From Lachnospiraceae bacterium NE2001 (GTDB taxonomy: Bacteria > Bacillota > Clostridia > Lachnospirales > Lachnospiraceae): DNA of 64,000 bases. Location: NCBI GenBank assembly GCA_900110635.1, contig FOEK01000012.1, positions 1-64,000 on the forward strand. The letters run 5' to 3'. The notes under the pieces were generated by a model. The model was given only the letters and a program-made list of their open reading frames with translations, was not told where the DNA came from and did no database searches. Within the stretch, counting starts at the first letter, position 1, and each line of letters opens with the position of its first letter. A program made the translations under genes and the position numbers. Shown in pieces: positions 1 to 64,000 of the stretch.

Positions 1-2
1 AA

Positions 3-131
3 CCCGAAAAAATAGAACCGAAAAAGAGATATATTCCACCTATGAATCATCCTTGGAGAAGCCAGACATTTATGAGATTTGTATTATCTCAACAACATCA
101 TCTTTTTGATAATCTCGAAGCTTGTATGTAG
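3..131 (+). pseudogene. 3' end of a probable transposase, truncated by the window edge
   Basis: A plus-strand frame is open from the window edge to TAG at 129-131 and gives 42 residues. It contains RYIPPMNHPWRSQTF, a basic-proline stretch that I associate from memory with the C-terminal part of ISNCY-like transposases in Clostridia. Two other plus-strand frames are also open for part of this stretch, so the frame choice rests on that motif. The GC-rich hairpins that follow, before a motif ending near 350, fit the non-coding end of an insertion sequence. I cannot tell whether the full element upstream is intact. Confidence 0.45.
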
Positions 132-368
132 ATGGTGCGGGAACGGAGTCAAGGGACAGCACGCTGGATGCAAAGCATCCGGGCAGCCCTTGACGAAGTG
201 ACACGGATAATCCTAATGTCCCCAGAACAGCAATAGCTGTTCCCTCGCCTTCCTGGCGAAGGACGGGGTTTGGGGCGGAGCCCCAAGCATAACAAAAGCC
301 CTGGAAAATCCAGGGCAAATGTTTTAATCATTTCGGGACATAATCAAAAATGCTTGACAGCGCTTTAT
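132..368. mobile_element. Probable right end of the insertion sequence, non-coding
   Basis: No convincing gene is seen here. The stretch holds several compact hairpins: GGGGC-ggaGCCCC near 270-284 and GCCCTGG/CCAGGGC at about 298-316. The sequence TTTCGGGACATAATC near 330-345 may be the outer inverted repeat of the element. The matching left end lies outside the window, so the boundary is inferred. Confidence 0.35.
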
Positions 369-420
369 CCAAGACAGGGGACTCAAGGGACGGTTCTCTG
401 TCTTGAGTCCCCTGTCTTGG
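369..420. repeat. GGGAC-type palindromic repeat, flavour A, nested copy
   Basis: The arms CCAAGACAGGGGACTCAAG (369-387) and its exact complement (402-420) enclose a second, partial copy of the repeat. This is the longest perfect flavour-A palindrome in the window. It lies just beyond the terminator of the SPFH gene. Confidence 0.85.
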
Positions 421-422
421 AT

Positions 423-457
423 AAAAAAAACACCCACCGAGATGTACTCAGTGGGTG
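423..457 (-). terminator. Intrinsic terminator of the PspA/SPFH operon
   Basis: Read on the minus strand, the stem CACCCACTGAG...CTCGGTGGGTG is followed by eight T. It lies 17 bases after the stop codon of the SPFH gene. Confidence 0.85.
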
Positions 458-473
458 ATAGATATAAGCATAT

Positions 474-1694
474 TTAGATAAGTTTTGTACCGCAGTTAGG
501 GCAGAACTTTGCGCCGCCTGTTGGTGTTCCGCACTCTGTACAGAACTTAGGAGCTGCTGCCTCGCCGCCTGCTGGTGCTGCACCTGCGTCAGGTGCGCCC
601 TGTGGAGCCATTCCCTGTGGTGCGCCTGCTGGTGCGCCTTGAGGTGCCTGACCGTAGCCCTGTGGAGCCCCCTGCTGTGGATAGCCTTGAGGTGCTCCCT
701 GTGGAGCCTGGCCGTAACCCTGTGGTGCTCCCTGCTGTGGATAACCCTGTGGCTGGCCATAACCCTGCTGTGGGTAGCCCTGCTGCATTGGCTGACCATA
801 GCCCTGCTGAGGATAACCCTGCTGCATTGGCTGGCCCATTCCCATGCCCATTCCCATGCCGCCCATCATCTGGCTGGCAAGAGAAGCGCCCATCATCATT
901 TCTGCCATACTTCCCATAGTTGAGCTGCCGCCCTGCATCTTGCCGTCAGCCATAGCGTCAACCATAGTCATCTGGGTATATTTACCTACATCACCAACCA
1001 TTGACTGTGCTGCAGCCTGGGTGATCTTCTTCTGAATCTCTTCTGGATAGTTGAAGTTATTGATGCTGAAGCCTGTTACAGAGATACCGTCCTTGCTGAT
1101 CTCCATATCCAGATCTTCCTGTATTCCCTTTGAAATGTCAAAGCTGCTGGCCTGGAGATTGAACATATCCTTGCCTTCCTTAGCGATCCATTTCATAAGG
1201 AGCTGATCGAGAACTGTGATGATACGGCCCTTAACATCCTCGATTGAATATGACTGCTTTACACCGGCAACCTTGTCGATGAGAGTCATATAATCGGAAA
1301 CCTTAACGTTAGCTGTACCATTTGCCCTTACAGGCATACCACCTGGAAGTCCAGGAGCCTGGAGCATAATAGGACCTTTTGTTCCCCATTTGATCATAAA
1401 TTCTTTTGTGTTGATGAACAGAACCTCGGCTCTCATACCTGAGTTGAAGCCAAACTTGAAGCCCTTAAGGGTTGAGAGAAATGGTATGATCTGTGACTCG
1501 ATGTCGTAGTCACCATCATCCTGGAACACGCCCTCTACCTTACCCTGGCTGAGGAATATCGCATCCTGGCCTGGACGGATGATGAGGCGGGAGCCCTTCT
1601 TGATCTCACGGTTGGTCCATTTCCAGAAAATGAGATTGTCATCAAACTCTTCCCACTCAACTACATTAGCTAATTGATTTTGTAAAATACCCAT
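474..1694 (-). CDS. SPFH-domain protein with Gln/Gly/Pro-rich tail and zinc ribbon (YdjI-like)
   Basis: The first ~240 residues match the 'virion core/YdjI' branch of SPFH (flotillin-like) proteins, which in Bacillus subtilis is encoded with the PspA homologue YdjF and helps bring it to stressed membrane. Residues from about 265 to 365 are low-complexity repeats of the type [13 protein letters not shown]. The protein ends in a zinc ribbon with two CxxC pairs (CTEC and CPNC). No membrane segment is seen, so it is probably a peripheral cytoplasmic scaffold. The start at 1694 has GGAGGT at the right distance; the in-frame ATG at 1706 overlaps that site. It lies downstream of PspA, with a repeat in the gap. 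Confidence 0.85.
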
Positions 1695-1724
1695 ACTTAC
1701 CTCCATTTATAATGTATTTTTATT

Positions 1725-1833
1725 ATGTGCAATGGGGTCCGACTTCCTTCGCTCACGCTCAGGCGCTAAAAACGTGTCTGCCGCAGGCAGACAACGCGCC
1801 CATTGCACATAGGTCTGTCCCTTTCTGCACATT
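1725..1833. repeat. Long GTGCAAT-type repeat, flavour B with 55-bp insert
   Basis: The outer motif ATGTGCAATGGGG...CCATTGCACATAGGT is interrupted by a GC-rich insert containing CTTCGCTCACGCTCAGGCGC and a hairpin GTCTGCC...GGCAGAC. A near-identical copy with the same insert lies at 58408-58516, so the composite unit itself has moved or been duplicated. Confidence 0.85.
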
Positions 1834-1859
1834 TTGCTTCTGGGTTTGGTTGTTAAGCC

Positions 1860-2654
1860 TTACTGCTCGTCTGGCCCTGAAATGTTAATCAGGCCGTCTC
1901 CTGCTCCGGGGCCTGGGCCAAAGAGCTGCTCGGTCTGTCCTTCCGGGGAAGGTGCAGCCGGCTGTGGAGCTTCGCTAAAGTTTGGTATTGTTTCTATATT
2001 ATCGTAGGACACGTTGTCCGGAATGTTGTCGTATTTTTCAGCCAGACTCTCAAGCTCGCTGTAATTCGTGGCATTTGGCCCTGCATCCAGCTCTGCCATA
2101 GCGTTTGCCCTGTCAAGAGCATAGTTAGCCTTCTCGCTCATACGGCTGAACATTTCATCTGAGTTCGCTGCGCCAGCCTTCTTTGCCATTTTATTCATCT
2201 GCTCCTGCTGAGATGCGGCTGACATAGTACTCTTGATCTCGCTGAGCTTGGACTCCAGTGAAGATATATCTCCGCCAAGCTTGTCGTTCATGGCAGTGAG
2301 CTTGTCCATATCATCCTTCGCCTGGGCCAGCTTCTGCTTCAAAACCTCTCCCTCTTCGCGGGCCTTCTCCAGCTTTCTCTCGAACTGTCTGGCATCGGAA
2401 GTGCTCTTTGCCTGCTTTGCTCTCTCAAGGTATCTCTCAAGCTTAGCCTGCTCGTCTTCATTTTCATCAACAGCACGCTGAGCCCTGTTATACTCCAGCT
2501 TGTAGGCATCTGTCTCGGCCTTCACCTGGCCAAGGTCACGCCTCAGCTGACCGAGATACTTCTCGATGGTCTGCTCAGGATGCTTGTCTTCCCTATTAAA
2601 TATGGCGTGAATGTTGGACGCCATTATATCCTTGAATCTTCCTAAAATCCCCAT
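1860..2654 (-). CDS. PspA/IM30 family membrane-stress protein
   Basis: It starts MGILGRFKDIMASNIHAIF, the amphipathic helix that binds stressed membrane in the PspA/Vipp1 (ESCRT-III-like) family. Residues ~25-190 are almost continuous coiled coil with heptad leucines and charged residues. The family is about 220-230 residues long; this one has an extra acidic Pro/Gly-rich tail of about 45 residues. GGGAGAAAGT precedes the start. It sits between a NUDIX gene (22-base gap) and the SPFH gene, which resembles ydjF-ydjI of B. subtilis. The likely role is maintenance of the proton barrier under envelope stress. Confidence 0.9.
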   Translation of the reverse strand: MGILGRFKDIMASNIHAIFNREDKHPEQTIEKYLGQLRRDLGQVKAETDAYKLEYNRAQRAVDENEDEQAKLERYLERAKQAKSTSDARQFERKLEKAREEGEVLKQKLAQAKDDMDKLTAMNDKLGGDISSLESKLSEIKSTMSAASQQEQMNKMAKKAGAANSDEMFSRMSEKANYALDRANAMAELDAGPNATNYSELESLAEKYDNIPDNVSYDNIETIPNFSEAPQPAAPSPEGQTEQLFGPGPGAGDGLINISGPDEQ

Positions 2655-2676
2655 ACTTTCTCCCTTATTTTCTTCT

Positions 2677-3240
2677 CTAAAGAGTTTTTGACCAGAGGTA
2701 GCAGTAAGCCTGGGTCCTGGCGGCGAACCGCTCGGTCTTCAGGAGCTCACGCACCTCGTCCCTAGTATACCACGCCGCTTCTATCTCTTCAAATGAAGAA
2801 TCACTTCTTTTTATATCGCCCTCGCAGTGTCCCACCACGCAGACATTCATCTCGTTGGAGAATCCCACTGCGCTGTAGCTGAGGCCGATTATGTCTTCTA
2901 TTGAAATGAGATCGAGCCCTGTTTCTTCGCGAAGCTCCCTCGCCGCTGCCGTCTCTGGATCCTCACCCGGATCGATGAGCCCGGCCGGAAAGTTCATAAC
3001 CCACATACCGGCCGCCATCCGGAACTCCCTGTTGAGAAGAATCCTCTCGCCGTCGGGGCTGGTCATAATGAGAACCACTGCATCAGGCTTATCGCCATGA
3101 AGCTCCTCGTAAGTCTCTATGTTGTTCTTTCTGCTGATGATCTCGTAGTTCTTGTCCTGACCATCCTCAGTTTTATACTGGACGTCATATCGGGTGATGA
3201 AATGTCCCTGCTCGCCCTTCTTTATTCCGACATATTTCAT
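2677..3240 (-). CDS. NUDIX hydrolase, ADP-ribose pyrophosphatase-like
   Basis: The NUDIX box is complete: G-x5-E-x7-REL-x-EE-x-GL, seen as GLIDPGEDPETAAARELREE then TGL around residues 90-113. The 187-residue size and the N-terminal beta-rich region fit the ADP-ribose/nucleoside-diphosphate-sugar group, but the substrate cannot be read from the sequence. The ribosome site is weak. It is the first gene of the probable NUDIX-PspA-SPFH transcript. Confidence 0.8.
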   Translation of the reverse strand: MKYVGIKKGEQGHFITRYDVQYKTEDGQDKNYEIISRKNNIETYEELHGDKPDAVVLIMTSPDGERILLNREFRMAAGMWVMNFPAGLIDPGEDPETAAARELREETGLDLISIEDIIGLSYSAVGFSNEMNVCVVGHCEGDIKRSDSSFEEIEAAWYTRDEVRELLKTERFAARTQAYCYLWSKTL

Positions 3241-3284
3241 GTTTTCTTTTTCTATCTCTTCTATAATTATTTCTATTGATTTCT

Positions 3285-3310
3285 AAGACACGGGGACGGT
3301 TCTCTGTCTT
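3285..3310. repeat. GGGAC repeat, flavour A
   Basis: AAGACACGGGGACGGTTCTC plus TGTCTT ends exactly at the stop codon of the AraC-type gene (3311) and can fold into a hairpin in its transcript. Confidence 0.85.
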
Positions 3311-4051
3311 TTATATTGAGGCGTTGACGGAGTTACGGTACTCCTTTGGTGTCACCTTTTTCACCTTCTTAAACACGCTGATAAAATAGCTGTGGGAGGA
3401 GAAGGACAGATCCGTTGCAATCTCGATGCTGGATTTGTCTGTGTAACTGAGCAGCCAGCAGGCTTCCTCAATCTTCTCGTTACGTATGTACTCGCTGACG
3501 GTACATTTCATCTCCTTTTTAAAGAGCTTCGATAGGTAGGTCTCGTTCAGTGCTACCACTTCAGCCAGTTCGGACACGGTGATGTTGTCGTGAATGTGGG
3601 CGCGAATGTAATTGACGCACTCCTTGATCTGCTTTGAAGTCGCGTTCTGCATAGCTTTTTCACGCATATATACAGTATATTCTTCGATCATCTCGTACTG
3701 AAGAGCGACCACTGCATCAGCCGTCGAGCAGGAATCACACTTCTTGATATACGCGTCGCTCAGCTTGTAGGCAAAATCCTCCGGCATACCGCGGCGGATG
3801 CAGACACGGGTCAGCACCGCAGTCATAGCGACCATATGATAAATGGCATTTCTCAGCGGATTATCCGAGAGTATACCACGCTCTGCCGAGTTAGGTTTTG
3901 GGTCCATCGCAATGTGCTGCTTAACCTTCTCCAGCTTGCCGTCTGCAATAAGATCATAAAATGACATCTCCTTTGCATAGGTTGGATGTTTTACTTCGCT
4001 TTCCCTCTCGGAAAATAGTATTTCTGTAACGTCTCTTCTTATATCAGCCAT
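3311..4051 (-). CDS. AraC-family transcriptional regulator
   Basis: The C-terminal ~100 residues form a double helix-turn-helix: ITVSELAEVVALNETYLSKL and then IEIATDLSFSSHSYFISVFK followed by TPKEYR, the AraC signature. The N-terminal ~140 residues are helical, without a cupin, and resemble those of the second AraC-type regulator in the window (36104-36847): both begin with a short acidic leader and share the order aromatic-FY-x4-G-x2-KVK and LSDxYIxK. The sensed signal is unknown. The gene stands alone between the stress group and the histidine kinase, so it may act at a distance or on itself. Confidence 0.88.
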   Translation of the reverse strand: MADIRRDVTEILFSERESEVKHPTYAKEMSFYDLIADGKLEKVKQHIAMDPKPNSAERGILSDNPLRNAIYHMVAMTAVLTRVCIRRGMPEDFAYKLSDAYIKKCDSCSTADAVVALQYEMIEEYTVYMREKAMQNATSKQIKECVNYIRAHIHDNITVSELAEVVALNETYLSKLFKKEMKCTVSEYIRNEKIEEACWLLSYTDKSSIEIATDLSFSSHSYFISVFKKVKKVTPKEYRNSVNASI

Positions 4052-4352
4052 ATTTCACCCCATCATTTTTGATTAAATCAGTATTTTGATACAATTTGCA
4101 ATATTTTTGTAGACTTTAAGATTAAAAGTGATATACTTGGTTTATCAAAAACAAATCGCCCCCTGTTTAAGAAGATTTTATCTTCTTAAATCATATAAAT
4201 ACTTTTAACCTTCACTAATGGTAAAAGGATGGATTCGCAAGGATCTGTCCTTTTATCTTTTTACCCTATTTCAATCAATTATACAGTAAACCCCCATTTA
4301 TTACAACACCTGAATATCACCACTCGGATATCAACACCCGTACTGTCTTCAA
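4052..4352. other. AT-rich spacer with two hairpins
   Basis: No gene is seen. A palindrome of ten-base arms (TTTAAGAAGA...TCTTCTTAAA) lies at 4166-4190. A second, AAAAGGATGGAT...ATCTGTCCTTTT at about 4226-4258, with two wobble pairs and flanking T-rich sequence, could terminate the histidine kinase transcript or act in the leader of the AraC gene. The AraC promoter must lie in 4052-4160. Confidence 0.5.
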
Positions 4353-4380
4353 CAAGACAGGGGACGGTTCTCTGTCTTGG
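4353..4380. repeat. GGGAC repeat, flavour A
   Basis: CAAGACAGGGGACGGTTCTC plus TGTCTTGG lies two bases after the stop codon of the histidine kinase. Confidence 0.85.
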
Positions 4381-4382
4381 TT

Positions 4383-5609
4383 TTACAAGGTGATGGTAAA
4401 TGTAATAACGGGCTTTTTGTAGCTTACTGCTATCTTTCCTTTGAACATACGGACCAGGCTCTCTGCCATAGATAGGCCGATGCCATATCCTTGTTTCTCG
4501 CTGTTGTGGGACTTGTCTTCACGATAGAACCGGTCGAAGAACTGCCGGTAGTCAACACCCTCGCCAGCCGCGTAGTCATTTGACACTGTAAATAATGCTG
4601 ACTTTCCTTTCCTTGCGAGGCTTACCGCAACTGTTCCTTTCTCGTCGCAGTATTTCACTGCATTGTCCATTAGAATATTTACCAGTTCGCGCAGGCCCTT
4701 CTGATCCGCCATTACGTGAATCCCATCCTCGATTTCAGTCACGAGAGTTATATCATTTGTCTCTGCTATTGATTTAAATGAAGTCATAACGCTGCTAACC
4801 TCAGCGGACATATCCACGTCTGACAGCACGATATCCTGCCGCTCCTCCAGGCGGGACAGCACAACCAGCTGAGAGATCAGCTCGGACAGTCGGTTCACCT
4901 GCTTCACGGTGCTCTCCGTCCACTCCGACTTGCCACTTATCATTTCAATCACCTCGGTGTTGGCCGAGATAACCGCCAGTGGCGTCTTCAGTTCGTGGCT
5001 GGCGTTTGTGATAAACTGCCGCTGTGCCTTGGAGTTCTTGACGAATGGCTCCACTACCTTGCGTGCGAAAATCGACACCATCAGCATAACGATCAGCAAA
5101 CCAAGCGTGCCGATATATATGGAGAATCTCTTAAGATAATTTATAGTAGAAATGTTTCTGGTACAATCCATAATCGTGAGCTTGACTACATTTCCCACAC
5201 TAGTTTTGAGAAATGCGTAACTCAGGCCGTCGTAGGTGAAGATGCCCCTCGCATCGTCGCGGCTGGTGGCGTACTTGATGAAATCATTCAGCTCCGAGTT
5301 CTCGATGGCCGCTATGTGAGCCATATCGAAGTCGATTACATTTCCAGCATCATCTACCATAACTGTGATGTAACGGGCCTCGTACTGGGTTTCGGGCGTG
5401 ATGTCCTTATTCTTCATCTTCTCGATCTCCTCAGTTTCGAGGATGGCGTCGCTGTTTTTTGAAATGAAATCGAGCCGCGTGTATATATCGGAAACAATGT
5501 TCCTGTACGTGATGAGATTGACGGAGCCAAGCACGATAAAAAGCACCACCGCAGTGGATAAAGTCGCAATACCTATGAACTTCAGTCTAAGCTTCCTATA
5601 CATACACAC
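4383..5609 (-). CDS. Membrane sensor histidine kinase
   Basis: Two membrane segments (about residues 11-34 and 161-182) bracket an extracytoplasmic sensor of ~125 residues. The phosphoacceptor is His205 in NASHELKTPL. The ATPase domain shows the N box (LMDNAVKY), an F box (FFDRFYRED) and the G2 box (GYGIGLSMAESL). It is encoded after its probable partner response regulator, with a palindromic repeat in the 30-base gap. GAGGAG stands 5 bases before the ATG at 5609. Its architecture is of the OmpR-partner (HPK1) type; the stimulus is unknown. Confidence 0.92.
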   Translation of the reverse strand: MCMYRKLRLKFIGIATLSTAVVLFIVLGSVNLITYRNIVSDIYTRLDFISKNSDAILETEEIEKMKNKDITPETQYEARYITVMVDDAGNVIDFDMAHIAAIENSELNDFIKYATSRDDARGIFTYDGLSYAFLKTSVGNVVKLTIMDCTRNISTINYLKRFSIYIGTLGLLIVMLMVSIFARKVVEPFVKNSKAQRQFITNASHELKTPLAVISANTEVIEMISGKSEWTESTVKQVNRLSELISQLVVLSRLEERQDIVLSDVDMSAEVSSVMTSFKSIAETNDITLVTEIEDGIHVMADQKGLRELVNILMDNAVKYCDEKGTVAVSLARKGKSALFTVSNDYAAGEGVDYRQFFDRFYREDKSHNSEKQGYGIGLSMAESLVRMFKGKIAVSYKKPVITFTITL

Positions 5610-5614
5610 TCCTC

Positions 5615-5640
5615 AAAAACAGGGGACGGTTCTCTGTCTT
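5615..5640. repeat. GGGAC repeat between response regulator and kinase
   Basis: AACAGGGGACGGTTCTCTGT plus CTT fills nearly the whole gap between two genes of one operon. In the mRNA its hairpin would lie a few bases upstream of the kinase ribosome site, where it could lower kinase relative to regulator expression. Confidence 0.8.
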
Positions 5641-6308
5641 TAATTTGATAATTCCAGGGTGAAGGATCCACCCTTTTCGCCAGTTATTTCAACATCGGCT
5701 ACAATGGACCTGAGTTTGTTTCTGAGATATGAAATGTAAATCCACACCACGTCCAGGCCCTCGCCCGATTCTTTCCACACGTGGGAGTAGATTTCCTCGG
5801 TAGTAAAGCTCTTGTTGGGGTTCATCATAAGGAACTCCATCAGGCTGGCCTCCATTCCCGCCAGGCGGACGGAGTTTTCTGATACAAGTTCCTGCCCCGA
5901 AACGTCCAGGGTAACTGAGCCAAATGAAAGTTTTTTCGGTGCGTACTCGCCGCGCCTTCTTGTAAGTGATCTGATTCGAGCCAGCAGCTCCACCATTACG
6001 AAGGGCTTTGTCAAGTAGTCGTCAGCTCCCGCATCAAGGCCTGTCACCTTATCGTTCATTTCTGATTTGGCCGTGAGGAGCAACACAGGGGTAGTATCCC
6101 CCGACTCCCTCAGGATAGTCAGCGCCGTGATGCCGTCCATTTTCGGCATCATTATATCGAAGACCATGCAGTCAAATGCACCTGACCTCGCTTCTTCTAC
6201 CGCGGCCTCACCGTCGTAGACCGGTGTCACTTTGTAGCCGCTATGTTCCAGGACCGCCACCAACGCGCGGGACAGATCCTTCTCATCTTCTGCCAATAAT
6301 ATCTTCAT
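5640..6308 (-). CDS. OmpR/PhoB-family response regulator
   Basis: The receiver domain has the acidic pair E7/D8, phosphoacceptor D51 (MVFDIMMPKMDG), and K101 in DDYLTKPF. The C-terminal winged helix (about residues 125-222) ends VWIYISYLRNKLR, the usual recognition helix and wing. The start at 6308 is preceded by AAAGG; upstream ATG codons at 6329 and 6323 are less likely. It lies 23 bases after the alarmone synthetase and before the histidine kinase, so the three probably form one operon. Confidence 0.93.
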   Translation of the reverse strand: MKILLAEDEKDLSRALVAVLEHSGYKVTPVYDGEAAVEEARSGAFDCMVFDIMMPKMDGITALTILRESGDTTPVLLLTAKSEMNDKVTGLDAGADDYLTKPFVMVELLARIRSLTRRRGEYAPKKLSFGSVTLDVSGQELVSENSVRLAGMEASLMEFLMMNPNKSFTTEEIYSHVWKESGEGLDVVWIYISYLRNKLRSIVADVEITGEKGGSFTLELSN

Positions 6309-6331
6309 ATTAATACCTTTCATAATCATCT

Positions 6332-6937
6332 TTAGTTGTTGATAAGTTCGCGGATGGTCTGCATGGAGAGGTCGCAGGATGCCAGCTCGTCTGCCACGCG
6401 TTTCAGCTCGCCAACCAGAAGCTCCTGATTGGGAATATCCTTCTTGTATTTCATCTTGTGTTCCAGTGCAGCCCAGGTGTCCATAGCGATGGTTCTGATC
6501 TGGAGCTCCACGTAGTATGTGCCTGGGGTGTTGCCCAGCACATCCTCCTCGGTTGTGTGCACCGCAAGGATTATGTGATAGCTCCTGTATCCGTTGGGCT
6601 TAGCGTGGGTGATGTAATCCTTCTCCACCACAATTTCGCAGTCGTCAAAGGACTTGATGTATTCCACTATATTGAACACGTCGTCCACAAATGAGCAAAT
6701 GACACGTATTCCGATGGCGTCTGTCAGATCGACCAGGGCCGACTTCTCAGTTTCTGGAAGACCCTTTCTATTACATTTTTCTCTCATACTTTCATCGGTT
6801 TTGATACGTGCCAGAATGTGCTCGTACGCATTTTCACCAGTCTCGGACTGGACCTTCTGCTGGTACGCCACAAGGCGTGCCTCTATATCATCCATCACCC
6901 TCTGCAGGGTTGTCTCATATTGACCATAAATACTCAT
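6332..6937 (-). CDS. Small alarmone synthetase, GTP pyrophosphokinase (RelA/SpoT synthetase domain)
   Basis: About 201 residues hold a RelA/SpoT nucleotidyltransferase domain alone, with no HD hydrolase, TGS or ACT domain. Visible family marks are DAIGIRVIC, KPNGYRSYH and the catalytic EVQIRT-like segment VELQIRT followed by WAALEHKMKYKK. This matches small alarmone synthetases (YjbM/YwaC type) that make (p)ppGpp from GTP/GDP and ATP. The start at 6937 has CTGGAG at a normal distance; the longer frame to 6997 runs through a repeat and is not likely translated. Its place ahead of a two-component system is suggestive of shared stress control. Confidence 0.9.
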   Translation of the reverse strand: MSIYGQYETTLQRVMDDIEARLVAYQQKVQSETGENAYEHILARIKTDESMREKCNRKGLPETEKSALVDLTDAIGIRVICSFVDDVFNIVEYIKSFDDCEIVVEKDYITHAKPNGYRSYHIILAVHTTEEDVLGNTPGTYYVELQIRTIAMDTWAALEHKMKYKKDIPNQELLVGELKRVADELASCDLSMQTIRELINN

Positions 6938-6958
6938 ATTCAAACTCCAGGAATTAAA

Positions 6959-6977
6959 CAATTGGGGACGGTTCTCA
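6959..6977. repeat. Partial GGGAC repeat
   Basis: CAATTGGGGACGGTTCTCA joins the left half of flavour B to the middle of flavour A. It lies in the leader of the alarmone synthetase gene, the only copy found upstream of the first gene of a transcript. Confidence 0.6.
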
Positions 6978-7176
6978 TTTGGTGATTTTCTCAACAAAAA
7001 AGTGAACCATACCCTATATCTATTTGTAAGTATATCACAGAAACCTTAAATGTAGTTTAAAAAATCAAGCCATTTATTTGTCTATAATTAATATATGCAG
7101 GCTGTTTTATTTATAAATGTAGGCTGTTTTATTTATAGATATAACTTTGTAAAATATAATACCAGCTTTATACATC

Positions 7177-7212
7177 AAAAAAATCTCCAGCGACATTTGC
7201 CGCTGAAGATTC
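7177..7212 (-). terminator. Intrinsic terminator after the marR gene
   Basis: On the minus strand AATCTTCAGCG...CGCTGGAGATT is followed by seven T, about 55 bases after the stop codon of the MarR-type gene. It probably ends the fatty-acid operon transcript. Confidence 0.85.
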
Positions 7213-7266
7213 TTTCTAATCATTGTCTTGATTCTTATGTCTGGTCTTCCGAGATTATGTCGGTTC

Positions 7267-7749
7267 TTACGTTAGGTCTTCCAGGATTTCGTGGTATATC
7301 TTCTTTATGGTATCGTTGAACATCTTGAACTCTTCGGGAGACAGTTCTTTTTGCAGCCTGTCCTCCACGATATCAAGGTACTTCTCGTTGATGTTGTAAT
7401 AACGGTAAAAACGCTCTGTCACATCAAGATAGAACTCGCGCTTATCCGTGTCGGACTGCACCTTCTGGACGTAGCCCTTCTTGATAAGGGAGTTAACCTT
7501 ATAAGTTGCATTTGGCGACGATATTCCAATGAAGTTTGCAAACTCCTGGATGGTGGGCTTGCCGAGACTATGAATGATCTCGACGCAGTACACCTCAGTC
7601 GTTGTCAGCGACAGCTCGCGGGAGTTGATCCTGCGGAAAACATCGCGATAATACAGCACTCTGAATTTTGAATATAAAGCCGACAGTGGGTTTCGATCCA
7701 GCCGCTCGGTGGGGCTGAGCCCTACTCTGTCCTCAGGATTTGTGTTCAT
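7267..7749 (-). CDS. MarR-family regulator at the end of the fatty-acid operon (FabT/FabR-like by position)
   Basis: The 160-residue protein has a MarR winged helix: TTTEVYCVEIIHSLGKPTIQ and the recognition segment FANFIGISSPNATYKVNSLI, followed by KKGYVQKVQSDTDKREFYL (the wing). In other Firmicutes, FabT and clostridial FabR are MarR-type repressors of fatty-acid synthesis genes. Here the gene is the last, not the first, of the operon. It is separated from fabZ by a flavour-C repeat and about 90 bases. A direct role in fab control is inferred from position only. Confidence 0.82.
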   Translation of the reverse strand: MNTNPEDRVGLSPTERLDRNPLSALYSKFRVLYYRDVFRRINSRELSLTTTEVYCVEIIHSLGKPTIQEFANFIGISSPNATYKVNSLIKKGYVQKVQSDTDKREFYLDVTERFYRYYNINEKYLDIVEDRLQKELSPEEFKMFNDTIKKIYHEILEDLT

Positions 7750-7801
7750 ATTTTACCACCTGATTATAATTTTCTATACGGGGCACATTTCATACATATA
7801 A

Positions 7802-7834
7802 AATGTTGTCAATTGTTACGTCCCCGTGACAACT
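7802..7834. repeat. GTTGT-type GGGAC repeat, flavour C
   Basis: ATGTTGTCAATTGTTACGTC then CCCGTGACAACT lies two bases after the fabZ stop codon. Compared with the other two flavour-C copies it carries a short insertion in one arm. Confidence 0.8.
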
Positions 7835-7836
7835 TT

Positions 7837-8271
7837 TTATTTGGCATCGCCGATGGCGAAGGAGATTTCAGCCTGGCATGCAACTTTGCCGTCCACCTTT
7901 GCAACACCCTTGCCAAAGCCCAGCGGACCTCTTCTCTCTGTGATCTCGCATCGAAGCTCCAGCACATCGCCCGGCTTCACCTGCTTGCGGAAGCGGGCAT
8001 TTTTGATACCACCGAAAAATGCTATCTTTCCCTTGAACTCTTCCGAGGAAAGGATTGCGACTGCTCCGCACTGAGCAAGAGCCTCTACGATCAGCACTCC
8101 TGGCATTACATGCTCTTCTGGAAAATGTCCCTGAAAGAAGGATTCATTTACTGAGACACATTTGATGCCCTCTGCCCACTGTCCTGGCTCGAAGTCTGTA
8201 ATCTTATCTACTAGTTGCATAGGATATCTATGCGGGATTATCTCTCTGATCTGATTCGAATTAAGTTCCAT
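7837..8271 (-). CDS. fabZ: 3-hydroxyacyl-ACP dehydratase FabZ
   Basis: The hot-dog fold dehydratase of type II fatty-acid synthesis removes water from 3-hydroxyacyl-ACP. The motif [20 protein letters not shown] supplies catalytic His49 and Glu63, and [14 protein letters not shown] is the usual N-terminal signature. Length (144) is normal. The start at 8271 has GAGGTG at 6 bases; an upstream in-frame ATG at 8283 overlaps that site. It lies ~50 bases after fabF. No fabA or fabN is seen, so how double bonds are made cannot be read here. Confidence 0.95.
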
Positions 8272-8321
8272 TTTACACCTCACAATTTTATGTTAACCAA
8301 TTCAATCTATGCAAACTGTTA

Positions 8322-9557
8322 TTAATCGTTGTACTTAGCAAAAAGTACTGCGGCGTTGTGTCCGCCGAATCCAAGAGAGTTGGAAAGTGCATACTTTATG
8401 TCAACTTCTCGTCCCTCGTTTGGCACAATGTCAAGGTCGCACTCTGGGTCTGGATTCTTGTAGTTGATAGTTGCAGGAACGAAGCCGTCCTTAAGAGCCA
8501 TTGTTGTGAAGATTGCCTCGATTGCTGCAGCAGCTCCCATCAGATGACCGGTCATTGACTTGGTTGAGCTCACCATCAGCTTGTAAGCGTAGTCACCGAA
8601 GACAGTCTTGATGGCCTTTGTCTCGCCAGCGTCGTTAAGGTGAGTTGAAGTACCGTGAGCGTTGATGTAGTCAACCTGCTCCTTCTCGATACCTGCGTCA
8701 GCAATTGCCATTTCCATACATCCAGCAGCACCTGCGCCTGTTGGGTCTGGTGCAGTGATGTGATAAGCGTCGCAGCTTGCACCGTAACCAACGATCTCAC
8801 CGTAAATCTTTGCGCCACGAGCCTTTGCGTGCTCCAGTTCCTCGATAACAAGGATACCAGCGCCCTCGCCCATTACGAAACCGCTTCTTTCAGCGTCAAA
8901 TGGAATCGATGCACGGTTAGGATCTGTAGAAGTACTAAGGGCCTGCATAACAGTAAAGCCTCCCACTCCCATTTTACAGATACATCCCTCGGCACCACCG
9001 GTGATCATCACATCCTGATAGCCATCGCGGATCTTGTGAAATGCTTCTCCAATGGCGTTGTTTCCGCTGGCACAAGCGGTTACGATGCTGACGCACACGC
9101 CCTTGAAGCCTGCGTCGATAGCAATCTCGCCAGCGCACATATTTGATATAGACATAGGAATGAAGAATGGAGATATCTTCTCGTAGCCCTTCTCAGCGCC
9201 ACGCATTGTCTGGTCTGTGATAGTGATGAGTCCACCGATACCTGAGCTGACGATGGTTCCACATCTGAAAGGATCCTCCTTCTCGATGTCGATGCCGCTG
9301 TCCTTCAGGGCCTCTCTTGCAGCTATCATACCAAACTGTGTGTAGCGGTCCATTTTACGTGCTTCCTTCTTATCAAGGAAGTTTGCTGGATCGTAGTCCT
9401 TTACCTCACCTGACACCTTAACCTTAAAATCTGTGGTGTCGATCTGCTTTGTAAAGTCGATGCCGCACACGCCCTTCTTTACGTTCTCCCAAGCCTCTTC
9501 GAGGTTGTGACCAACGGGGTTAATAGTTCCAATTCCTGTAATTACAACACGTCTCAT
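8322..9557 (-). CDS. fabF: 3-oxoacyl-ACP synthase II FabF
   Basis: A condensing enzyme of fatty-acid elongation, 411 residues. The active-site Cys162 lies in VTACASGNNAIGEA and the two catalytic His in NAHGTSTHLND and SMTGHLMGAAAA. The C-terminus SLGFGGHNAAVLFAKY is typical. The start ATG has GGAGAAAAATT ahead of it. Just upstream are four 18-base repeats that overlap the end of the preceding membrane-protein gene. Confidence 0.97.
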   Translation of the reverse strand: MRRVVITGIGTINPVGHNLEEAWENVKKGVCGIDFTKQIDTTDFKVKVSGEVKDYDPANFLDKKEARKMDRYTQFGMIAAREALKDSGIDIEKEDPFRCGTIVSSGIGGLITITDQTMRGAEKGYEKISPFFIPMSISNMCAGEIAIDAGFKGVCVSIVTACASGNNAIGEAFHKIRDGYQDVMITGGAEGCICKMGVGGFTVMQALSTSTDPNRASIPFDAERSGFVMGEGAGILVIEELEHAKARGAKIYGEIVGYGASCDAYHITAPDPTGAGAAGCMEMAIADAGIEKEQVDYINAHGTSTHLNDAGETKAIKTVFGDYAYKLMVSSTKSMTGHLMGAAAAIEAIFTTMALKDGFVPATINYKNPDPECDLDIVPNEGREVDIKYALSNSLGFGGHNAAVLFAKYND

Positions 9558-9582
9558 AATTTTTCTCCTTAAAATGTCACTT

Positions 9583-9654
9583 ACTTAGTAGCATTTTACT
9601 ACTTAGTAGGCTTATATCACTTAGTAGTTCTTTACTACTTAGTTGCTTTACTTC
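9583..9654. repeat. Four tandem 18-bp repeats before fabF
   Basis: ACTTAGTAG recurs at 9583, 9601 and 9619, and as ACTTAGTTG at 9637, exactly every 18 bases; the remaining nine bases of each unit are T/C-rich and vary. The array overlaps the stop codon of the upstream membrane protein and ends ~25 bases before the fabF start. It could be replication slippage or a set of binding sites. Confidence 0.85.
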
Positions 9655-10349
9655 TCTTCAGGCGGAAACTCCTTCAGATTATCCGTAAATGGATATGTAT
9701 CCTTCTGAGAATCATAGTACTGATACTGCGGCTGCTGTGGGGCAGAAGCCGTATTACTAGGTGCCAGCCCGACGAACTGTTCGTAAGGAACACCATTCTG
9801 CAAAGAAAGGGCATACATTTTACATCTGGCCTTAACTCCGTAAATGTAAATCAGAAGTATCAGTGCCCAGGCTGCTGTAAACAATACGCAAGGTATAATT
9901 CCCACAAGCTTTGTGAGGATCAGGCTGAGCACAAGACTTATGCCCATAGCTATAAAATAGAGGTACTTCGTAAAGATATACTCATCCTCCGTCACTATGT
10001 ATTTTTTTCGTAACCCAACAAATCTGAGCACCAGTGTCGGTACAACGGACAGCACCACGATTATAAATACAAATAAAAAGATAACGAATAAATATAGCAG
10101 TGATAATAGACCATTTACCCCATATCCCATCAGTCTAACTATTGGTGTAAAATCTGAGCCATCGATATACATGTTATCGACGTCATCAACATCTACCATA
10201 CTGTTCGACAAATGCTGGGACATGGAATCTTTACCTTCAAGGGAGTAGGAATAACCAGCACCCAGGTAAATGCACCATATCAGCAAGGCCATAAAGACAC
10301 ACAGCCTTATCTTTCCACCTTTATTTAACCCCTTAATCCGTTCGATCAT
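9648..10349 (-). CDS. Membrane protein of unknown function inside the fab operon
   Basis: I do not recognise this 233-residue protein. A first membrane segment (about 14-33) is followed by an acidic extracytoplasmic loop (~35-70), then hydrophobic segments near 78-108, 128-147 and 150-170. The cytoplasmic tail from ~185 is Gln/Pro/Tyr-rich (QQPQYQYYDSQ) and ends in charged residues. GAGGGGG precedes the start. It lies between fabG and fabF, where most Firmicutes have no gene; a link to membrane lipid synthesis is possible but only positional. Confidence 0.75.
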   Translation of the reverse strand: MIERIKGLNKGGKIRLCVFMALLIWCIYLGAGYSYSLEGKDSMSQHLSNSMVDVDDVDNMYIDGSDFTPIVRLMGYGVNGLLSLLYLFVIFLFVFIIVVLSVVPTLVLRFVGLRKKYIVTEDEYIFTKYLYFIAMGISLVLSLILTKLVGIIPCVLFTAAWALILLIYIYGVKARCKMYALSLQNGVPYEQFVGLAPSNTASAPQQPQYQYYDSQKDTYPFTDNLKEFPPEEK

Positions 10350-10368
10350 ATAGCTACCCCCTCAAGAA

Positions 10369-10424
10369 TGTGCAATGGGGACAGACCCCATTGCACATAG
10401 GTCCGTCCCTTTTTGCACATTTTA
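10369..10424. repeat. GTGCAAT-type repeat, flavour B
   Basis: ATGTGCAATGGGGACAGACC then CCATTGCACATAGGTCCGTC and a second half TTTTTGCACATTTT. The first 26 bases are a near-perfect palindrome. It lies between fabG and the membrane-protein gene. Confidence 0.9.
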
Positions 10425-10450
10425 ACAACTCATTCCGCCCTCGAGCACAG
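10422..10450 (-). other. Decayed copy of the 3' end of fabG
   Basis: Read on the minus strand, TGCTCGAGGGCGGAATGAG followed by TTGTTAA resembles the last codons of fabG (TGCTCAGGTGGGATGAGC then TGTTAA) 70 bases upstream. The match is imperfect with one or two indels, and looks like a short duplication left by recombination around the repeat next to it. Confidence 0.45.
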
Positions 10451-10468
10451 CTCTTCGTGGATGAGCTT

Positions 10469-10493
10469 AAAAACAGTCCACCGGACTGTTTTT
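10469..10493 (-). terminator. Hairpin directly after fabG
   Basis: AAAAACAGTCC and GGACTGTTTTT pair perfectly around a three-base loop, with T-rich ends on both strands. It touches the fabG stop codon and lies inside the operon, so it may only partly stop transcription or serve to stabilise the fabG 3' end. Confidence 0.75.
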
Positions 10494-11243
10494 TTAACAG
10501 CTCATCCCACCTGAGCACTCGATAACCTGGCCGGTTACGTACTCTGCTTCATCGGAAGCAAGAAATGCCACTACCTTCGCTACGTCTTCTGGCTGACCAG
10601 GTCTGCCAAGCGCAATGTTCTTTACCATTTCAGCTTTAAGCTCATCGGAAAGAACCTTTGTCATATCTGTCTCGATGAAGCCTGGAGCAACTGCATTTAC
10701 AGTAATTCCGCGGCTTCCCAGCTCCTTGGCAAGTGACTTTGTCATACCGATGACACCTGCCTTGCTGGCTGAATAATTAACCTGTCCTGCATTTCCATAG
10801 ATGCCAACAACGCTGCTGATGTTAACAATACGTCCGTAACGCGCCTTCATCATTGGGCGGGTTGCGGCCTTCATCATATTGTAGGTACCCTTAAGGTTGG
10901 TTGCGATAACCAGGTCAAATTCCTCTTCCTTCATTCTCATAATGAGATTATCTCTTGTTACGCCTGCGTTGTTGACGAGAATATCAACCTTGCCGAACTC
11001 GTCAGCTGCCTGCTTGAAAAGATTCTCGCAGTCTTCAGGAACAGTGACATTTGCAGCAAATGCAGCTGCCTTCACGCCCTGCTCCTCGATAAGCTTTACT
11101 GTTTCCTCGGCCACCTCGTTGATAACCAGGTCGCAGATAACCACATTTGCACCCTCGGATGCAAGCTTTATGCTGATGGCGCGGCCGATACCACGGGCGC
11201 CGCCTGTAACTATTGCTGTCTTGCCTTCTAATCTCTTACTCAT
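10494..11243 (-). CDS. fabG: 3-oxoacyl-ACP reductase FabG
   Basis: A short-chain dehydrogenase that reduces 3-oxoacyl-ACP with NADPH. The cofactor loop is TGGARGIG at residues 13-20, NNAG at 91-94, and the catalytic set Ser (NISSVVG, 143/144), Tyr157 and Lys161 (VNYSASKAGV). The C-terminus VIECSGGMSC is usual for clostridial FabG. AGGAGG precedes the start. It follows fabD across two flavour-A repeats. Confidence 0.95.
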   Translation of the reverse strand: MSKRLEGKTAIVTGGARGIGRAISIKLASEGANVVICDLVINEVAEETVKLIEEQGVKAAAFAANVTVPEDCENLFKQAADEFGKVDILVNNAGVTRDNLIMRMKEEEFDLVIATNLKGTYNMMKAATRPMMKARYGRIVNISSVVGIYGNAGQVNYSASKAGVIGMTKSLAKELGSRGITVNAVAPGFIETDMTKVLSDELKAEMVKNIALGRPGQPEDVAKVVAFLASDEAEYVTGQVIECSGGMSC

Positions 11244-11287
11244 TTTTTCCTCCTATATAACTCCTCATCCGTACACTGTTTCGTATA

Positions 11288-11340
11288 GACAAAGAACCGT
11301 CCCCTGTCTTTTTTTAAGACACAGAACCGTCCCCTGTCAT
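11288..11340. repeat. Two flavour-A GGGAC repeats in direct tandem
   Basis: Two copies of AGAACCGTCCCCTGTC separated by TTTTTTTAAGACAC lie between fabD and fabG. Both have the same orientation, unlike the inverted pairs at 36859 and 47185. Confidence 0.85.
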
Positions 11341-11345
11341 GTAAA

Positions 11346-12338
11346 CTAGCCGCGAGCCAGTTTCATGATTTTGTAGTTGACCAAAAACTTCTCGATATCT
11401 TCTACCGTTTCAACACCGTAAACCGGGATGTCCGGCGCGGTCTTCTGAACGAACTTGGACAGTGTCTTGCCTGGGCCGATCTCAACGAACATATTTACGC
11501 CCTTTGCAGCCATAGCCTTGATAGTATCATCAAAATATACCGACTTCTGAACCTGCTGCTCGAGAAGCGCCGGGATAGTCTCGCCAGCTGCCTCATCCAT
11601 CTCGCGACCGATGCAGTTGAAATATACTGGGAATTGCATTTCACCAAAATCCTCAGACTTGAATCTTTCAGCAAGTGCATCGCCAGCCGGCTTCATAAGC
11701 GAGGTGTGAAATGGACCGCTTACCTTAACTGGCAGGCATCTCTTCGCACCCATCTCCTTGAAAACCTCAGCAGCCATATCAACAGCCTCAGAATCGCCGG
11801 AAACTGTGATCTGTCCTGGACAGTTGAAGTTTGCAGGCTCAGCGATAATAAGCTTTCCGTCTGCTCCAATCTTGTTCTCAGCTGCAATCTGCTCGCGCAC
11901 CTTGTCGCAGCCTGCGAAGATTGTTTCCTTGTCGAGGCCAAGCACTGCGATCATCTTGCAATCCCTTCCCTGAACTGCAGTCTGCATAGCATTTCCCCTG
12001 AACTGTACAAGCGGGATGACCTGCTCCTCAGTGAACACGCCAGCAGCATAGAGCGCTGAATATTCGCCAAGAGAAAGACCAGCTGCCATGTCAGGCTCAA
12101 CGCCAAGACCCTTCAGCACCTTTGTCATACCAACGGCAAATGCCACCATGCAAGGCTGGGTGTATTTAGTCTCATTTAACGTCTCCTCCGGACCCTCGAA
12201 GCAGACCTTCTTTAAGTCAAAATCCACGCCCTTGATATTGTCAAATGTTTCTTTAAACTCTGGGTACTTCTCGTAAAGGTCCAGGCCCATGCCGACCTTC
12301 TGGGAGCCCTGCCCAGCATATAAAAATCCTACCTTCAT
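11346..12338 (-). CDS. fabD: Malonyl-CoA:ACP transacylase FabD
   Basis: It transfers malonyl groups from CoA to ACP. The nucleophile Ser89 lies in GLSLGEYSAL, the catalytic His211 in SGPFHTSL, and the N-terminus GFLYAGQGSQKVGMG is the family signature. Length (330) is slightly above the usual ~310, with a C-terminal extension to VNYKIMKLARG. AAAGGAAAGTTT precedes the ATG. Confidence 0.96.
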   Translation of the reverse strand: MKVGFLYAGQGSQKVGMGLDLYEKYPEFKETFDNIKGVDFDLKKVCFEGPEETLNETKYTQPCMVAFAVGMTKVLKGLGVEPDMAAGLSLGEYSALYAAGVFTEEQVIPLVQFRGNAMQTAVQGRDCKMIAVLGLDKETIFAGCDKVREQIAAENKIGADGKLIIAEPANFNCPGQITVSGDSEAVDMAAEVFKEMGAKRCLPVKVSGPFHTSLMKPAGDALAERFKSEDFGEMQFPVYFNCIGREMDEAAGETIPALLEQQVQKSVYFDDTIKAMAAKGVNMFVEIGPGKTLSKFVQKTAPDIPVYGVETVEDIEKFLVNYKIMKLARG

Positions 12339-12356
12339 AAACTTTCCTTTCCACTA

Positions 12357-12392
12357 AAATGTGCAGGAGGGACAGACCCCATTTGCACATTT
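12357..12392. repeat. GTGCA-type repeat, flavour B, short
   Basis: AAATGTGCAGGAGGGACAGA then CCCCATTTGCACATTT lies between fabK and fabD. The left arm has diverged (GCAGGAGGG in place of GCAATGGGG). Confidence 0.8.
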
Positions 12393-12407
12393 CACCTGTA
12401 ATACTTC

Positions 12408-13322
12408 TTACTTGCCAAGAATCTTCATACCATCGTTATAAATATCTGAAATGATATCAGCGACTGGTCGAATCTCCTTCAGCTGACCGCAAACCTGGCC
12501 TGCCATAACGGAGCCAGTCTTCATATCTCCATCTGTAACGGCGCGGCGAAGGCCACCAAGTGTTATCTGCTCCAGCTCCTCGCGGGAAGCAGCCTCTGAC
12601 TCAAGCTTCAGGTACTCGCGAGCCATTTGATTCTTAATTATACGAACAGGCGCATTGAGTGAACGGCCTGTAACTGTTGTGCTATTGTCCTTTGATTTGA
12701 TCAGCTCCTGCTTGTAGTTGTCGTGTACCGGACACTCCTCACTGACAAGGAGGCAGGTTCCGATCTGAACGCCCTGAGCGCCGAGGCACATAGCTGCAGC
12801 GAACTGTCTTCCATCTGCGATACCACCAGCTGCGATAACTGGGATATCTACGCAGTCAACTATCTGTGGAACAAGAGCCATAGTTGTCATATCACCAACG
12901 TGACCGCCGCTCTCACCACCCTCAGCGATTACAGCGTCAGCGCCCTGCTTCTCAACTCGGCGAGCCAGCGCGCTGCTTGCGATAACTGGGATTACTATTG
13001 CTCCCATTTCTTTCCATTTCTCCATATATTTTCCAGGAGTACCTGCACCTGTTGTGATGATCTTGATCTTCTCCTTCACGAGAAGGTCAGCGATGTTGTC
13101 CACATCAGGATTCAGCAGCATCAGGTTGACGCCAAATGGCTTATCTGTCGCCTGTCTTGCTTCGTAAATCTCCTGCTCAATTCTTGCAGCATCGTAGCCG
13201 CCAGAACCAATAAGACCAAGGCCGCCTGCATTGGAAACTGCCGCAGCAAACTTGCCAAGCGCAATGTTGGCCATACCGCCCTGTATTATCGGATATTTTG
13301 TTCCAAGTAATTCATTTATCAT
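12408..13322 (-). CDS. fabK: Enoyl-ACP reductase FabK (FMN-dependent)
   Basis: A nitronate monooxygenase-fold flavoenzyme that reduces trans-2-enoyl-ACP with NAD(P)H, the triclosan-resistant type found in streptococci and clostridia. Marks include PIIQGGMANIALGKFAAAVS, AEGGESGGHVG with the catalytic His region, and PVIAAGGIADGRQFAAAMCL binding the FMN phosphate. Length 304 is normal. GAGGAAGATAAG precedes the start. Presence of fabK and absence of fabI or fabL here agree with the clostridial pattern. Confidence 0.93.
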   Translation of the reverse strand: MINELLGTKYPIIQGGMANIALGKFAAAVSNAGGLGLIGSGGYDAARIEQEIYEARQATDKPFGVNLMLLNPDVDNIADLLVKEKIKIITTGAGTPGKYMEKWKEMGAIVIPVIASSALARRVEKQGADAVIAEGGESGGHVGDMTTMALVPQIVDCVDIPVIAAGGIADGRQFAAAMCLGAQGVQIGTCLLVSEECPVHDNYKQELIKSKDNSTTVTGRSLNAPVRIIKNQMAREYLKLESEAASREELEQITLGGLRRAVTDGDMKTGSVMAGQVCGQLKEIRPVADIISDIYNDGMKILGK

Positions 13323-13346
13323 CTTATCTTCCTCATATTATCTAAA

Positions 13347-13380
13347 AAGTGCAATTGGGGACGCACCTATGTGCAATGTT
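13347..13380. repeat. GTGCAAT-type repeat, flavour B, rearranged
   Basis: AAGTGCAATTGGGGACGCAC then CTATGTGCAATGTT reaches into the stop codon of accA. It appears to join the first and last parts of a longer flavour-B unit. Confidence 0.75.
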
Positions 13381-14395
13381 AGCCCAGGACGTAGGAGTCG
13401 ATGTGGCGGAACTTTTCGTAGCGCTCGCGGGCTATTTCAACGCCGCTCTTTCCCTTGAAATGTCTCAGCTCGCGAACCAGCATTTCATCAATATCACGGT
13501 ACACAACGCTTGGATTGTGGTGTGCTCCGCCAAGTGGTTCGCTGATTATTCCTTCGATCACTCCGAAATGCAGCAGATCCTGTGCTGTAAGCTTCATCAG
13601 CTTGCAGGCCTCGTCTGAACGGCTGGAATCCTTCCAGAGGATTGACGCAAAGCCCTCAGGTGATAGAACGGAATAGACTGCATTTTCCAGCATATACACT
13701 GAGTTTGCAACTCCGATGGCCAGGGCGCCACCGCTGGAGCCCTCTCCTGTAACGATCGCGATAACTGGCACCTTCAGCGCACTCATTTCAGCCAAATTTC
13801 TGGAAATCGCCTGGCTCTGTCCGTGCGCCTCTGCGTCGAGACCCGGGTATGCACCAGGAGTATCTATAAATGTTATGATCGGACGTCCGAACTTTTCTGC
13901 CTGCTTCATCATACGAAGCGCCTTGCGGTAGCCCTCAGGCTCAGGCATTCCGAAGTTGAACTGCATATTTTCTGTAAGGTCACGTCCCTTGCGATGGCCA
14001 AGTACAGTTACTGGCACACCGTGGAACATACCGATTCCGCCGTAGATGCTCTGATCCTCTTTGTTCAGCACGTCGCCGCGCTGTACGAAAAAGTCATCGA
14101 ACAAGGCGTTGATATAATCATCTACCTTCGGACGGCGAATGTGTCTTGCCAAGAAGACCTTCTCGCCAGGTGTCAGATCAGCCGCCATAGCAGCAGTCTT
14201 GTCGTACTCTGCGTGGAGGACACTCAATAGTTCAACCTGATCCAGGTTGTCGCTGAGAACAGAAATCTCCTCCTCAAGCGCAGTAAGCTTATTATCTATA
14301 TCTCTTATCGACATCTTATCAGCTGTTTCTGTTTTTTCATCAACTGATGCATTCACAGCCTGTGTCTTCTCTTTTATCTCATCTATCGTAGCCAT
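13379..14395 (-). CDS. accA: Acetyl-CoA carboxylase carboxyltransferase subunit alpha
   Basis: The alpha half of the carboxyltransferase that makes malonyl-CoA together with AccD. Family marks are RPKVDDYINALFDDF, FGRPIITFIDTPGAYPG and the oxyanion region GEGSSGGALAIGVAN. At 338 residues it is about 20 longer than E. coli AccA because of a charged N-terminal tail, but GAGGAGGAAGTC just ahead of the ATG supports this start. It overlaps the end of accD by 13 bases, so the two subunits are translationally coupled. Confidence 0.95.
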   Translation of the reverse strand: MATIDEIKEKTQAVNASVDEKTETADKMSIRDIDNKLTALEEEISVLSDNLDQVELLSVLHAEYDKTAAMAADLTPGEKVFLARHIRRPKVDDYINALFDDFFVQRGDVLNKEDQSIYGGIGMFHGVPVTVLGHRKGRDLTENMQFNFGMPEPEGYRKALRMMKQAEKFGRPIITFIDTPGAYPGLDAEAHGQSQAISRNLAEMSALKVPVIAIVTGEGSSGGALAIGVANSVYMLENAVYSVLSPEGFASILWKDSSRSDEACKLMKLTAQDLLHFGVIEGIISEPLGGAHHNPSVVYRDIDEMLVRELRHFKGKSGVEIARERYEKFRHIDSYVLG

Positions 14396-15312
14396 GACTT
14401 CCTCCTCTTCTCGTGGAGTCTCAGGAGCTGTGCCAGCTGATCTCTCATCTCAAGACGAGACACGATGCCGTCAACAAATCCGTGTTCCTCCAGGTATTCT
14501 GCCCTCTGGAAGCCCTTTGGCAGTTTTTGACCAATGGTCTGCTCTATAACTCTCGGGCCTGCGAAGCCGATAAGCGCTCCCGGCTCAGCGATAGTTATAT
14601 CTGCGAGCGTAGCAAAGCTGGCACTAACGCCTCCTGTAGTAGGGTGTGTCAGCACTGAAATGTAAAGTCCGCCATTCTCGCTGAAGCGCTGAACTGCGGC
14701 TGAGGTCTTGGCCATCTGCATCAGGGACAGGATGCCCTCCTGCATTCTGGCACCGCCGCTGGCTGTGAAAATGATGACTGGAAGTTCCTGTTTCTCAGCA
14801 ACTTCAAATGTCTTCGTTATCATTTCACCAACCGCCACGCCCATGCTTCCCATAAGAAACTCCGGCGCCATAACGGCAACGACCGCTTTATATCCTTCGA
14901 TCTCGCAAACGCCAGACAGGACGCCTTCGTCCAGCCCGGTCTTCGTCTTGAGACCTGTTATTTTTTCTTCATATTCTGGGTAATCTAAAGGATTGTGAAA
15001 TGGTATCGTAAACCTGATCTTACGAAATGTACCAGGATCAGCCAGACCGGCCATACGCCTTCTCGCTGATATCTTAGTATGCTTGCCACATTTCGGACAA
15101 ACATAGAGATTCTTCTTCATTTCCTTAAGAGGAAGGGTAACACCACAATCGGAGCAGGTATAGACCTGCTCCGACTCAGTATCATCATCTAATTCCTCGT
15201 TAACAGACTCGACTAATTCGACATTTCCCTTCTCGATATCAGTCTCTGTGCCTTCTCTCTTGGCAGCCTTCTCAGCGTCAACCCCCTGACTATGCTTACC
15301 AAAAAGTCTCAT
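14383..15312 (-). CDS. accD: Acetyl-CoA carboxylase carboxyltransferase subunit beta
   Basis: The zinc-binding beta half of the carboxyltransferase. A four-Cys ribbon is seen at C53, C56, C72 and C75 (CSDC and CPKC), after a 50-residue acidic N-terminal stretch. The crotonase-fold core shows FTASGGARMQEGILSLMQMA and PTTGGVSASFA. GGAGG precedes the start. It directly follows acpP. The biotin carrier and biotin carboxylase genes (accB, accC) are not in this operon. Confidence 0.95.
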   Translation of the reverse strand: MRLFGKHSQGVDAEKAAKREGTETDIEKGNVELVESVNEELDDDTESEQVYTCSDCGVTLPLKEMKKNLYVCPKCGKHTKISARRRMAGLADPGTFRKIRFTIPFHNPLDYPEYEEKITGLKTKTGLDEGVLSGVCEIEGYKAVVAVMAPEFLMGSMGVAVGEMITKTFEVAEKQELPVIIFTASGGARMQEGILSLMQMAKTSAAVQRFSENGGLYISVLTHPTTGGVSASFATLADITIAEPGALIGFAGPRVIEQTIGQKLPKGFQRAEYLEEHGFVDGIVSRLEMRDQLAQLLRLHEKRRKSWLR

Positions 15313-15339
15313 AATTATGCCTCCGAACGAGTTTAAAAT

Positions 15340-15564
15340 TTACTTGTGTGCTTCTACGTAATCTACAAGATCCTGAACTGTCTTGATGTTAGGAAGATCC
15401 TCATCAGCTATAGCAACACCGATTGCATCCTCGATAGCCATACCAAGCTCTACTGCATCAAGTGAATCAGCACCAAGATCGTCTGTAAGAGATGCCTCAA
15501 GAGTAATCTTGTCCTCATCTACACTAAGTGTCTCTGCGATAACTGCTTTGATTTCATCAAACAT
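15340..15564 (-). CDS. acpP: Acyl carrier protein
   Basis: A 74-residue acidic helical protein; Ser34 in [12 protein letters not shown] is the site for the 4'-phosphopantetheine arm. It is the first gene of the fatty-acid operon, with AAAGGAG ahead of the start. Confidence 0.96.
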
Positions 15565-15693
15565 TTCTTTAATTCTCCTTTGTTAATATAATGATTTGTG
15601 CCGAACCCTCACGGCAAATTGGTTAAAATATTTTACTTAAATTTTTTTAACCTTTTTCATTATATCCCTTCTCACCCGAATGTCAACCACAAA
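15565..15693 (-). promoter_or_regulatory. Leader and probable promoter region of the fatty-acid operon
   Basis: On the minus strand an inverted repeat GGTTAAAA...TTTTAACC (about 15621-15652) is followed by TTTGCCG...CGGCACAAA and then the acpP ribosome site. Either could be an operator. Neither matches the FapR or FabT consensus that I know. Confidence 0.4.
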
Positions 15694-15728
15694 TACTAAA
15701 AAAAGACAGGGGACGGTCCCCTGTCTTT
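15694..15728 (-). terminator. Perfect GGGAC repeat acting as terminator of the acyl-CoA ligase gene
   Basis: Thirteen-base arms (AAAGACAGGGGAC and its exact complement) flank a single base and are followed on the minus strand by a run of seven T. The repeat shares bases with the TAA stop codon of the ligase gene. Here the flavour-A repeat is indistinguishable from an intrinsic terminator. Confidence 0.85.
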
Positions 15729-17475
15729 ATTCGGTCCAATCTTTGTTTTTGATTTCGGAACGGCGGATCTTGCCGCTGGATGTTTTTGGCAGGCTGTCCA
15801 CGAAGTCGATAAACTTTGGTCTCTTGTAGGAGGCAAGGTTTGTCTTCAGATACTTCATGGTATCCTTCTTCAGCTTGTCAGTGGCTGTGTAGCCCTTTGT
15901 TAAAACTATGGAAGCCTTGATGGCCTGTCCACGCACCTTGTCAGGCACGCTGGTCACGGCACATTCCAGAACATATGGAAGCTTCATTATTTCATTTTCT
16001 ATTTCAAATGGTCCAACTCGGTAGCCCGCCGACTTGATGATATCATCCACTCGACCTACGTACCAGAGGTAGCCCTCATCGTCCATATAGGCGGTGTCGC
16101 CTGTGTGGTAATAGCCGTCGTGCATAACCATTGAAGTCTTTTCCGAATCCTTGTAGTAACCAAGGAACAAGCCTCTTGGAGTTTCACCGCTCACGTCGAT
16201 GCACACCTCTCCTGTCTCACGAACGCCCACCTCTCGGTCGCCTTCACGAAGCAGCTTTACCTTGTACTGTGGGCTCGGCTTACCCATTGAACCCGGTCTT
16301 GGCTCGGTTCCCCTGAGGTTCGCGATGGTCAGCGTAGTCTCAGTCTGGCCAAAGCCTTCCATTATCTTCAACCCAGTGGCCTTGTAGAACTTTTCGTATA
16401 CTTCAGGATTCAGCGCCTCACCGGCAGTTGATACATTTTTCAGACTCGACAGGTCAAACTTCTTCATATCAACGTGTACCAGCATCCTGAACACCGTCGG
16501 CGGTGCACAGAAGGAAGTCATATGGTACTTCTCCATCATTGACAGGATTTCCTTCGCGAAGAACTCGTCGTAATCGTAGGTGAAGATTGGCGCTTCGCAG
16601 AGCCACTGTCCGTAAATCTTGCCCCACAGTGCCTTGCCCCAGCCTGTATCACTTATGGTGAAATGTAATCCCTCGCTGTCAACCTGATGCCAGTACTTGG
16701 CTGTCACATAGTGCCCCAGCGGATACTTGTGACTGTGGGCTGCCATCTTTGGATAAGAAGTTGTTCCCGAAGTGAAAAACATAAGAGCAGTATCATTTCC
16801 ACAGGCACAGTTATCTGGTCTCTTAAGGTGCTGTGAGAAGAAACGAATGTCGCGGTTGTAATTGGACCAGCCCTCTCTTGTTCCGTTCACAATAATCTTC
16901 GCCCTGAGTCCCAGGTAATTCTTGGTGGCCTTATCAACCTCATCAGCCACCTCGCCATCTGCAGTGCAGACAACAGCATTTATCCCGCCAGCTTTAAAGC
17001 GGTATTCGAAATCCTTTTTAGTAAGGAGAAATGAGCATGGTACTGCGATTGCTCCGATCTTGTGCAGTGCAACCAGCGTGAACCAGAACTGGTAGTGACG
17101 CTTCATTATGAGCAGTACCCTGTCGCCCTTCTTGATGCCCAGATAATGCAGATAGTTGGCAGTCTTGTTGGAATAGTTCATCATATCCTTGAAGGTTACG
17201 CGGCGCTCCTTGCCCTCCTTTGAGATATGGAGCATCGCAGTCTTGTCGGGACATTTGGCTGCCAGCACATCCACCACGTCGAAACCAAAGTTAAAACTGT
17301 CGTCGTCGTGAAATGCAATCTTCTGGAGCCCACCCTTTTCATCCTCACACACGGAGATGAAATTACCGGCAACACCTGGAGCTGGTACAAGACTACCAGA
17401 ATCCTTTTGATCCAGAGACACACTTTCTTTCGCAGAAATGTTCTCCTCATTTGTTGTTATATCATTATTTGCCAT
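15727..17475 (-). CDS. AMP-forming acyl-CoA ligase (medium-chain type)
   Basis: An ANL-superfamily adenylating enzyme of 582 residues. The ATP loop is TSGTTSYPKMAAHSH, the A5 motif GFGQTETT, A7/A8 YHTGDTAYMDDEGYLWYVGR and the C-terminal Lys in KTSSGKIRRSEI. The sequence around these resembles the ACSM/medium-chain acyl-CoA synthetase group rather than acetyl-CoA synthetase proper. A Ser/Glu-rich N-terminal tail of about 50 residues is unusual. Ahead of the fab operon it could activate exogenous fatty acids or branched acids; the chain length is not readable from the sequence. Confidence 0.87.
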   Translation of the reverse strand: MANNDITTNEENISAKESVSLDQKDSGSLVPAPGVAGNFISVCEDEKGGLQKIAFHDDDSFNFGFDVVDVLAAKCPDKTAMLHISKEGKERRVTFKDMMNYSNKTANYLHYLGIKKGDRVLLIMKRHYQFWFTLVALHKIGAIAVPCSFLLTKKDFEYRFKAGGINAVVCTADGEVADEVDKATKNYLGLRAKIIVNGTREGWSNYNRDIRFFSQHLKRPDNCACGNDTALMFFTSGTTSYPKMAAHSHKYPLGHYVTAKYWHQVDSEGLHFTISDTGWGKALWGKIYGQWLCEAPIFTYDYDEFFAKEILSMMEKYHMTSFCAPPTVFRMLVHVDMKKFDLSSLKNVSTAGEALNPEVYEKFYKATGLKIMEGFGQTETTLTIANLRGTEPRPGSMGKPSPQYKVKLLREGDREVGVRETGEVCIDVSGETPRGLFLGYYKDSEKTSMVMHDGYYHTGDTAYMDDEGYLWYVGRVDDIIKSAGYRVGPFEIENEIMKLPYVLECAVTSVPDKVRGQAIKASIVLTKGYTATDKLKKDTMKYLKTNLASYKRPKFIDFVDSLPKTSSGKIRRSEIKNKDWTE

Positions 17476-17587
17476 TTATTTTCCTCATATTCAGAAACAT
17501 TTCAGAAACTTCATTTCACACGAAGTTTTGAAAACTACATGTTAATCTACTGGGCTAATTATATTATCACCTTGTCCATAAATCAAG

Positions 17588-17647
17588 TAGAATCAATTAT
17601 GATACTCTAGAATCAATTATGATACTCTAGAATCAATTATGATACTC
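17588..17647. repeat. Three tandem 20-bp repeats
   Basis: TAGAATCAATTATGATACTC occurs at 17588, 17608 and 17628 without a mismatch. It lies in the 486-base spacer between the acyl-CoA ligase and exonuclease III genes, upstream of the ligase start. Confidence 0.95.
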
Positions 17648-17691
17648 TAGAAATACTCAACCGAAAGTTACTATTCACATTTCAGGAAAAA

Positions 17692-17872
17692 GCAACAAAA
17701 ATAGAGAAATTAGCGAAAATTGTTGCTGAAGAAGTACGAATCAAGCGGAAAATAAGGAGAAAAAGCAACAAAAATAGAGAAATTAGCGATAATTGTTGCT
17801 GAAGAAGTACGAATCAAGCGGAAAATAAGGAGAAAAAGCAACAAAAATAGAGTAATAAGCGATAATTGTTGC
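17692..17872. repeat. 73-bp-period tandem array with GCAAC...GTTGC core, three copies
   Basis: A 35-base core beginning GCAACAAAAATAGAG and ending ATTGTTGC occurs at 17692-17726, 17765-17799 and 17838-17872, period 73. The core ends pair as a stem. The two 38-base spacers are the same sequence (TGAAGAAGTACGAATCAAGC...), so this is not a CRISPR array. A related array lies at 61369-61552. The rest of the spacer up to 17961 holds only a short direct repeat (TCTTTTCAGGATGCTTACTC type). Confidence 0.92.
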
Positions 17873-17961
17873 CATAAGGATTAAGACTGTATATTCTTCA
17901 ATTCCTGGCTGATTGTCTTTTCAGGATGCTTACTCTTTTCTGGATGCTTACTCTTTTCAGG

Positions 17962-18717
17962 TTACATATCGATATCCAGCTCGATTGGGCAATGATCCGA
18001 ACCGTAGATTTCGTTATGAATCTTCGCATCCACAATCTTGTCGTTCAGGGCATCCGATACCACAAAGTAGTCGATACGCCACCCTGTATTCCTCTCACGG
18101 GAGTTGAAACGGTATGACCACCAGGAATAAACATCCGTAACATCTGGATATTTATATCTAAATGTATCTGTGAAGCCTGCTTCAAGGAGCTCGCCAAACT
18201 TGCCACGCTCCTCATCCGTGAAGCCTGCATTATGATGATTCGTAGAAGGATTCTTCAGATCGATCTCCTGATGAGCTACATTTAAATCGCCGCACATTAT
18301 GACTGGCTTTTCCTTTGCCTTCTCCACAAGATATGCGCGGAAATCGTCCTCCCACTCCATACGGTAGTCAAGACGCTGGAGCTCGTTCTGGGAATTAGGC
18401 ACGTACACGCATACAAAGTAAAATGTATCCATATCCAGCGTTATTACACGGCCCTCCTGGTCGTGCTTTTCTATGCCAATGCCGTAGCTGACCGATACTG
18501 GCTCCTGCTTGGTGAAAACAGCGGTTCCGGAGTAGCCCTTCTTTACTGCATAATTCCAATACTGGTGATATCCCGGAAGGTCAAGCACGTGCTGCCCCTC
18601 CTGCATTTTACTCTCCTGAATTGCGAAGATGTCCGCATCCAGAGCAGCAAAGCTTTCATCAAAGCCCTTCTTTGCACAGGCTCTTATTCCATTTACATTC
18701 CACGAAATTAACTTCAT
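17962..18717 (-). CDS. Exodeoxyribonuclease III, AP endonuclease
   Basis: An EEP-fold nuclease for base-excision repair. Family marks are ISWNVNGIRACAKKGF, the metal-binding Glu in IFAIQESKMQ, MCGDLNVAH, and the C-terminal YFVVSDALND with GSDHCPIELDID. The 251-residue length matches ExoA of Bacillus. GGGGGATAT stands before the ATG. It follows a membrane-protein gene by 13 bases. Confidence 0.95.
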   Translation of the reverse strand: MKLISWNVNGIRACAKKGFDESFAALDADIFAIQESKMQEGQHVLDLPGYHQYWNYAVKKGYSGTAVFTKQEPVSVSYGIGIEKHDQEGRVITLDMDTFYFVCVYVPNSQNELQRLDYRMEWEDDFRAYLVEKAKEKPVIMCGDLNVAHQEIDLKNPSTNHHNAGFTDEERGKFGELLEAGFTDTFRYKYPDVTDVYSWWSYRFNSRERNTGWRIDYFVVSDALNDKIVDAKIHNEIYGSDHCPIELDIDM

Positions 18718-18730
18718 ATATCCCCCAAAA

Positions 18731-19438
18731 TTAGTTTACTGGTTTAGGATTTGGCTGCTTGGCCACTCCCACCATTCCGGCTGCCATCATCAGGAGCACG
18801 CCAAATGGCACAGATGCCGCAGCGAAGTCCACCAGGTAGTACAGCTTTGTCAGCTTCAGCAGTTCGCCCAGTCCGAAGAACACCAGCGGGTTGAAAAAGA
18901 TGCAGATCCGGGACACTCGCATTTTACCATTCCACACAAAATGCATAAATGCCACTGACATTCCGACGATTGCAACGATGAGGTACGCAAACAGCGGGAT
19001 GGCGATGTAGTAGAACATTCCCTCGGTGGTGGAGATGATGTCCGCCCCCATCAGGTTCGTGCCAAAGAGCAGCTTGTAGACCAGCGCGATCATTACGTAT
19101 CCTGCTTGTATGAATAGGTATGAAATGCAATAGGCCACTGCTCCTACTTCGAAGAGGGAGCCCATCTGTCTGTTCAGCACTCCGCGCTTACGCCTCAGAT
19201 ATCTGAACAGCTTCACGTAGTCCCGAAGCCCCACGTAATTCAGCGCTATTCCGATACCCGCAAGTATCAGCGATATCTCGAATCGTATGAAGGGCATCTT
19301 TGGCCAATTGCTCTGAATGTAACCATTTCGCACATTCCCTTCGCCGTACGCGGAGCTGAGCCAGCAGGCTGCCATACAGAAGGCCGCGCCCACCATACCG
19401 ACCAGCATATTCCTCATTATCTTATTCTTGTTCTTCAT
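18731..19438 (-). CDS. Polytopic membrane protein of unknown function
   Basis: I do not recognise the family. The 235 residues contain about six hydrophobic segments (near 11-27, 50-67, 95-121, 138-165, 178-197 and 205-225), joined by short loops with a basic stretch LRRKRGVLNRQ. There is no catalytic motif. AAGGGA lies before the start. It precedes the exonuclease III gene closely. Confidence 0.75.
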   Translation of the reverse strand: MKNKNKIMRNMLVGMVGAAFCMAACWLSSAYGEGNVRNGYIQSNWPKMPFIRFEISLILAGIGIALNYVGLRDYVKLFRYLRRKRGVLNRQMGSLFEVGAVAYCISYLFIQAGYVMIALVYKLLFGTNLMGADIISTTEGMFYYIAIPLFAYLIVAIVGMSVAFMHFVWNGKMRVSRICIFFNPLVFFGLGELLKLTKLYYLVDFAAASVPFGVLLMMAAGMVGVAKQPNPKPVN

Positions 19439-19568
19439 TATCGGGTTCCCTTGTTATATCCATCACATTTCACCGGATGGACTGGATTATTTTCGTAATT
19501 ACTAGATATCTGGAGTTTTCAATTGTCTCCCCAAAATGTCTGGGGTTTTCTGTGACATTTTACATCAA

Positions 19569-20513
19569 TTATTTGGAATCTTCTCCTGAAGATTTATGAA
19601 GCGTGTAACGCCACCTGATCACACCAGCGCTAATTATTATAACATATCCAAGGACACTAAGTATATCGGGAATTTCATCGAATATCCATATGCCCCAGAT
19701 TGCAGCAAAGATAACCTGTGCGTAGTCGTACACCGAAATCTCCTTTGCAGGAGCGAAGGAATACGCCGCAGTGATATTGACCTGTCCGCCCATGGCGCCA
19801 ACGCCAGCTAGCAGCATAAAGATCAGCTGCTTCGTAGTCATAGGCTCAAAATTGATTATGAGAAATGGCAGCGTCACCAGACACGAAAACAGAGAGAAGC
19901 ACATTACGACTATGGTTCCTCTCTCCCCTGCACTGGTGGCTTTTCTTAGGAAAGTATAGGCCGTTCCCGCGCCGAAGCCTCCGAAAAGACCAACAAGGGC
20001 TGGGATACTGGCAAGTCCCATTCCTGGTTTTACTATGAAAATGACACCTACAAATGCCATAACCACCATCAGCCATTCGAACACGTCCGGCTTCTCCTTC
20101 AGGATAAACACCGACATAATGATGGCGAAGAACGGTGACATTTTATTCAGCATATTGGAATCGGCAAGTCCAAGTCTGTCAATAGCCCAGAAGTTCGCAA
20201 TAAGTCCCGCGGTTCCGAACATACACCTGAGCAGAACGCTGGGAAATGTCTCTTTCTTTATCTTGAACTTTTCCTCACTTCTGGCCAGCAATAACAGAGC
20301 CAGAAACAGAGCCACGAAGTTCCTGAAGAAGGCCTTTTCCATGGTTGGCAGCTCCCCAGCAAGCTTTAGAAAAAGCGTCATCAGTGAGAAGCTGAAGGCA
20401 GCCAGCACAATGTGCAGTATGCCTCGCAGATTGCCGCTGTTCTTTCCAGTCATCTTATCCGAACCTCTGTGCACCTCTTTAACTGTTATATTTACCTTTT
20501 CATTTTCCTTCAT
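19569..20513 (-). CDS. EamA/DMT-family transporter
   Basis: Ten predicted membrane segments form two EamA repeats, with the usual ending of the first (VFILKEKPDVFEWLMVVMAF) and second half (IFDEIPDILSVLGYVIII). Family members export amino acids or nucleosides, or move other metabolites; the substrate is not evident. The start is uncertain: ATG at 20513 has GAGGTC rather far upstream, while an in-frame ATG at 20453 has AGAGG at about 10 bases and would give 294 residues, closer to the family length. Confidence 0.85.
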   Translation of the reverse strand: MKENEKVNITVKEVHRGSDKMTGKNSGNLRGILHIVLAAFSFSLMTLFLKLAGELPTMEKAFFRNFVALFLALLLLARSEEKFKIKKETFPSVLLRCMFGTAGLIANFWAIDRLGLADSNMLNKMSPFFAIIMSVFILKEKPDVFEWLMVVMAFVGVIFIVKPGMGLASIPALVGLFGGFGAGTAYTFLRKATSAGERGTIVVMCFSLFSCLVTLPFLIINFEPMTTKQLIFMLLAGVGAMGGQVNITAAYSFAPAKEISVYDYAQVIFAAIWGIWIFDEIPDILSVLGYVIIISAGVIRWRYTLHKSSGEDSK

Positions 20514-20544
20514 AAACCGTTATATTCTTGACCTCAATTTAATA

Positions 20545-20600
20545 ATGTGCAATGGGGACTGACCCCACTGCACATAGGTCCGTCCCCAATTGCACATTTT
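20545..20600. repeat. GTGCAAT-type repeat, flavour B
   Basis: ATGTGCAATGGGGACTGACC then CCACTGCACATAGGTCCGTC and CCCAATTGCACATTTT, nearly the same as the copy at 10369. It lies after the lipoprotein gene and before the transporter. Confidence 0.9.
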
Positions 20601-20615
20601 GTGTCATTTTTGTGT

Positions 20616-21380
20616 CTAGTAGTAGAGTGGTGAAATGAGTCCCACCGCTTCCTCCAGCTTGTAGTCGTTGTTTGTGGTAAATGTTATGACTACGATTAGT
20701 CCTTCTTTCTTTATAGCAAACTGGGTGCGACGACCCACATTTGACTGTTCATCTGGAACGTCCAGAACCTCGTATTTATCTCCGAGAAATGTAACTGTAC
20801 GAACATGCAGATCTTCGTATTTGCCTGCGGCCATCTGGAGATATTCCTTGGCGGTATAGTCAGGCATATTGTAATTCTCGGGATTTACGTAGGATACGAT
20901 AATTGTGGAGCCAGACTCCTTATGTGACGCGATGGAGGCGTAGGTCGTGCCCTCATCGTATGGAGAAGTATAGCCGTACCACAGATTATTTACATAATCG
21001 ACAGAAGCATCCATAGCCGTAGCCACCTCAGCGGCGTTGTAGAACTTCCATTCGTTGCCATCCACCTCTATCTTAAAACCAGCAAGAGTGTTATAGTAAA
21101 CATTTTTCTCATGTAATCCCATAATTGGGGCATCCGTAAGGCTGGCCGTCAGTGCATCTGTGAGGCTGGCACTCGCCGTCGCATCGGTAAAGCTGGCAAT
21201 CATCAGCGCGTCAGTGAGGCTTGCGTCCTCCTCCTCGGCGTCGGACTCGGTAGCCTCCTGCTTTGAGCCATTCGAAAAAGAAGGCGATGAATATGCCTCC
21301 TCTTCCTCTTTACCACAGCCCGAAAGGGCCGTTATCAATAATAACGCAACAAGCGTTGCAGTAAGCTTCTTCTTTAACAT
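20616..21380 (-). CDS. Putative lipoprotein with SLTDA repeats
   Basis: The start at 21380 gives MLKKKLTATLVALLLITALS followed by GC, a clear lipoprotein signal with Cys at about residue 22. An acidic linker follows, then a short repeat in which ASLTDAL, ASFTDAT, ASLTDAL and ASLTDAP recur (about residues 53-85). The C-terminal ~165 residues are a compact domain I cannot assign. It starts 10 bases after yajC, so it is probably translated from that transcript. The longer frame reaching 21578 runs antisense-like through yajC and is not used. The ribosome site is weak. Confidence 0.78.
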   Translation of the reverse strand: MLKKKLTATLVALLLITALSGCGKEEEEAYSSPSFSNGSKQEATESDAEEEDASLTDALMIASFTDATASASLTDALTASLTDAPIMGLHEKNVYYNTLAGFKIEVDGNEWKFYNAAEVATAMDASVDYVNNLWYGYTSPYDEGTTYASIASHKESGSTIIVSYVNPENYNMPDYTAKEYLQMAAGKYEDLHVRTVTFLGDKYEVLDVPDEQSNVGRRTQFAIKKEGLIVVITFTTNNDYKLEEAVGLISPLYY

Positions 21381-21390
21381 GTCAAATGTC

Positions 21391-21771
21391 TTAGTCTTCC
21401 TTCTTCTTTCCGACCTTCTTTGAAGACTTCTCTTCTTCATCTTCCTTGTATGCAGCTTCAGGCTTCTCAACCTCAGCGATAGCCTTCTTGTGCATTGGAA
21501 TACGGCAGTTCTTGTTGTTACCAAACTCAACGATAACTGTGTCCTCATCCATACCGATAACAGTTCCATAGAAACCACTGGTGGTCATTATTGTATCACC
21601 TGGCTTGATGGATGCCATCAGATCCTCCTGCTCCTTACGCTGCTTCTTTGAAGGCTTAACAAACAGGAAATAAACGATCAGCACAAGGAATAACACATAG
21701 CCGATAATGAAAACTGCATTACTACCAGCGCCCTGTGCAGCACCGCCTGAAAGTATCATAAGTGTGTTCAT
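21391..21771 (-). CDS. yajC: Preprotein translocase subunit YajC
   Basis: A single membrane segment (about residues 17-38, VFIIGYVLFLVLIVYFLFV) is followed by KPSKKQRKEQEDLMASIKPG and a small beta domain (TTSGFYGTVIGMDEDTVIVE), the YajC signature. It assists SecDF in protein export. The tail is rich in Lys and Glu. GGAGAG supports the start at 21771. It follows tgt as in most bacteria; secD and secF are not in the window. Confidence 0.93.
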   Translation of the reverse strand: MNTLMILSGGAAQGAGSNAVFIIGYVLFLVLIVYFLFVKPSKKQRKEQEDLMASIKPGDTIMTTSGFYGTVIGMDEDTVIVEFGNNKNCRIPMHKKAIAEVEKPEAAYKEDEEEKSSKKVGKKKED

Positions 21772-21870
21772 ATTTTTCTCTCCTTTAAAATGTAACAATT
21801 TTCGCAAAACTCTCTAATTGTCACTTTTTTCATTTTGATATAATAGCGTACTTGCTCCGATTATGCAAGC

Positions 21871-21900
21871 AAAAAGACAGGGGACGGTTCTCTGTCTTTT
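21871..21900. repeat. GGGAC repeat, flavour A
   Basis: AAAAAGACAGGGGACGGTTC then TCTGTCTTTT overlaps the last bases of the tgt stop codon; with T-rich ends it could terminate that transcript ahead of yajC. Confidence 0.85.
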
Positions 21901-23026
21901 ACTGGCCGCGGACTGCTTCGAGTTTTCGTTTTTTGTAGCTGGCCCAGGTGTGGGTCTCGATGGCCTCGCGGATTTCTTCCATCATTGTGTTGTAGAAGTA
22001 AAGGTTGTGAATAACGCAGAAACGGAGTCCCAGCATCTCGTCACGTTTCAGAAGGTGACGGATGTAGGCACGACTGTAACGCCTGCAGACTGGACAGTCG
22101 CAGGTGTCGTCGATTGGCGACTCATCCAGCTCGTACTGCTGGTTCTTCAGATTCATTTTACCGTGATTAGTGTAGACCTGGCCGTGGCGTCCGTTTCGGG
22201 ATGGATATACGCAGTCAAAGAAATCGACGCCGCGATCAACTGCCTCCAGTATGTTCTCTGGAGTACCAACTCCCATTAGGTAGGTCGGCTTCTCCAGTGG
22301 CAGATGCGGTACGGTGACATCCAGAATGTGGTACATCTCCTCGTGTGACTCGCCAACAGCAAGACCTCCAATAGAATAGCCTGGAAGATCCAGCTCAGCT
22401 ATCCTCTTCGCGTTGTCAATACGAATGTCATCAATGACACCTCCCTGGTTGATACCAAAGAGCATCTGTTCTTTATTAATAGTGGCATCCATAGCATTTA
22501 ACTCATCCATGCGCGCCTTGCAGCGAAGCAGCCACCTCTCGGTCCTGGCCACCGACTTCTCGATATAGCTTCGCTCAGCCTTGGCCGGTGGGCACTCGTC
22601 GAAGGCCATGGCGATGGTGGACGCCAGCGCAGACTGGATATTCATGCTCTCTTCGGGGCCCATAAATATCTTCCGACCATCAATATGTGAGCTAAATGTC
22701 ACGCCTTCTTCTTTTATATTTCGAAGCTTAGCCAGGGAAAACACCTGGAATCCTCCGGAATCAGTAAGAATAGGCCGGCTCCACGTGGTAAACTTGTGAA
22801 GCCCGCCCATTTTATATACTATCTCTTCTCCGGGTCTAACGTGCATATGATAAGTGTTGCACAGCATAACCTCGGTTTTTATCTGTTCAAGGTCTGCAGC
22901 TGACACGGCACCCTTTATGGCTGCCGCTGTGGCTACATTCATAAACATCGGAGTCCTTATCACTCCGTGGGGTGTTTCAAAATCCGCTCTTTTTGCTCTT
23001 CCATCTCTGGCAATCAGTTTATACAT
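21899..23026 (-). CDS. tgt: tRNA-guanine transglycosylase (queuine biosynthesis)
   Basis: It exchanges guanine-34 for preQ1 in tRNAs with GUN anticodons. The TIM barrel shows LTDSGGFQVFSLA with the first catalytic Asp, GGLAVGE, and FDCVYPSRNGRHGQVY with the nucleophile Asp. The zinc site CDCPVC...H follows at about residue 300. Length 375 is normal. Confidence 0.97.
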   Translation of the reverse strand: MYKLIARDGRAKRADFETPHGVIRTPMFMNVATAAAIKGAVSAADLEQIKTEVMLCNTYHMHVRPGEEIVYKMGGLHKFTTWSRPILTDSGGFQVFSLAKLRNIKEEGVTFSSHIDGRKIFMGPEESMNIQSALASTIAMAFDECPPAKAERSYIEKSVARTERWLLRCKARMDELNAMDATINKEQMLFGINQGGVIDDIRIDNAKRIAELDLPGYSIGGLAVGESHEEMYHILDVTVPHLPLEKPTYLMGVGTPENILEAVDRGVDFFDCVYPSRNGRHGQVYTNHGKMNLKNQQYELDESPIDDTCDCPVCRRYSRAYIRHLLKRDEMLGLRFCVIHNLYFYNTMMEEIREAIETHTWASYKKRKLEAVRGQ

Positions 23027-23037
23027 CTTATAACCTG

Positions 23038-24681
23038 CTACTCAGCAGATAATGTTACACTAAGTGTGGTCTTGTTATAGAAGCCCATATCATCTGCTCG
23101 GTAGACTACCATTTCTACAGTATCACCTTCGTTGTGCTTACGCACTTTCTTCGAAAGGTCATCACTAGTATAAACTTCCGCACCGTCAAATTCAACAATT
23201 ATATCTCCAACGTGAAGGTCTGCATTCTCTGCGATCGAGCCACTTTCAACGTTCTTTACGTAAATACCCATAGGGAATCCGTAAATCTGAGCGTACTGTC
23301 TTCCAACATCAACCACCTCAATACCAAGATTAATTGCCTCAGCCTGAGTACCGGAAGCGATATCATTTATTATAGACATTGCCTCATTTATTGGAATAGA
23401 GAAGCCCATTCCTTCAACCGTGCTGTCCACATACTTAACTGAGTTGATTCCGATCACCTCGCCCTTGGAGTTGATCAGAGCGCCGCCACTGTTACCAGGG
23501 TTAATGGCTGCATCGGTCTGAATATACTGACCGTCGCTGCCCTCGATAGCTCTATTGAGAGCGCTGATATAACCAACTGTTACGGACTGACCATAGCCAA
23601 GTGCGTTACCGATTGCGATGGCTGGCTCACCAACTTTAAGTTCGCTGGAATCGCCAATGCTAGCTATGGTTATAGCATCCTTTGTTGTGTCCTTCATATC
23701 TGAAAGTGGAACCAGAACGAGGGCAATATCAGCATCCTCATCGTAGCCCTTTACTGTTGCATTTACAACCTCACCATCGTTAAATCCAACCTTGATCTCG
23801 TCGGCATTTTCGATTACGTGGTAGTTAGTTGCAACATAGAGTGAATCGTCATTCTGTCCAACTATTATTCCAGAACCAGCGCCTGCTGTTGGCTGTGAAT
23901 ATACCTGGAAATATGACTGAATGGTCTGAGTTCCGGTTGTGGTTATCGATACTATAGAAGGCTGGGTTTTCTCAACTATATCAGCCACATCATAATCAAG
24001 AGTTACTGTAGATGAGGACTGAGCGATCTGCTGGGTGTTAATGTTGTCATTATCAGATGAACTGCTGCTTGCATCATCTGAAGCATCTTTGTCAGACGAG
24101 TTCTTGCCAGTTGCCTTCTCACTTTCTGCCTCAGCTTTTTCTTCCTCAGCCTTTGCAAGCTCCTCATCAGCCTGAGCCTTAGCCTCGTCGCTTTCTTTCT
24201 TCTTCTCATCTTTATCTTTAAATGCCTGCTCTATCTCGTCGTCTGTCTCGTTAGGAGCAACAGTTACAACATCATCCTTCGCTAGCATTTTACCAGCACC
24301 TGCATTTATACCGAAAATGGTACCGCCTGCCACAGTTCCGAAGACCAGAGCACATATGGCTGTCTTGCCGACCTTTACGCCAAATGAATCTCCCTGCTTC
24401 TTGGGCTGAGTGTTCTTCTTGCTAGAACCATTTGACCCTCCATTCATTCGAGGGCCACTGCTAGCTGTCCTATAATCAGGGCGCGCCCCATATGCGGAAC
24501 CTTGACCCGCATAGCCTGTACCAGTTGGAGCTCCTCCAGCCGCATAGGAAGGGCCCGCCTGGGTACCTGCTGAACCTGTGCCTGTGGGGTTGGCGCCAGT
24601 GGGGTTAGCGCCCTGTGGGGTAGAGGTATCTCTATAAATCATACTACTCTGGAAATTATCATTATTAAACTCATTTGCCAT
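23038..24681 (-). CDS. HtrA/DegP-like membrane-anchored serine protease
   Basis: A Gly/Thr/Ala-rich cytoplasmic tail of about 95 residues leads into one membrane segment (near 105-128), then an acidic Glu/Lys/Asp/Ser linker. The trypsin-like domain has His in ATNYHVIEN, Asp in DADIALVLV and Ser in NPGNSGGALINS; one PDZ domain closes the protein (GIYVKNVESGSIAENADLHV region). This is the usual HtrA/HtrB/YyxA layout of Firmicutes for degrading misfolded exported proteins. The start at 24681 (MANEFN) is chosen for GGGAAG at a normal distance. It is divergent from the 97-residue gene. Confidence 0.92.
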   Translation of the reverse strand: MANEFNNDNFQSSMIYRDTSTPQGANPTGANPTGTGSAGTQAGPSYAAGGAPTGTGYAGQGSAYGARPDYRTASSGPRMNGGSNGSSKKNTQPKKQGDSFGVKVGKTAICALVFGTVAGGTIFGINAGAGKMLAKDDVVTVAPNETDDEIEQAFKDKDEKKKESDEAKAQADEELAKAEEEKAEAESEKATGKNSSDKDASDDASSSSSDNDNINTQQIAQSSSTVTLDYDVADIVEKTQPSIVSITTTGTQTIQSYFQVYSQPTAGAGSGIIVGQNDDSLYVATNYHVIENADEIKVGFNDGEVVNATVKGYDEDADIALVLVPLSDMKDTTKDAITIASIGDSSELKVGEPAIAIGNALGYGQSVTVGYISALNRAIEGSDGQYIQTDAAINPGNSGGALINSKGEVIGINSVKYVDSTVEGMGFSIPINEAMSIINDIASGTQAEAINLGIEVVDVGRQYAQIYGFPMGIYVKNVESGSIAENADLHVGDIIVEFDGAEVYTSDDLSKKVRKHNEGDTVEMVVYRADDMGFYNKTTLSVTLSAE

Positions 24682-24829
24682 AATTACACTTCCCTTCTTT
24701 TGATCCTTGCAATTCATTAATCTTTCAAAACTAATTAGATTATAGGACCTGGCTCCGAAAACTTCTAACGTCCCTTTGTAACAAAAATGTCAAAAAAACG
24801 TCAACACTATATGACCACTTTGTGATATG

Positions 24830-24844
24830 ATGACATAGTGTCAT
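24830..24844. promoter_or_regulatory. Palindrome in the divergent htrA/97-residue gene region
   Basis: ATGACA-TAG-TGTCAT is a perfect six-base inverted repeat; ACACTATATGAC nearby (about 24805-24815) repeats part of it. It stands about 150 bases before htrA and 100 before the plus-strand gene, so it could serve as an operator for either. Confidence 0.45.
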
Positions 24845-24875
24845 AAAATCAACTAGCGGTTTTCGCGTGTTTCTA

Positions 24876-24910
24876 GGATTGCGAGAGTTTCGTAAGAAAC
24901 GGAGCAATCC
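24876..24910 (+). ncRNA. Structured leader hairpin of the 97-residue gene
   Basis: GGATTGC pairs with GCAATCC and, inside, GTTTC with GAAAC around a GTAA (GNRA) tetraloop. The two stems are separated by an asymmetric internal loop GAGA/GGA. A smaller hairpin GCG-GTTTT-CGC lies just upstream. The shape suggests a structured 5' leader; it matches no riboswitch class that I know. Confidence 0.5.
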
Positions 24911-24943
24911 GTATGTCATCTATCATTTAAATAAGGAGTTCAT

Positions 24944-25237
24944 ATGTTTAGAGTTTGGGGAAAAATAATGAAAGAAAATCGAATGGTGAAGGATACCACA
25001 ATCGAGCTGCCCAACGATCCTGCTAGCGAGCCACTGTCCCGCACCAAGAAGGTTTATAAGGCACTTGAAATGATATGCAACGAGTTCGACCTGGCAATAC
25101 CAGTCTGGCTGGAGTCCAACCAACGCGAGTTTATTGAACACGCCAGGACCTACTTTAGAAATGTAAACTTTATGGAAGAAATAGACTTCGACTACCTGGA
25201 CTTCCAGGTCATCGAAGAAGACCACCCCTGGGAGTAA
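24944..25237 (+). CDS. Small acidic protein of unknown function
   Basis: One of only two intact plus-strand genes. The 97 residues are hydrophilic with no signal or membrane segment. The core is IPVWLESNQREFIEHARTYF, followed by the acidic end DFDYLDFQVIEEDHPWE. AAGGAG lies 9 bases before the ATG at 24944; a second ATG at 24968 is possible. Codon use looks like that of neighbours and the repeat at 25239 gives a terminator, so it is probably a real gene. I do not recognise the family. Confidence 0.78.
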   Translation: MFRVWGKIMKENRMVKDTTIELPNDPASEPLSRTKKVYKALEMICNEFDLAIPVWLESNQREFIEHARTYFRNVNFMEEIDFDYLDFQVIEEDHPWE

Positions 25238-25238
25238 A

Positions 25239-25286
25239 CCAAGACAGGGGACGGTTCTCTGTCTTGGAGAACCATCCCCTGTCTTG
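25239..25286. repeat. Paired GGGAC repeats between convergent genes
   Basis: CCAAGACAGGGGACGGTTCT and an inverted second copy ending CCATCCCCTGTCTTG lie between the stop codons of the 97-residue gene and yigZ. The outer arms pair over 12 bases and are followed by TTTT on the plus strand, a plausible terminator for the plus-strand gene. Confidence 0.88.
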
Positions 25287-25288
25287 TT

Positions 25289-25906
25289 TTATTGCATTTT
25301 TGTTTCTAGCAGCTGGATTTCTGAACGTCCAGCTGTTTTTTCTGTTATCTGACCAGTCAGCGTCTCGGCTGATTTTTCAGGTACAGTAAGGTGGATCATC
25401 ACTTTGTCGGAGTAGTCAACTGTGTAGGTTGTACCTTCCACACTTTCAATCAGATACTTTACCTTGTCGAAATCTCCGTAGTCAACCGTAATATCGTAAA
25501 TACAGGACAAACATATGGTCTTCTTACCTGCGACATTTACTGCCTCCTGCGCAGCCTGGGTGTAGGCACGGACCAGACCACCAGTCCCTAGCAGAACGCC
25601 GCCAAAATACCTGACTACTACAACTACTACATTACTGATTCCAGAATTAGTTATGACATCCAGGATTGGCTTCCCGGCAGTTCCTCCCGGCTCACCATCG
25701 TCTGAAAACTTAAGGGCAGGATTTGTCTCTCCATACGAATATGCGTAGCATACATGTCGAGCCGAGTAATGCTCTTTCCTTATGGCTGTAACTATCGCCC
25801 GAGCTTCTTCCTCTGACTCAATATTCGCGGCAGTACCAAGAAATCTCGACTTCTTGATAACCACCTCAGAAGTCCCATTTTCAATTATCCTGATTCCTTC
25901 TTCCAT
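25289..25906 (-). CDS. YigZ/IMPACT-family protein
   Basis: The N-terminal UPF0029 domain shows KSRFLGTAANIESEEEARAI and ARHVCYAYSYG, FSDDGEPGGTAGKPIL and VVVVVRYFGGVLLGTGGLVR. The C-terminal ~70 residues form the DUF1949 ferredoxin-like domain. The family is linked to control of translation (IMPACT) but its bacterial role is not settled. Length 205 is normal. It follows nrdR closely. Confidence 0.92.
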   Translation of the reverse strand: MEEGIRIIENGTSEVVIKKSRFLGTAANIESEEEARAIVTAIRKEHYSARHVCYAYSYGETNPALKFSDDGEPGGTAGKPILDVITNSGISNVVVVVVRYFGGVLLGTGGLVRAYTQAAQEAVNVAGKKTICLSCIYDITVDYGDFDKVKYLIESVEGTTYTVDYSDKVMIHLTVPEKSAETLTGQITEKTAGRSEIQLLETKMQ

Positions 25907-25920
25907 CCCAGCAAGCTTCC

Positions 25921-26370
25921 CTATTTTAGGATTTTCTTAAGTTCATCCATGAATGTATTTACATCTTTGAACTCACGATATACAGACGCGAAACGCACGT
26001 ATGCAACGCCGTCAAGATTCTTGATCTTGTCCATAACAATCTCGCCGATGGTACTGGTGTCGACCTCGCGTGTCTCAAGATTGTAGATTTCGGACTCGAT
26101 CTCATTTACACAGGACTCAATCCTCTCCATTGGGACAGGACGCTTATGGCAGCTTCTGATGAGACCCTGCACAATCTTCTCGCGGTCGTATGGTTCTCTG
26201 GACTTGTCCTTTTTGATCACCATAATTGGAGTTGCTTCAACCTTTTCAAATGTAGTAAATCTCTTTCCGCAAATATCGCACTGACGACGACGGCGTATGG
26301 CTGTGTTGTCGTCAGCCGGTCTTGAATCAATTACTCTTGTATCCTCGTCTCCACAAAATGGACATTTCAT
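25921..26370 (-). CDS. nrdR: Transcriptional repressor NrdR
   Basis: It represses ribonucleotide reductase genes in response to ATP/dATP. The N-terminal zinc ribbon has CPFC and CDIC; the ATP-cone follows ([20 protein letters not shown]). Length 149 is typical. GAGGTAACAAGGT precedes the ATG. No nrd gene lies in the window. Confidence 0.95.
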
Positions 26371-26478
26371 ACCTTGTTACCTCACATATTTATAATTATT
26401 CAAAATGAGCCACATATTCAGCATATCATATGCTTCATAGATAATGCCTCTGAATAGCCGCACACAACATATAGTAAC

Positions 26479-26509
26479 AAAAAAGGGGCATAGTTGCAAC
26501 CTATACCCC
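26479..26509 (-). terminator. Intrinsic terminator after the GH1 gene
   Basis: GGGGTATAG and CTATGCCCC pair around a seven-base loop and are followed by six T on the minus strand, about 45 bases after the stop codon. Confidence 0.9.
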
Positions 26510-26555
26510 AAATATTGTTAAAACAATTATTTAAAACAACTTTAATTATAATATA

Positions 26556-27896
26556 TCAGATATTTTCGCCATTGGATGAAATGACATCGCGGTACCAATA
26601 TCCCGAATCCTTAATGGTACGCTTCTGAGTCTGATAGTCGACGTGGATCATTCCAAATCTCATATCGTAACCCTGTGCCCACTCGTAGTTATCCATCGCT
26701 GACCAATACATATATCCAAGAAGCGGTATACCCTCGTCAGCTGCACGCTTGAACTCCCTGAGATAACGCTGCACATAATCGATACGCTGTGGATCGTGAA
26801 CCTTGCCATCCAGTGACACAACATCACTTACAGCCATGCCATTTTCTGTGATAAGCATAGGCAGACCATATCTTTTATATACAAACTTTGGCGACCAATA
26901 CATAACTCTTGGGTCAATGACCCAGCCCATTGCCGTACGCGGAACCCCCTGATACTCATTGTCCATATAGCCATTTTCAACCAAATCAGCATCGCTGTAA
27001 TAGATATTCATTCCGTAGAAATCTATGGGCTGTGAGATCAATTCCATATCACCAGGCGCTGGCTCTACCATATCATCTCCAAAGATTTCGTATGCGTCAT
27101 CAGGATATTTACCCAGCACAATCGGATCCGAGTAGATAGCCAGCGAAAAGAACATATCGTTAAGCGAGAAACTTTCATTGTAAGCCTTCTCGATATCCTC
27201 TGGAGCATCCGACTTCGGAATTCGAACTGGTGCAATCGGAGCGATTCCTATCTTTGGCTCGGTCTTGGCGTGCTCACGTATACATTTCACAGCCTTACCA
27301 TGGGCCAGCAGATAGTTGTGAATCATCCTGAGAGTAGTTCGATTGTCAATCTTAAGGAACGGTGCATGTCCGCCGAACCAGTAGCCATTGCCAATAAAAC
27401 ACTGAGGCTCGTTAAATGTTATCCAATACTTAACTCTATCCGAGAGTGCATCCACAACAACCTTGGTGTACTCCTCAAACCAGACAGGAAAGTCTGGATT
27501 TGAATAGGCGCCTCTCAAATATAGCTCATATGGAAGGTCCCAGTGAAATAAGGTAACAAGAGGGGTAATGTCATTTGCCAGCAGCTCATCTACAAGATTG
27601 CTATAAAACTGAATACCCTTGGGATTTACCTCGCCTGTGCCGTTAGGCATAACCCTCGGCCAGCTTATAGAGAATCGGTAGTATTTGATTCCCAACTCCT
27701 TGAACAGCTTGATATCCTCTTTATAACGGTGATAGTGGTCACAAGCGACCTTGCCATCCTCCTTATGGAGCACCTTGCCATCCATACTCGTCGCCACGTC
27801 CCATATACTCAGACCTTTTCCGTCTTCATTATATGCACCCTCAACCTGATATGAGGCCGTTGCTGCGCCCCACATAAAATCTTTTGAAAAACCCAT
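26556..27896 (-). CDS. Family 1 glycoside hydrolase (beta-glucosidase)
   Basis: A TIM-barrel glycosidase with acid/base Glu163 in TFNEPQ and nucleophile Glu351 in ITENG. The N-terminal FMWGAATASYQVEGA and the lack of the phosphate-binding Ser/Lys/Tyr of 6-phospho-beta-glucosidases as far as I can judge favour a beta-glucosidase acting on unphosphorylated cellobiose-type sugars. There is no signal peptide, so it is cytoplasmic. AAAGGAG supports the start at 27896. It fits the endo-acting GH5 and GH16 enzymes encoded 6-9 kb away. Confidence 0.93.
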   Translation of the reverse strand: MGFSKDFMWGAATASYQVEGAYNEDGKGLSIWDVATSMDGKVLHKEDGKVACDHYHRYKEDIKLFKELGIKYYRFSISWPRVMPNGTGEVNPKGIQFYSNLVDELLANDITPLVTLFHWDLPYELYLRGAYSNPDFPVWFEEYTKVVVDALSDRVKYWITFNEPQCFIGNGYWFGGHAPFLKIDNRTTLRMIHNYLLAHGKAVKCIREHAKTEPKIGIAPIAPVRIPKSDAPEDIEKAYNESFSLNDMFFSLAIYSDPIVLGKYPDDAYEIFGDDMVEPAPGDMELISQPIDFYGMNIYYSDADLVENGYMDNEYQGVPRTAMGWVIDPRVMYWSPKFVYKRYGLPMLITENGMAVSDVVSLDGKVHDPQRIDYVQRYLREFKRAADEGIPLLGYMYWSAMDNYEWAQGYDMRFGMIHVDYQTQKRTIKDSGYWYRDVISSNGENI

Positions 27897-27977
27897 AAAC
27901 TTCTCCTTTAAAACTGATATATCGATTATACCAAAATCCCCCACTCTTGGCGACAACAAAATATCCCCTATAAAACA

Positions 27978-28024
27978 GATAAGACAGGGGACGGTTCAGT
28001 TGCAAAACCATTCCCTGTCTTATC
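27978..28024. repeat. GGGAC repeat, flavour A, loop-expanded
   Basis: GATAAGACAGGGGACGGTTC, then AGTTGCAAAACCA, then TTCCCTGTCTTATC: 12-base outer arms with an enlarged centre. It lies just downstream of the pilin-like gene and is followed by TGTTTT on that strand. Confidence 0.85.
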
Positions 28025-28047
28025 GACACCCTATGAATAAAAATTAA

Positions 28048-28803
28048 TTATTTATATTCAGCACAAGGATCAGGATAGAGTCTGTAAAGAGGACGAACCT
28101 TCTGTTTAACGCCTCGCCCATTAAAGTTCTTATCACCAATCCATATTTCTGGTTTCATAGATGTACAATTAACACATACCATCCAGCACTCTGGATCACC
28201 ATAACCAGCATTCTTTTTATATTTCATAGGAAGCATAGTTCCTGCATGGTACCCGTCAAATGAATTAGCTCCATCTGTACCACCGTATACTTTTCCTACT
28301 CCATCAAGATGAAACAGATTTTTTAAAAACTCATCAGTATATTCTCTAGTAAGTTCAGCCTCTTCGCCCCCCTTATCATCAAGTGTACTTTTAAACTGTG
28401 AGTTTTCCCAACCTTTTGAGTTTTTGTTAGAAGGACTCTTATAATATACACCTCTGCACCACGCTATACATACTATCTCATAAGAACCTTCAGTTCTATT
28501 ACTGATAGAACCATCAAGATTACAATTATGGCCATTAGCACCAACCCAAGTTCTAGAAACATCAGCTGTTTTAGTTGTTTTCACTGGAATTGCCCACCCA
28601 GTATATGCATCATCATTTCCACTAGTTGATGCTAATTCAGCAGCCTCAAACATCATCTGTGCAGTCTCTATATCAACAGCTTTTCTAGACTTATCTAAAT
28701 ATCTAATTAGAGCCGGAGCTACAGCCGCAGCTAGAATAGTCATAATTGAAATAACTATTAATAGTTCAACCAGTGAAAATCCATTATTTCCTCTCTCACC
28801 CAT
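28048..28803 (-). CDS. Type IV pilin/pseudopilin-like protein under c-di-GMP riboswitch control
   Basis: The N-terminus GERGNNG|FSLVELLIVISI followed by MTILAAAVAPALIRYL is a class III (prepilin peptidase) signal: a basic leader, cleavage after Gly, Glu at mature position 5 and a 20-residue hydrophobic helix. The remaining ~200 residues form a Gly/Asn/Tyr-rich globular domain with several Cys, larger than most major pilins. Without an assembly ATPase, PilC or PilD gene in the window it is an orphan, so those functions must lie elsewhere. The start is uncertain: ATG at 28803 is best placed for GAGAGGA; ATG at 28815 is too close to it. Confidence 0.88.
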   Translation of the reverse strand: MGERGNNGFSLVELLIVISIMTILAAAVAPALIRYLDKSRKAVDIETAQMMFEAAELASTSGNDDAYTGWAIPVKTTKTADVSRTWVGANGHNCNLDGSISNRTEGSYEIVCIAWCRGVYYKSPSNKNSKGWENSQFKSTLDDKGGEEAELTREYTDEFLKNLFHLDGVGKVYGGTDGANSFDGYHAGTMLPMKYKKNAGYGDPECWMVCVNCTSMKPEIWIGDKNFNGRGVKQKVRPLYRLYPDPCAEYK

Positions 28804-28850
28804 AGATTTCACCATTCCTCTCTATTAAACTCTCTATCAAAACCTCATAA

Positions 28851-28904
28851 AACAAAAAGCCACAGAACATCCAATTTGGTTTACAAATGGGATTAATCCT
28901 GTGG
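28851..28904 (-). terminator. Riboswitch expression platform: intrinsic terminator
   Basis: On the minus strand CCACAG/CTGTGG, ATCC/GGAT and ATTTG/CAAAT stack into one long hairpin followed by CTTTTTGTTTT. It lies between the aptamer and the pilin-like gene, 37 bases before the ribosome site, so stopping here would prevent expression of the gene. Confidence 0.9.
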
Positions 28905-28923
28905 ACTAAAACTACGATATTTG

Positions 28924-29005
28924 CAACTGGCTACCTTACAGATTATCTCCCATCTATAAGGCCCTATAGCTTTGCGTCACAGAATCACTTCTGCTTTGCC
29001 CATTG
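28924..29005 (-). ncRNA. Cyclic-di-GMP-I riboswitch aptamer (GEMM-I)
   Basis: On the minus strand the conserved GEMM-I parts occur in order: closing helix P1 (CAATGG at 29000-29005 with CCAGTTG at 28924-28930), GGGCAAAG, a stem CAGAA-GTGA-TTCTG with a GNRA tetraloop (28980-28993), the signature GACGCAAAGC, TATAGGGCC, a second stem and GGTAGCCAGTTGC. All key blocks known from the Vibrio cholerae Vc2 aptamer are present. It is followed by the terminator at 28851-28904 and the pilin-like gene. Confidence 0.95.
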
Positions 29006-29022
29006 TTAAACTTTTAAGATAA

Positions 29023-29028
29023 TTTTAT
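29023..29028 (-). promoter_or_regulatory. Likely -10 element for the riboswitch transcript
   Basis: TATAAA on the minus strand would place the transcript start about 10 bases before the aptamer. No strong -35 box is seen at the usual distance; TTTCAC is the nearest. Confidence 0.45.
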
Positions 29029-29145
29029 ACTACACGAATATTGGGTGAAATGCTACTAATAAACCTATATTTATGCTAAATTTTTGGCATTTTTAACAAA
29101 AAATATGACATTTTTAAGACTTATATGGCCTTCCTCATAGGCATA

Positions 29146-31149
29146 TCACTGGAGGGACTCCCACTCGGTGTAGAGATCTTCAAGCTTTGCCTCTGCTTCT
29201 TCCTTCTTTTTGGAGAGTTCAATAAGCAGCCCTGCGTCCGTTCCGTTGGCTGGATCATTTAACTGGGAGTCTATCTCAGAGATTTCAGTCTCCAGCTTCT
29301 CGATGGCATTTTCAACACGTTTAATGGCCTTCTCCCGCTTTCTAAGCTCTGCAGCAGAAGCCTTCTGCTCCTCATACTCAAGACGCGAGGAGGATGCTCC
29401 ACTTAGTTTCGAATTGGAACTAACATCAGCACTTAGTTTCGAATCACTACTAACTCCCCCAGTAGGTCGACCAGCCACCCCTGAATATTGACCTGTCAGC
29501 CCCGAATATTGACTAACAAGCTCTGGGTGCTGAACAGCAAAAAGCTCATCCCTCTTCTCTTCGAAATAATCATAATCGCCAACATAATTAGTAAGAACAC
29601 TGTCTCTCAGTTCAAGAATACGTGTCGCCGTTCTGTTGATAAAGTATCTGTCGTGACTTACATATAGAACTGTGCCGGTATAATCACGAAGAGCGTCCTC
29701 CAGGATTTCCTTTGACGGAATATCCAGATGGTTTGTAGGCTCATCAAGTATCAGGAAGTTTGCAGGTGACAGCATCAGTTTAGCCAGGGACAGACGTCCC
29801 CTCTCACCGCCTGATATATCACCAATCCTTTTAAACACATCCTCTCCTGTAAAAAGAAAAGCCGCAAGTGTATTTCTAATTCTTGTATTATTCATATCTG
29901 GAAATGAATCTGACATTTCCTCAAAGATTGTCTTGGATGTATCCAGGTCGTGATGCTCCTGATCGAAGTAACCAATACGAACCTTTGCGCCTAAAGTCAC
30001 TGTTCCTGCATCCTTCGACAGCTTACGTGCAAGTATCTTGAGAATGGTGGTCTTACCAGTACCATTTCCACCTATTAATGCTATATGCTCACCACGCTTT
30101 ATATCCAGCCCCAGGTTCTCAAACAACTTGTTGTCACCATAGGATTTGGCTAGTCCCTCGGCCAGCAGCACATCCTCACCCGACTCACAAACCGGCGTAA
30201 GGGTGAGACGCATATCCGTATCTATCTCTACAGGCTTATCCAGCCTGTCTATCTTGTCCAGCTTCTTCTCACGACTCTCAGCACGCTTTATAGACTTCTC
30301 GCGATTGAACTGCTTTAGTTTGGTGATGACGGCCTCCTCGTGGGCAATCTCAGCCTGCTGCTTGATATAAGCATTCAACTCAGCCTGACGACGCTTGGCC
30401 TTCTCAGCACTATAATAAGAATAGCTGCCGTTATACACCTGGGATACGCCCTGATCTATCTCGATTATCCTGTTTGTTATCTTGTCTATAAAATATCTAT
30501 CGTGACTCACCACGATCACTGCCCCTGGATAGGAGGAAAGATACCCTTCCAGCCACTGAATGGACGCCATATCAAGATGGTTAGTAGGCTCATCTAAAAT
30601 GATTACGTCAGGGTGACTGAGCAGTAGACGACCAAGTGCAACTCGCATCTTCTGACCTCCCGAAAGGCTTGCAATCGGCCTGTCATAGTCCTCCTTCGTA
30701 AATCCAAGTCCTGCGATGACTCCTGTGATCTCACTCTCGTAAGCATATCCATTTTCCCTGTCATACTGGGTGGAGAGACGGTTATAGGCTTCAAGGATCG
30801 GAACCAGCTCCTCCTCGGTCTTTCCTTCCATCTCCTGCTCCAGCTCACGGATACGAGCTTCCATATCAAGTATATATTTCTTGGCTTCCTGCATCGCACC
30901 GTAAATGGTATTCGACAGTTCTGTGTCCTGGGTCTGGGACAGATAGCCCAGACGAACATCACGGGCCACGACTACATTTCCAGAATCCGCTTCCTCCTCA
31001 CCAAGAATAACACGAAGAAGTGTGGTCTTTCCGGCACCATTTATGCCGATGAGCCCACACTTGTCATTTTTCTCTATATGAAAATTGATATTTCGAAGAA
31101 CCTCGGTCTCACCGAAGCTCTTCGAGATATTTTGACACGCAAGTATCAT
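29146..31149 (-). CDS. ABC-F family ATPase (ribosome-associated type)
   Basis: Two ABC cassettes: Walker A GINGAGKTTLLRV and GGNGTGKTTILK, signatures LSGGQKMRVALGR and ISGGERGRLSLAKL, Walker B VIILDEPTNHLD and FLILDEPTNHLD. No membrane domain is present. The linker between cassettes is Arg/Lys-rich as in translation-acting ABC-F proteins. The C-terminal tail carries an unusual insert with repeated YSGLTGQYSGVAG and DSKLSADVSSNSKLSG before a coiled coil (about residues 560-667). It may act on stalled ribosomes or antibiotic protection; which one cannot be decided. Confidence 0.92.
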   Translation of the reverse strand: MILACQNISKSFGETEVLRNINFHIEKNDKCGLIGINGAGKTTLLRVILGEEEADSGNVVVARDVRLGYLSQTQDTELSNTIYGAMQEAKKYILDMEARIRELEQEMEGKTEEELVPILEAYNRLSTQYDRENGYAYESEITGVIAGLGFTKEDYDRPIASLSGGQKMRVALGRLLLSHPDVIILDEPTNHLDMASIQWLEGYLSSYPGAVIVVSHDRYFIDKITNRIIEIDQGVSQVYNGSYSYYSAEKAKRRQAELNAYIKQQAEIAHEEAVITKLKQFNREKSIKRAESREKKLDKIDRLDKPVEIDTDMRLTLTPVCESGEDVLLAEGLAKSYGDNKLFENLGLDIKRGEHIALIGGNGTGKTTILKILARKLSKDAGTVTLGAKVRIGYFDQEHHDLDTSKTIFEEMSDSFPDMNNTRIRNTLAAFLFTGEDVFKRIGDISGGERGRLSLAKLMLSPANFLILDEPTNHLDIPSKEILEDALRDYTGTVLYVSHDRYFINRTATRILELRDSVLTNYVGDYDYFEEKRDELFAVQHPELVSQYSGLTGQYSGVAGRPTGGVSSDSKLSADVSSNSKLSGASSSRLEYEEQKASAAELRKREKAIKRVENAIEKLETEISEIDSQLNDPANGTDAGLLIELSKKKEEAEAKLEDLYTEWESLQ

Positions 31150-31239
31150 AGTTTTCTCTCAAAATCTATTATTTTCTCTCGAACAATCCATTATTTTCCC
31201 AGACAATCAATTTAGTAGTTCAAACAATTCTCACAAAAT

Positions 31240-32244
31240 CTAACGATTCAGTTCCACTATCTCTACGATAGTAATAATAACCATCAGCACCGCGAACAGG
31301 ATCATACCAACATTCACAAAAGCCACCTTCCGTCCCTCTCCGATAGGAAGCGGCGAAGCTTTATCATTTACCTTTATCTTACTGGAATTGATACACCACA
31401 GGATCAGTCCTGCAAGCCAAAGTCCAAAAAGGATGACAGAATAAAGAAGCAGTCCAGCAAATGCTGGATTTGTCATCATTTCAAACACCTTCCTTTGAAC
31501 CTCAGGATCTGTTACTTTTCCATCCGCCATAGACATTAACGATTCCAGATCCATATACTTGAGCATAATCATCGGAAGGACTCCGTGGACAAAGTTAAAT
31601 GTCATATGAAGAATTATGGAATATCGAATACGACCTGATATGGTGTAAATATACGCGAAGATCATACCAATAACTGCTGTGTAGAAAAACTGGTGCAGAT
31701 TGGTATGGAACAGACCGAACATTATGCCAGACAGCAGTATGGCGTAACGCTTGTTGTACTGACCCAGCTTGTCGATCAGCAGCTTCCTGTATGCCAGTTC
31801 CTCCAGGATCGGGCCTACTATTACCGCAAATACTATAGTTGGAAGCAGCTGCTGTTTCTGGATCATTTCTATCGTAGAGTTCTCAATCGTAAGTCCAGTA
31901 GCACTTTCAATAATTGAAATGATTATGCTCCCGCCTATATTTGCGGTCATCATCAGGAACACCAGCATAAGGTAAAACTGAAACATAAACTTCGGTTTTA
32001 TCTCGTGATCTTCAGGCTTCTTAGTCGGAACATTTGTAGCCAGCATCAGACATATTGGAAATCCAATCGCCCAGATCGGAGCCAGACCAATCGGATAAAC
32101 CAGCCAGCTGTTTCCCTTGATCTTATCTGCCACCCCGCTGATCAGGAAGCTGATACCAAATGATGCCCCCTCCATAAAGAGGCCAAACATAAAATAGCAG
32201 AAACCTATCCAGGAATATTTCTTTTTTATCTCACTATAATCCAT
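31240..32244 (-). CDS. CPBP-family intramembrane metalloprotease
   Basis: Eight or so membrane segments with the family motifs EELAYRKLL (the EExxxR box), the following FGLFHTNLHQF and HMTFNFVHG that provide the metal-binding His. The family includes Rce1-like prenyl proteases and bacteriocin self-immunity proteins (Abi). It follows thrH by 46 bases, with a repeat between. Target unknown. Confidence 0.87.
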   Translation of the reverse strand: MDYSEIKKKYSWIGFCYFMFGLFMEGASFGISFLISGVADKIKGNSWLVYPIGLAPIWAIGFPICLMLATNVPTKKPEDHEIKPKFMFQFYLMLVFLMMTANIGGSIIISIIESATGLTIENSTIEMIQKQQLLPTIVFAVIVGPILEELAYRKLLIDKLGQYNKRYAILLSGIMFGLFHTNLHQFFYTAVIGMIFAYIYTISGRIRYSIILHMTFNFVHGVLPMIMLKYMDLESLMSMADGKVTDPEVQRKVFEMMTNPAFAGLLLYSVILFGLWLAGLILWCINSSKIKVNDKASPLPIGEGRKVAFVNVGMILFAVLMVIITIVEIVELNR

Positions 32245-32264
32245 CTAACCTTAACCTTCGATAA

Positions 32265-32292
32265 AATGTTGTCACGGGGACGTAACAACATT
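32265..32292. repeat. GTTGT-type GGGAC repeat, flavour C
   Basis: AATGTTGTCACGGGGACGTA then ACAACATT is identical to the copy at 43533-43560. It overlaps the stop codon of thrH by two bases. Confidence 0.9.
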
Positions 32293-32896
32293 AGAGTGCT
32301 GCTTTGAATGCAGCAAGCAGGTCGCTGTACTCTTCGTAAGCAGGAAGATCAGGATAGTCCTTCTTTATCTGCTCAGTAGATCTAAAGAGGAAGCCCGCCT
32401 TGCTGGCCTGTATCATTGCCAGGTCGTTGAAGCTGTCACCAGTTGCGATGGTGTCGAAACCACAGGACTGTAGAGCCTTCACCGTCGTAAGTTTAGACTT
32501 CTCGCATCTCATTTTAAAACCAGTTATCTTTCCATCTGGTGCGACCTCCAGAGTGTTGCAGAAAAGAGTTGGCATTCCCAGCTTCACCATAAGTGGCTTT
32601 GCAAACTGTTCAAATGTATCACTAATGATAATGGTCTGTGTAACTGAACGAAGCTCATCCAGAAACTCTTTTGCCCCAGGAAGCGGATCAACCTTTGCGA
32701 TAGTCTCCTGTATCTCTTTAAGACCCAGGCCGTGCTCCTCCAGGATGCCAAGTCTCCAGTTCATCAGCTTGTTATAATCAGGTTCATCTCTGGTCGTTCT
32801 TTTTAACTCTGGTATTCCACTTGCCTCAGCGAAGGCAATCCATATTTCTGGTACCAGAACACCCTCAAGATCCAGGCATGCAACATTCATTCCCAT
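32291..32896 (-). CDS. thrH: ThrH-like HAD phosphatase (phosphoserine phosphatase/homoserine phosphotransferase)
   Basis: A HAD-superfamily protein of 201 residues. Motif I is DLEGVLVPEIW, with Glu in place of the usual second Asp as in ThrH of Pseudomonas aeruginosa; motif II is TIIISDTFEQF, then Lys in RCEKSKL and motif IV GDSFNDLAMI. ThrH can dephosphorylate phosphoserine and pass the phosphate to homoserine. GGAGG supports the ATG at 32896. The neighbours are not serine or threonine genes. Confidence 0.87.
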   Translation of the reverse strand: MGMNVACLDLEGVLVPEIWIAFAEASGIPELKRTTRDEPDYNKLMNWRLGILEEHGLGLKEIQETIAKVDPLPGAKEFLDELRSVTQTIIISDTFEQFAKPLMVKLGMPTLFCNTLEVAPDGKITGFKMRCEKSKLTTVKALQSCGFDTIATGDSFNDLAMIQASKAGFLFRSTEQIKKDYPDLPAYEEYSDLLAAFKAAL

Positions 32897-33034
32897 TATC
32901 ATTTCCTCCGTAATAATGTGACAATAAGCGTCACGTTTTTAACAATTCGCCATTATACCAAAAAACCTTTGATTATAAAAGAAAAACTTGTTTTTAAGTA
33001 CAATGTCTACAAGTAAATCGTCTACAAGTAAAAT

Positions 33035-33063
33035 GTGACAGATGACGGAATGCCATCTGCCAC
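33035..33063 (-). terminator. Weak intrinsic terminator after the GH5 gene
   Basis: On the minus strand GTGGCAGATG pairs with CATCTGTCAC (one mismatch) and is followed by ATTTTACTT. The outer sequence GTCACATTTTAC resembles the start of the ftsZ terminator. Short imperfect 13-base repeats (ACTTACTAAT) fill 33064-33117. Confidence 0.6.
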
Positions 33064-33131
33064 ATACTAATCTAACTTACTAATCTGACTTATAAATCAA
33101 ACTTACTAATTCAATACACTACTCTTATGTA

Positions 33132-34160
33132 CTATATGATCTTTACCAGTTCATCAGCCACAGGCTTCATATGGTCATCGATGATACCGAAGTCCATCTC
33201 CTTGTAGCTCCAGGCTGCACGGCCTATGCCATATTTATCGAAGACAGAACAGATCATCTTGTACCACTTGAGACTGTCCTCAGGAGTTGCAAGATTGATA
33301 ACGCCATACTCACCACAGTAAAGAGCTACATTTCTCTCCTCTGCCACCCTGACAGCCTCTGAAACCATATTCTCGAAATACTCAAGGCCAAGAGTAGCAT
33401 TTTCATCATATACAGAAAAATCAACTGCATATCTATCGAGATTCTCAGCTGTATACTCGCTATACTTCTTGTAGGTTTCTTCAAATGGCATCCTGAATGA
33501 TGTATTCATCCCAGGCACCCAATAGCCGCCCTGATGTGTGAAGATCAGTGGCTCATAGCAGTGGAAATTATATACGATATTCTCGTCAAATGGCATTTCC
33601 AGATCCTTCAGTGCCTCTATAGCGTTGTTATAATATCCGCCAATAAGGATCTTGATGTCAGGGGCATTCTTCCTGATTCTTTTGATGCACTCAGTAGAAA
33701 TCCTGTTCCATTTCTCACAGTATTCCTTGTCAGTCACCTCGTTCAGAATCTCGAAACACAGCCTGTCGGAATACTTTCCGTATCTCTCAGACAGCTTGTC
33801 CCACAGCTTATAGAAACGCTCCTGATAAGCCTCATTATCAAAGAAGCCTGTTTCCTCTTCGCCATCATCAAAGCTGAAGCCATAGGTCTTATGAACATCC
33901 AGTACCAGGTTGAGCCCATACTTGCCAGCCCATTCAACTGCCTTATCGATATAGCCAAATCCAGACTCTATGTAGTTGCCTTCTTTATCCTCAACAAGAT
34001 CATAATCGATAGGCACTCTGATATGGTCCAGACCCCACTCACTGATACGCTTTACATCCTCTTCCAGGATAAATGTATCATATCTCTCTTTCGTGTGATC
34101 ACACTGAGAAAGCCAGCCACCCAGATTCACACCGTGCATATATCCATCAAATCTTTTCAT
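33132..34160 (-). CDS. Family 5 glycoside hydrolase (beta-glucanase), cytoplasmic
   Basis: A TIM-barrel glycosidase with acid/base Glu141 in FEILNEVTD and nucleophile Glu284 in YCGEYGVI; HGVNLGGWLSQ, HIRVPIDYD and VLDVH are typical of GH5 and close to exo-beta-1,3-glucanase/endoglucanase subgroups. There is no signal peptide, so it likely cleaves imported oligosaccharides. AAAGGAAATAAGT precedes the start. It follows GH16 in the same direction, separated by three repeats. Confidence 0.9.
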   Translation of the reverse strand: MKRFDGYMHGVNLGGWLSQCDHTKERYDTFILEEDVKRISEWGLDHIRVPIDYDLVEDKEGNYIESGFGYIDKAVEWAGKYGLNLVLDVHKTYGFSFDDGEEETGFFDNEAYQERFYKLWDKLSERYGKYSDRLCFEILNEVTDKEYCEKWNRISTECIKRIRKNAPDIKILIGGYYNNAIEALKDLEMPFDENIVYNFHCYEPLIFTHQGGYWVPGMNTSFRMPFEETYKKYSEYTAENLDRYAVDFSVYDENATLGLEYFENMVSEAVRVAEERNVALYCGEYGVINLATPEDSLKWYKMICSVFDKYGIGRAAWSYKEMDFGIIDDHMKPVADELVKII

Positions 34161-34181
34161 ACTTATTTCCTTTCTGCTATT

Positions 34182-34283
34182 TGGTGCAGTGGGGACAGAC
34201 CCCCTTGCACCTATTCATTCGGTGCAGCGGGGACAGACCCCCTTGCACCTAGCGGTGCAAGAGGGGACTGTCCCCGCTGCACC
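34182..34283. repeat. Three GGTGCA-type GGGAC repeats, flavour D
   Basis: GGTGCAGTGGGGACAGACCC (34182), a second near-identical copy (34221) and a third inverted copy ending GGGGACTGTCCCCGCTGCACC (34254-34283) fill the spacer between GH16 and GH5 and reach the GH16 stop codon. Confidence 0.9.
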
Positions 34284-35792
34284 TTAGTCTATCTTTTCAA
34301 GGCGGACGTTACGAATGTGGATGGTTGCTGCAGAGCCCTGGTTACCCATATTAAACTCTACACGTCCCTTATCGTCGCTCTCTTCCTTCATATCGAACTC
34401 AAACTCAAATGTCTGCCACTCTGTTGTAAGATCAACAGCTGTATCGTCAAAATATCTGATCCAGTTTGCTGTAGGTGCAGTTACTGCCGCTTTCATCTGT
34501 CTGTCCTCTTCAGCGTATGCTTCAAAGGAGTACTTATACTTGCAGCCCTGCTCCATAGGCATTTCAGGCTGAACCAGCTGGATTGAATATTCCTCGGTAC
34601 CAAAGTCCTCTGTTGTTATGATGATCTCATTGTCCTTTATCTCAGCAGAGCCCTTGCCGCCATTCAGGTTCAGGAACTTCCAGTCAACATCATCCGTCAG
34701 ATCCTCAGCCTCAGAGAAATCTGAATTATGAACAAAGTTACCAGTCTCATCAGCATCTCTCATCTCGAGAACCTTTACAGGTTTCTCAACGTTCTCGTCG
34801 TAACTTTCCTTCTGATAGATACGAACGTAGTCAACATACATAGCACCCTTCTCGTCAAATGGTGTCGTTTCATCTGGATCACCTGGCCAGTCGCCACCAA
34901 CTGCAACGTTAAGGATTACGTGGAATGGCTGGTCAAATGGAGCTGGATATGGCTTCTCATTTCCGCCTGTCCACTTGGAGAACCAATCGCTGGTCTCGTA
35001 GTACTGCTCACCATCTACATACCATTTGATCACACCTGGCTCATAATCAACTGCAAAGACGTGATACTCATTAGCAAAATCGCCGCTTGCCAGAGTATAG
35101 GTTCCCTGATTCTGATTATGAGGCTCGCCATAATGGCAGGTTCCATAGTTTGTATTTGTGCTGTCGCCAAGCACCTCGGCAATATCTATCTCACCACACT
35201 TTGGCCACTGTCCATAGTAGTCCTCGTCCTGTGGCATCATCCAAAACGCAGGAAGATAACCCTTGCCCTGTGGGAACTTGATTCTGGCTTCAAAACGTCC
35301 ATACTTTACATCGTGCTTATTCTGTGTGTTTACACGACCTGACGCATAAGATACATTTCCATCATCATCAACAAACTTCTTTGGCTGAATAACCAGCTCG
35401 CCGGCCTTGACATATGAATACTCATCAGTTGGGATGTACTCCTGAAGCTCGTTATTAACCCAGCCCACCTGGTGCTCCTCACGGTTCCAGTCATCCTCAT
35501 TTAACTCTGTTCCATTGAACTCGTCGTGCCATACCAGATGGAAGCTCTCTGGAACCTCAATGTCCTCTTCAGCCACATCTGTTGCGCTGGTGTCCACATC
35601 CTCTGCCTCAGTCTCAGCCTCTGTGTCTGATGCTGCATCTGCCTCTTCAGTAGTCTCTGCCTGTGTAGCAGCCTCGGTAGCTGTCTCAGCTGAATCCTCA
35701 GTCTTACCACAGCCTGATGCTGAAAGAATCATCATTGCCGCAAGAGACATAGCTACTATTCTCTTCTTTGAAAAAAGTCCAGACTTTCTCAT
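34284..35792 (-). CDS. Secreted lipoprotein endo-beta-glucanase, GH16 with C-terminal carbohydrate-binding module
   Basis: The lipoprotein signal ends SLAAMMILSASGC with Cys28. A Glu/Ala/Thr-rich linker (about 33-75) leads to the GH16 jelly roll (about 79-327). Catalytic residues lie in GEIDIAEVLG: Glu201 and Glu206 with Asp203; the absence of the extra Met residue of bulged sites places it near laminarinase/lichenase enzymes. Residues ~350-500 resemble a CBM4/9 module. AGGAGG supports the start at 35792. It would cut mixed-linkage or beta-1,3-glucan outside the cell. Confidence 0.92.
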   Translation of the reverse strand: MRKSGLFSKKRIVAMSLAAMMILSASGCGKTEDSAETATEAATQAETTEEADAASDTEAETEAEDVDTSATDVAEEDIEVPESFHLVWHDEFNGTELNEDDWNREEHQVGWVNNELQEYIPTDEYSYVKAGELVIQPKKFVDDDGNVSYASGRVNTQNKHDVKYGRFEARIKFPQGKGYLPAFWMMPQDEDYYGQWPKCGEIDIAEVLGDSTNTNYGTCHYGEPHNQNQGTYTLASGDFANEYHVFAVDYEPGVIKWYVDGEQYYETSDWFSKWTGGNEKPYPAPFDQPFHVILNVAVGGDWPGDPDETTPFDEKGAMYVDYVRIYQKESYDENVEKPVKVLEMRDADETGNFVHNSDFSEAEDLTDDVDWKFLNLNGGKGSAEIKDNEIIITTEDFGTEEYSIQLVQPEMPMEQGCKYKYSFEAYAEEDRQMKAAVTAPTANWIRYFDDTAVDLTTEWQTFEFEFDMKEESDDKGRVEFNMGNQGSAATIHIRNVRLEKID

Positions 35793-36103
35793 TTCAAACC
35801 TCCTCATACTAAAAGTCTCCGTACAATTTCTATAATCCCATAGTATAATCTGCCTGTAAAATGATATATCGCTTTGTTGACTTTTATATCGGAATCTTTA
35901 CCTTATTATTTCGCCTTATTGTACTGTCATAGCAGATGCATACATACAATCGATAAAGTCCGCACTTCGTGCTCTATCGTCTGCTTCGCAGACACTTTAT
36001 CGATGTATGTACGCAGCCTTGCTTCGCAAGGTTAACATAAATCAAAGAAATATTTTATTGAAAGCTAGCTTTTTCAAAATATTTCTTTGATTTATGTTAT
36101 CTG
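35793..36103. repeat. Hairpin-rich spacer with large perfect inverted repeats
   Basis: No gene is seen. TACATACAATCGATAAAGT (35941-35959) faces ACTTTATCGATGTATGTA (35994-36011) with small GC hairpins GCAC-TTC-GTGC and GTCTGC-TTC-GCAGAC inside. CCTTGC-TTC-GCAAGG follows, then a perfect AT-rich palindrome with 24-base arms beginning TAACATAAATCAAAGAAATA (36033 to 36099), which ends five bases from the AraC stop codon. The GH16 promoter must lie close to 35800-35880. Confidence 0.9.
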
Positions 36104-36847
36104 CTAAGACAGGTTGCTTGTGAACATGTTGTCATTCTTGTATTCAAGGGGCGTAGTCCCCACTTCTTTCCTAAAGACTTCCGAGAAATAGCTCTGGCTG
36201 GGAAATGCCAGTATTGACGCTATCTCTGACGGTGTAAACTCCGAATACAGCAGCATATTCTTCGCAGTCTCGATCTTCTTAACCCTGATATACCTGCTGA
36301 CAGAAACTCCCATCTCTTTCTTAAAAACTCTGGAAAGATAAGATGGATTCAGGTTTACATAATCTGACAGCTCCTCCAGAGTAATCCTTGTATGAAGGTG
36401 ATCATATATGTAGTCCACCGCCTTCGCAACGGGCATCGAAGTTATGGTCCGCTTCCTGATGTTCTTCATTTTTCTGGTATAATCCAGACTCATGGTATTG
36501 TGAAGCTCAGTAATCTCAGTCTTCGTCTTCGCCTTGTCCGCCTTCTGTATATAGAAGTCACTGAGACTGTAAGAATCTGAAAGATCCATGCCGCCCTCGA
36601 TACAGTACCTCGCCAGCATGGCAGCAGTTATGGCAAAATGATATTTAAGATTCTGTACTGGGTCGAGAGAAAGCACCCCCAGTCCCTTCTTGTCCGCCAG
36701 ATTCTCCTGACATAGCTTCTTCACCTTATCGATATCGCCATTCTTCACCGCACTGTAGAAGTCAAACTCCGGCTGATACGCAGCCCTGACAAAGTCATCC
36801 TCCCGCTGCAGATATTCATGATAGATCAACTCTTTCTCTAACGACAT
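36104..36847 (-). CDS. AraC-family regulator next to the beta-glucan genes
   Basis: The C-terminal double helix-turn-helix reads ITLEELSDYVNLNPSYLSRV and later PSEIASILAFPSQSYFSEVF with TTPLEYK. The helical N-terminal part resembles that of the regulator at 3311: FDFYSAVKNGDIDKVKKLCQ, LSDFYIQKADK. No cupin is seen. It stands upstream of GH16 and GH5 in the same direction, which makes it a candidate activator of that locus. The following hairpins may insulate the two transcripts. Confidence 0.88.
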   Translation of the reverse strand: MSLEKELIYHEYLQREDDFVRAAYQPEFDFYSAVKNGDIDKVKKLCQENLADKKGLGVLSLDPVQNLKYHFAITAAMLARYCIEGGMDLSDSYSLSDFYIQKADKAKTKTEITELHNTMSLDYTRKMKNIRKRTITSMPVAKAVDYIYDHLHTRITLEELSDYVNLNPSYLSRVFKKEMGVSVSRYIRVKKIETAKNMLLYSEFTPSEIASILAFPSQSYFSEVFRKEVGTTPLEYKNDNMFTSNLS

Positions 36848-36858
36848 ACATAACTCCC

Positions 36859-36917
36859 AAAGACAGGGGACGGTTCTCTGTCTTCTTTTTAAGACGGAGA
36901 ACCGTCCCCTGTCTTTT
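36859..36917. repeat. Inverted pair of flavour-A GGGAC repeats
   Basis: AAAGACAGGGGACGGTTCTC (first arm, 36859-36884 in all) pairs with the second copy (36891-36916) over 26 bases with one mismatch. It lies between radA and the AraC gene and touches the radA stop codon. Confidence 0.92.
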
Positions 36918-38286
36918 ATATTTTATCGAGGGCGTCGCGGATGGTGGATACATAGATTATATCCACACCCAGTTTTTCCAGTTCTTTGTTGTAGTTGGAC
37001 TTTGGAACTATGGCTTTGGTGTAGCCCAGCTTTGCAGCTTCTTTCAGTCGCTGGGAGATATTTCTTATTCCACGCACCTCACCGGCCAGACCGATCTCGC
37101 CGACTATCACTGTTTTGGAATCTATAGCCCTGTCTCTAAATGATGACGCCACAGCACATACCACACCCAAATCGGTGGAAGGGTCGTTAATCTTAAGACC
37201 ACCTGCCACATTTACATAGCAGTCACATCCAGAGAGACTTATGCCTCCACGTTTCTCAAGAACTGCCGTAAGAAGGCCTACCCTGTTGTAGTCCAGACCT
37301 ACACTGGTTCTTCTTGGCATACTGAAATTGGAATCTGTGCAGAGAGCCTGTATCTCAACCAACATAGCCCTGGTGCCTTCAACTATACATACCACAGAAG
37401 AACCCGATGAATTCTCTGGACGGCCATTCAGGAAAAACTCTGAAGGATTTGTAACCTCCTCAAGTCCTGAATCAGTCATATTGAAAACGCCTATCTCATT
37501 TGTAGAACCAAATCTATTCTTGTTGGCTCTGAGGAGTCTGAAGCCACCACTGTCATCGCCTTCAAAATAAAGAACTGAGTCCACCATATGCTCCAGCGTT
37601 CTTGGTCCTGCAACGGTACCTTCCTTGGTAACATGGCCAACTATGAAGATTGCTATATCCTGCTGCTTTGCTATCTGAAGCAGTCTGGCTGTCACCTCTC
37701 GAACCTGTGACACTGTTCCTGGCGCCGACTCAACGCTGGCAGCCTCAATGGTCTGAATAGAGTCAATGATAACAACCTCAGTTTCAAGATTCTCCATCTG
37801 ACTCTCTATATTGTCCATATCGTTGTCACTGAGAATGAGCAGTCTCTCCTCCTCAGGACTTCCAGGTGTTATCCCAAGACGAACCGCCCTTGACTTTATC
37901 TGGGAAGTTGATTCCTCGCCAGACACGTAGAGAACCTTCACCTCGTCAGTTACGAGGTTGCGGCACATTTCAAGAAGCAGCGTCGACTTACCGATACCGG
38001 GATCACCACCTACAAGAACAAGCGAGCCCTTCACGATACCACCGCCAAGGACTCGATCCAACTCTTTTATCCTGGTGGAGATTCTGGTCTCCTCCGAGGA
38101 TGATATATTTTTTATACTTGTGGCACGGGGTCTGTCAGACACGGAAACCGTCTTATTTGTTCTGGTCTTTGTGACCTTCTCCTCCACAAAAGAGTTCCAG
38201 GCCTTACAGGACGGGCACTGTCCCATCCAGCGGCTGAACTCATTTCCACATTCCTTGCAATAGAAAACTTGTTTTTCCTTTGCCAT
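36916..38286 (-). CDS. radA: DNA repair protein RadA
   Basis: A RecA-like branch-migration ATPase for recombination repair. The zinc finger has C10, C13, C24, C27 (YCKEC and CPSC), Walker A is GGDPGIGKSTLL, and the RadA-specific KNRFG motif is present (RANKNRFGSTNEIG). The C-terminal Lon-like domain follows (about 330-450). GGAGG supports the start at 38286. It lies near clpC, as in many Firmicutes. Confidence 0.96.
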   Translation of the reverse strand: MAKEKQVFYCKECGNEFSRWMGQCPSCKAWNSFVEEKVTKTRTNKTVSVSDRPRATSIKNISSSEETRISTRIKELDRVLGGGIVKGSLVLVGGDPGIGKSTLLLEMCRNLVTDEVKVLYVSGEESTSQIKSRAVRLGITPGSPEEERLLILSDNDMDNIESQMENLETEVVIIDSIQTIEAASVESAPGTVSQVREVTARLLQIAKQQDIAIFIVGHVTKEGTVAGPRTLEHMVDSVLYFEGDDSGGFRLLRANKNRFGSTNEIGVFNMTDSGLEEVTNPSEFFLNGRPENSSGSSVVCIVEGTRAMLVEIQALCTDSNFSMPRRTSVGLDYNRVGLLTAVLEKRGGISLSGCDCYVNVAGGLKINDPSTDLGVVCAVASSFRDRAIDSKTVIVGEIGLAGEVRGIRNISQRLKEAAKLGYTKAIVPKSNYNKELEKLGVDIIYVSTIRDALDKI

Positions 38287-38359
38287 CTTCCCTCCAAAAA
38301 AAATATCAGGGATAAAGGTTGTCAGGAGTTCCCTCGGCAACCTTGTCTCCCTGACAAAG

Positions 38360-38773
38360 TTAGTTCTTTTCTATAAATACGTCAACCTTGTCGCTGGCCT
38401 CAAGCTCAACACTGATACTCAGCTTGCCGCCCAGATTTGTCTTCATCTTTCCAACATAAACCTCGTCAACGTGAACCTTGTACTCTGTTTCCGGCTCAAG
38501 CTCAAGTGTCACCTGCGCATCGCTCTCGCCCTCAACACTGAACATCACCTTCTCACCATTTGTTCTAAACTCGTGAACCGCTGTTCCAGGAACCGACTCG
38601 TAAACAAACATTCCATTCTTCTCGAGCTTAGTGATCTCATTAAACGTCTTTATCTTATAAGTATCTCCGTTATATTCAAAGCCGTCCTTCTTTGTTTTCT
38701 CAGTCAGCTCGTAATTACCAAAGCTAATAGAACCATTGTCTTCCTCGCGAATCAGTTCATCAATAACTGCCAT
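38360..38773 (-). CDS. Conserved small beta-rich protein of unknown function
   Basis: A 137-residue soluble acidic protein with alternating strands; ITKLEKNGMFVYESVPGTAV and LELEPETEYKVHVDEVYVG then GKLSISVELE. I recall close homologues in Roseburia and Butyrivibrio carrying the doubtful database name 'endosialidase', for which I see no catalytic feature here. AGGAGG stands before the start. It lies between clpC and radA, which may hint at a chaperone or quality-control role. Confidence 0.8.
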   Translation of the reverse strand: MAVIDELIREEDNGSISFGNYELTEKTKKDGFEYNGDTYKIKTFNEITKLEKNGMFVYESVPGTAVHEFRTNGEKVMFSVEGESDAQVTLELEPETEYKVHVDEVYVGKMKTNLGGKLSISVELEASDKVDVFIEKN

Positions 38774-38897
38774 ATTAAAATACCTCCTGTGTATTATGTA
38801 GTGATCAACCTATTACCAGTAATCCTACATAATTAATAATAACAAAAAAAGCCATCATTTTCTACAACAAAACATAAACTTTTGTCATAAATTTCCA

Positions 38898-41351
38898 CTA
38901 TTTTTTTATGTTAAATGTTACTGCTGGCTCCGCCCCTTTCGAGACAGATATACTCACTGTATCCCCCCTCTGAACCTCACCCGAAAGGAGCTTTTCAGCA
39001 AGAGGATCCTCGATATATGTCTGCACCGCGCGGCGAAGTGGTCTGGCACCAAACTTTTTGTCGTAGCCTTTTTCAAAGATATATCTCTTCAGCTTTGCGC
39101 CGTAGGTTAGGCGTATGTCTGAATTCTCAGCCACACGGTCCTTCAGCTCCTTCAGCATCAGACCCGCTATCGATAGTATTTCATCTTCATTTAATTCTCT
39201 AAATACTATGATGTCATCAAGACGATTTATGAACTCCGGCTTAAACTGTTCCTTCACCGCATCCATAATGCGTCCCTTCATTTCCTCGTGAGACTTCTCC
39301 TCACTGTCATCTGTCACAAAGCCTATAGACTTCGGATCGATGATCTTGTCAGCACCAAGATTCGAGGTCATAATGATTATCGTATTTTTAAAGTCCACTC
39401 GTCTTCCCTGAGAATCAGTAATGATTCCATCATCCAGCACCTGAAGCAGCACATTATACACATCTGGATGTGCCTTCTCCACCTCATCAAACAGCACGAC
39501 GCTGTAAGGATTACGTCTTACCATTTCAGAGAGCTGACCGCCCTCCTCATAGCCTACATAACCTGGAGGCGAACCGATGAACTTCGACACAGTATGCTTC
39601 TCCATATATTCAGACATATCTACTCTGATAAGACTCTTGTCATCTCCAAAAAGCGCTTCGGCAAGCGCCTTTGAAAGCTCAGTTTTTCCAACACCGGTTG
39701 GACCAAGGAAGAGAAATGCACCAATCGGCCTGTCAGGTGATCTGAGACCGGCCCTGCTGCGGCGAACTGCATTTGCAACTGCTGTCACAGCCTCATCCTG
39801 TCCCACTACTCTCTTATGAAGCTTATCTCCCAGCTCAAGAAGTCTGGACTGTTCTGTCACAGTAAGCCTTGCCACTGGAATCTTGGTCCATATTGATACA
39901 ACCTGAGCTACATCATTTTCAGTAACCACAGGCTTTTCCTTTTCTTCTACAACTGGTGCCTGCTGTTTTCTTCTGAGCCTGATAACTCTGGCCATATCGC
40001 CGCGTCCAAGAGCTTCATCTATCTCCTGCTTCAACTGACTATCTGTATTTATTTCTATCTTAAATGAAAAATCCTTTGGTACATTTCCAAGCTTTATTCT
40101 TGCACAGGCCTCATCTATCAAGTCTATGGCTTTATCCGGCAGGAAACGATCATTTATATATCTGATTGAATAAGTTACAGCCGCATCTATTGCTTCGTCA
40201 CTTATCTCTACGCCGTGATAATCCTCAAATCTAGGCCTCAGTCCCACCAGAATGTCCCTGGTTTCTGAAGCATTTGGCTCATCCACAGTTACTGGCTGGA
40301 AACGTCTCTCAAGAGCTGCATCCTTCTCGATATATTTCCTATACTCCTCCAGAGTTGTGGCACCGATCATATGAATCTCACCTCTGGAAAGTGCTGGCTT
40401 GAAGATATTTGCTGCGTCATGTGTACCCTCGGAGCCACCTGCTCCAATAAGGGTATGAAGCTCATCTATAAAGAGTATAATATCCGGATCAGCCTTCAGT
40501 TCATCGATGGTCTTCTTAAGTCTTTCCTCAAAATCACCACGGTATCTTGTACCTGCCAGCATTGCTGCCAGATCAAGGCTCATTATGGATTTATTAGCCA
40601 GTTCCATTGGAACCTGACCCTTTACAATAAGCTGGGCAATCCCCTCAACTATTGCTGTCTTTCCAACTCCAGGCTCGCCCACAAGGCAGGCATTGTTCTT
40701 GGTTCTTCTTCCAAGAATCTGCATCACTCTGACTATCTCTTCGTATCTTCCTACCACAGGATCCAGCTTGCCGTCAGCAGCTTCCTTCGTCATATCTCTG
40801 GCGTACTGCTCCAGCATTGTCTGCTTCTGACCTCTTGTAGAGGTGGTCTTGGTATTCTTTGGCGGAGCTATGTAGTCGCGAACGTACTTCTTGCACTCCT
40901 CATTGCTGAGACCACTGGAGAGAAGCAGCTCGTGACACACCGCATACGGATTAACCTGGTTACCCTTCAGCATATCCATCACGTGGGTATTCTTATCCCT
41001 GATGATGCTCATAAATATATGCTCAGTACCTATCTCATCTACGCCAAGACGCTTTGCGTCCTCACCGGCTTTCTCGAGAATAGAAATCGTCCTCGCTGTC
41101 ATTTCACCAGTAGGCTTAAAATGTCCCACAGTGACTGACTCCTTCAGCAAGGACTCGGCCAGCTTATGCACATCGTCGGACTTTATGCCGTTTTTGAGCA
41201 TAACACGATATGCCAGACCACTATGAGTAGAGTATATCGCTACTACAATGTGTCTGGCATCTATATAATCGTTACTTAGTCTATTGGCGAGACTCTTTGC
41301 GTTTTCCAGAACGAGTCTCGCCGATTCAGAATATTTTAATTCATCCTTCAT
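38898..41351 (-). CDS. clpC: ATP-dependent Clp protease ATPase subunit ClpC
   Basis: An 817-residue AAA+ unfoldase. It has the N-terminal double Clp repeat domain (about 1-145), the first ATPase with GEPGVGKTAIVEG, a middle coiled coil with UVR-like segment (about 410-465), and the second ATPase with GPTGVGKTELSKAL. It delivers substrates to ClpP. The start overlaps the end of purD by 11 bases. The usual Firmicute partners ctsR, mcsA and mcsB are absent. Confidence 0.96.
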   Translation of the reverse strand: MKDELKYSESARLVLENAKSLANRLSNDYIDARHIVVAIYSTHSGLAYRVMLKNGIKSDDVHKLAESLLKESVTVGHFKPTGEMTARTISILEKAGEDAKRLGVDEIGTEHIFMSIIRDKNTHVMDMLKGNQVNPYAVCHELLLSSGLSNEECKKYVRDYIAPPKNTKTTSTRGQKQTMLEQYARDMTKEAADGKLDPVVGRYEEIVRVMQILGRRTKNNACLVGEPGVGKTAIVEGIAQLIVKGQVPMELANKSIMSLDLAAMLAGTRYRGDFEERLKKTIDELKADPDIILFIDELHTLIGAGGSEGTHDAANIFKPALSRGEIHMIGATTLEEYRKYIEKDAALERRFQPVTVDEPNASETRDILVGLRPRFEDYHGVEISDEAIDAAVTYSIRYINDRFLPDKAIDLIDEACARIKLGNVPKDFSFKIEINTDSQLKQEIDEALGRGDMARVIRLRRKQQAPVVEEKEKPVVTENDVAQVVSIWTKIPVARLTVTEQSRLLELGDKLHKRVVGQDEAVTAVANAVRRSRAGLRSPDRPIGAFLFLGPTGVGKTELSKALAEALFGDDKSLIRVDMSEYMEKHTVSKFIGSPPGYVGYEEGGQLSEMVRRNPYSVVLFDEVEKAHPDVYNVLLQVLDDGIITDSQGRRVDFKNTIIIMTSNLGADKIIDPKSIGFVTDDSEEKSHEEMKGRIMDAVKEQFKPEFINRLDDIIVFRELNEDEILSIAGLMLKELKDRVAENSDIRLTYGAKLKRYIFEKGYDKKFGARPLRRAVQTYIEDPLAEKLLSGEVQRGDTVSISVSKGAEPAVTFNIKK

Positions 41352-42615
41352 CTATAGCTTTACCTATATCATGTCTCATATATTTGTTTTCAAAATCAAT
41401 CAGCTCGGTTGCCTTATATGCGTTGGCTCTTGCTTCTACAAGTGTATCACCCAGAGCAGTTACTCCAAGCACACGGCCGCCGTTTGTAACAACCTTGCCA
41501 TCAGCATCGAACTTGGTACCACTGTGAAATACAAAGTAGTCATCCTTTCCTTCGAAGTTCTCGAGACCCTTTATCTCAAAGCCCTTCTTGTATGAAACTG
41601 GATAGCCGTCTGAAGCAAGCATTACGCAAACAGCTGCATTATCCTCGAACTCGAGATTTATCTGATCAAGAGTTCCATCTGCGCAGGCTTCCATAACGTC
41701 TACTATGTCGTTCTTAAGACGAGGGATTACTACCTGTGCCTCTGGGTCGCCGAAACGGGCATTGAACTCAAGAACTCTTGGTCCCTTTGGTGTAAGCATC
41801 AATCCACAGAATAGAACGCCCTTAAACTCACGTCCCTCTGCTGCCATAGCATCGATAGTTCTCTGATATACATTTTCCTCGCAGAACTTCTGTACTTCAT
41901 CTGTATAGAATGGACTTGGTGAAAATGTACCCATTCCGCCAGTATTTAATCCTGTATCTCCATCGCCTGCACGTTTATGATCCTGAGCTGAAGTCATTGG
42001 AAGTATGGTCTTGCCATCTGAGAAGCAGAGAACAGAAACCTCGCGGCCAGTCATAAACTCTTCGATTACGACTTTATTTCCAGCATTGCCGAACTTCTTG
42101 TCGATCATTATCTCCTTGATGCCGTCCTTTGCCTCCTCAAGAGTCTGGCAGATAAGAACGCCCTTTCCAAGAGCCAGGCCGTCAGCCTTAAGAACATAAG
42201 GTGCTTCCTGAGTCTCAAGATAAGCAAGGGCTGCGTCTGCATCTTCAAATGTCTCATAAGCAGCTGATGGGATATCGTATTTCTTCATAAGGTCCTTGGA
42301 AAAAGCCTTGGAAGCTTCGATTATAGCTGCGTTCTTTCTAGGGCCAAATGTCTTAATTCCTGCATCTAAAAATGCGTCTGCTACTCCGGCTGCAAGAGGA
42401 TCATCTGGGGCTACGATAACGAAGTCCACTTCCTTCTCCTTTGCAAATGCCACCAGCTTCTCGGCATCCATTACTGATATATCTACGCACTCAGCGAGCT
42501 GGGCAATACCTGCGTTGCCTGGTGCTGCATAAAGCTTGTCACACTTTGGGCTCTTTGCAACAGCCCAAGCTATGGCGTGTTCACGGCCGCCACCGCCGAC
42601 GATCATAATCTTCAT
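41341..42615 (-). CDS. purD: Phosphoribosylamine-glycine ligase
   Basis: An ATP-grasp ligase, step two of purine synthesis. Marks are MIVGGGGREHAIAWAVAKSP, YVLKADGLALGKGVLIC and the end region PRVLEFNARFGDPEAQVV. The start at 42615 has AAGGAG; the frame to 42687 runs back through a repeat. Length 424 is typical. Its last codons overlap clpC. Confidence 0.96.
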   Translation of the reverse strand: MKIMIVGGGGREHAIAWAVAKSPKCDKLYAAPGNAGIAQLAECVDISVMDAEKLVAFAKEKEVDFVIVAPDDPLAAGVADAFLDAGIKTFGPRKNAAIIEASKAFSKDLMKKYDIPSAAYETFEDADAALAYLETQEAPYVLKADGLALGKGVLICQTLEEAKDGIKEIMIDKKFGNAGNKVVIEEFMTGREVSVLCFSDGKTILPMTSAQDHKRAGDGDTGLNTGGMGTFSPSPFYTDEVQKFCEENVYQRTIDAMAAEGREFKGVLFCGLMLTPKGPRVLEFNARFGDPEAQVVIPRLKNDIVDVMEACADGTLDQINLEFEDNAAVCVMLASDGYPVSYKKGFEIKGLENFEGKDDYFVFHSGTKFDADGKVVTNGGRVLGVTALGDTLVEARANAYKATELIDFENKYMRHDIGKAIDEG

Positions 42616-42636
42616 CTTTATCTCCTTATCTCTCAC

Positions 42637-42689
42637 GTGCAATGGGGACTGTCCCCATTGCACATAGGTGCGTCCCTTTTTGCACATTT
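42637..42689. repeat. GTGCAAT-type repeat, flavour B
   Basis: GTGCAATGGGGACTGTCCCC then ATTGCACATAGGTGCGTCCC and TTTTTGCACATTT: the first 27 bases form a near-perfect palindrome. It lies between purN and purD, 20 bases before the purD start. Confidence 0.9.
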
Positions 42690-42699
42690 GCTATATTCG

Positions 42700-42875
42700 T
42701 GCGATAGTGTACTTATTCGACATCGCTCCCGCTCAATGTGGGGTCCCTAGCGGACCACTCCGCTTCGCTCCGTTCGCTAAGCTCTCGCATCGCTTCGCTC
42801 GCGAATCGCTAAGCGCCGAGTCCCACAATGGTCTCATAAGTACATATCATGCTACGAATGACATAATTTATATTC
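42700..42875. repeat. GC-rich composite palindrome between purN and purD
   Basis: Outer arms TGTACTTAT and ATAAGTACA (near 42707 and 42834), then CAATGTGGG and CCCACAATG, enclose a run of small hairpins around GCTTCGC. The layout resembles the spacers at 35.9 and 60.0 kb. No gene is seen. Confidence 0.75.
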
Positions 42876-42890
42876 ATATATTATATGAAA

Positions 42891-43511
42891 CTAGTTGCGC
42901 ATATCGGCTGGGGATTTGTATACCACCTTGCCTGTCGCAATAAGGTTGATAGCCTCAGGAAGTATCTTCCACTCAGCCTCCTCCATAATTCGGCGCTGCA
43001 GGGTTTCAGGCGTATCTCCCTCTTCAACATATACGGCCTTCTGAAGGATGATTGGTCCTGTGTCAGTACCAGCATCAACAAAATGTACTGTTGCACCAGA
43101 TACTTTTACACCGCGCTCCAGAGCAGCCTGGTGCACCTTAAGTCCATAGTAGCCTGTTCCACAGAAGGACGGAATAAGCGACGGATGTATATTGATGATC
43201 CGTCCCTCATACTTGTCGATAACTGCCTCTGGAATAACAACAAGGAAACCAGCCAGAACTATAAGGTCCGGCTCATACTCATTTAACTTTGCAAGAAAAG
43301 CCTTGTTAAATGATGATCTATCCGGGAAGTCCTTCGGAGATATAACTTCGTTCTTTATGCCAGCCTTCTCTGCTCTCTCCAAAGAATACACGCCGTAATT
43401 GTTGCTGATCACGCCTACGATCTCAGTGTTCTGAATGGTGCCATCCTGAACACCATCTATAATTGCCTGAAGGTTTGTTCCGCCTCCAGAAACTAATACT
43501 AGTACCTTCAT
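42891..43511 (-). CDS. purN: Phosphoribosylglycinamide formyltransferase
   Basis: The folate-dependent GAR transformylase, step three of purine synthesis. Marks are VLVSGGGTNLQAIID, the catalytic Asn-His-Asp set with IINIHPSLIPSFCG and GATVHFVDAGTDTGPII. Length 206 is normal. GAGGTG precedes the start. Confidence 0.95.
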   Translation of the reverse strand: MKVLVLVSGGGTNLQAIIDGVQDGTIQNTEIVGVISNNYGVYSLERAEKAGIKNEVISPKDFPDRSSFNKAFLAKLNEYEPDLIVLAGFLVVIPEAVIDKYEGRIINIHPSLIPSFCGTGYYGLKVHQAALERGVKVSGATVHFVDAGTDTGPIILQKAVYVEEGDTPETLQRRIMEEAEWKILPEAINLIATGKVVYKSPADMRN

Positions 43512-43532
43512 AATACACCTCGCAAATCACCA

Positions 43533-43560
43533 AATGTTGTCACGGGGACGTAACAACATT
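43533..43560. repeat. GTTGT-type GGGAC repeat, flavour C
   Basis: An exact copy of the repeat at 32265-32292, placed four bases after the purM stop codon and before purN. Confidence 0.9.
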
Positions 43561-43564
43561 TAAA

Positions 43565-44590
43565 CTAGATAAGGTCTACGCCTTTGTCGCCGCTTATTAC
43601 TTCGCCGATAACACAGGCTTTGTCGCCTGTTGTTGCAAGTGCCTCAATGGTCTTTTCAGCGTCAGCTGCGTCAACAGCCAGTACCATTCCGATTCCCATG
43701 TTAAATGTGTTATACATCATCTGCTCTGCGATGTCGCCCTTAGCAGCCAGAAGCTTAAAGATAGCTGGAACCTCGTAGGAATCCTTCTTGATCTCAGCCT
43801 TCACTCCATCTGGAAGCATACGTGGAATGTTCTCATAGAAGCCACCACCTGTTATGTGGCTGCAACCCTTGATAGTTACGCCTGCTGCCTTAACAGCTTT
43901 AAGTCCTTTAACATAGATTCTTGTAGGAGCAATAAGTGCCTCACCAAGAGTCTTACCCAGCTCGTCATAGAATGTATTCAGAGATTCCTCTGTCATCTCG
44001 AATACCTTTCTTACGAGTGAGAATCCGTTGCTATGAACGCCTGTGGATGCAATACCGATAAGGGCATCGCCCGGCTTAATATTTTCACCTGTTATCAGGT
44101 CCTTCTTATCTACAACACCTACAGCAAAGCCTGCAAGATCATACTCATCCTCAGGCATAAGGTCTGGATGCTCAGCTGTCTCGCCACCAACCAGGGCAGC
44201 CTCTGACTGAAGACAGCCTTCAGCAACACCACTTACAATAGTAGCAATCTTCTCAGGATAGTTCTTGCCGCAAGCTATATAATCCAGGAAGAACAGCGGT
44301 TCTCCACCTGAGCAGGCAATATCATTTACACACATTGCTACCGCATCGATACCTATTGTATCGTGCTTATCCATAACGAAAGCAAGCTTCACCTTAGTAC
44401 CACATCCATCAGTTCCCGACAGCAGCACAGGCTCCTCCATATCCTTAATCTTGCTTAAGTCAAATGCACCAGCAAAACCTCCAAGTCCTCCGAGCACCTC
44501 TGGTCTCATAGTCTTCTTAACGTGCTCCTTCATGAGCTCAACCGACTTGTAACCAGCCTCGATGTCAACACCTGAATTCTTGTAATCCAT
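43565..44590 (-). CDS. purM: Phosphoribosylformylglycinamidine cyclo-ligase
   Basis: AIR synthetase, step five of purine synthesis. Marks are [44 protein letters not shown] and [17 protein letters not shown]. Length 341 is usual. The ribosome site CAGGAGGAAAGAAC is strong. It is first in the probable purM-purN-purD-clpC transcript and is divergent from the GGDEF gene. Confidence 0.96.
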
Positions 44591-44657
44591 GTTCTTTCCT
44601 CCTGGATATTTAATAAATCATTAGTTACTGCTCCGCAGCCCACGTTTCTTATTACAT

Positions 44658-44687
44658 TTAATATGGGCCACAAAAGACACGACTCAT
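44658..44687 (-). other. Possible leader peptide of the purM operon
   Basis: ATG at 44687 follows AGGAGGTG at a slightly long distance and opens a nine-codon frame MSRVFCGPY ending in TAA. Just after it, GCCCA and TGGGC pair across a 21-base AT-rich loop (44638-44668). The arrangement could give attenuation or reflect chance. Confidence 0.3.
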
Positions 44688-44748
44688 TATAGATTATTCA
44701 CCTCCTATTGTAAACATTCAAAAGTCACAAAAATTAACACGTAAAAAA

Positions 44749-44803
44749 TATAATAGAACAAACAAATCCTAAGTGTTATAATTATAGGTACTGATGCATC
44801 AGT
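44749..44803 (+). promoter_or_regulatory. Promoter region and 14-bp palindrome of the GGDEF gene
   Basis: TATAAT occurs twice (44749-44754 and 44777-44782). ACTGATGCATCAGT at 44790-44803 is a perfect palindrome that would lie at the start point of transcription from the second box. It could be an operator. The purM promoter on the other strand must share this 280-base region. Confidence 0.5.
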
Positions 44804-44872
44804 TTTAACTGTCTCAGCATCATTTCAGGGGGAAATGTAACAGAAGGTAATAAACTTTGGGGAGGAACAGCG

Positions 44873-47182
44873 ATGCGCGAAAACGAAAGGCCTAATATAG
44901 GCTTTCTTACCTGTCACCTGGACAACGACTATGCCTTTGAGATCTGTAAGGGTGTTGAATATGCAGCGGAGGAGGCTGATGTCAATCTCACAATACTTCC
45001 TGGAATGTATTTAAATGCTTCTTACAACGATCCCGTCAATGCTAAGTACGATTATCAGTACAATTCCATTTTTTACTATGCAAACAAGAAGTCTCTGGAT
45101 GCTCTGATCATTTCCATCGGATCTGTTGGAAGCTTCCTGTCAGTCGAGGATAAGAAGGCTTTTCTCGACCAGTTCGACCTGCCCATTCTTACTATCGAGG
45201 CTGAGATTCCTGGCTATCCCTATCTTTTTACAGAGGGCGCAACTGGTATGCGCGATGCCATAGAGCATCTGATCAAGGACCACGGAAAGACTAAGATTGG
45301 ATTTGTCAGTGGTCGTCTGGAAAATGCCGATGCCCTTGAACGCTTCAATGTATATAAGAAGGTTCTGGCAGAAAATGGCATCGAGTACGAAGAGAAGAAG
45401 GTGGCCTACGGTAATTTCTCTGAGTTCACCGAGGAGCTGGTTACCAAACTTCTGTATGACAATCCTGACCTGGAAGCTATTGTATTTGCAAATGATACCA
45501 TGGCAATCGGTGGTTATAAGGCCATTAAAAAACGTGGTCTTAAGATTGGAAAGGACATACTGGTAACCGGATTTGATAATACTCCAACCTCGCTGTCTCT
45601 GTCACCGCCTCTTACAACGGTGGACAACAACGTGATGGATCTTGGCTACTACGCTGTCTATCAGGCGTTGGAGCTGATCAAGACCGGAGAAACCTCCATG
45701 TCTCTGCTCCACAGCAAGCTGATAAAGAGACTGTCCTGTGGCTGTAACCCAACAAAGAATCCGGAAGTTATTGAAAGTTTAGGCGAACTGGAGAATCTGG
45801 ATGCCAGCGTTCTCATCAAAACCTTCAAGGATCTCTTCATGAGTCATTACGATAATTCATTTTATTCGAAGCAGCTCTTTGAAGAACTGGATCCATTCTT
45901 CAGCATTTTTACAAATATTATATATAATGATAAGACTTATACCACTGAGGAGCTTCAGGAAGCCACAGACAAGGTTTTGGACAGTAGTATAATCATTCAC
46001 TACTACTCTCACAACAAGTTCACCTATCTGATGCGTCTTCTCTCCGACTTCCTGCTTGGGCTTAATCTTCCAGCCGAAAAGCACGTGGTGCTGGAGTCAA
46101 CATTTAACAGCATCCTTACCCATCTTGCATTTTATATATCAAATGAGTATATACAGGAGGTCAAGGACAGCAAGGCAGATGTATGGCAGTCCATGCGACT
46201 CACAAGAGATACGCTGCTCACAGCCACTAATGATGAGAAGTGCTTCAAGCTGATTGCCAAGAATCTCCACACCTACAGTGATTTTCAGAGTGCTTATGTA
46301 TATCTTTATGATGAAATGCCAATCCTCCTGAATGATGGTATGTGGAACGTTCCAAAGTACGTTCATCTCCAGACCTTCTGCAAGGACGACTCCGCCGTAG
46401 TTCTGGATGAAAAGACCCGGATACTGCCGTCATATATGATATTTAAACATAAATACACACCGAACGAGAGACGCCACACTATGGTTCTCACGCCGCTCAT
46501 CACCAACGAGGTACAGCACGGTCTTCTCCTCTGCGAGACGAATCTGGAGAACTTCAAAAAGGTTTACTCCACATCTCTTCAGCTGGGAACCTCCCTCAAG
46601 TTCATATATCTGATGAAGCAGGAGCTGGCGATACAAAGCAGGCTTGAACAGACCATGAATGAGATCAGGGATAAGAATGATCAGTTAAATGCCATTTCAG
46701 TTACTGACGAGCTAACCGGACTATATAACCGTCGCGGCTTCTTCGAGGCAGTGGCGCAGATACTTTCTAACACCAGCAACACTGGTAAGCCTGGACTTGT
46801 GGGATATATCGATATGGACAACCTGAAGCAGGTAAATGACCGCTACGGCCATAAGGACGGGGACTTTGCTCTGACCAGCATAGCTGATACACTGAAAAAG
46901 AGTTTTCCAAAGGGAACGATCATCGCCCGTATCGGCGGCGACGAGTTTGCAGTTTTCGTTCCAGATATGACTGGGAATAAAGTGAGTGAGATCAAGGACG
47001 CTCTGGACTACTACCAAAACAGAGTCAATGAACAGGACGGAAAGCCGTACTACATTGAGTTCAGTCTGGGCTTCAAAGAACTGGTACTTGCAAGAAAGCT
47101 TGACATCGAAGCTGAAATGATAGTTGCCGACGAAGAACTATACAAAGACAAAAAGAACAAACGCAAAGATGTAACCAAATAA
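44873..47182 (+). CDS. Soluble diguanylate cyclase with LacI-type sugar-binding sensor and GAF-like domain
   Basis: Residues ~6-285 are a periplasmic-binding fold of the LacI/GalR regulator type (NIGFLTCHLDNDYAFEICKG, VSGRLENADALERF, VFANDTMAIGGYKAIKKRGL, VTGFDNTPTSL), but there is no helix-turn-helix, signal peptide or membrane segment. A helical part (~290-440), a GAF-like domain (~450-590) and a short coiled coil lead into GGDEF (612-765). The active site is intact: DELTGLYNRR at 612, Asp in YIDMDNLKQVND, and GGDEF at 688-692. The inhibitory RxxD site five residues before it is absent (PKGT). It should make c-di-GMP in the cytoplasm in response to a small ligand. GGGGAGGAACAGCG precedes the start. 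Confidence 0.93.
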   Translation: MRENERPNIGFLTCHLDNDYAFEICKGVEYAAEEADVNLTILPGMYLNASYNDPVNAKYDYQYNSIFYYANKKSLDALIISIGSVGSFLSVEDKKAFLDQFDLPILTIEAEIPGYPYLFTEGATGMRDAIEHLIKDHGKTKIGFVSGRLENADALERFNVYKKVLAENGIEYEEKKVAYGNFSEFTEELVTKLLYDNPDLEAIVFANDTMAIGGYKAIKKRGLKIGKDILVTGFDNTPTSLSLSPPLTTVDNNVMDLGYYAVYQALELIKTGETSMSLLHSKLIKRLSCGCNPTKNPEVIESLGELENLDASVLIKTFKDLFMSHYDNSFYSKQLFEELDPFFSIFTNIIYNDKTYTTEELQEATDKVLDSSIIIHYYSHNKFTYLMRLLSDFLLGLNLPAEKHVVLESTFNSILTHLAFYISNEYIQEVKDSKADVWQSMRLTRDTLLTATNDEKCFKLIAKNLHTYSDFQSAYVYLYDEMPILLNDGMWNVPKYVHLQTFCKDDSAVVLDEKTRILPSYMIFKHKYTPNERRHTMVLTPLITNEVQHGLLLCETNLENFKKVYSTSLQLGTSLKFIYLMKQELAIQSRLEQTMNEIRDKNDQLNAISVTDELTGLYNRRGFFEAVAQILSNTSNTGKPGLVGYIDMDNLKQVNDRYGHKDGDFALTSIADTLKKSFPKGTIIARIGGDEFAVFVPDMTGNKVSEIKDALDYYQNRVNEQDGKPYYIEFSLGFKELVLARKLDIEAEMIVADEELYKDKKNKRKDVTK

Positions 47183-47184
47183 CA

Positions 47185-47270
47185 AGACCGGGGACGGTTC
47201 TCCGTCTTAAAAAAGACAGGGGACGGTTCTCTGTCTTTTTTTTAAGACGGAGAACCGTCCCCTGTCTTTT
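47185..47270. repeat. Three flavour-A GGGAC repeats; last copy forms the 3' end of the next gene
   Basis: Two direct copies (AAGACCGGGGACGGTTCTCC and AAAAGACAGGGGACGGTTCT) and one inverted copy lie between the convergent GGDEF and thioesterase genes. The inverted copy (about 47244-47270) encodes the last residues and stop codon of the thioesterase. The second and third copies pair over about 25 bases. Confidence 0.93.
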
Positions 47271-47682
47271 CAACAACACTTGCAAGGGTGTCGTAGACGT
47301 CAGGGTAGGTTTTCTTTAGGTTCATTGGTTTAAAGTCGCGGTCTACGAAGGCGTGGCTGGTCTGGGCTGTGTGCAGGAGTTCGTCGGTGCCTGAACGGTA
47401 GATTTCGTATTTCAAGGTGAAGCGAACTGGAGTAAGCTTTATAACTCTAGGTATTATCTCTATGACATCGCCAAATGTAATTGACTTTGTGTAATAGTTA
47501 TGAAGCTCCAGCACCGGAATGATAATACCCATCTCCTCCAGCTTATCGTAGGCAAGCCCCAGCTGGTCCATCATATGGAGTCTTGCCTCCTCCAGGTAGC
47601 GTGCATAGTTACTGTGATGCACCACCTGCATCTGATCAGTCTCGTAATAATTTATCACTCTAACATAAGATTCTAATTTCAT
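47242..47682 (-). CDS. YbgC/FadM-like acyl-CoA thioesterase
   Basis: A hot-dog fold thioesterase of 146 residues. The active-site block is YYETDQMQVVHHSNYARYLE with the catalytic Asp, then EARLHMMDQLGLAYDKLEEM. The C-terminal KTGDGSPS is encoded by a GGGAC repeat and is outside the fold. Its start overlaps the stop of the coiled-coil gene (TAATG). Substrate is not evident. Confidence 0.9.
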   Translation of the reverse strand: MKLESYVRVINYYETDQMQVVHHSNYARYLEEARLHMMDQLGLAYDKLEEMGIIIPVLELHNYYTKSITFGDVIEIIPRVIKLTPVRFTLKYEIYRSGTDELLHTAQTSHAFVDRDFKPMNLKKTYPDVYDTLASVVEKTGDGSPS

Positions 47683-48500
47683 TATATTCCGTCCCCTGTC
47701 TTTATAGCTTCGTCGGAACGATCCATCAGTTCGATACCCAGACCTTCCGTTTTTTCCTGGTCGATCTTTACAGCAGTACGGTCGGCGCTGATTGGTGGCC
47801 GAGCGCTCACCTGCTTTATCTCTGCCTCTTCGTCCTCCTTCAGGACAAGTCTCATCTGAGCCTTCTCCTCACGTTCCTTAGCCATAGCCTTCTTACGCTC
47901 ATTGTATAGCTCGATAGAAAGCAGTTCGCTAAGCTCCAGGATCTGAGCATATCTGTCATTTGCCTTGAGGGAGTTCAGGTTACTCATTAGCTCAGATTTA
48001 TTCTCAGAAATATCCTCGATCTTCTGGCGAAGAGTGCTCTTCATTCGTGAGTATTCCTGCTCTATCTTCTCGTAGGAATCCTGTACCAGATGATCCACCT
48101 CAGTAAGCATTTCATCAGTATATATAAGGGACGCTGCGTATATGTCAGACGCCATACGAAGCGACTCTTTCTCGTCCGGTTCCATTTCAGAAGCTCTAAA
48201 TGCAGGCGGTTCATTATCCTTTCGTTTTGTAACTCGGATACGGCTGGCAGTACGTTCTGCCTGATAAAGTATCTCCTCAGCCTCATCCTTAGCCTCTTTT
48301 AGGATACGGGCACGCTTGTCATTTGTCTCTCTGTATGTATTCATTTCGGTCAGCACGACCTCTGATATCTTATCGATCAGCTTCAGCAGCTCATCTCTGT
48401 CCAGAACTGCCTTCTCGCTGTGAAGCGGCGCCGATGGCGCATCCTTTATTCGGGTTCTGAGTCCCTCCAGAAGAAGCTCTGCTCTTCCCTTTTGTTCCAT
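47682..48500 (-). CDS. Coiled-coil protein of unknown function
   Basis: Soluble, 272 residues, mostly charged helix. ELLKLIDKISEVVLTEMNTY and KRARILKEAKDEAEEILYQA form one coiled coil (about 33-85), and residues ~105-215 another. The pattern AKDEAEEILYQAERTA resembles DivIVA/V-type ATPase subunit H-like coiled coils, without a clear match. The last residues (KTGDGI) are encoded by half a GGGAC repeat (47689-47704). AGGAGG precedes the start. A role near the cell envelope is possible because the division cluster is upstream. Confidence 0.72.
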   Translation of the reverse strand: MEQKGRAELLLEGLRTRIKDAPSAPLHSEKAVLDRDELLKLIDKISEVVLTEMNTYRETNDKRARILKEAKDEAEEILYQAERTASRIRVTKRKDNEPPAFRASEMEPDEKESLRMASDIYAASLIYTDEMLTEVDHLVQDSYEKIEQEYSRMKSTLRQKIEDISENKSELMSNLNSLKANDRYAQILELSELLSIELYNERKKAMAKEREEKAQMRLVLKEDEEAEIKQVSARPPISADRTAVKIDQEKTEGLGIELMDRSDEAIKTGDGI

Positions 48501-48525
48501 GTGTTCCTCCTACAAGATATTCCTT

Positions 48526-49290
48526 TTAAAATGAAACTGTATGCTTTTTTATTCCGAGCACAGTATAAGTCACCATATATTTTATACAAGAAAACCATCC
48601 AAGTCCCATATACTTATAGACCCGGTAATTCATTATCGCAGACCTGAACTTATTGCCCGACTTGCTTTCGTGGCTCTTACGGTACATAAGCAGCGGCTTG
48701 TCGATCCCCGCCGCATAGCCTCCATCCTTAAGAATAGAAAGCCACATAACGTAGTCCTCGTGTATATCCTTTCCAGCATCCTCAGGGAATCTGTGTCCCT
48801 CAAGAGCCGATCGTCTCACCAGAACCGATGAACAGTTTATCTGGTTAGTAGTAAGCAAAGATTTAAATGTTACCACCTTCTTGCAGCCTATATAGTGGCC
48901 TGTGTTCTCCCCCGATTCGTTAACTATACGTCGGCCTGAGAAGCATATATCCGGCAGCTTTCCATCCACCTCAAACTTTTCCATAACCTTCAGCTGCTTG
49001 TCCAGCTTGTCCGGAGCCCAGAAGTCATCGGAATCAAGAAATGCAATAAAGTCACCTTTCGCAAGATCGATACCACGGTTTCTTGCTCCAGCTGCCCCCA
49101 GCGCTTCCTCTTCAACATAGAGCTTCACCCTGGGATCCGAGGCTATATCCTCTTCTAGAACAGGCGGCACCTTACTACCATTATCAATTACTAGTATCTC
49201 AAAATTGTGATAGCTCTGGCCAAGTACAGACCTGATTGCCTTGGATAGAGTCTTATCGCTGTTGTGAGACGGAATTATCACACTGACCAT
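48526..49290 (-). CDS. Family 2 glycosyltransferase
   Basis: A GT-A fold transferase: SVIIPSHNSDKTLSKAIRSV at the start and the metal-binding AFLDSDDFWAPDK (DxD motif). Length 254 and the C-terminal half resemble TuaG-type transferases of cell-wall polysaccharide synthesis. There is no other surface polysaccharide gene nearby, so the acceptor is unknown. Confidence 0.9.
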   Translation of the reverse strand: MVSVIIPSHNSDKTLSKAIRSVLGQSYHNFEILVIDNGSKVPPVLEEDIASDPRVKLYVEEEALGAAGARNRGIDLAKGDFIAFLDSDDFWAPDKLDKQLKVMEKFEVDGKLPDICFSGRRIVNESGENTGHYIGCKKVVTFKSLLTTNQINCSSVLVRRSALEGHRFPEDAGKDIHEDYVMWLSILKDGGYAAGIDKPLLMYRKSHESKSGNKFRSAIMNYRVYKYMGLGWFSCIKYMVTYTVLGIKKHTVSF

Positions 49291-49302
49291 CAGTTACCTC
49301 TG

Positions 49303-49339
49303 AAAAAAACGTGACAAACGACTGAAAGCCGTTTGTCAC
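49303..49339 (-). terminator. Intrinsic terminator after ftsZ
   Basis: On the minus strand GTGACAAACG pairs with CGTTTGTCAC around a nine-base loop and is followed by GTTTTTTTC. It separates the division cluster from the glycosyltransferase. Confidence 0.88.
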
Positions 49340-49377
49340 ATTTTACACATCATATTATTATTTATCAATCATTCTTT

Positions 49378-50583
49378 TTAGCTTCTCTTTAAGAAATCAG
49401 GAATCTTAAGATTCTGATTTGCGCCGCCACCCATAGATGACTCTGGCATCTGATGTGGAGTTTCCTGAGGCATAGCTGGCTCATTTCCAAGATTAAGTGG
49501 AACTGGAGTAGCCTTCTTAGCTCCGCCAAGGTTTGGCATAGTAGGCATTGATACTGAAGCAGTAGGTGTGCTGATGCCAAATGTAGGCGCCTTTGGCGCT
49601 GCCTTAGTAGAACCAACAACATTTCCCTTTTCAACATCCTCAAGACCTGTTGCGATGATTGTAATGCTTACATCCTCACCAGCTACGTCGTTATCAACTG
49701 TACCGAAGATGATGTTAGCCTCTTCACCAGCAACCTCTGAGAGATATGTGATAGCGTCGTAAGCTTCAACGATACCAACATTTCCAGAGAAGTTTACGAT
49801 GATATCTGAAGCACCATTAACTGTTGTCTCAAGAAGTGGTGAATCCATAGCTGACTTAATAGCGTCAACTGCCTTGTTATCTCCACTGCCGTGACCGATA
49901 CCGATATGAGCGATACCCTTGTCACGCATAACTGTCTGAATATCTGCAAAGTCGAGGTTGATAAGACCTGGCTTATTGATAAGGTCTGTAACACCCTGAA
50001 CACCCTGCTGAAGAACCTCATCAGCCTTCTTAAGTGCATCTGGGATGCTTGTTCTCTTATCACATATCTGAAGAAGCTTGTCGTTAGGAATAACGATAAG
50101 TGTATCAACATTCTCACGAAGCTTTGCTATACCATTTGTAGCATTTGCCATACGAGGCTTGCCCTCAAATGAAAATGGCTTTGTTACAACACCAACTGTG
50201 AGGATACCCAGGTTCCTTGCTATCTCTGCAACTATAGGAGCAGCACCTGTACCGGTTCCACCACCCATACCGCAGGTAACGAATACCATATCTGCGTCTT
50301 TGATGATATCATTGATTTCTTCTCTATTCTCTTCTACAGCACTTGCACCGATCTCAGGCTTAGCTCCGGCGCCAAGTCCCTTAGTAAGCTTCTCGCCTAT
50401 CTGAACCTTTGTTGTAGCTCTGCTGAGAGATAGAGCCTGTTTATCAGTGTTAATAGCTATGAGCTCAACACCCTCAACATTCTCATCTATCATTCTGTTT
50501 ACTGCATTATTTCCTGCACCACCAACACCGATAACTAGTATTCTTGCAGGGTTTTTCTCATCATTTGACTTTATCTCAAGCAA
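49378..50583 (-). CDS. ftsZ: Cell division protein FtsZ
   Basis: The tubulin-like GTPase of the division ring. [16 protein letters not shown], the GTP loop GGGTGTG at 107-113 and [10 protein letters not shown]-like [10 protein letters not shown] are clear. A 60-residue flexible linker ends in the conserved tip IPDFLKRS. The start is TTG at 50583, with GGAGG 8 bases upstream; no ATG fits better. Length 401 is typical of clostridia. Confidence 0.98.
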
Positions 50584-50746
50584 GGTTCCTTCCTCCTTAA
50601 TTATAATACTTACTTAAACCTATTTACTCAATTTACATCTTTCAATGTCTAGTCACACTTATCTTGTATTTTACTAACTTTTTCAACAAATAGCAACAAA
50701 AAGTTTCGTTTTATGTAAAGTAGTAAAATGTTAACAAAACCGTGAA

Positions 50747-51460
50747 TTATTTCACCTTAAAGCTGGCAATAGGATTATCCTGACTGTAATCCTTCATATA
50801 CAGTGTTCCAGTTTTTCCCTCAAGCCCCTCAGCCTCAAGTATGCTTCCCAGATTCATCAGCTGTACCGCTATATTGGAGCCATCTCCCAGCTCGATCTCT
50901 ATGTTATCATGGGTAAGCACAATTTCGCCATCAGCGGTAAATCTGATTCCCTGTATCTCCAGCTCGTATTTTTCAAGAAGCTGAGTGATATTCAGGATCA
51001 TATCAAACTTCTTCTTATTATCTATAGGAAGCTTCTGTCCCAGCTCCCAGCTCTTCACAGACAGTCCCTTGATATATGGCACGCCCTCGCGTCTCTCCTT
51101 GTCCGTCTCCATAACGATACCGTCCTTATCGAAGAACACGTAGCACTCCATATATTCTATGCAGCCTGCAACAGACTTTTCATAAACCTCAACCTTCACC
51201 TTGTGCTTGCTGACAAACTCTATATCCATCTTTGAAACAAATGGGATATTCTCGGAGTCTCCGAACTTGTTATTCAGATACAGCAGCAGAGTATTGTCCA
51301 TCAGGGCCTTACCCTCAATATACTCTCTTACTTCAGCCTCCGATGACATTTCACAGCCAGTTATCTCAATAGTTTTCAGAGTATATGTGCTGGCATAAAG
51401 CATTCCTCCCAGCAGCAGCACCAGTATGATGATTGGAATTATAGGCACCTTAGTCCTCAT
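50747..51460 (-). CDS. ftsQ: FtsQ/DivIB-type division protein
   Basis: A short cytoplasmic tail, one membrane segment (about 7-25) and a POTRA-like domain (TLKTIEITGCEMSSEAEVRE) followed by a second beta domain. The sequence is poorly conserved, as is usual for the family, and position between ftsW and ftsZ supports the call. The start overlaps the end of ftsW by 11 bases. Confidence 0.85.
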   Translation of the reverse strand: MRTKVPIIPIIILVLLLGGMLYASTYTLKTIEITGCEMSSEAEVREYIEGKALMDNTLLLYLNNKFGDSENIPFVSKMDIEFVSKHKVKVEVYEKSVAGCIEYMECYVFFDKDGIVMETDKERREGVPYIKGLSVKSWELGQKLPIDNKKKFDMILNITQLLEKYELEIQGIRFTADGEIVLTHDNIEIELGDGSNIAVQLMNLGSILEAEGLEGKTGTLYMKDYSQDNPIASFKVK

Positions 51461-52604
51461 CAGCTAAACTCTCCAATCTTTGTCCTTCAGGCTCTATCTG
51501 TCTCGACACACCAAGCAGCATTCCCATTTCAAGCATCAGGAACACTATGGATGTACCACCATAACTGATAAATGGTAATGTTACACCTGTGTTTGGCATA
51601 AGGTTAGTAACAACGCACATATTTATGATAACCTGAACAGATATATGTATAATGATCCCGCATACAATGAAGCTGCCGTATCTGTCCGGCGCTCCCTCTG
51701 CGATAAACTTACATCGCCATATCAGAAGCAGGAATACAAGGATAAGCGCAGCTGCACCAACGATTCCAAGCTCCTCACAGATAACTGAAAATATCATATC
51801 ATTCTGGGCCTCAGGAATATTTCCCATCTTCTGTATACTCTGGCCAAGGCCACGTCCAAAGATTCCTCCTGACGCTATAGCATAAAGGCCCTGCATTGTC
51901 TGGTAACCCTTCTCAGTAGCTTCAGGATTGAGCCAGGTTGTGATACGGTCGCCTCGGTATCCACGACCGAAGACCATGAGGAGAATACCTCCTATTCCAG
52001 CAGGAATAAACGCCAGAAGATAGATCAGCTTTGGGGTGGATATGATCCATATCCCACCAGCTATAGCCGCACATATAAGAGCCGTGCTCATGTTCTCTAT
52101 GGCGATAAATACTATAAGGACCAAAACCGGTGCAAACAGATTGATAGTACCCTTCAGCGTGCGCATAAGCTCTGGCTTTTCCGCACACATATAAGCCATG
52201 TAGAGGATAATGATCATCTTTGCAATCTCTGATGGCTGGAAACGAAATGCACCCATCTGGATCCATCTGGATGAACCATTTACGCTAACACCCTTGATCA
52301 GAACCACAAGCAGAAGAACAAGCTCGATCAGCATTAGTATAATGGTAAAACGCTTTAGTCTCTGATAACGTATCTTGGATACAAATATCATACCTATAAA
52401 TCCCAAACTAGCGAACAGAAGCTGGAAATTAAGGAAATGCACCCTGTTGCCGTAGAGCCTGTAAGAAACAAATGAGCTGGAACTGTATATCATAATGAAT
52501 CCAAAGAAGGATAGAAATACAATATAAAAAAGTGTAGGGTAATCAAAATAAGTGCCCTTAACTATCCACTTCTTTATAAACTTGTCCAGCCTGCTTGTTG
52601 CCAT
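51450..52604 (-). CDS. ftsW: FtsW/SpoVE-type peptidoglycan polymerase
   Basis: A SEDS-family glycosyltransferase with about ten membrane segments. Motifs include GSSRWIQMGAFRFQPSEIAKM and FISYGGTSIVFLMLEMGMLL, and the catalytic Asp region RITTWLNPEA. Place next to murD and ftsI points to septal rather than elongation synthesis. It starts one base after the murD stop. Confidence 0.93.
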   Translation of the reverse strand: MATSRLDKFIKKWIVKGTYFDYPTLFYIVFLSFFGFIMIYSSSSFVSYRLYGNRVHFLNFQLLFASLGFIGMIFVSKIRYQRLKRFTIILMLIELVLLLVVLIKGVSVNGSSRWIQMGAFRFQPSEIAKMIIILYMAYMCAEKPELMRTLKGTINLFAPVLVLIVFIAIENMSTALICAAIAGGIWIISTPKLIYLLAFIPAGIGGILLMVFGRGYRGDRITTWLNPEATEKGYQTMQGLYAIASGGIFGRGLGQSIQKMGNIPEAQNDMIFSVICEELGIVGAAALILVFLLLIWRCKFIAEGAPDRYGSFIVCGIIIHISVQVIINMCVVTNLMPNTGVTLPFISYGGTSIVFLMLEMGMLLGVSRQIEPEGQRLESLADED

Positions 52605-52605
52605 T

Positions 52606-54009
52606 TTACTTTTCCTCTAATCCGTTAACATATACCTTGAAGAGAGTTCCTCTCTCCTCATAGCTTTTGAACATATCCCAGCTTGCACAAGCTGGTGACA
52701 GGAGAACACTCTCTCCTGGCTTTGCGTGGGAATAGCAGTAATCAACTGCCTCCTTCAGGCTTCCCACACGTACTATCTCGTTAAAACCGTGGGACTTGCA
52801 GCATCGTTCTATCTTATCAGCAGTTGCACCAAGAAGCACCAGAACTCTTACCTTACCTGGAAATGTTTCTACCCATTCATCGTAGTCAGACTCCTTATCA
52901 TAGCCTCCTCCGATAAGGATCGTAGTTGAACGCATAGCCTGAACCGCCTTTATAGCCGCATCCGGGTTAGTTCCCTTGGAATCATTGTAGTACTTTACGC
53001 CAGCTATCTCTCTTACAAACTCGATCCTATGTTCAACACCGTTAAATGAATAGATAGTGTCTCTAATTATCTCAGTAGGAATATCCATATAGTAAGCGAT
53101 CAAAGTTGCTGCCAGAACATTCTCAAGATTGTGAATGCCCAGTATCTTTATCTTATCCACGTCCAGGATGTATTGCTCACCCTCCACATCCCAGCTTTTT
53201 ATATATATCTTTCCATCACGTACATAGGCACCCTCTTCCAGTTCTGTCTCGTGACTGAAATATACCTTATGCACATTTGTTATCTTCTCAGTACGTTCCC
53301 TTGTCTCAGCATCATCGTAATTAATAACCAGATAGTCTTCTTCAGTCTGATTTTCAGCAATACGAAGCTTAGCATCATAGTAATTATCAAGGGTATAATG
53401 TCTGTTAAGATGATCTGGAGTAAGATTCAATATAGCTGATACATGAGGTCTAAAGGTATGGATTGTTTCCAGCTGGAATGAGCTGACCTCCAGTGCCACC
53501 AGAGATCTGTCGTCAGTCATATCAGCCAGCTTTGTAAATGGAAGTCCTATATTTCCAACTACAATAGAGTTCTCTCTATAGTTGTTGAAGATTTCTCCCA
53601 CAAGAGATGTGGTAGTTGTCTTTCCGTTTGTTCCAGTAATGGCTGCTATGATTCCATTATTAAAATAGTATGCAAGCTCTATCTCTCCCCAGATTGGGAT
53701 ACCCTTTTCTCTAACTTTATTTACAAAAGGAGCATCAACAGGAATACCAGGACTTATTACAAAGAGATCTGCCTCTTCCAGCAAGTCGTCTGTCAGTTCT
53801 CCCAGAACAACCTTAAAGTTTTCGGCTGTAGGAAAGTTTGCAAGAAGTTCTTCTTTATCCAGAGACTCATTTCCATCATAAAGAATTACGTCTACGCCAT
53901 TTCTTATAAGAAGTCCTGAGGAGGCAAGGCCGCTTCGACCTGCACCTGCTACTATGACCTTCTTTCCTGTTATATCTAAACCATCAGTGACTAGTTTTTC
54001 TGTTACCAT
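52606..54009 (-). CDS. murD: UDP-N-acetylmuramoylalanine-D-glutamate ligase
   Basis: It adds D-glutamate to the peptidoglycan precursor. The ATP loop GTNGKTTTTSL lies at 126-136; LNLTPDHLNRH and YNDSKGTNPDAAIKAVQ are Mur-ligase marks, and LLSPACASWDMFKSYEERG is specific for MurD. Length 467 is typical. Confidence 0.96.
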   Translation of the reverse strand: MVTEKLVTDGLDITGKKVIVAGAGRSGLASSGLLIRNGVDVILYDGNESLDKEELLANFPTAENFKVVLGELTDDLLEEADLFVISPGIPVDAPFVNKVREKGIPIWGEIELAYYFNNGIIAAITGTNGKTTTTSLVGEIFNNYRENSIVVGNIGLPFTKLADMTDDRSLVALEVSSFQLETIHTFRPHVSAILNLTPDHLNRHYTLDNYYDAKLRIAENQTEEDYLVINYDDAETRERTEKITNVHKVYFSHETELEEGAYVRDGKIYIKSWDVEGEQYILDVDKIKILGIHNLENVLAATLIAYYMDIPTEIIRDTIYSFNGVEHRIEFVREIAGVKYYNDSKGTNPDAAIKAVQAMRSTTILIGGGYDKESDYDEWVETFPGKVRVLVLLGATADKIERCCKSHGFNEIVRVGSLKEAVDYCYSHAKPGESVLLSPACASWDMFKSYEERGTLFKVYVNGLEEK

Positions 54010-54070
54010 TACTTACTACCATATCCTTTCATCTGTATGAGAGACACCTCACTATAACACCTAAAGGCTG

Positions 54071-56134
54071 TTAGTCACCCGTGCCTGCTGTTCCGTCACC
54101 CGTAGCACCGTCGGTGCCTTCAGTATTATCGGTGTTTTCTTCAGTTACAGCCTCGGTAGGCGCCTCAGTCGCATTCTGCTCAGGTGTGGAGCCTGCCACG
54201 CTTATTGCTGGCGCAGCACCTTCAAATACAGGTGTTGCCACCTCATCGCCAACTGCATCTCCCTCAGCCACTGCCTCTCCTGTCCTGTAGATATTCATAT
54301 AAGGCAGGAGCTCTTCAGCGATCTTGTTAAAAAGAAGTGTTCCTGCTGCTGAAGAAGCCTGATCATCAGCACCCGGCTCATCAACAACACAGTAAATCAT
54401 AACCTGAGGATCACTAACAGGGGCAAATCCTATAAATGACAGAATATACTTTCCATTTCCTCTAGGAAGCTTCTCGGCTGTACCAGTCTTTCCGCCGATC
54501 TCGTAGCCCTCGATCATGGCCTTTTTACCAGTACCGTGTTCAACAACCTCCTGAAGTATGAGTTTCATTTCATCAGAGGTCTCTTCAGAGATTGTTCTAC
54601 GAACAAGAATCTTGTCATAGTTCTTGACCAGGTTTCCATCCGCATCAAGCACCTGCTTAACAACGTGAGGCTGATAATAATATCCGCCATTAATAACAGA
54701 GCAAAATGCTGTTCCCAGCTGCATCATCGTTACAGTAACGCCCTGTCCAAAGCTTGATGTAGCAAGCTCAACCGGGTTAAGTGTGTCCTGATGATAAACC
54801 ATGGTATAGAGGTCATCCTCACTGGCCTCACCAGATATATCTATATTGGTCTTCTGTCCAAAACCGAACAGAACCTGATATTTGTCAAATGTAGAAGATC
54901 CCTCAAGTGCAGCGATCTGCATCAGGCAGTCGTTGCAGGAATACTCCAGTGCCTGTGGAACTGTCAGCATACCATGACCATACACGTTATGACATTTGAT
55001 ATCCCAGTCAGCCACGTGCTGAATACCGTCACAGTAGAACTCCTCATCACCTGTAATGACTCCATCCTCAAGGGCACCTGAGATGGTAAAAGGTTTAAAT
55101 GTGGAGCCTGGCTCGAAGGAATCACTTATTACGAAGTTACGCCATACGTTGTTAAGTGTCTCAACCTTCTCCTCGTCAGTCATTGTCTTAACGAGAGCCT
55201 TATATTCTTCATCAGACAGCTTCTCATCCTTAGTTTCAAATTGATACTTACAGCTGTCCATGGAGTAAGCGTTGTTTGGATTGAACTGATGTGAATTGTA
55301 AAGAGCCAGTATCTCACAGTTCTTTGGATTCATTACAAGAACCGATATATTCTTTGCTCCCATTTCCTTCATGAACTCTTCACATTTTACCTGAACAATT
55401 CTCTGTGTCTCGCTATCGATGGTGGTCACAAGGCTGTTGCCGTTTACAGGCTGTTCAACCTCTCTCTGAAGGTTATAGTCCTCTCCCAGATAAGAGTATT
55501 TTCTTCCGTTCTGGCCGTTGAGATATGAGTTATAGCTTCCTTCAATTCCGCCGATACCCTCATTTCCACTTACAACGAAACCAAGCATATGACAGGCAAG
55601 TTCGTTGTTTGGATAAGTTCTCTTGTACTCCTCTTCCAGTCTTATACCCACAACATCTGTAAGATTTCCAGCACGTTCATCAGCGAGATACTCCTTTACA
55701 TCATCGTAGGTCAGTTTCTTTCTGATAACCTCGTACCAGGATTCTGTATTTTCCAGATAGGTAGCTGCCTCCTCGGCAGATACGCTGAAGTACTTGTCCA
55801 GTGCCTTGAGAGTGGCCTTCTTTTTCTTTTCGAACTTAAGTATATTCTTTGGCTCGATTACCACGTTGTACACCATGGTGCTTGTAGCAAGAACCGAACC
55901 ATTACAGTCATAGATATCGCCGCGTTTATAAGGAACCACGATACTCTCATAGCCCTTCTGACTAAGAATTCGGTCCGTGTATTCCTCGCCATACCTTACG
56001 TTGTAATAAATAATAGCGCCAAATATAACCGCAAAAAATGCGCTGAATACTAAAAGCAAAACAAAAAGACGCGTACGCATCCTCTTGACCATTACTCTTC
56101 TCTTTTTCTTTTTTCGTCTCGTCATCTGTGCCAT
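54071..56134 (-). CDS. ftsI: Class B penicillin-binding protein (FtsI/PbpB type)
   Basis: The septal transpeptidase. After a very basic tail and one membrane segment (about 22-44) come the dimerisation domain and the transpeptidase domain with Ser344 in PGSTFKPF, YSCND (SxN box) and GGKTGTAE (KTG box). There is no PASTA repeat, unlike Bacillus SpoVD/PBP2B. The last ~65 residues are an Ala/Glu/Thr/Gly tail. The gene lies where mraY or murF would usually follow, but murD comes next. Confidence 0.94.
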   Translation of the reverse strand: MAQMTRRKKKKRRVMVKRMRTRLFVLLLVFSAFFAVIFGAIIYYNVRYGEEYTDRILSQKGYESIVVPYKRGDIYDCNGSVLATSTMVYNVVIEPKNILKFEKKKKATLKALDKYFSVSAEEAATYLENTESWYEVIRKKLTYDDVKEYLADERAGNLTDVVGIRLEEEYKRTYPNNELACHMLGFVVSGNEGIGGIEGSYNSYLNGQNGRKYSYLGEDYNLQREVEQPVNGNSLVTTIDSETQRIVQVKCEEFMKEMGAKNISVLVMNPKNCEILALYNSHQFNPNNAYSMDSCKYQFETKDEKLSDEEYKALVKTMTDEEKVETLNNVWRNFVISDSFEPGSTFKPFTISGALEDGVITGDEEFYCDGIQHVADWDIKCHNVYGHGMLTVPQALEYSCNDCLMQIAALEGSSTFDKYQVLFGFGQKTNIDISGEASEDDLYTMVYHQDTLNPVELATSSFGQGVTVTMMQLGTAFCSVINGGYYYQPHVVKQVLDADGNLVKNYDKILVRRTISEETSDEMKLILQEVVEHGTGKKAMIEGYEIGGKTGTAEKLPRGNGKYILSFIGFAPVSDPQVMIYCVVDEPGADDQASSAAGTLLFNKIAEELLPYMNIYRTGEAVAEGDAVGDEVATPVFEGAAPAISVAGSTPEQNATEAPTEAVTEENTDNTEGTDGATGDGTAGTGD

Positions 56135-56169
56135 TTTATCTTCTCGAATAAAAACGCCAAAAGACTGCC

Positions 56170-56685
56170 TTAGTCAGCAGTCTTTGGAACGTCGCCATAT
56201 TGTTTTACATAGTCACCCTGTTCATTCTCGTAGTATATAATCGAACCATTTTCCGAGTATACCATACCTAGCTCACCAGTTGCAATATTATATACATCTT
56301 CAAGAGAATACATACTGTTCAGCTTATTCTCATAAGCTGTGTTATCAGCCTCTATATCCTGAATCTCTTCCTGCAGGGACTCTATTTTTCTCTCTTTGTT
56401 TTCAACGCTTCCTTGAACCGTTAGCATTATAACACAAGATAGGATAACCATCACTAACATTAATGCTAACACCAGCGTATATCTCAGATCAAATCCCAGA
56501 GAATTTTCAGCCTTGATAGCTGATTTCTTAAATGTTTTTCTCCCTCTTCTTCTGCTTGGTGCCGGTCTTTCCTGTCGTCTTGGAACCGCTACGGTTTTTC
56601 TGACAGCTCCGCCCTCTTCATAATACAGTTCTCTTGCTCTACTTGCCATATCTTCCCCTAACCGAGATTCTTCAAGTCTTTTCAT
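56170..56685 (-). CDS. ftsL: FtsL-like division protein
   Basis: A single membrane segment (about 72-92, LVLALMLVMVILSCVIMLTV) is followed by a coiled coil (KERKIESLQEEIQDIEADNT) and a short end. The basic N-terminal tail of ~70 residues is long for FtsL. Position between rsmH and ftsI supports the call. The start could be ATG at 56649 (MASRARELYY), preceded by GGGGAAG, rather than 56685 whose ribosome site is too close. Confidence 0.85.
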   Translation of the reverse strand: MKRLEESRLGEDMASRARELYYEEGGAVRKTVAVPRRQERPAPSRRRGRKTFKKSAIKAENSLGFDLRYTLVLALMLVMVILSCVIMLTVQGSVENKERKIESLQEEIQDIEADNTAYENKLNSMYSLEDVYNIATGELGMVYSENGSIIYYENEQGDYVKQYGDVPKTAD

Positions 56686-56729
56686 CTCCTCTGGTTATAT
56701 CCAGAGTCTGGTTAGAAGAATCTTCCTGT

Positions 56730-57662
56730 CTATATTTTTTCAAACACCCTTAGTTTTGCACTACTGCTTCTTGGATTTCTTTCCAGTTCCTCAGCCGAAG
56801 CAACTATAGGTTTTCTTGTTACTACTCTGCCCTTTGATTTCCTGCCACAGGTACATACCGGGAACTCCGGCGGGCAAATGCACGGTGACTCAGCCGTTCT
56901 AAAGGCTGTCTTTACAATCCTATCCTCTAAAGAGTGAAAAGTAATGATAGCCAGTCTTCCTTTCGGAGCCAGGATATCAATCATTTCTGTTAAGCTATCC
57001 TCAAGAACCGTAAGCTCTCGGTTCAGTTCAATACGAATAGCCTGATAGGTCTTCTTGCAAGGATTACCGCCCTGTCGTCTTGCAGCTGCAGGAATCGATG
57101 CTTTGATGATCTCATTTAATTCAAATGTAGTTGTGATGGGTTTTTCACTTCTTGAGCTTATTATGTTTTTCGCTATTCTAGCGGCAAACTTTTCTTCACC
57201 ATAGTCGCTAATGATCCTTCTGAGATCCGACTCTGAGTAATCATTCAGGATATCTCTTGCAGTGTAATCACTGTCCTGATCCATCCTCATATCCAGTGGG
57301 GCATCTTCCCTATAGGAGAAGCCTCTGTCTTTATTATCAAACTGGTAAGATGAAACCCCCAGATCCAGGAGGATTCCATCCACACTGTCTATTCCTCTTT
57401 CTTTTAGCAGCTGTTTCATATTTACGTAGTTACTATGAATCAGCTCAACATTCTGAAAATCTTTTAATCTTTCACTAGATGCTTTCAGTGCATCTCTGTC
57501 CTGATCTATACCAACAAGCTTTCCCTTGTCAGATAGTCTTTTAACTATTTCATATGAATGTCCGGCACCGCCAAGGGTTCCGTCAACATATATCCCATCT
57601 GGTTTTATATCCAGGCCCTCTAAGACCTCATTTAGCATTATTGATATATGCTTAAATTCCAT
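56730..57662 (-). CDS. rsmH: 16S rRNA (cytosine-1402-N4)-methyltransferase
   Basis: A Rossmann-fold methyltransferase using S-adenosylmethionine. [10 protein letters not shown] binds the cofactor; [38 protein letters not shown] and [14 protein letters not shown] are family marks. Length 310 is typical. GGAGA stands before the ATG. It follows mraZ by 25 bases. Confidence 0.97.
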
Positions 57663-57686
57663 CTAATCTTCTCCGAGAGAATGCTA

Positions 57687-58133
57687 TTAAAAGTTGAGAC
57701 CATATTCTTCAATCAGGTCGCTGACAACGCTATCCTCTTCCATATCAGCGAACATTTCTTCGTAACGTTTCTTATCCCAAACTTCAGCCTTTTCCCCACT
57801 TCCTACCACTACAACCTCTTTGGTGATACCAGCGTGCTGTCTGAGTGATGGAGGAATTATGATTCTTCCCTGGGAATCCAGTTCACAGGTTGAAGCCTTA
57901 GATGTGAAATACCTAAAAAGCTTTCTTCCTTTAGGTGTGCTTGTAGGAATCGTTTCTGCCATCCTTGTAATAACCTCATCCCACTTCTCTGAAGAATAAA
58001 TCCTAAGACATCCATCAGGATCAATGGATATAACAACAACCGAACCAAGTATATCTCTGAACTTTGCTGGAACACTTAGTCTTCCCTTAGCATCTACATT
58101 ATGAAAATATTCACCAAACATGCTAAGTGCCAC
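57687..58133 (-). CDS. mraZ: Transcriptional regulator MraZ
   Basis: First gene of the division cluster. It has two AbrB-like half-domains with the DxxGR motifs (NVDAKGRLSVPAKFRDIL and DSQGRIIIPPSLRQHAGI). The start is a GTG at 58133 with GGAGG 11 bases upstream; an in-frame ATG four codons later is too far from that site. MraZ usually represses its own operon. Confidence 0.96.
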   Translation of the reverse strand: MALSMFGEYFHNVDAKGRLSVPAKFRDILGSVVVISIDPDGCLRIYSSEKWDEVITRMAETIPTSTPKGRKLFRYFTSKASTCELDSQGRIIIPPSLRQHAGITKEVVVVGSGEKAEVWDKKRYEEMFADMEEDSVVSDLIEEYGLNF

Positions 58134-58306
58134 GACTCTATGTTCCTCCTTCCCGCGTTGTTGATAACTTTGTGGATTATGTTGATATTCCCCACTTTAT
58201 GGGTTTTTTTGACCTAAATTGACACAATTTCCCACATACACGTCAATATTACCCCACCAGAGGGCAAATTGCAAGTTTTTTTTCTGAAAAAGCGCTAAAA
58301 TTAGCC
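58134..58306 (-). promoter_or_regulatory. Leader and promoter region of the division cluster
   Basis: GTGGG boxes, the half-site bound by MraZ, occur three times upstream on the minus strand, but their spacing (22 and 40 bases) is not the 10-base spacing known from E. coli. Two DnaA-box-like 9-mers, TAATCCACA and TTATCAACA, each one mismatch from TTATNCACA, lie 12 bases apart just before mraZ. No gene is seen. Confidence 0.4.
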
Positions 58307-58342
58307 AAAAAAAGAGCCCCCACGACTTCCAGTCGCAGGAGC
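58307..58342 (-). terminator. Intrinsic terminator after lgt
   Basis: On the minus strand AGCTCCTGCGACT pairs with AGTCGTGGGGGCT (one mismatch) around GGA, then TCTTTTTTT. It stands about 175 bases after the lgt stop, beyond the repeat at 58408. Confidence 0.88.
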
Positions 58343-58407
58343 TTTTCCACTTCTAAATACAAAATATTCTGTTATTTATATCACATATATACCATATATG
58401 GTGTTTT

Positions 58408-58516
58408 ATGTGCAATGGGGTCTGACTTCCTTCGCTCACGCTCAGGCGCTAAAAGCATGTCTGCCATTGGCAGACAACGCGCCCACTGCACATAGGTCTG
58501 TCCCCAATTGCACATT
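58408..58516. repeat. Long GTGCAAT-type repeat, flavour B with 55-bp insert
   Basis: The second copy of the composite unit at 1725-1833: CTTCGCTCACGCTCAGGCGC and GTCTGCC...GGCAGAC recur inside TGTGCAATGGGG...CACTGCACATAGGT. It ends at the lgt stop codon. Confidence 0.9.
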
Positions 58517-59710
58517 TTAATCTTCGTCGTCGTATAAGTCTTCGTCCTCTTCGTCGTCAGAATCATCTGATTCTTCGTCATCGGACTTTTTATCTTGCAG
58601 TTTCTTTTTCAGGTCGGATTTGTTTTTCTTCTTTTCTTCCGATTTTTCTTCTGACTTTGCAGACTTCTCATCTTCAGTTTTTGAAGACTTCTTATCTTCC
58701 TGCTTTGAAGATTCCTTTTTAGCAGAAGTTTTCTCGTCAGAAGAATCCGAGTCACTATCATCTTCATCATCAGAATCGTCGGCTTTTGGTGGTATATAGT
58801 TTACCTTTGGAGTCTTGCCATTCTTTATATCGATCCGGTTTTTGATGATCACTCCTACAGCAAGAACTACACAGATAACCGCTACCAGTTGGCTGACTTT
58901 TAGCGGTCCAACCATCAGCGAATCAGATCTAAGGCCTTCAATCCAGAAACGGCCTATGCCGTAGCCTGCTACATAAAGCATCGCCAGTTCGCCGTCGAAT
59001 TTCTTTTTCTTCCTATATATAAGGAGGAAAATGAGTAAGGCCAGATTCCAGAGTCCTTCATAGAGGAAGGTAGGATGAACTGTTATACATCCGATACCAT
59101 TAACCTGTTCCTGATTGTTCAGCATTTCATCTGTAATTATGCCGTCACGCCTAAGAGCCTGAAGATAACTGCTTTTGAAATAATTAACAGGTATCGCCAT
59201 TCTGAGCAGGCCATTTGTATATCCACCAAAGCATTCTCTGTTGAAGAAATTACCCCAGCGTCCTACTATCTGAGCTGCCACAACACCCAGTGCTATGGAA
59301 TCACCAAAGAGCGGGAAGTTCAGTTTTCTCTTTCTCGCAAATATAAATCCAGCCAGCACTCCAGCAATAAGGCCGCCATATACAGCAAGGCCACCGTTAT
59401 GAATATTGATAACATCTATCAGTGTCTTTCCGATAGACTTGCCAGGCTGGAAGAATCTTTCATGGTTAAATATTACATAGTAGATTCTGGCTCCGAGAAT
59501 AGCCGGAATTACAAGCCACAGGAAGAAGTCCAGATAGTCCTCATCATTCTGTCCGGTACGCTGTGCTTCCTTCGACGCAATAAAGAGTGCCAGAATAAAA
59601 CCAGCGGTCACGCATATAGCATACATAGGAAGCTTTACATTTAATATTGTTATAGCGCTAAGAACCTTATCAAAGAGTATTCCCAGCCCTGGAAAATATA
59701 TACCCTGCAT
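58517..59710 (-). CDS. lgt: Prolipoprotein diacylglyceryl transferase with long acidic tail
   Basis: The membrane enzyme that adds diacylglycerol to lipoprotein Cys. Seven hydrophobic segments and the Lgt signature HNGGLAVYGGLIAG, with VVAAQIVGRWGNFFN and the HPTFLYEGLWN box. The family ends near residue 280; here about 110 more residues follow, nearly all Asp, Glu, Ser and Lys (DDSDDEDDSDSDSSDEK). The ribosome site AAAGGATAT is part of the tandem repeat upstream. The two lipoproteins in this window are potential substrates. Confidence 0.94.
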   Translation of the reverse strand: MQGIYFPGLGILFDKVLSAITILNVKLPMYAICVTAGFILALFIASKEAQRTGQNDEDYLDFFLWLVIPAILGARIYYVIFNHERFFQPGKSIGKTLIDVINIHNGGLAVYGGLIAGVLAGFIFARKRKLNFPLFGDSIALGVVAAQIVGRWGNFFNRECFGGYTNGLLRMAIPVNYFKSSYLQALRRDGIITDEMLNNQEQVNGIGCITVHPTFLYEGLWNLALLIFLLIYRKKKKFDGELAMLYVAGYGIGRFWIEGLRSDSLMVGPLKVSQLVAVICVVLAVGVIIKNRIDIKNGKTPKVNYIPPKADDSDDEDDSDSDSSDEKTSAKKESSKQEDKKSSKTEDEKSAKSEEKSEEKKKNKSDLKKKLQDKKSDDEESDDSDDEEDEDLYDDED

Positions 59711-59989
59711 ATTTATATCCTTTCATTTATATATATCAGTGCAATTGCTGAACCCGCTGCTTTGCAGCTCCTGTTCAGCAATATATCCTTTCATTTATAT
59801 ATATCAGTGCAATTGCTGAACCCGCTGCTTCGCAGCTCCTGTTCAGCAATATATCCTTTCATTTATATATATATCAGCGCAATTGCTGAACCCGCTGCTT
59901 CGCAGCTCCTGTTCAGCAATATATCCTTTCATTTATATATATCAGTGCAATTGCTGAACCCGCTGCTTCGCAGCTCCTGTTCAGCAATG
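59711..59989. repeat. Four tandem copies of the lgt translation-start leader, 68-70 bp period
   Basis: TTGCTGAACCCGCTGC starts at 59745, 59813, 59883 and 59951. Each unit has a nested palindrome (TTGCTGAAC/GTTCAGCAA around GCTGC/GCAGC) and, on the minus strand, ATAAATGAAAGGATAT, which holds the Shine-Dalgarno used by lgt. Each unit also opens a 23-codon frame from that ATG; at 68-bp spacing its TGA overlaps the ATG of the next unit (ATGA). Confidence 0.93.
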
Positions 59990-60075
59990 ATAGGGCTGTC
60001 GCCCTATATCAACAGAATAGATTATATATGCTTTCTCGCATAAATGCGAGCGCATATATAATCTATTCTGTTGAT
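59990..60075. repeat. Large perfect hairpins after ychF
   Basis: ATAGGGC/GCCCTAT (59990-60007) is followed by a 23-base perfect inverted repeat starting ATCAACAGAATAGATTATAT (60008-60030 with 60053-60075) that encloses CTCGCAT/ATGCGAG. It begins 18 bases from the ychF stop codon. There is no T run, so it may protect the 3' end rather than end transcription. Confidence 0.92.
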
Positions 60076-60092
60076 GCACTGCTTGTAGCCTT

Positions 60093-61196
60093 CTACACGT
60101 TGAATTTAAACAGAACTACGTCGCCGTCCTTCATTACGTACTCTTTGCCTTCCTGACGAACAAGTCCCTTTTCCTTTGCAGCAGTCATACTGCCCTCACG
60201 GATCAGGTCATCGTAGGCAATAACCTCAGCCTTTATGAAGCCTCTCTCAAAGTCCGAGTGAATCTTTCCAGCAGCCTGTGGTGCTTTAGTTCCTTCCTTT
60301 ATAGTCCAGGCTCTGGACTCCTGCTTTCCTGCAGTCAGATAGCTGATAAGACCTAGCAGTGAATAGCTTGCCTTGATAAGCTTATCGAGACCAGACTCCT
60401 TAAGTCCCAGGTCCTCCAGGAACATCTTTCTTTCCTCATCATCGAGCTCTGATATTTCAGCCTCCATCTGTGCACATACAGCAAACACCTCAGCTCCAGT
60501 CTCAGCAGCGTAAGCCTTTACCTTCTGAACATATTCGTTGGATGCACCATCGTCAGCCATATCATCCTCGCCAACATTTGCAGCATATATAACCTTCTTC
60601 TCAGTCAGAAGGCAGTACTCCTTGATCCAGGCAACCTCATCATCATCATTTTCATCTATTTCAAATGTTCTAACCGGGTTTCCTGCTTCCAGATGAGCCT
60701 TGATCCTGTTCTGGAACTCAAGCTCCTTGGCAGCCTGCTTGTCATTACGAGAAAGCTTTACAGTCTTGGATATTCTTCTCTCAAGAACCTCAAGATCAGA
60801 GAAGATAAGCTCTATATTGATAGTCTCTATATCTCTGATTGGATCAACAGACCCATCAACGTGAACCACGTCAGAATCATCGAAGCATCTTACCACGTGA
60901 ACAATTGCGTCACACTCACGGATGTTTGCCAGGAACTGGTTGCCCAGACCTTCACCCTTTGAAGCACCCTTAACAAGTCCCGCAATATCTACGAACTCTA
61001 TAATAGCAGGGGTTGTCTTGTCAGAATCATACATCTTAGTAAGCACATCCAGTCTCTCATCCGGAACTGGAACGATACCTACATTGGGATCAATAGTTGC
61101 AAACGGATAATTTGCTGCAAGGGCTCCTGCCTTTGTTAACGAATTAAACAATGTAGACTTTCCTACATTTGGAAGTCCAACTATACCAAGTTTCAT
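60093..61196 (-). CDS. ychF: Redox-regulated ATPase YchF/OLA1
   Basis: An Obg-family P-loop protein that prefers ATP. G1 is GLPNVGKSTLFN, with ATIDPNVG, DIAGLVKGASKGEGLGN and the TGS domain at the C-terminus (about 285-367). Length 367 is typical. AGGAGA precedes the start. It associates with ribosomes and stress responses in other bacteria. Confidence 0.97.
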   Translation of the reverse strand: MKLGIVGLPNVGKSTLFNSLTKAGALAANYPFATIDPNVGIVPVPDERLDVLTKMYDSDKTTPAIIEFVDIAGLVKGASKGEGLGNQFLANIRECDAIVHVVRCFDDSDVVHVDGSVDPIRDIETINIELIFSDLEVLERRISKTVKLSRNDKQAAKELEFQNRIKAHLEAGNPVRTFEIDENDDDEVAWIKEYCLLTEKKVIYAANVGEDDMADDGASNEYVQKVKAYAAETGAEVFAVCAQMEAEISELDDEERKMFLEDLGLKESGLDKLIKASYSLLGLISYLTAGKQESRAWTIKEGTKAPQAAGKIHSDFERGFIKAEVIAYDDLIREGSMTAAKEKGLVRQEGKEYVMKDGDVVLFKFNV

Positions 61197-61368
61197 TTCT
61201 TTATATCTCCTTTACTAAAAACCTATTTTCTATAAAACATTTTCAAGCCTTTTAATCAAAACTATGAGCTGATACAGCTATTCGCAAGTTGCATCAGCTC
61301 ATCAATGTTATCATAATTATGGTTGCTTTTCAATCAGCGACTTTAAACTTGCGAATTTATTCTCTATC
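61197..61368. other. Spacer upstream of ychF with inverted repeats
   Basis: No gene is seen. ATGAGCTGAT (61264-61273) faces ATCAGCTCAT (61293-61302), and ATTCGCAAGTT (61280-61290) faces AACTTGCGAAT (61346-61356). The ychF promoter must lie here. Confidence 0.6.
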
Positions 61369-61552
61369 GGCAACATTTTTTGCACTTTCTATCTTTTTTG
61401 TTGCCGCCACTTCATTTTTTACCCCTGTTTTCAGTCCCTCTGGCAACATTTTTTGCGCTTTCTATCTTTTTTGTTGCCGCCACTTCATTTTTTTACCCCT
61501 GTTTTCAGTCCCTCTGGCAACATTTTTTGCGCTTTCTCTCATTTGTGTTGCT
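61369..61552. repeat. 73-74-bp-period tandem array with GCAAC...GTTGC core, three copies
   Basis: A 37-base core GGCAACATTTTTTGC...TTTTGTTGCC occurs at 61369-61405, 61442-61478 and 61516-61552. The spacers (CGCCACTTCATTTTTTACCC...) are the same in both gaps apart from one base. On the opposite strand the core aligns with that of the array at 17692. Beyond it, TTCAATCAGACTCT repeats at 61631 and 61645 and reaches the phosphatase stop codon. Confidence 0.92.
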
Positions 61553-61663
61553 ACCGCCCTTTTTCTTGGTCGTCTTGTTTCAAATACATCGATAAAATAC
61601 AATGCAAGCTTTCTAATGGGCTTGGAATGTTTCAATCAGACTCTTTCAATCAGACTCTTTCAA

Positions 61664-62203
61664 TCAAGTTTTTTCAGCCACCACGTATTCACCATTTTTG
61701 TATTTTGAATGAGTCTTCCCTATAGTGAATCCAGCTTTCTTCATTTCACTAAGTAAAGTATGCATATAGAAGCCATGCGTGACCACCAGACAATCTTTAT
61801 TTTCTTTACTAAGGATATTCACAAATCGTCTCGCTCTTTTTCTTGTTTCTATGCAACTCTCATCCTGTCTCGGACTATTAAAGAACCACTGCAACCTACC
61901 TGCAATATTCCAATACCATATAGGAAGTCTAAGTTTGGTGTCCAAGCTCGAATGAAGCGGAACCTCATTTATAAGGTCTGTCTTTTTCACTTTCACATTT
62001 ACATGCAGATTTTCTGCCGTTTCACGAGTTCTCGAGAGTCCACTTATTATCACCCACTGATACTTAATATCAGGAATATCATATCGTTCTACCTTTATCG
62101 GTGCAGCATCATATTCTCTGCAGGCCTGATCAAACTCTTCCGATGTGTACCGCTTATTCCAACTGTAATTAACTTTTCCGTGTCTTATAATTATTATCTT
62201 CAT
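61664..62203 (-). CDS. Histidine phosphatase superfamily protein
   Basis: The catalytic motif RHG is in IIIIRHGKVNYSWN and the second His in CLVVTHGFYMHTLL, with Arg in SGLSRTRETAENL. At 179 residues it is a short phosphoglycerate mutase-like protein; substrate unknown. The start region is part of a tandem 16-base repeat and has only a weak ribosome site. Lower G+C than the division genes is apparent, as for the next two genes. Confidence 0.82.
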   Translation of the reverse strand: MKIIIIRHGKVNYSWNKRYTSEEFDQACREYDAAPIKVERYDIPDIKYQWVIISGLSRTRETAENLHVNVKVKKTDLINEVPLHSSLDTKLRLPIWYWNIAGRLQWFFNSPRQDESCIETRKRARRFVNILSKENKDCLVVTHGFYMHTLLSEMKKAGFTIGKTHSKYKNGEYVVAEKT

Positions 62204-62282
62204 ATATTTATTTCTTCATATATTTATTTCTTCATATATTATTTCTTCATATATTTATTTCTTCATATATTTATTTCTTCAT
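62199..62282. repeat. Five tandem ~16-bp repeats over a start codon
   Basis: CTTCATATATTTATTT recurs from 62199 (one unit is a base shorter). On the minus strand each unit reads ATATATGAAGAAATAA, with its own ATG; the last one gives the phosphatase start. Confidence 0.9.
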
Positions 62283-62337
62283 CAAGCATATATGCCAAAC
62301 ACAATTAAAACTTTTATCAGTTTACCAGCCCCATCAA

Positions 62338-63099
62338 TCAACAATATTTTTCATATCTGCACTGTTCGTGGACTTCTTTTCCAAGTAGTGTAATCGCCTG
62401 TTTGGGACAATTATCTATACAACGATAACACATAGTACAATTAGGCCCAGCAGCCATCTTCCCATCCTTTATTTCTAAATTATTCATAGGACAAAGCTGG
62501 GAACAAAGACCACATCCAGCACAGTTCTCATTGATTTTCACCTTATCTGTATAACCCGTAGTCTTGTTGTAAAACCATAGTCTCTGCCCAAACAGACCAG
62601 CCATATGATAAACAAAGGATAAGCCTTCCTTTGGATATATCCCTTCTTCTCTTATCTTCTTTCCAACTTGTTCTATCTTTTCATCAGTTTTCACGATAGT
62701 CTGGTGATTCTTATCAACAGGCTTTTTCAGTAGTTTGACATCACCTATAGAGTCAGGCATCAAGAGATGAAGCCCACCGATTATCTCAGCATTATATTTC
62801 TTAAGCAGTCTCGCTGCGCATCCCGCTCCATCGCCCGAAAATAGAGCCATCGTCGAAACACAGAATATTTTCTTCCCACTCCAAACCGATGAATTCTTAT
62901 TTATGTAGTCCCTGACCATATATGGGATATTGGAAAACTGTGTTGGATAACCCAATATAATTGAATCACTTTCTTTTATCTTATCTATAGAGATTTCCGA
63001 TTCTATAGGAAATGCCTCTGCTCCCGGTTCTATTATCGAAAGCAGCTTTTCCACACAGTGTTTCGTATTTCCAGTTCCACTTAAATATATGCCTATCAT
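62338..63099 (-). CDS. Flavodoxin-ferredoxin fusion protein (EFR1 type)
   Basis: An N-terminal flavodoxin-like domain (IGIYLSGTGNTKHCVEKL binds the FMN phosphate) is joined to two 4Fe-4S motifs, CAGCGLCSQLCP and CTMCYRCIDNCP, at about residues 190-235. The start at 63099 follows AGGAGG. Such proteins move electrons to unknown acceptors in anaerobes. It lies 40 bases after a TetR gene, which probably controls it. Confidence 0.9.
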   Translation of the reverse strand: MIGIYLSGTGNTKHCVEKLLSIIEPGAEAFPIESEISIDKIKESDSIILGYPTQFSNIPYMVRDYINKNSSVWSGKKIFCVSTMALFSGDGAGCAARLLKKYNAEIIGGLHLLMPDSIGDVKLLKKPVDKNHQTIVKTDEKIEQVGKKIREEGIYPKEGLSFVYHMAGLFGQRLWFYNKTTGYTDKVKINENCAGCGLCSQLCPMNNLEIKDGKMAAGPNCTMCYRCIDNCPKQAITLLGKEVHEQCRYEKYC

Positions 63100-63138
63100 A
63101 TTTTTGATTCCTCCTAAGCCTGAAATCAACCAGATTTT

Positions 63139-63696
63139 TTAGAGCCTAACTAGATCAAGAACCTTCTCAACCTCTTTTTCCAGTTTGTCCTCTTCAAATA
63201 TCTCACATACCGCACATATATCAGTTAGTCCTTGAACTGTCGCCCATAATAGGATCGTCTTGTAAAATACTTCTTTACCTTTGATACCAAAAGCGCCAAG
63301 AGTTTCCTTCACTGCTCCTGAAAATATCTGATATGGGCGATACTCTTCCACAATAATCCCTTCGTCCGAAAACATGAATTGATGATAATGTGGGTTTTCT
63401 ACGAAAAACATCACATAACACTTTCCCAGTTCTAAAAGCCTTTTCTCAGGATTCTTACAATTATCAATGCTTTTCTGGAGCACCTCAGAGAATGTATCTT
63501 CAACATAAGCCCTTGCCTGAATCAAAAAATCTCCTTTATTCTTGAAATGCGCATAGGGTGCTGCACTGCTGACACCACAGACAGTAGCCAGCTTCCTCAT
63601 AGACAGATTCTCTATCCCATTCAAGCTTATATACTTTATTCCCTGTTCAATAAGTTCATTTTTCAGATTTCCATGATGATAAGGTTTTTCACTCAT
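63139..63696 (-). CDS. TetR/AcrR-family regulator
   Basis: The N-terminal helix-turn-helix reads NLSMRKLATVCGVSSAAPYA followed by HFKNKGDFLIQA. The ~130-residue C-terminal half is the ligand-binding, TetR_C33-like part. AGGAGG supports the start at 63696. It is co-directional with the flavodoxin-ferredoxin gene and may be an autoregulated repressor of both. Confidence 0.9.
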   Translation of the reverse strand: MSEKPYHHGNLKNELIEQGIKYISLNGIENLSMRKLATVCGVSSAAPYAHFKNKGDFLIQARAYVEDTFSEVLQKSIDNCKNPEKRLLELGKCYVMFFVENPHYHQFMFSDEGIIVEEYRPYQIFSGAVKETLGAFGIKGKEVFYKTILLWATVQGLTDICAVCEIFEEDKLEKEVEKVLDLVRL

Positions 63697-63833
63697 AGCA
63701 TAACCTCCTAAACTTTTTTTCATATCGATGCAAACCATCTTATCAGTACATATAATCCCATCAGTATATATAATCTTATCACTGATTAGATAATAGCATC
63801 CAATCTTATCACTGTCAAGATTGAAATTTTCAA

Positions 63834-63862
63834 TTAAAAACCTGCTGATTTCTCAGCAGGTT
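63834..63862 (-). terminator. Intrinsic terminator of the gene at the right edge
   Basis: AACCTGCTGA pairs with TCAGCAGGTT around TTTC/GAAA and is followed on the minus strand by TTTAATT. It lies 45 bases after the stop codon at 63907. Confidence 0.87.
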
Positions 63863-63906
63863 CTAATTATACCAACTATACTTTCTACCACAGTCAAACT
63901 TGCTCT

Positions 63907-64000
63907 TTAAAGCTTTATCCCTGGATTTACTTCGTTGTTATTCTGTTGTTTCTTTTCAACATGAACAGTCTTCTTTTTGTTATTTACCAGTGCCTTTGTA
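63907..64000 (-). CDS. C-terminal end of an unidentified protein, truncated by the window edge
   Basis: A frame open at the edge runs to TAA at 63907-63909, giving 30 residues rich in Lys, Asn and Gln (VNNKKKTVHVEKKQQ), likely a flexible tail. The terminator that follows supports a minus-strand gene. Nothing more can be said about function. Confidence 0.55.
   Translation of the reverse strand, partial: TKALVNNKKKTVHVEKKQQNNNEVNPGIKL

Follow-up and report, generated by a model that had tools for sequence, protein, structure and literature searches.

A leader on the minus strand of the 64,000-nucleotide stretch of DNA analysed here (the window), from the gut or rumen bacterium Lachnospiraceae bacterium NE2001, resembles a c-di-GMP riboswitch, and it precedes a gene for a large type IV pilin-like protein that stands apart from pilus assembly genes. 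The locus raises the questions of which ligand the leader recognizes, in which direction it would switch the gene, and how a pilin encoded on its own could be put to use by the cell.

The leader contains a class I c-di-GMP aptamer

A covariance scan of the window returned a single Rfam match above gathering score, which belongs to the c-di-GMP-I family RF01051 and covers the model at full length (positions 1–87 of 87) (Table 1). The covariance alignment contains the conserved blocks GGCAAA and GACGCAAAGC, a GNRA loop, and the G and C at the ligand-contact positions of class I aptamers. The first-pass annotation, made by reading the sequence, had placed a GEMM-I aptamer on the minus strand, and the scan bears this out. 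The leader RNA is an ordinary member of RF01051 and is expected to bind c-di-GMP. The promoter-like site ahead of the aptamer is of a quality found eight times in 1.3 kb, compared with a mean of 4.6 in shuffled sequences.

The pili of Geobacter are controlled by GEMM-I switches that respond to cGAMP, and cGAMP or another dinucleotide could likewise be the ligand here. The RF01051 alignment, however, places a G at the discriminating position of the window aptamer, where cGAMP switches (GEMM-Ib) have an A, and the genome encodes 43 GGDEF and 15 EAL matches. These observations make a ligand other than c-di-GMP very improbable, even though switches for cGAMP, that of pilM among them, were initially annotated as c-di-GMP switches (excerpt of PMC9262584).

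Table 1 Features of the switch–pilin locus, in window coordinates
Feature	Position	Strand	Remarks
Promoter-like site (TTCACC, 16 nt, TAAAAT)	29022..29049	−	9/12 consensus letters; weak
c-di-GMP-I (GEMM-I) riboswitch aptamer	28919..29010	−	RF01051, 58.9 bits, gathering score 35, E 5.7e-9
Predicted antiterminator helix 2, 5′ strand AAUGGG	28999..29004	−	Pairs with 28890–28885; seen at transcript ends 28887 to 28864
Aptamer hairpin with GUGA (GNRA) tetraloop	28979..28994	−	From the covariance structure line; 3′ side supplies the main strand of the antiterminator
Predicted antiterminator helix 1, 5′ strand UGAUUCUGUGAC	28976..28987	−	Pairs with 28906–28894; 12 pairs, one bulged C
Intrinsic terminator hairpin	28858..28907	−	−19.3 kcal/mol; U-rich tail at about 28857–28848; begins 11 nt past the aptamer
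Large type IV pilin-like protein, 255 aa	28048..28815	−	Likely start 28803; family without a name
12-bp inverted repeat GATAAGACAGGG...CCCTGTCTTATC	27978..28024	−	After the pilin gene; read by eye

A predicted antiterminator competes with the aptamer and the terminator

The intrinsic terminator noticed in the first pass was recovered as a hairpin followed by a U-rich tail. The leader was folded at 17 transcript ends, either freely or with the aptamer pairs forced, using energies that contain no ligand terms and omit the tertiary contacts of the aptamer. The free folds contained an antiterminator with two helices. In helix 1, the 5′ strand comprises GAC in addition to the tetraloop hairpin's 3′ strand. 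This helix was complete or nearly complete in the minimum-energy folds of the nine transcripts tried with ends from 28895 to 28864, and also at ends 28850 and 28840, and it was absent at ends 28860, 28858 and 28855. The 5′ strand of helix 2 contains the G that makes the ligand contact in solved structures of class I aptamers. Of two alternative pairings proposed by hand in the first pass, both with coordinates that proved correct when checked by eye against the sequence, the first (28985–28978 with 28903–28896, 8 pairs) forms the core of the computed 12-pair helix. The second (28926–28919 with 28888–28881) is possible on paper but missing from the minimum-energy folds, in which 28890–28885 pairs with 29004–28999 instead.

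For transcripts ending at 28887–28864, the antiterminator fold was computed to lie 3.8 kcal/mol below the aptamer-forced fold. When the 3′ arm of the terminator was complete (ends 28860–28855), the free fold contained the tetraloop hairpin alongside the terminator. The antiterminator fold returned at ends 28850 and 28840, where it lay 4.3 and 1.7 kcal/mol, respectively, below the aptamer-forced fold that holds the terminator. Because the free fold flips between antiterminator and terminator depending on the transcript end, the switching decision must be kinetic, and its outcome hinges on kinetics that fold energies do not give. A kinetic decision is also described for Cd1, a class I switch of C. 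difficile, in the excerpted part of PMC9262584. We estimate that about 4 kcal/mol contributed by the ligand would tip the balance, which corresponds to a ligand concentration some hundreds of times the dissociation constant.

Antiterminator pairing exceeds chance across leaders of the genus

The pairing was compared with chance in 96 class I switches from 32 of 37 genomes of the genus, including the window leader and the switch of L178, which at 33 bits is below the gathering score. A strict finder identified terminators in 81 of the 96 leaders, 77 of them within 120 nt, and 76 had enough length-matched terminators for swapping; the 20 leaders preceding pilins contributed 19, 18 and 17 members to these three tests. 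With looser criteria, hairpins were found in every one of the 20 pilin leaders, but those of L153 and L178 look doubtful. The measure was the ensemble pairing mass between the aptamer and the 5′ half of the terminator, with 60 dinucleotide shuffles for each leader.

The pairing mass of the window leader, 21.3, was the highest of the 77, with a shuffle mean of 7.3 (p 0.016, the lowest possible value). Combined with 26 foreign terminators, the same leader reached a mean of 7.9, and one of the 26 was equally good. The 18 pilin leaders had a mean of 11.7 against 8.6 in shuffles (Wilcoxon 0.0012; 4 individually at p ≤ 0.05), and the 59 other leaders 9.7 against 6.7 (Wilcoxon 2e-10; 14 individually at p ≤ 0.05). 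Own terminators also paired better than foreign ones of similar length, both in 17 pilin leaders (11.4 against 8.0; 8e-4) and in 59 others (9.7 against 7.5; 5e-7). Since related leaders are not independent, all these p-values are guides only. The aptamer strand that enters the antiterminator varies: a number of leaders are similar to the window in using the hairpin 3′ strand, extended by GACGC, L116, L118 and L131 use GGCAAAGCA, and L136, L138 and L139 use UUUAGCAA.

The ensemble measure was preferred to a simple duplex test because the latter ignores competing folds. The best window duplex in that test joins the aptamer 3′ hairpin to the terminator arm (−21.9), elsewhere than the computed antiterminator. 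At a threshold of 0.05 for both shuffle controls, the duplex test accepted 5 of 19 pilin leaders and 16 of the 62 remaining ones.

Two leaders closely connected with that of the window had no excess of pairing. These are the leader of the closest orthologue (L177, genome G008; 3.2 against 5.7 in shuffles, p 0.66), for which a fraction of 0.70 of the foreign terminators were as good as its own, and the second switch–pilin leader of the genome (L086), which was not above its shuffles (p 0.61). The orthologue leader is what would be expected if the aptamer no longer switched or if the terminator were a fixed attenuator, and, according to the excerpt of PMC6366702, C. difficile has 16 c-di-GMP switches of which 11 are functional and 5 are not. 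Loss of switching is nevertheless improbable at the window locus, where the aptamer is full-length and high-scoring and the antiterminator is the strongest of 77 leaders, and where the association of switch and pilin is one that recurs in the genus.

The switch is predicted to turn the pilin gene off

The terminator takes no strand of the aptamer, and the two can coexist, which predicts an OFF arrangement. Cd1, which precedes the flgB operon of C. difficile and is an OFF switch, has the same design, with an intrinsic terminator after the aptamer, coexistence of the two, and an antiterminator that excludes the aptamer (excerpts of PMC9262584 and PMC6366702). In the former, the coexistence of terminator and aptamer in Cd1 (OFF) is contrasted with pilM (ON). 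The window leader behaves like Cd1 in silico, since its terminator is located downstream and is able to coexist with the aptamer, and its antiterminator excludes the aptamer, wins without ligand, and pairs above shuffles and swaps. It differs from Cd1 in the strands recruited by the computed antiterminator, which are the ligand-contact strand and the tetraloop hairpin's 3′ strand. Furthermore, Cd1 controls flagella, whereas the target in the window is a pilin in a genome that gave no flagellin match. We consider it quite probable that the leader turns transcription off in the manner of Cd1, and the OFF logic suggested in the first pass is thereby retained as a prediction, which draws on the coexisting aptamer and terminator together with the computed antiterminator.

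The following sequence of events can be proposed. At low c-di-GMP, the nascent leader would refold so that two aptamer strands, the tetraloop hairpin's 3′ strand and the one that contacts the ligand, capture the 5′ arm of the terminator; the terminator would then come too late to form, and the pilin would be made. At high c-di-GMP, the ligand would stabilise the aptamer and leave the terminator arm free, so that the hairpin could form and transcription would end ahead of the pilin gene.

The class of the aptamer does not settle the direction alone, because Bc2 of B. thuringiensis is a class I ON switch (excerpt of PMC6366702). In an ON switch, as in Bc2 or the class II switch of pilA1, the ligand would block the terminator and turn the pilin on, in keeping with the raising of C. 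difficile pili by c-di-GMP (excerpt of PMC6366702). The pilM switch, a relative that responds to cGAMP, is also ON; its aptamer is highly homologous to that of the window and its target is, by name, a pilus gene, but its terminator takes an aptamer strand (excerpt of PMC9262584). A pilM-like ON mechanism requires such a terminator, whereas in the window 11 nt separate the aptamer from the terminator and both folds coexist. In a search that allowed overlaps, the best terminator was located after the aptamer in 79 of the 96 leaders and overlapped it in 4, with 13 lacking any, and for the 20 pilin leaders the numbers were 19 after and 1 overlapping. An ON switch is improbable given this placement.

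Cdi-2-4, located ahead of pilA1 of C. difficile, resembles the window leader in being a c-di-GMP switch before a type IV pilin. However, Cdi-2-4 is a class II ON switch heading pilus genes (excerpt of PMC6366702), whereas the window has a class I switch, predicted to be OFF, on a stand-alone gene: the match is to RF01051 and not RF01786, and the neighbouring genes encode an ABC-F protein and a beta-glucosidase. The first pass had set the class I switch against the class II type that turns clostridial pili on, and excerpts of PMC11477304 and PMC6366702 support this contrast for C. difficile.

The target is a large pilin that may be assembled in trans

The protein carries a class III pilin signal, a GFSLVELLIVI helix and a Glu at the fifth mature position, and as the first pass had claimed, the signal is recognized by profiles, with scores of 30.9 bits for N_methyl (PF07963; cut-off 21.2) and 27.9 for TIGR02532 (cut-off 16.3). 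The second Met, which aligns with a Met of the closest orthologue, is the more likely start, judging from that alignment. The mature domain contains about 243 residues and not the roughly 200 estimated previously. Type IVa major pilins (PilA/PilE) share the signal, the helix and Glu 5 with the window protein, which differs from them in the length of the mature part and in having its own conserved C-terminal half. The family (22 sequences, 47% mean column identity) is conserved up to the C-terminal YRLYPDPCxEYK. Pfam and NCBIfam models matched the N-terminal part, and none matched the C-terminal half at E 0.001. The AlphaFold model of the window protein (pLDDT 71.2, pTM 0.72), with a helix at residues 15–63, appears pilin-like at middling confidence. 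A Foldseek search of the PDB with this model gave nothing at E 0.001, and the family profile matches solved pilins, for example 8tj2 and 8pfb, in the N-terminal part. The 12-bp inverted repeat 3′ of the gene is possibly the transcript end; it is not among the terminator-like sites from the computed search.

The genome has 3.72 Mb in 62 contigs and is 99.97% complete. Ten of its pilus assembly proteins were searched for in the window, and none matched at E 1e-5; the best match (E 5.6e-5 over 48 residues) is inside the ABC-F ATPase gene. The statement of the first-pass annotation that no pilus assembly gene is near thus holds for the window. Its term "orphan" fits the neighbourhood but not the genome, which encodes a type IV pilus machine at another site. 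A cluster on contig C37 encodes PilB with an MshEN domain, PilT, PilC, a 177-aa major-pilin-like protein, PilM and PilN domains, and minor pilins. PilB and PilT are T2SSE matches (PF00437, of which the genome contains six) told apart by size and reading, and PilC is a T2SSF match. A second cluster, on C28, combines PilB- and PilC-type proteins with pilins of its own. A peptidase A24 domain is present at C39:30510, and a separate A24 N-terminal domain on C28. The search for pilB, pilC and pilD advised in the first pass has yielded PilB and PilC on C37 and the peptidase A24 on C39.

The second cluster also includes a 2321-residue open reading frame that starts with a class III pilin signal (G000:C28:140990-147955, L180), an extremely large pilin-like protein. 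A Tad-like cluster at G000:C40:257-264 kb (L183), recognized by a PF00437 match and named by reading, may represent a third pilus system.

The N-terminal helix of pilins governs their assembly. In the 42 residues that follow the cleavage site, the window pilin is identical to the C37 major pilin at 31 positions, to the genome's other switch-preceded pilin, on C38, at 32, and to each of two pilins from C28 at 21. The difference between 31 and 21 identities indicates C37 as the likely machine for the window pilin. Against this stands a profile comparison of the C37 major pilin with the window pilin family, in which only 57 N-terminal residues align. The window pilin, with its C37-like N-terminal helix, is probably processed and built into the main type IV pilus, that of C37, in trans. 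Alternatively, it could have no part in the C37 pilus, acting as a pseudopilin of the C28 system or staying unassembled as a surface protein anchored in the membrane. The large mature domain, the lack of an assembly gene in the window and the pilins belonging to the C28 cluster are consistent with this alternative, but the C37-type N-terminal helix makes it rather unlikely. The whole model, an OFF switch acting on a pilin that is built into the C37 pilus in trans, is one that we consider likely, and assembly is its weaker step. Together, OFF switching and assembly into the C37 pilus would mean that c-di-GMP lowers the share of the window pilin among the subunits.

The MshEN domain binds c-di-GMP in other bacteria. 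It was found in both PilB-type ATPases, G000:C37:86198-87913 (L182; 57.7 bits) and G000:C28:132245-133930 (L180; 40.9 bits), above the cut-off of 23.1, and c-di-GMP may therefore act on the pilus motors besides the pilin leader.

Class I switches recur ahead of pilins in a genus nearly without flagellin

A class III pilin is the first gene after 20 of the 96 class I switches of the genus, in 18 of 37 genomes (17 identified by the strict motif, and three with GYTLVEL or GLTLVEL). A second pilin-sized open reading frame follows in L137, L142, L147, L153 and L159, and one of 675 residues in L178. In the window genome, N_methyl scores above its cut-off at 13 sites, and two of these lie downstream of class I switches, of which this genome has four. 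Outside the genus, the pilin motif was found downstream of none of the 12 class I switches examined, out of 23.

In an alignment (A1) of 21 homologues of the window protein, nine have a class I match upstream (L032, L033, L035, L042–L044, L047, L049 and L052, with a smaller pilin in between in L033) and 12 have none (L034, L036–L041, L045, L046, L048, L050 and L054, the contig of L046 ending there). The class I switch is not a fixed companion of this pilin family, a point that weighs against the model. The switch and pilin of the window occupy 1249 nt between the ABC-F and beta-glucosidase genes, which were named by reading, and the corresponding gap measures 21, 149, 134 and 154 nt in G005, G008, G012 and G016. 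A pilin was present after the ABC-F gene in none of 21 relatives from the genus, over stretches of up to 1.5 kb (less than 0.5 kb in L272, L283 and L288). The closest orthologue (G008, 63–64% identical) sits elsewhere in its genome with its own switch. The switch–pilin unit was either gained in the window lineage or lost in the relatives.

Other genes also follow class I switches. The best class I switch of the window genome (L084:7686-11433, G000:C42) precedes genes for an FHA/DUF6382 protein, a PP2C phosphatase and a Ser/Thr kinase, and the first genes after the switches of L087, L092, L120, L122 and L140 are kinase-, PP2C- or FHA-protein-like, as judged by eye from their N-termini. It is possible that such switches link c-di-GMP to Ser/Thr phosphorylation. 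A small protein starting with MYDEMDID is encoded first after a class I switch in L085:6724-6984, L141, L144 and L150 (genomes G000, G008, G033 and G005); the G000 protein has no Pfam match at E 0.001.

Class II switches (RF01786), searched with stricter filters, were detected in none of the 37 genus genomes and in one of 61 overall, G056 of the same order, which demonstrates that the search is able to find them. Flagellin was matched in one of the 37 genus genomes, many of them incomplete, compared with 21 of 24 genomes from other families of the order, and the window genome, which is not among the incomplete ones, has no match. The near absence of flagellin indicates that the genus has little use for flagella, the classical target of class I switches. 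The only flagellin match in the genus is G013:C7:978-1385; flagella were probably lost early and retained or regained once.

Implications

The observation of the first-pass annotation is confirmed, and its interpretation is supported in part. What is new is a class I switch, predicted to be OFF, on stand-alone large pilins; the RNA itself is ordinary. What makes the target unusual is that lone large pilins stand behind such switches time after time, in a genus where flagellin is nearly absent and no class II switch was detected. Among the best matches in the open-access literature, a scope that leaves subscription papers mostly outside, none concerned c-di-GMP switches before pilins in this group. 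In C. difficile, which has been studied best, class I switches turn off targets that include flagella, and class II switches turn on targets that include pili (excerpts of PMC11477304 and PMC6366702). If a whole genus controls pilins by class I switches, predicted to be OFF, the direction of control would seem to follow the class of the RNA and the role of the organelle rather than pili themselves, and the control of pilus composition by c-di-GMP would become testable in gut and rumen bacteria.

We speculate, regarding it as possible but less likely than not, that class I OFF switches moved onto diversifying, cassette-like large pilins in a genus devoid of flagella and class II switches, and that a single type IV pilus accommodates all of these pilins. 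The motility-off role would have been carried over from flagella, and PilB would read the same signal directly through its MshEN domain. If this is true, the level of c-di-GMP would decide the make-up of the pilus rather than its presence.
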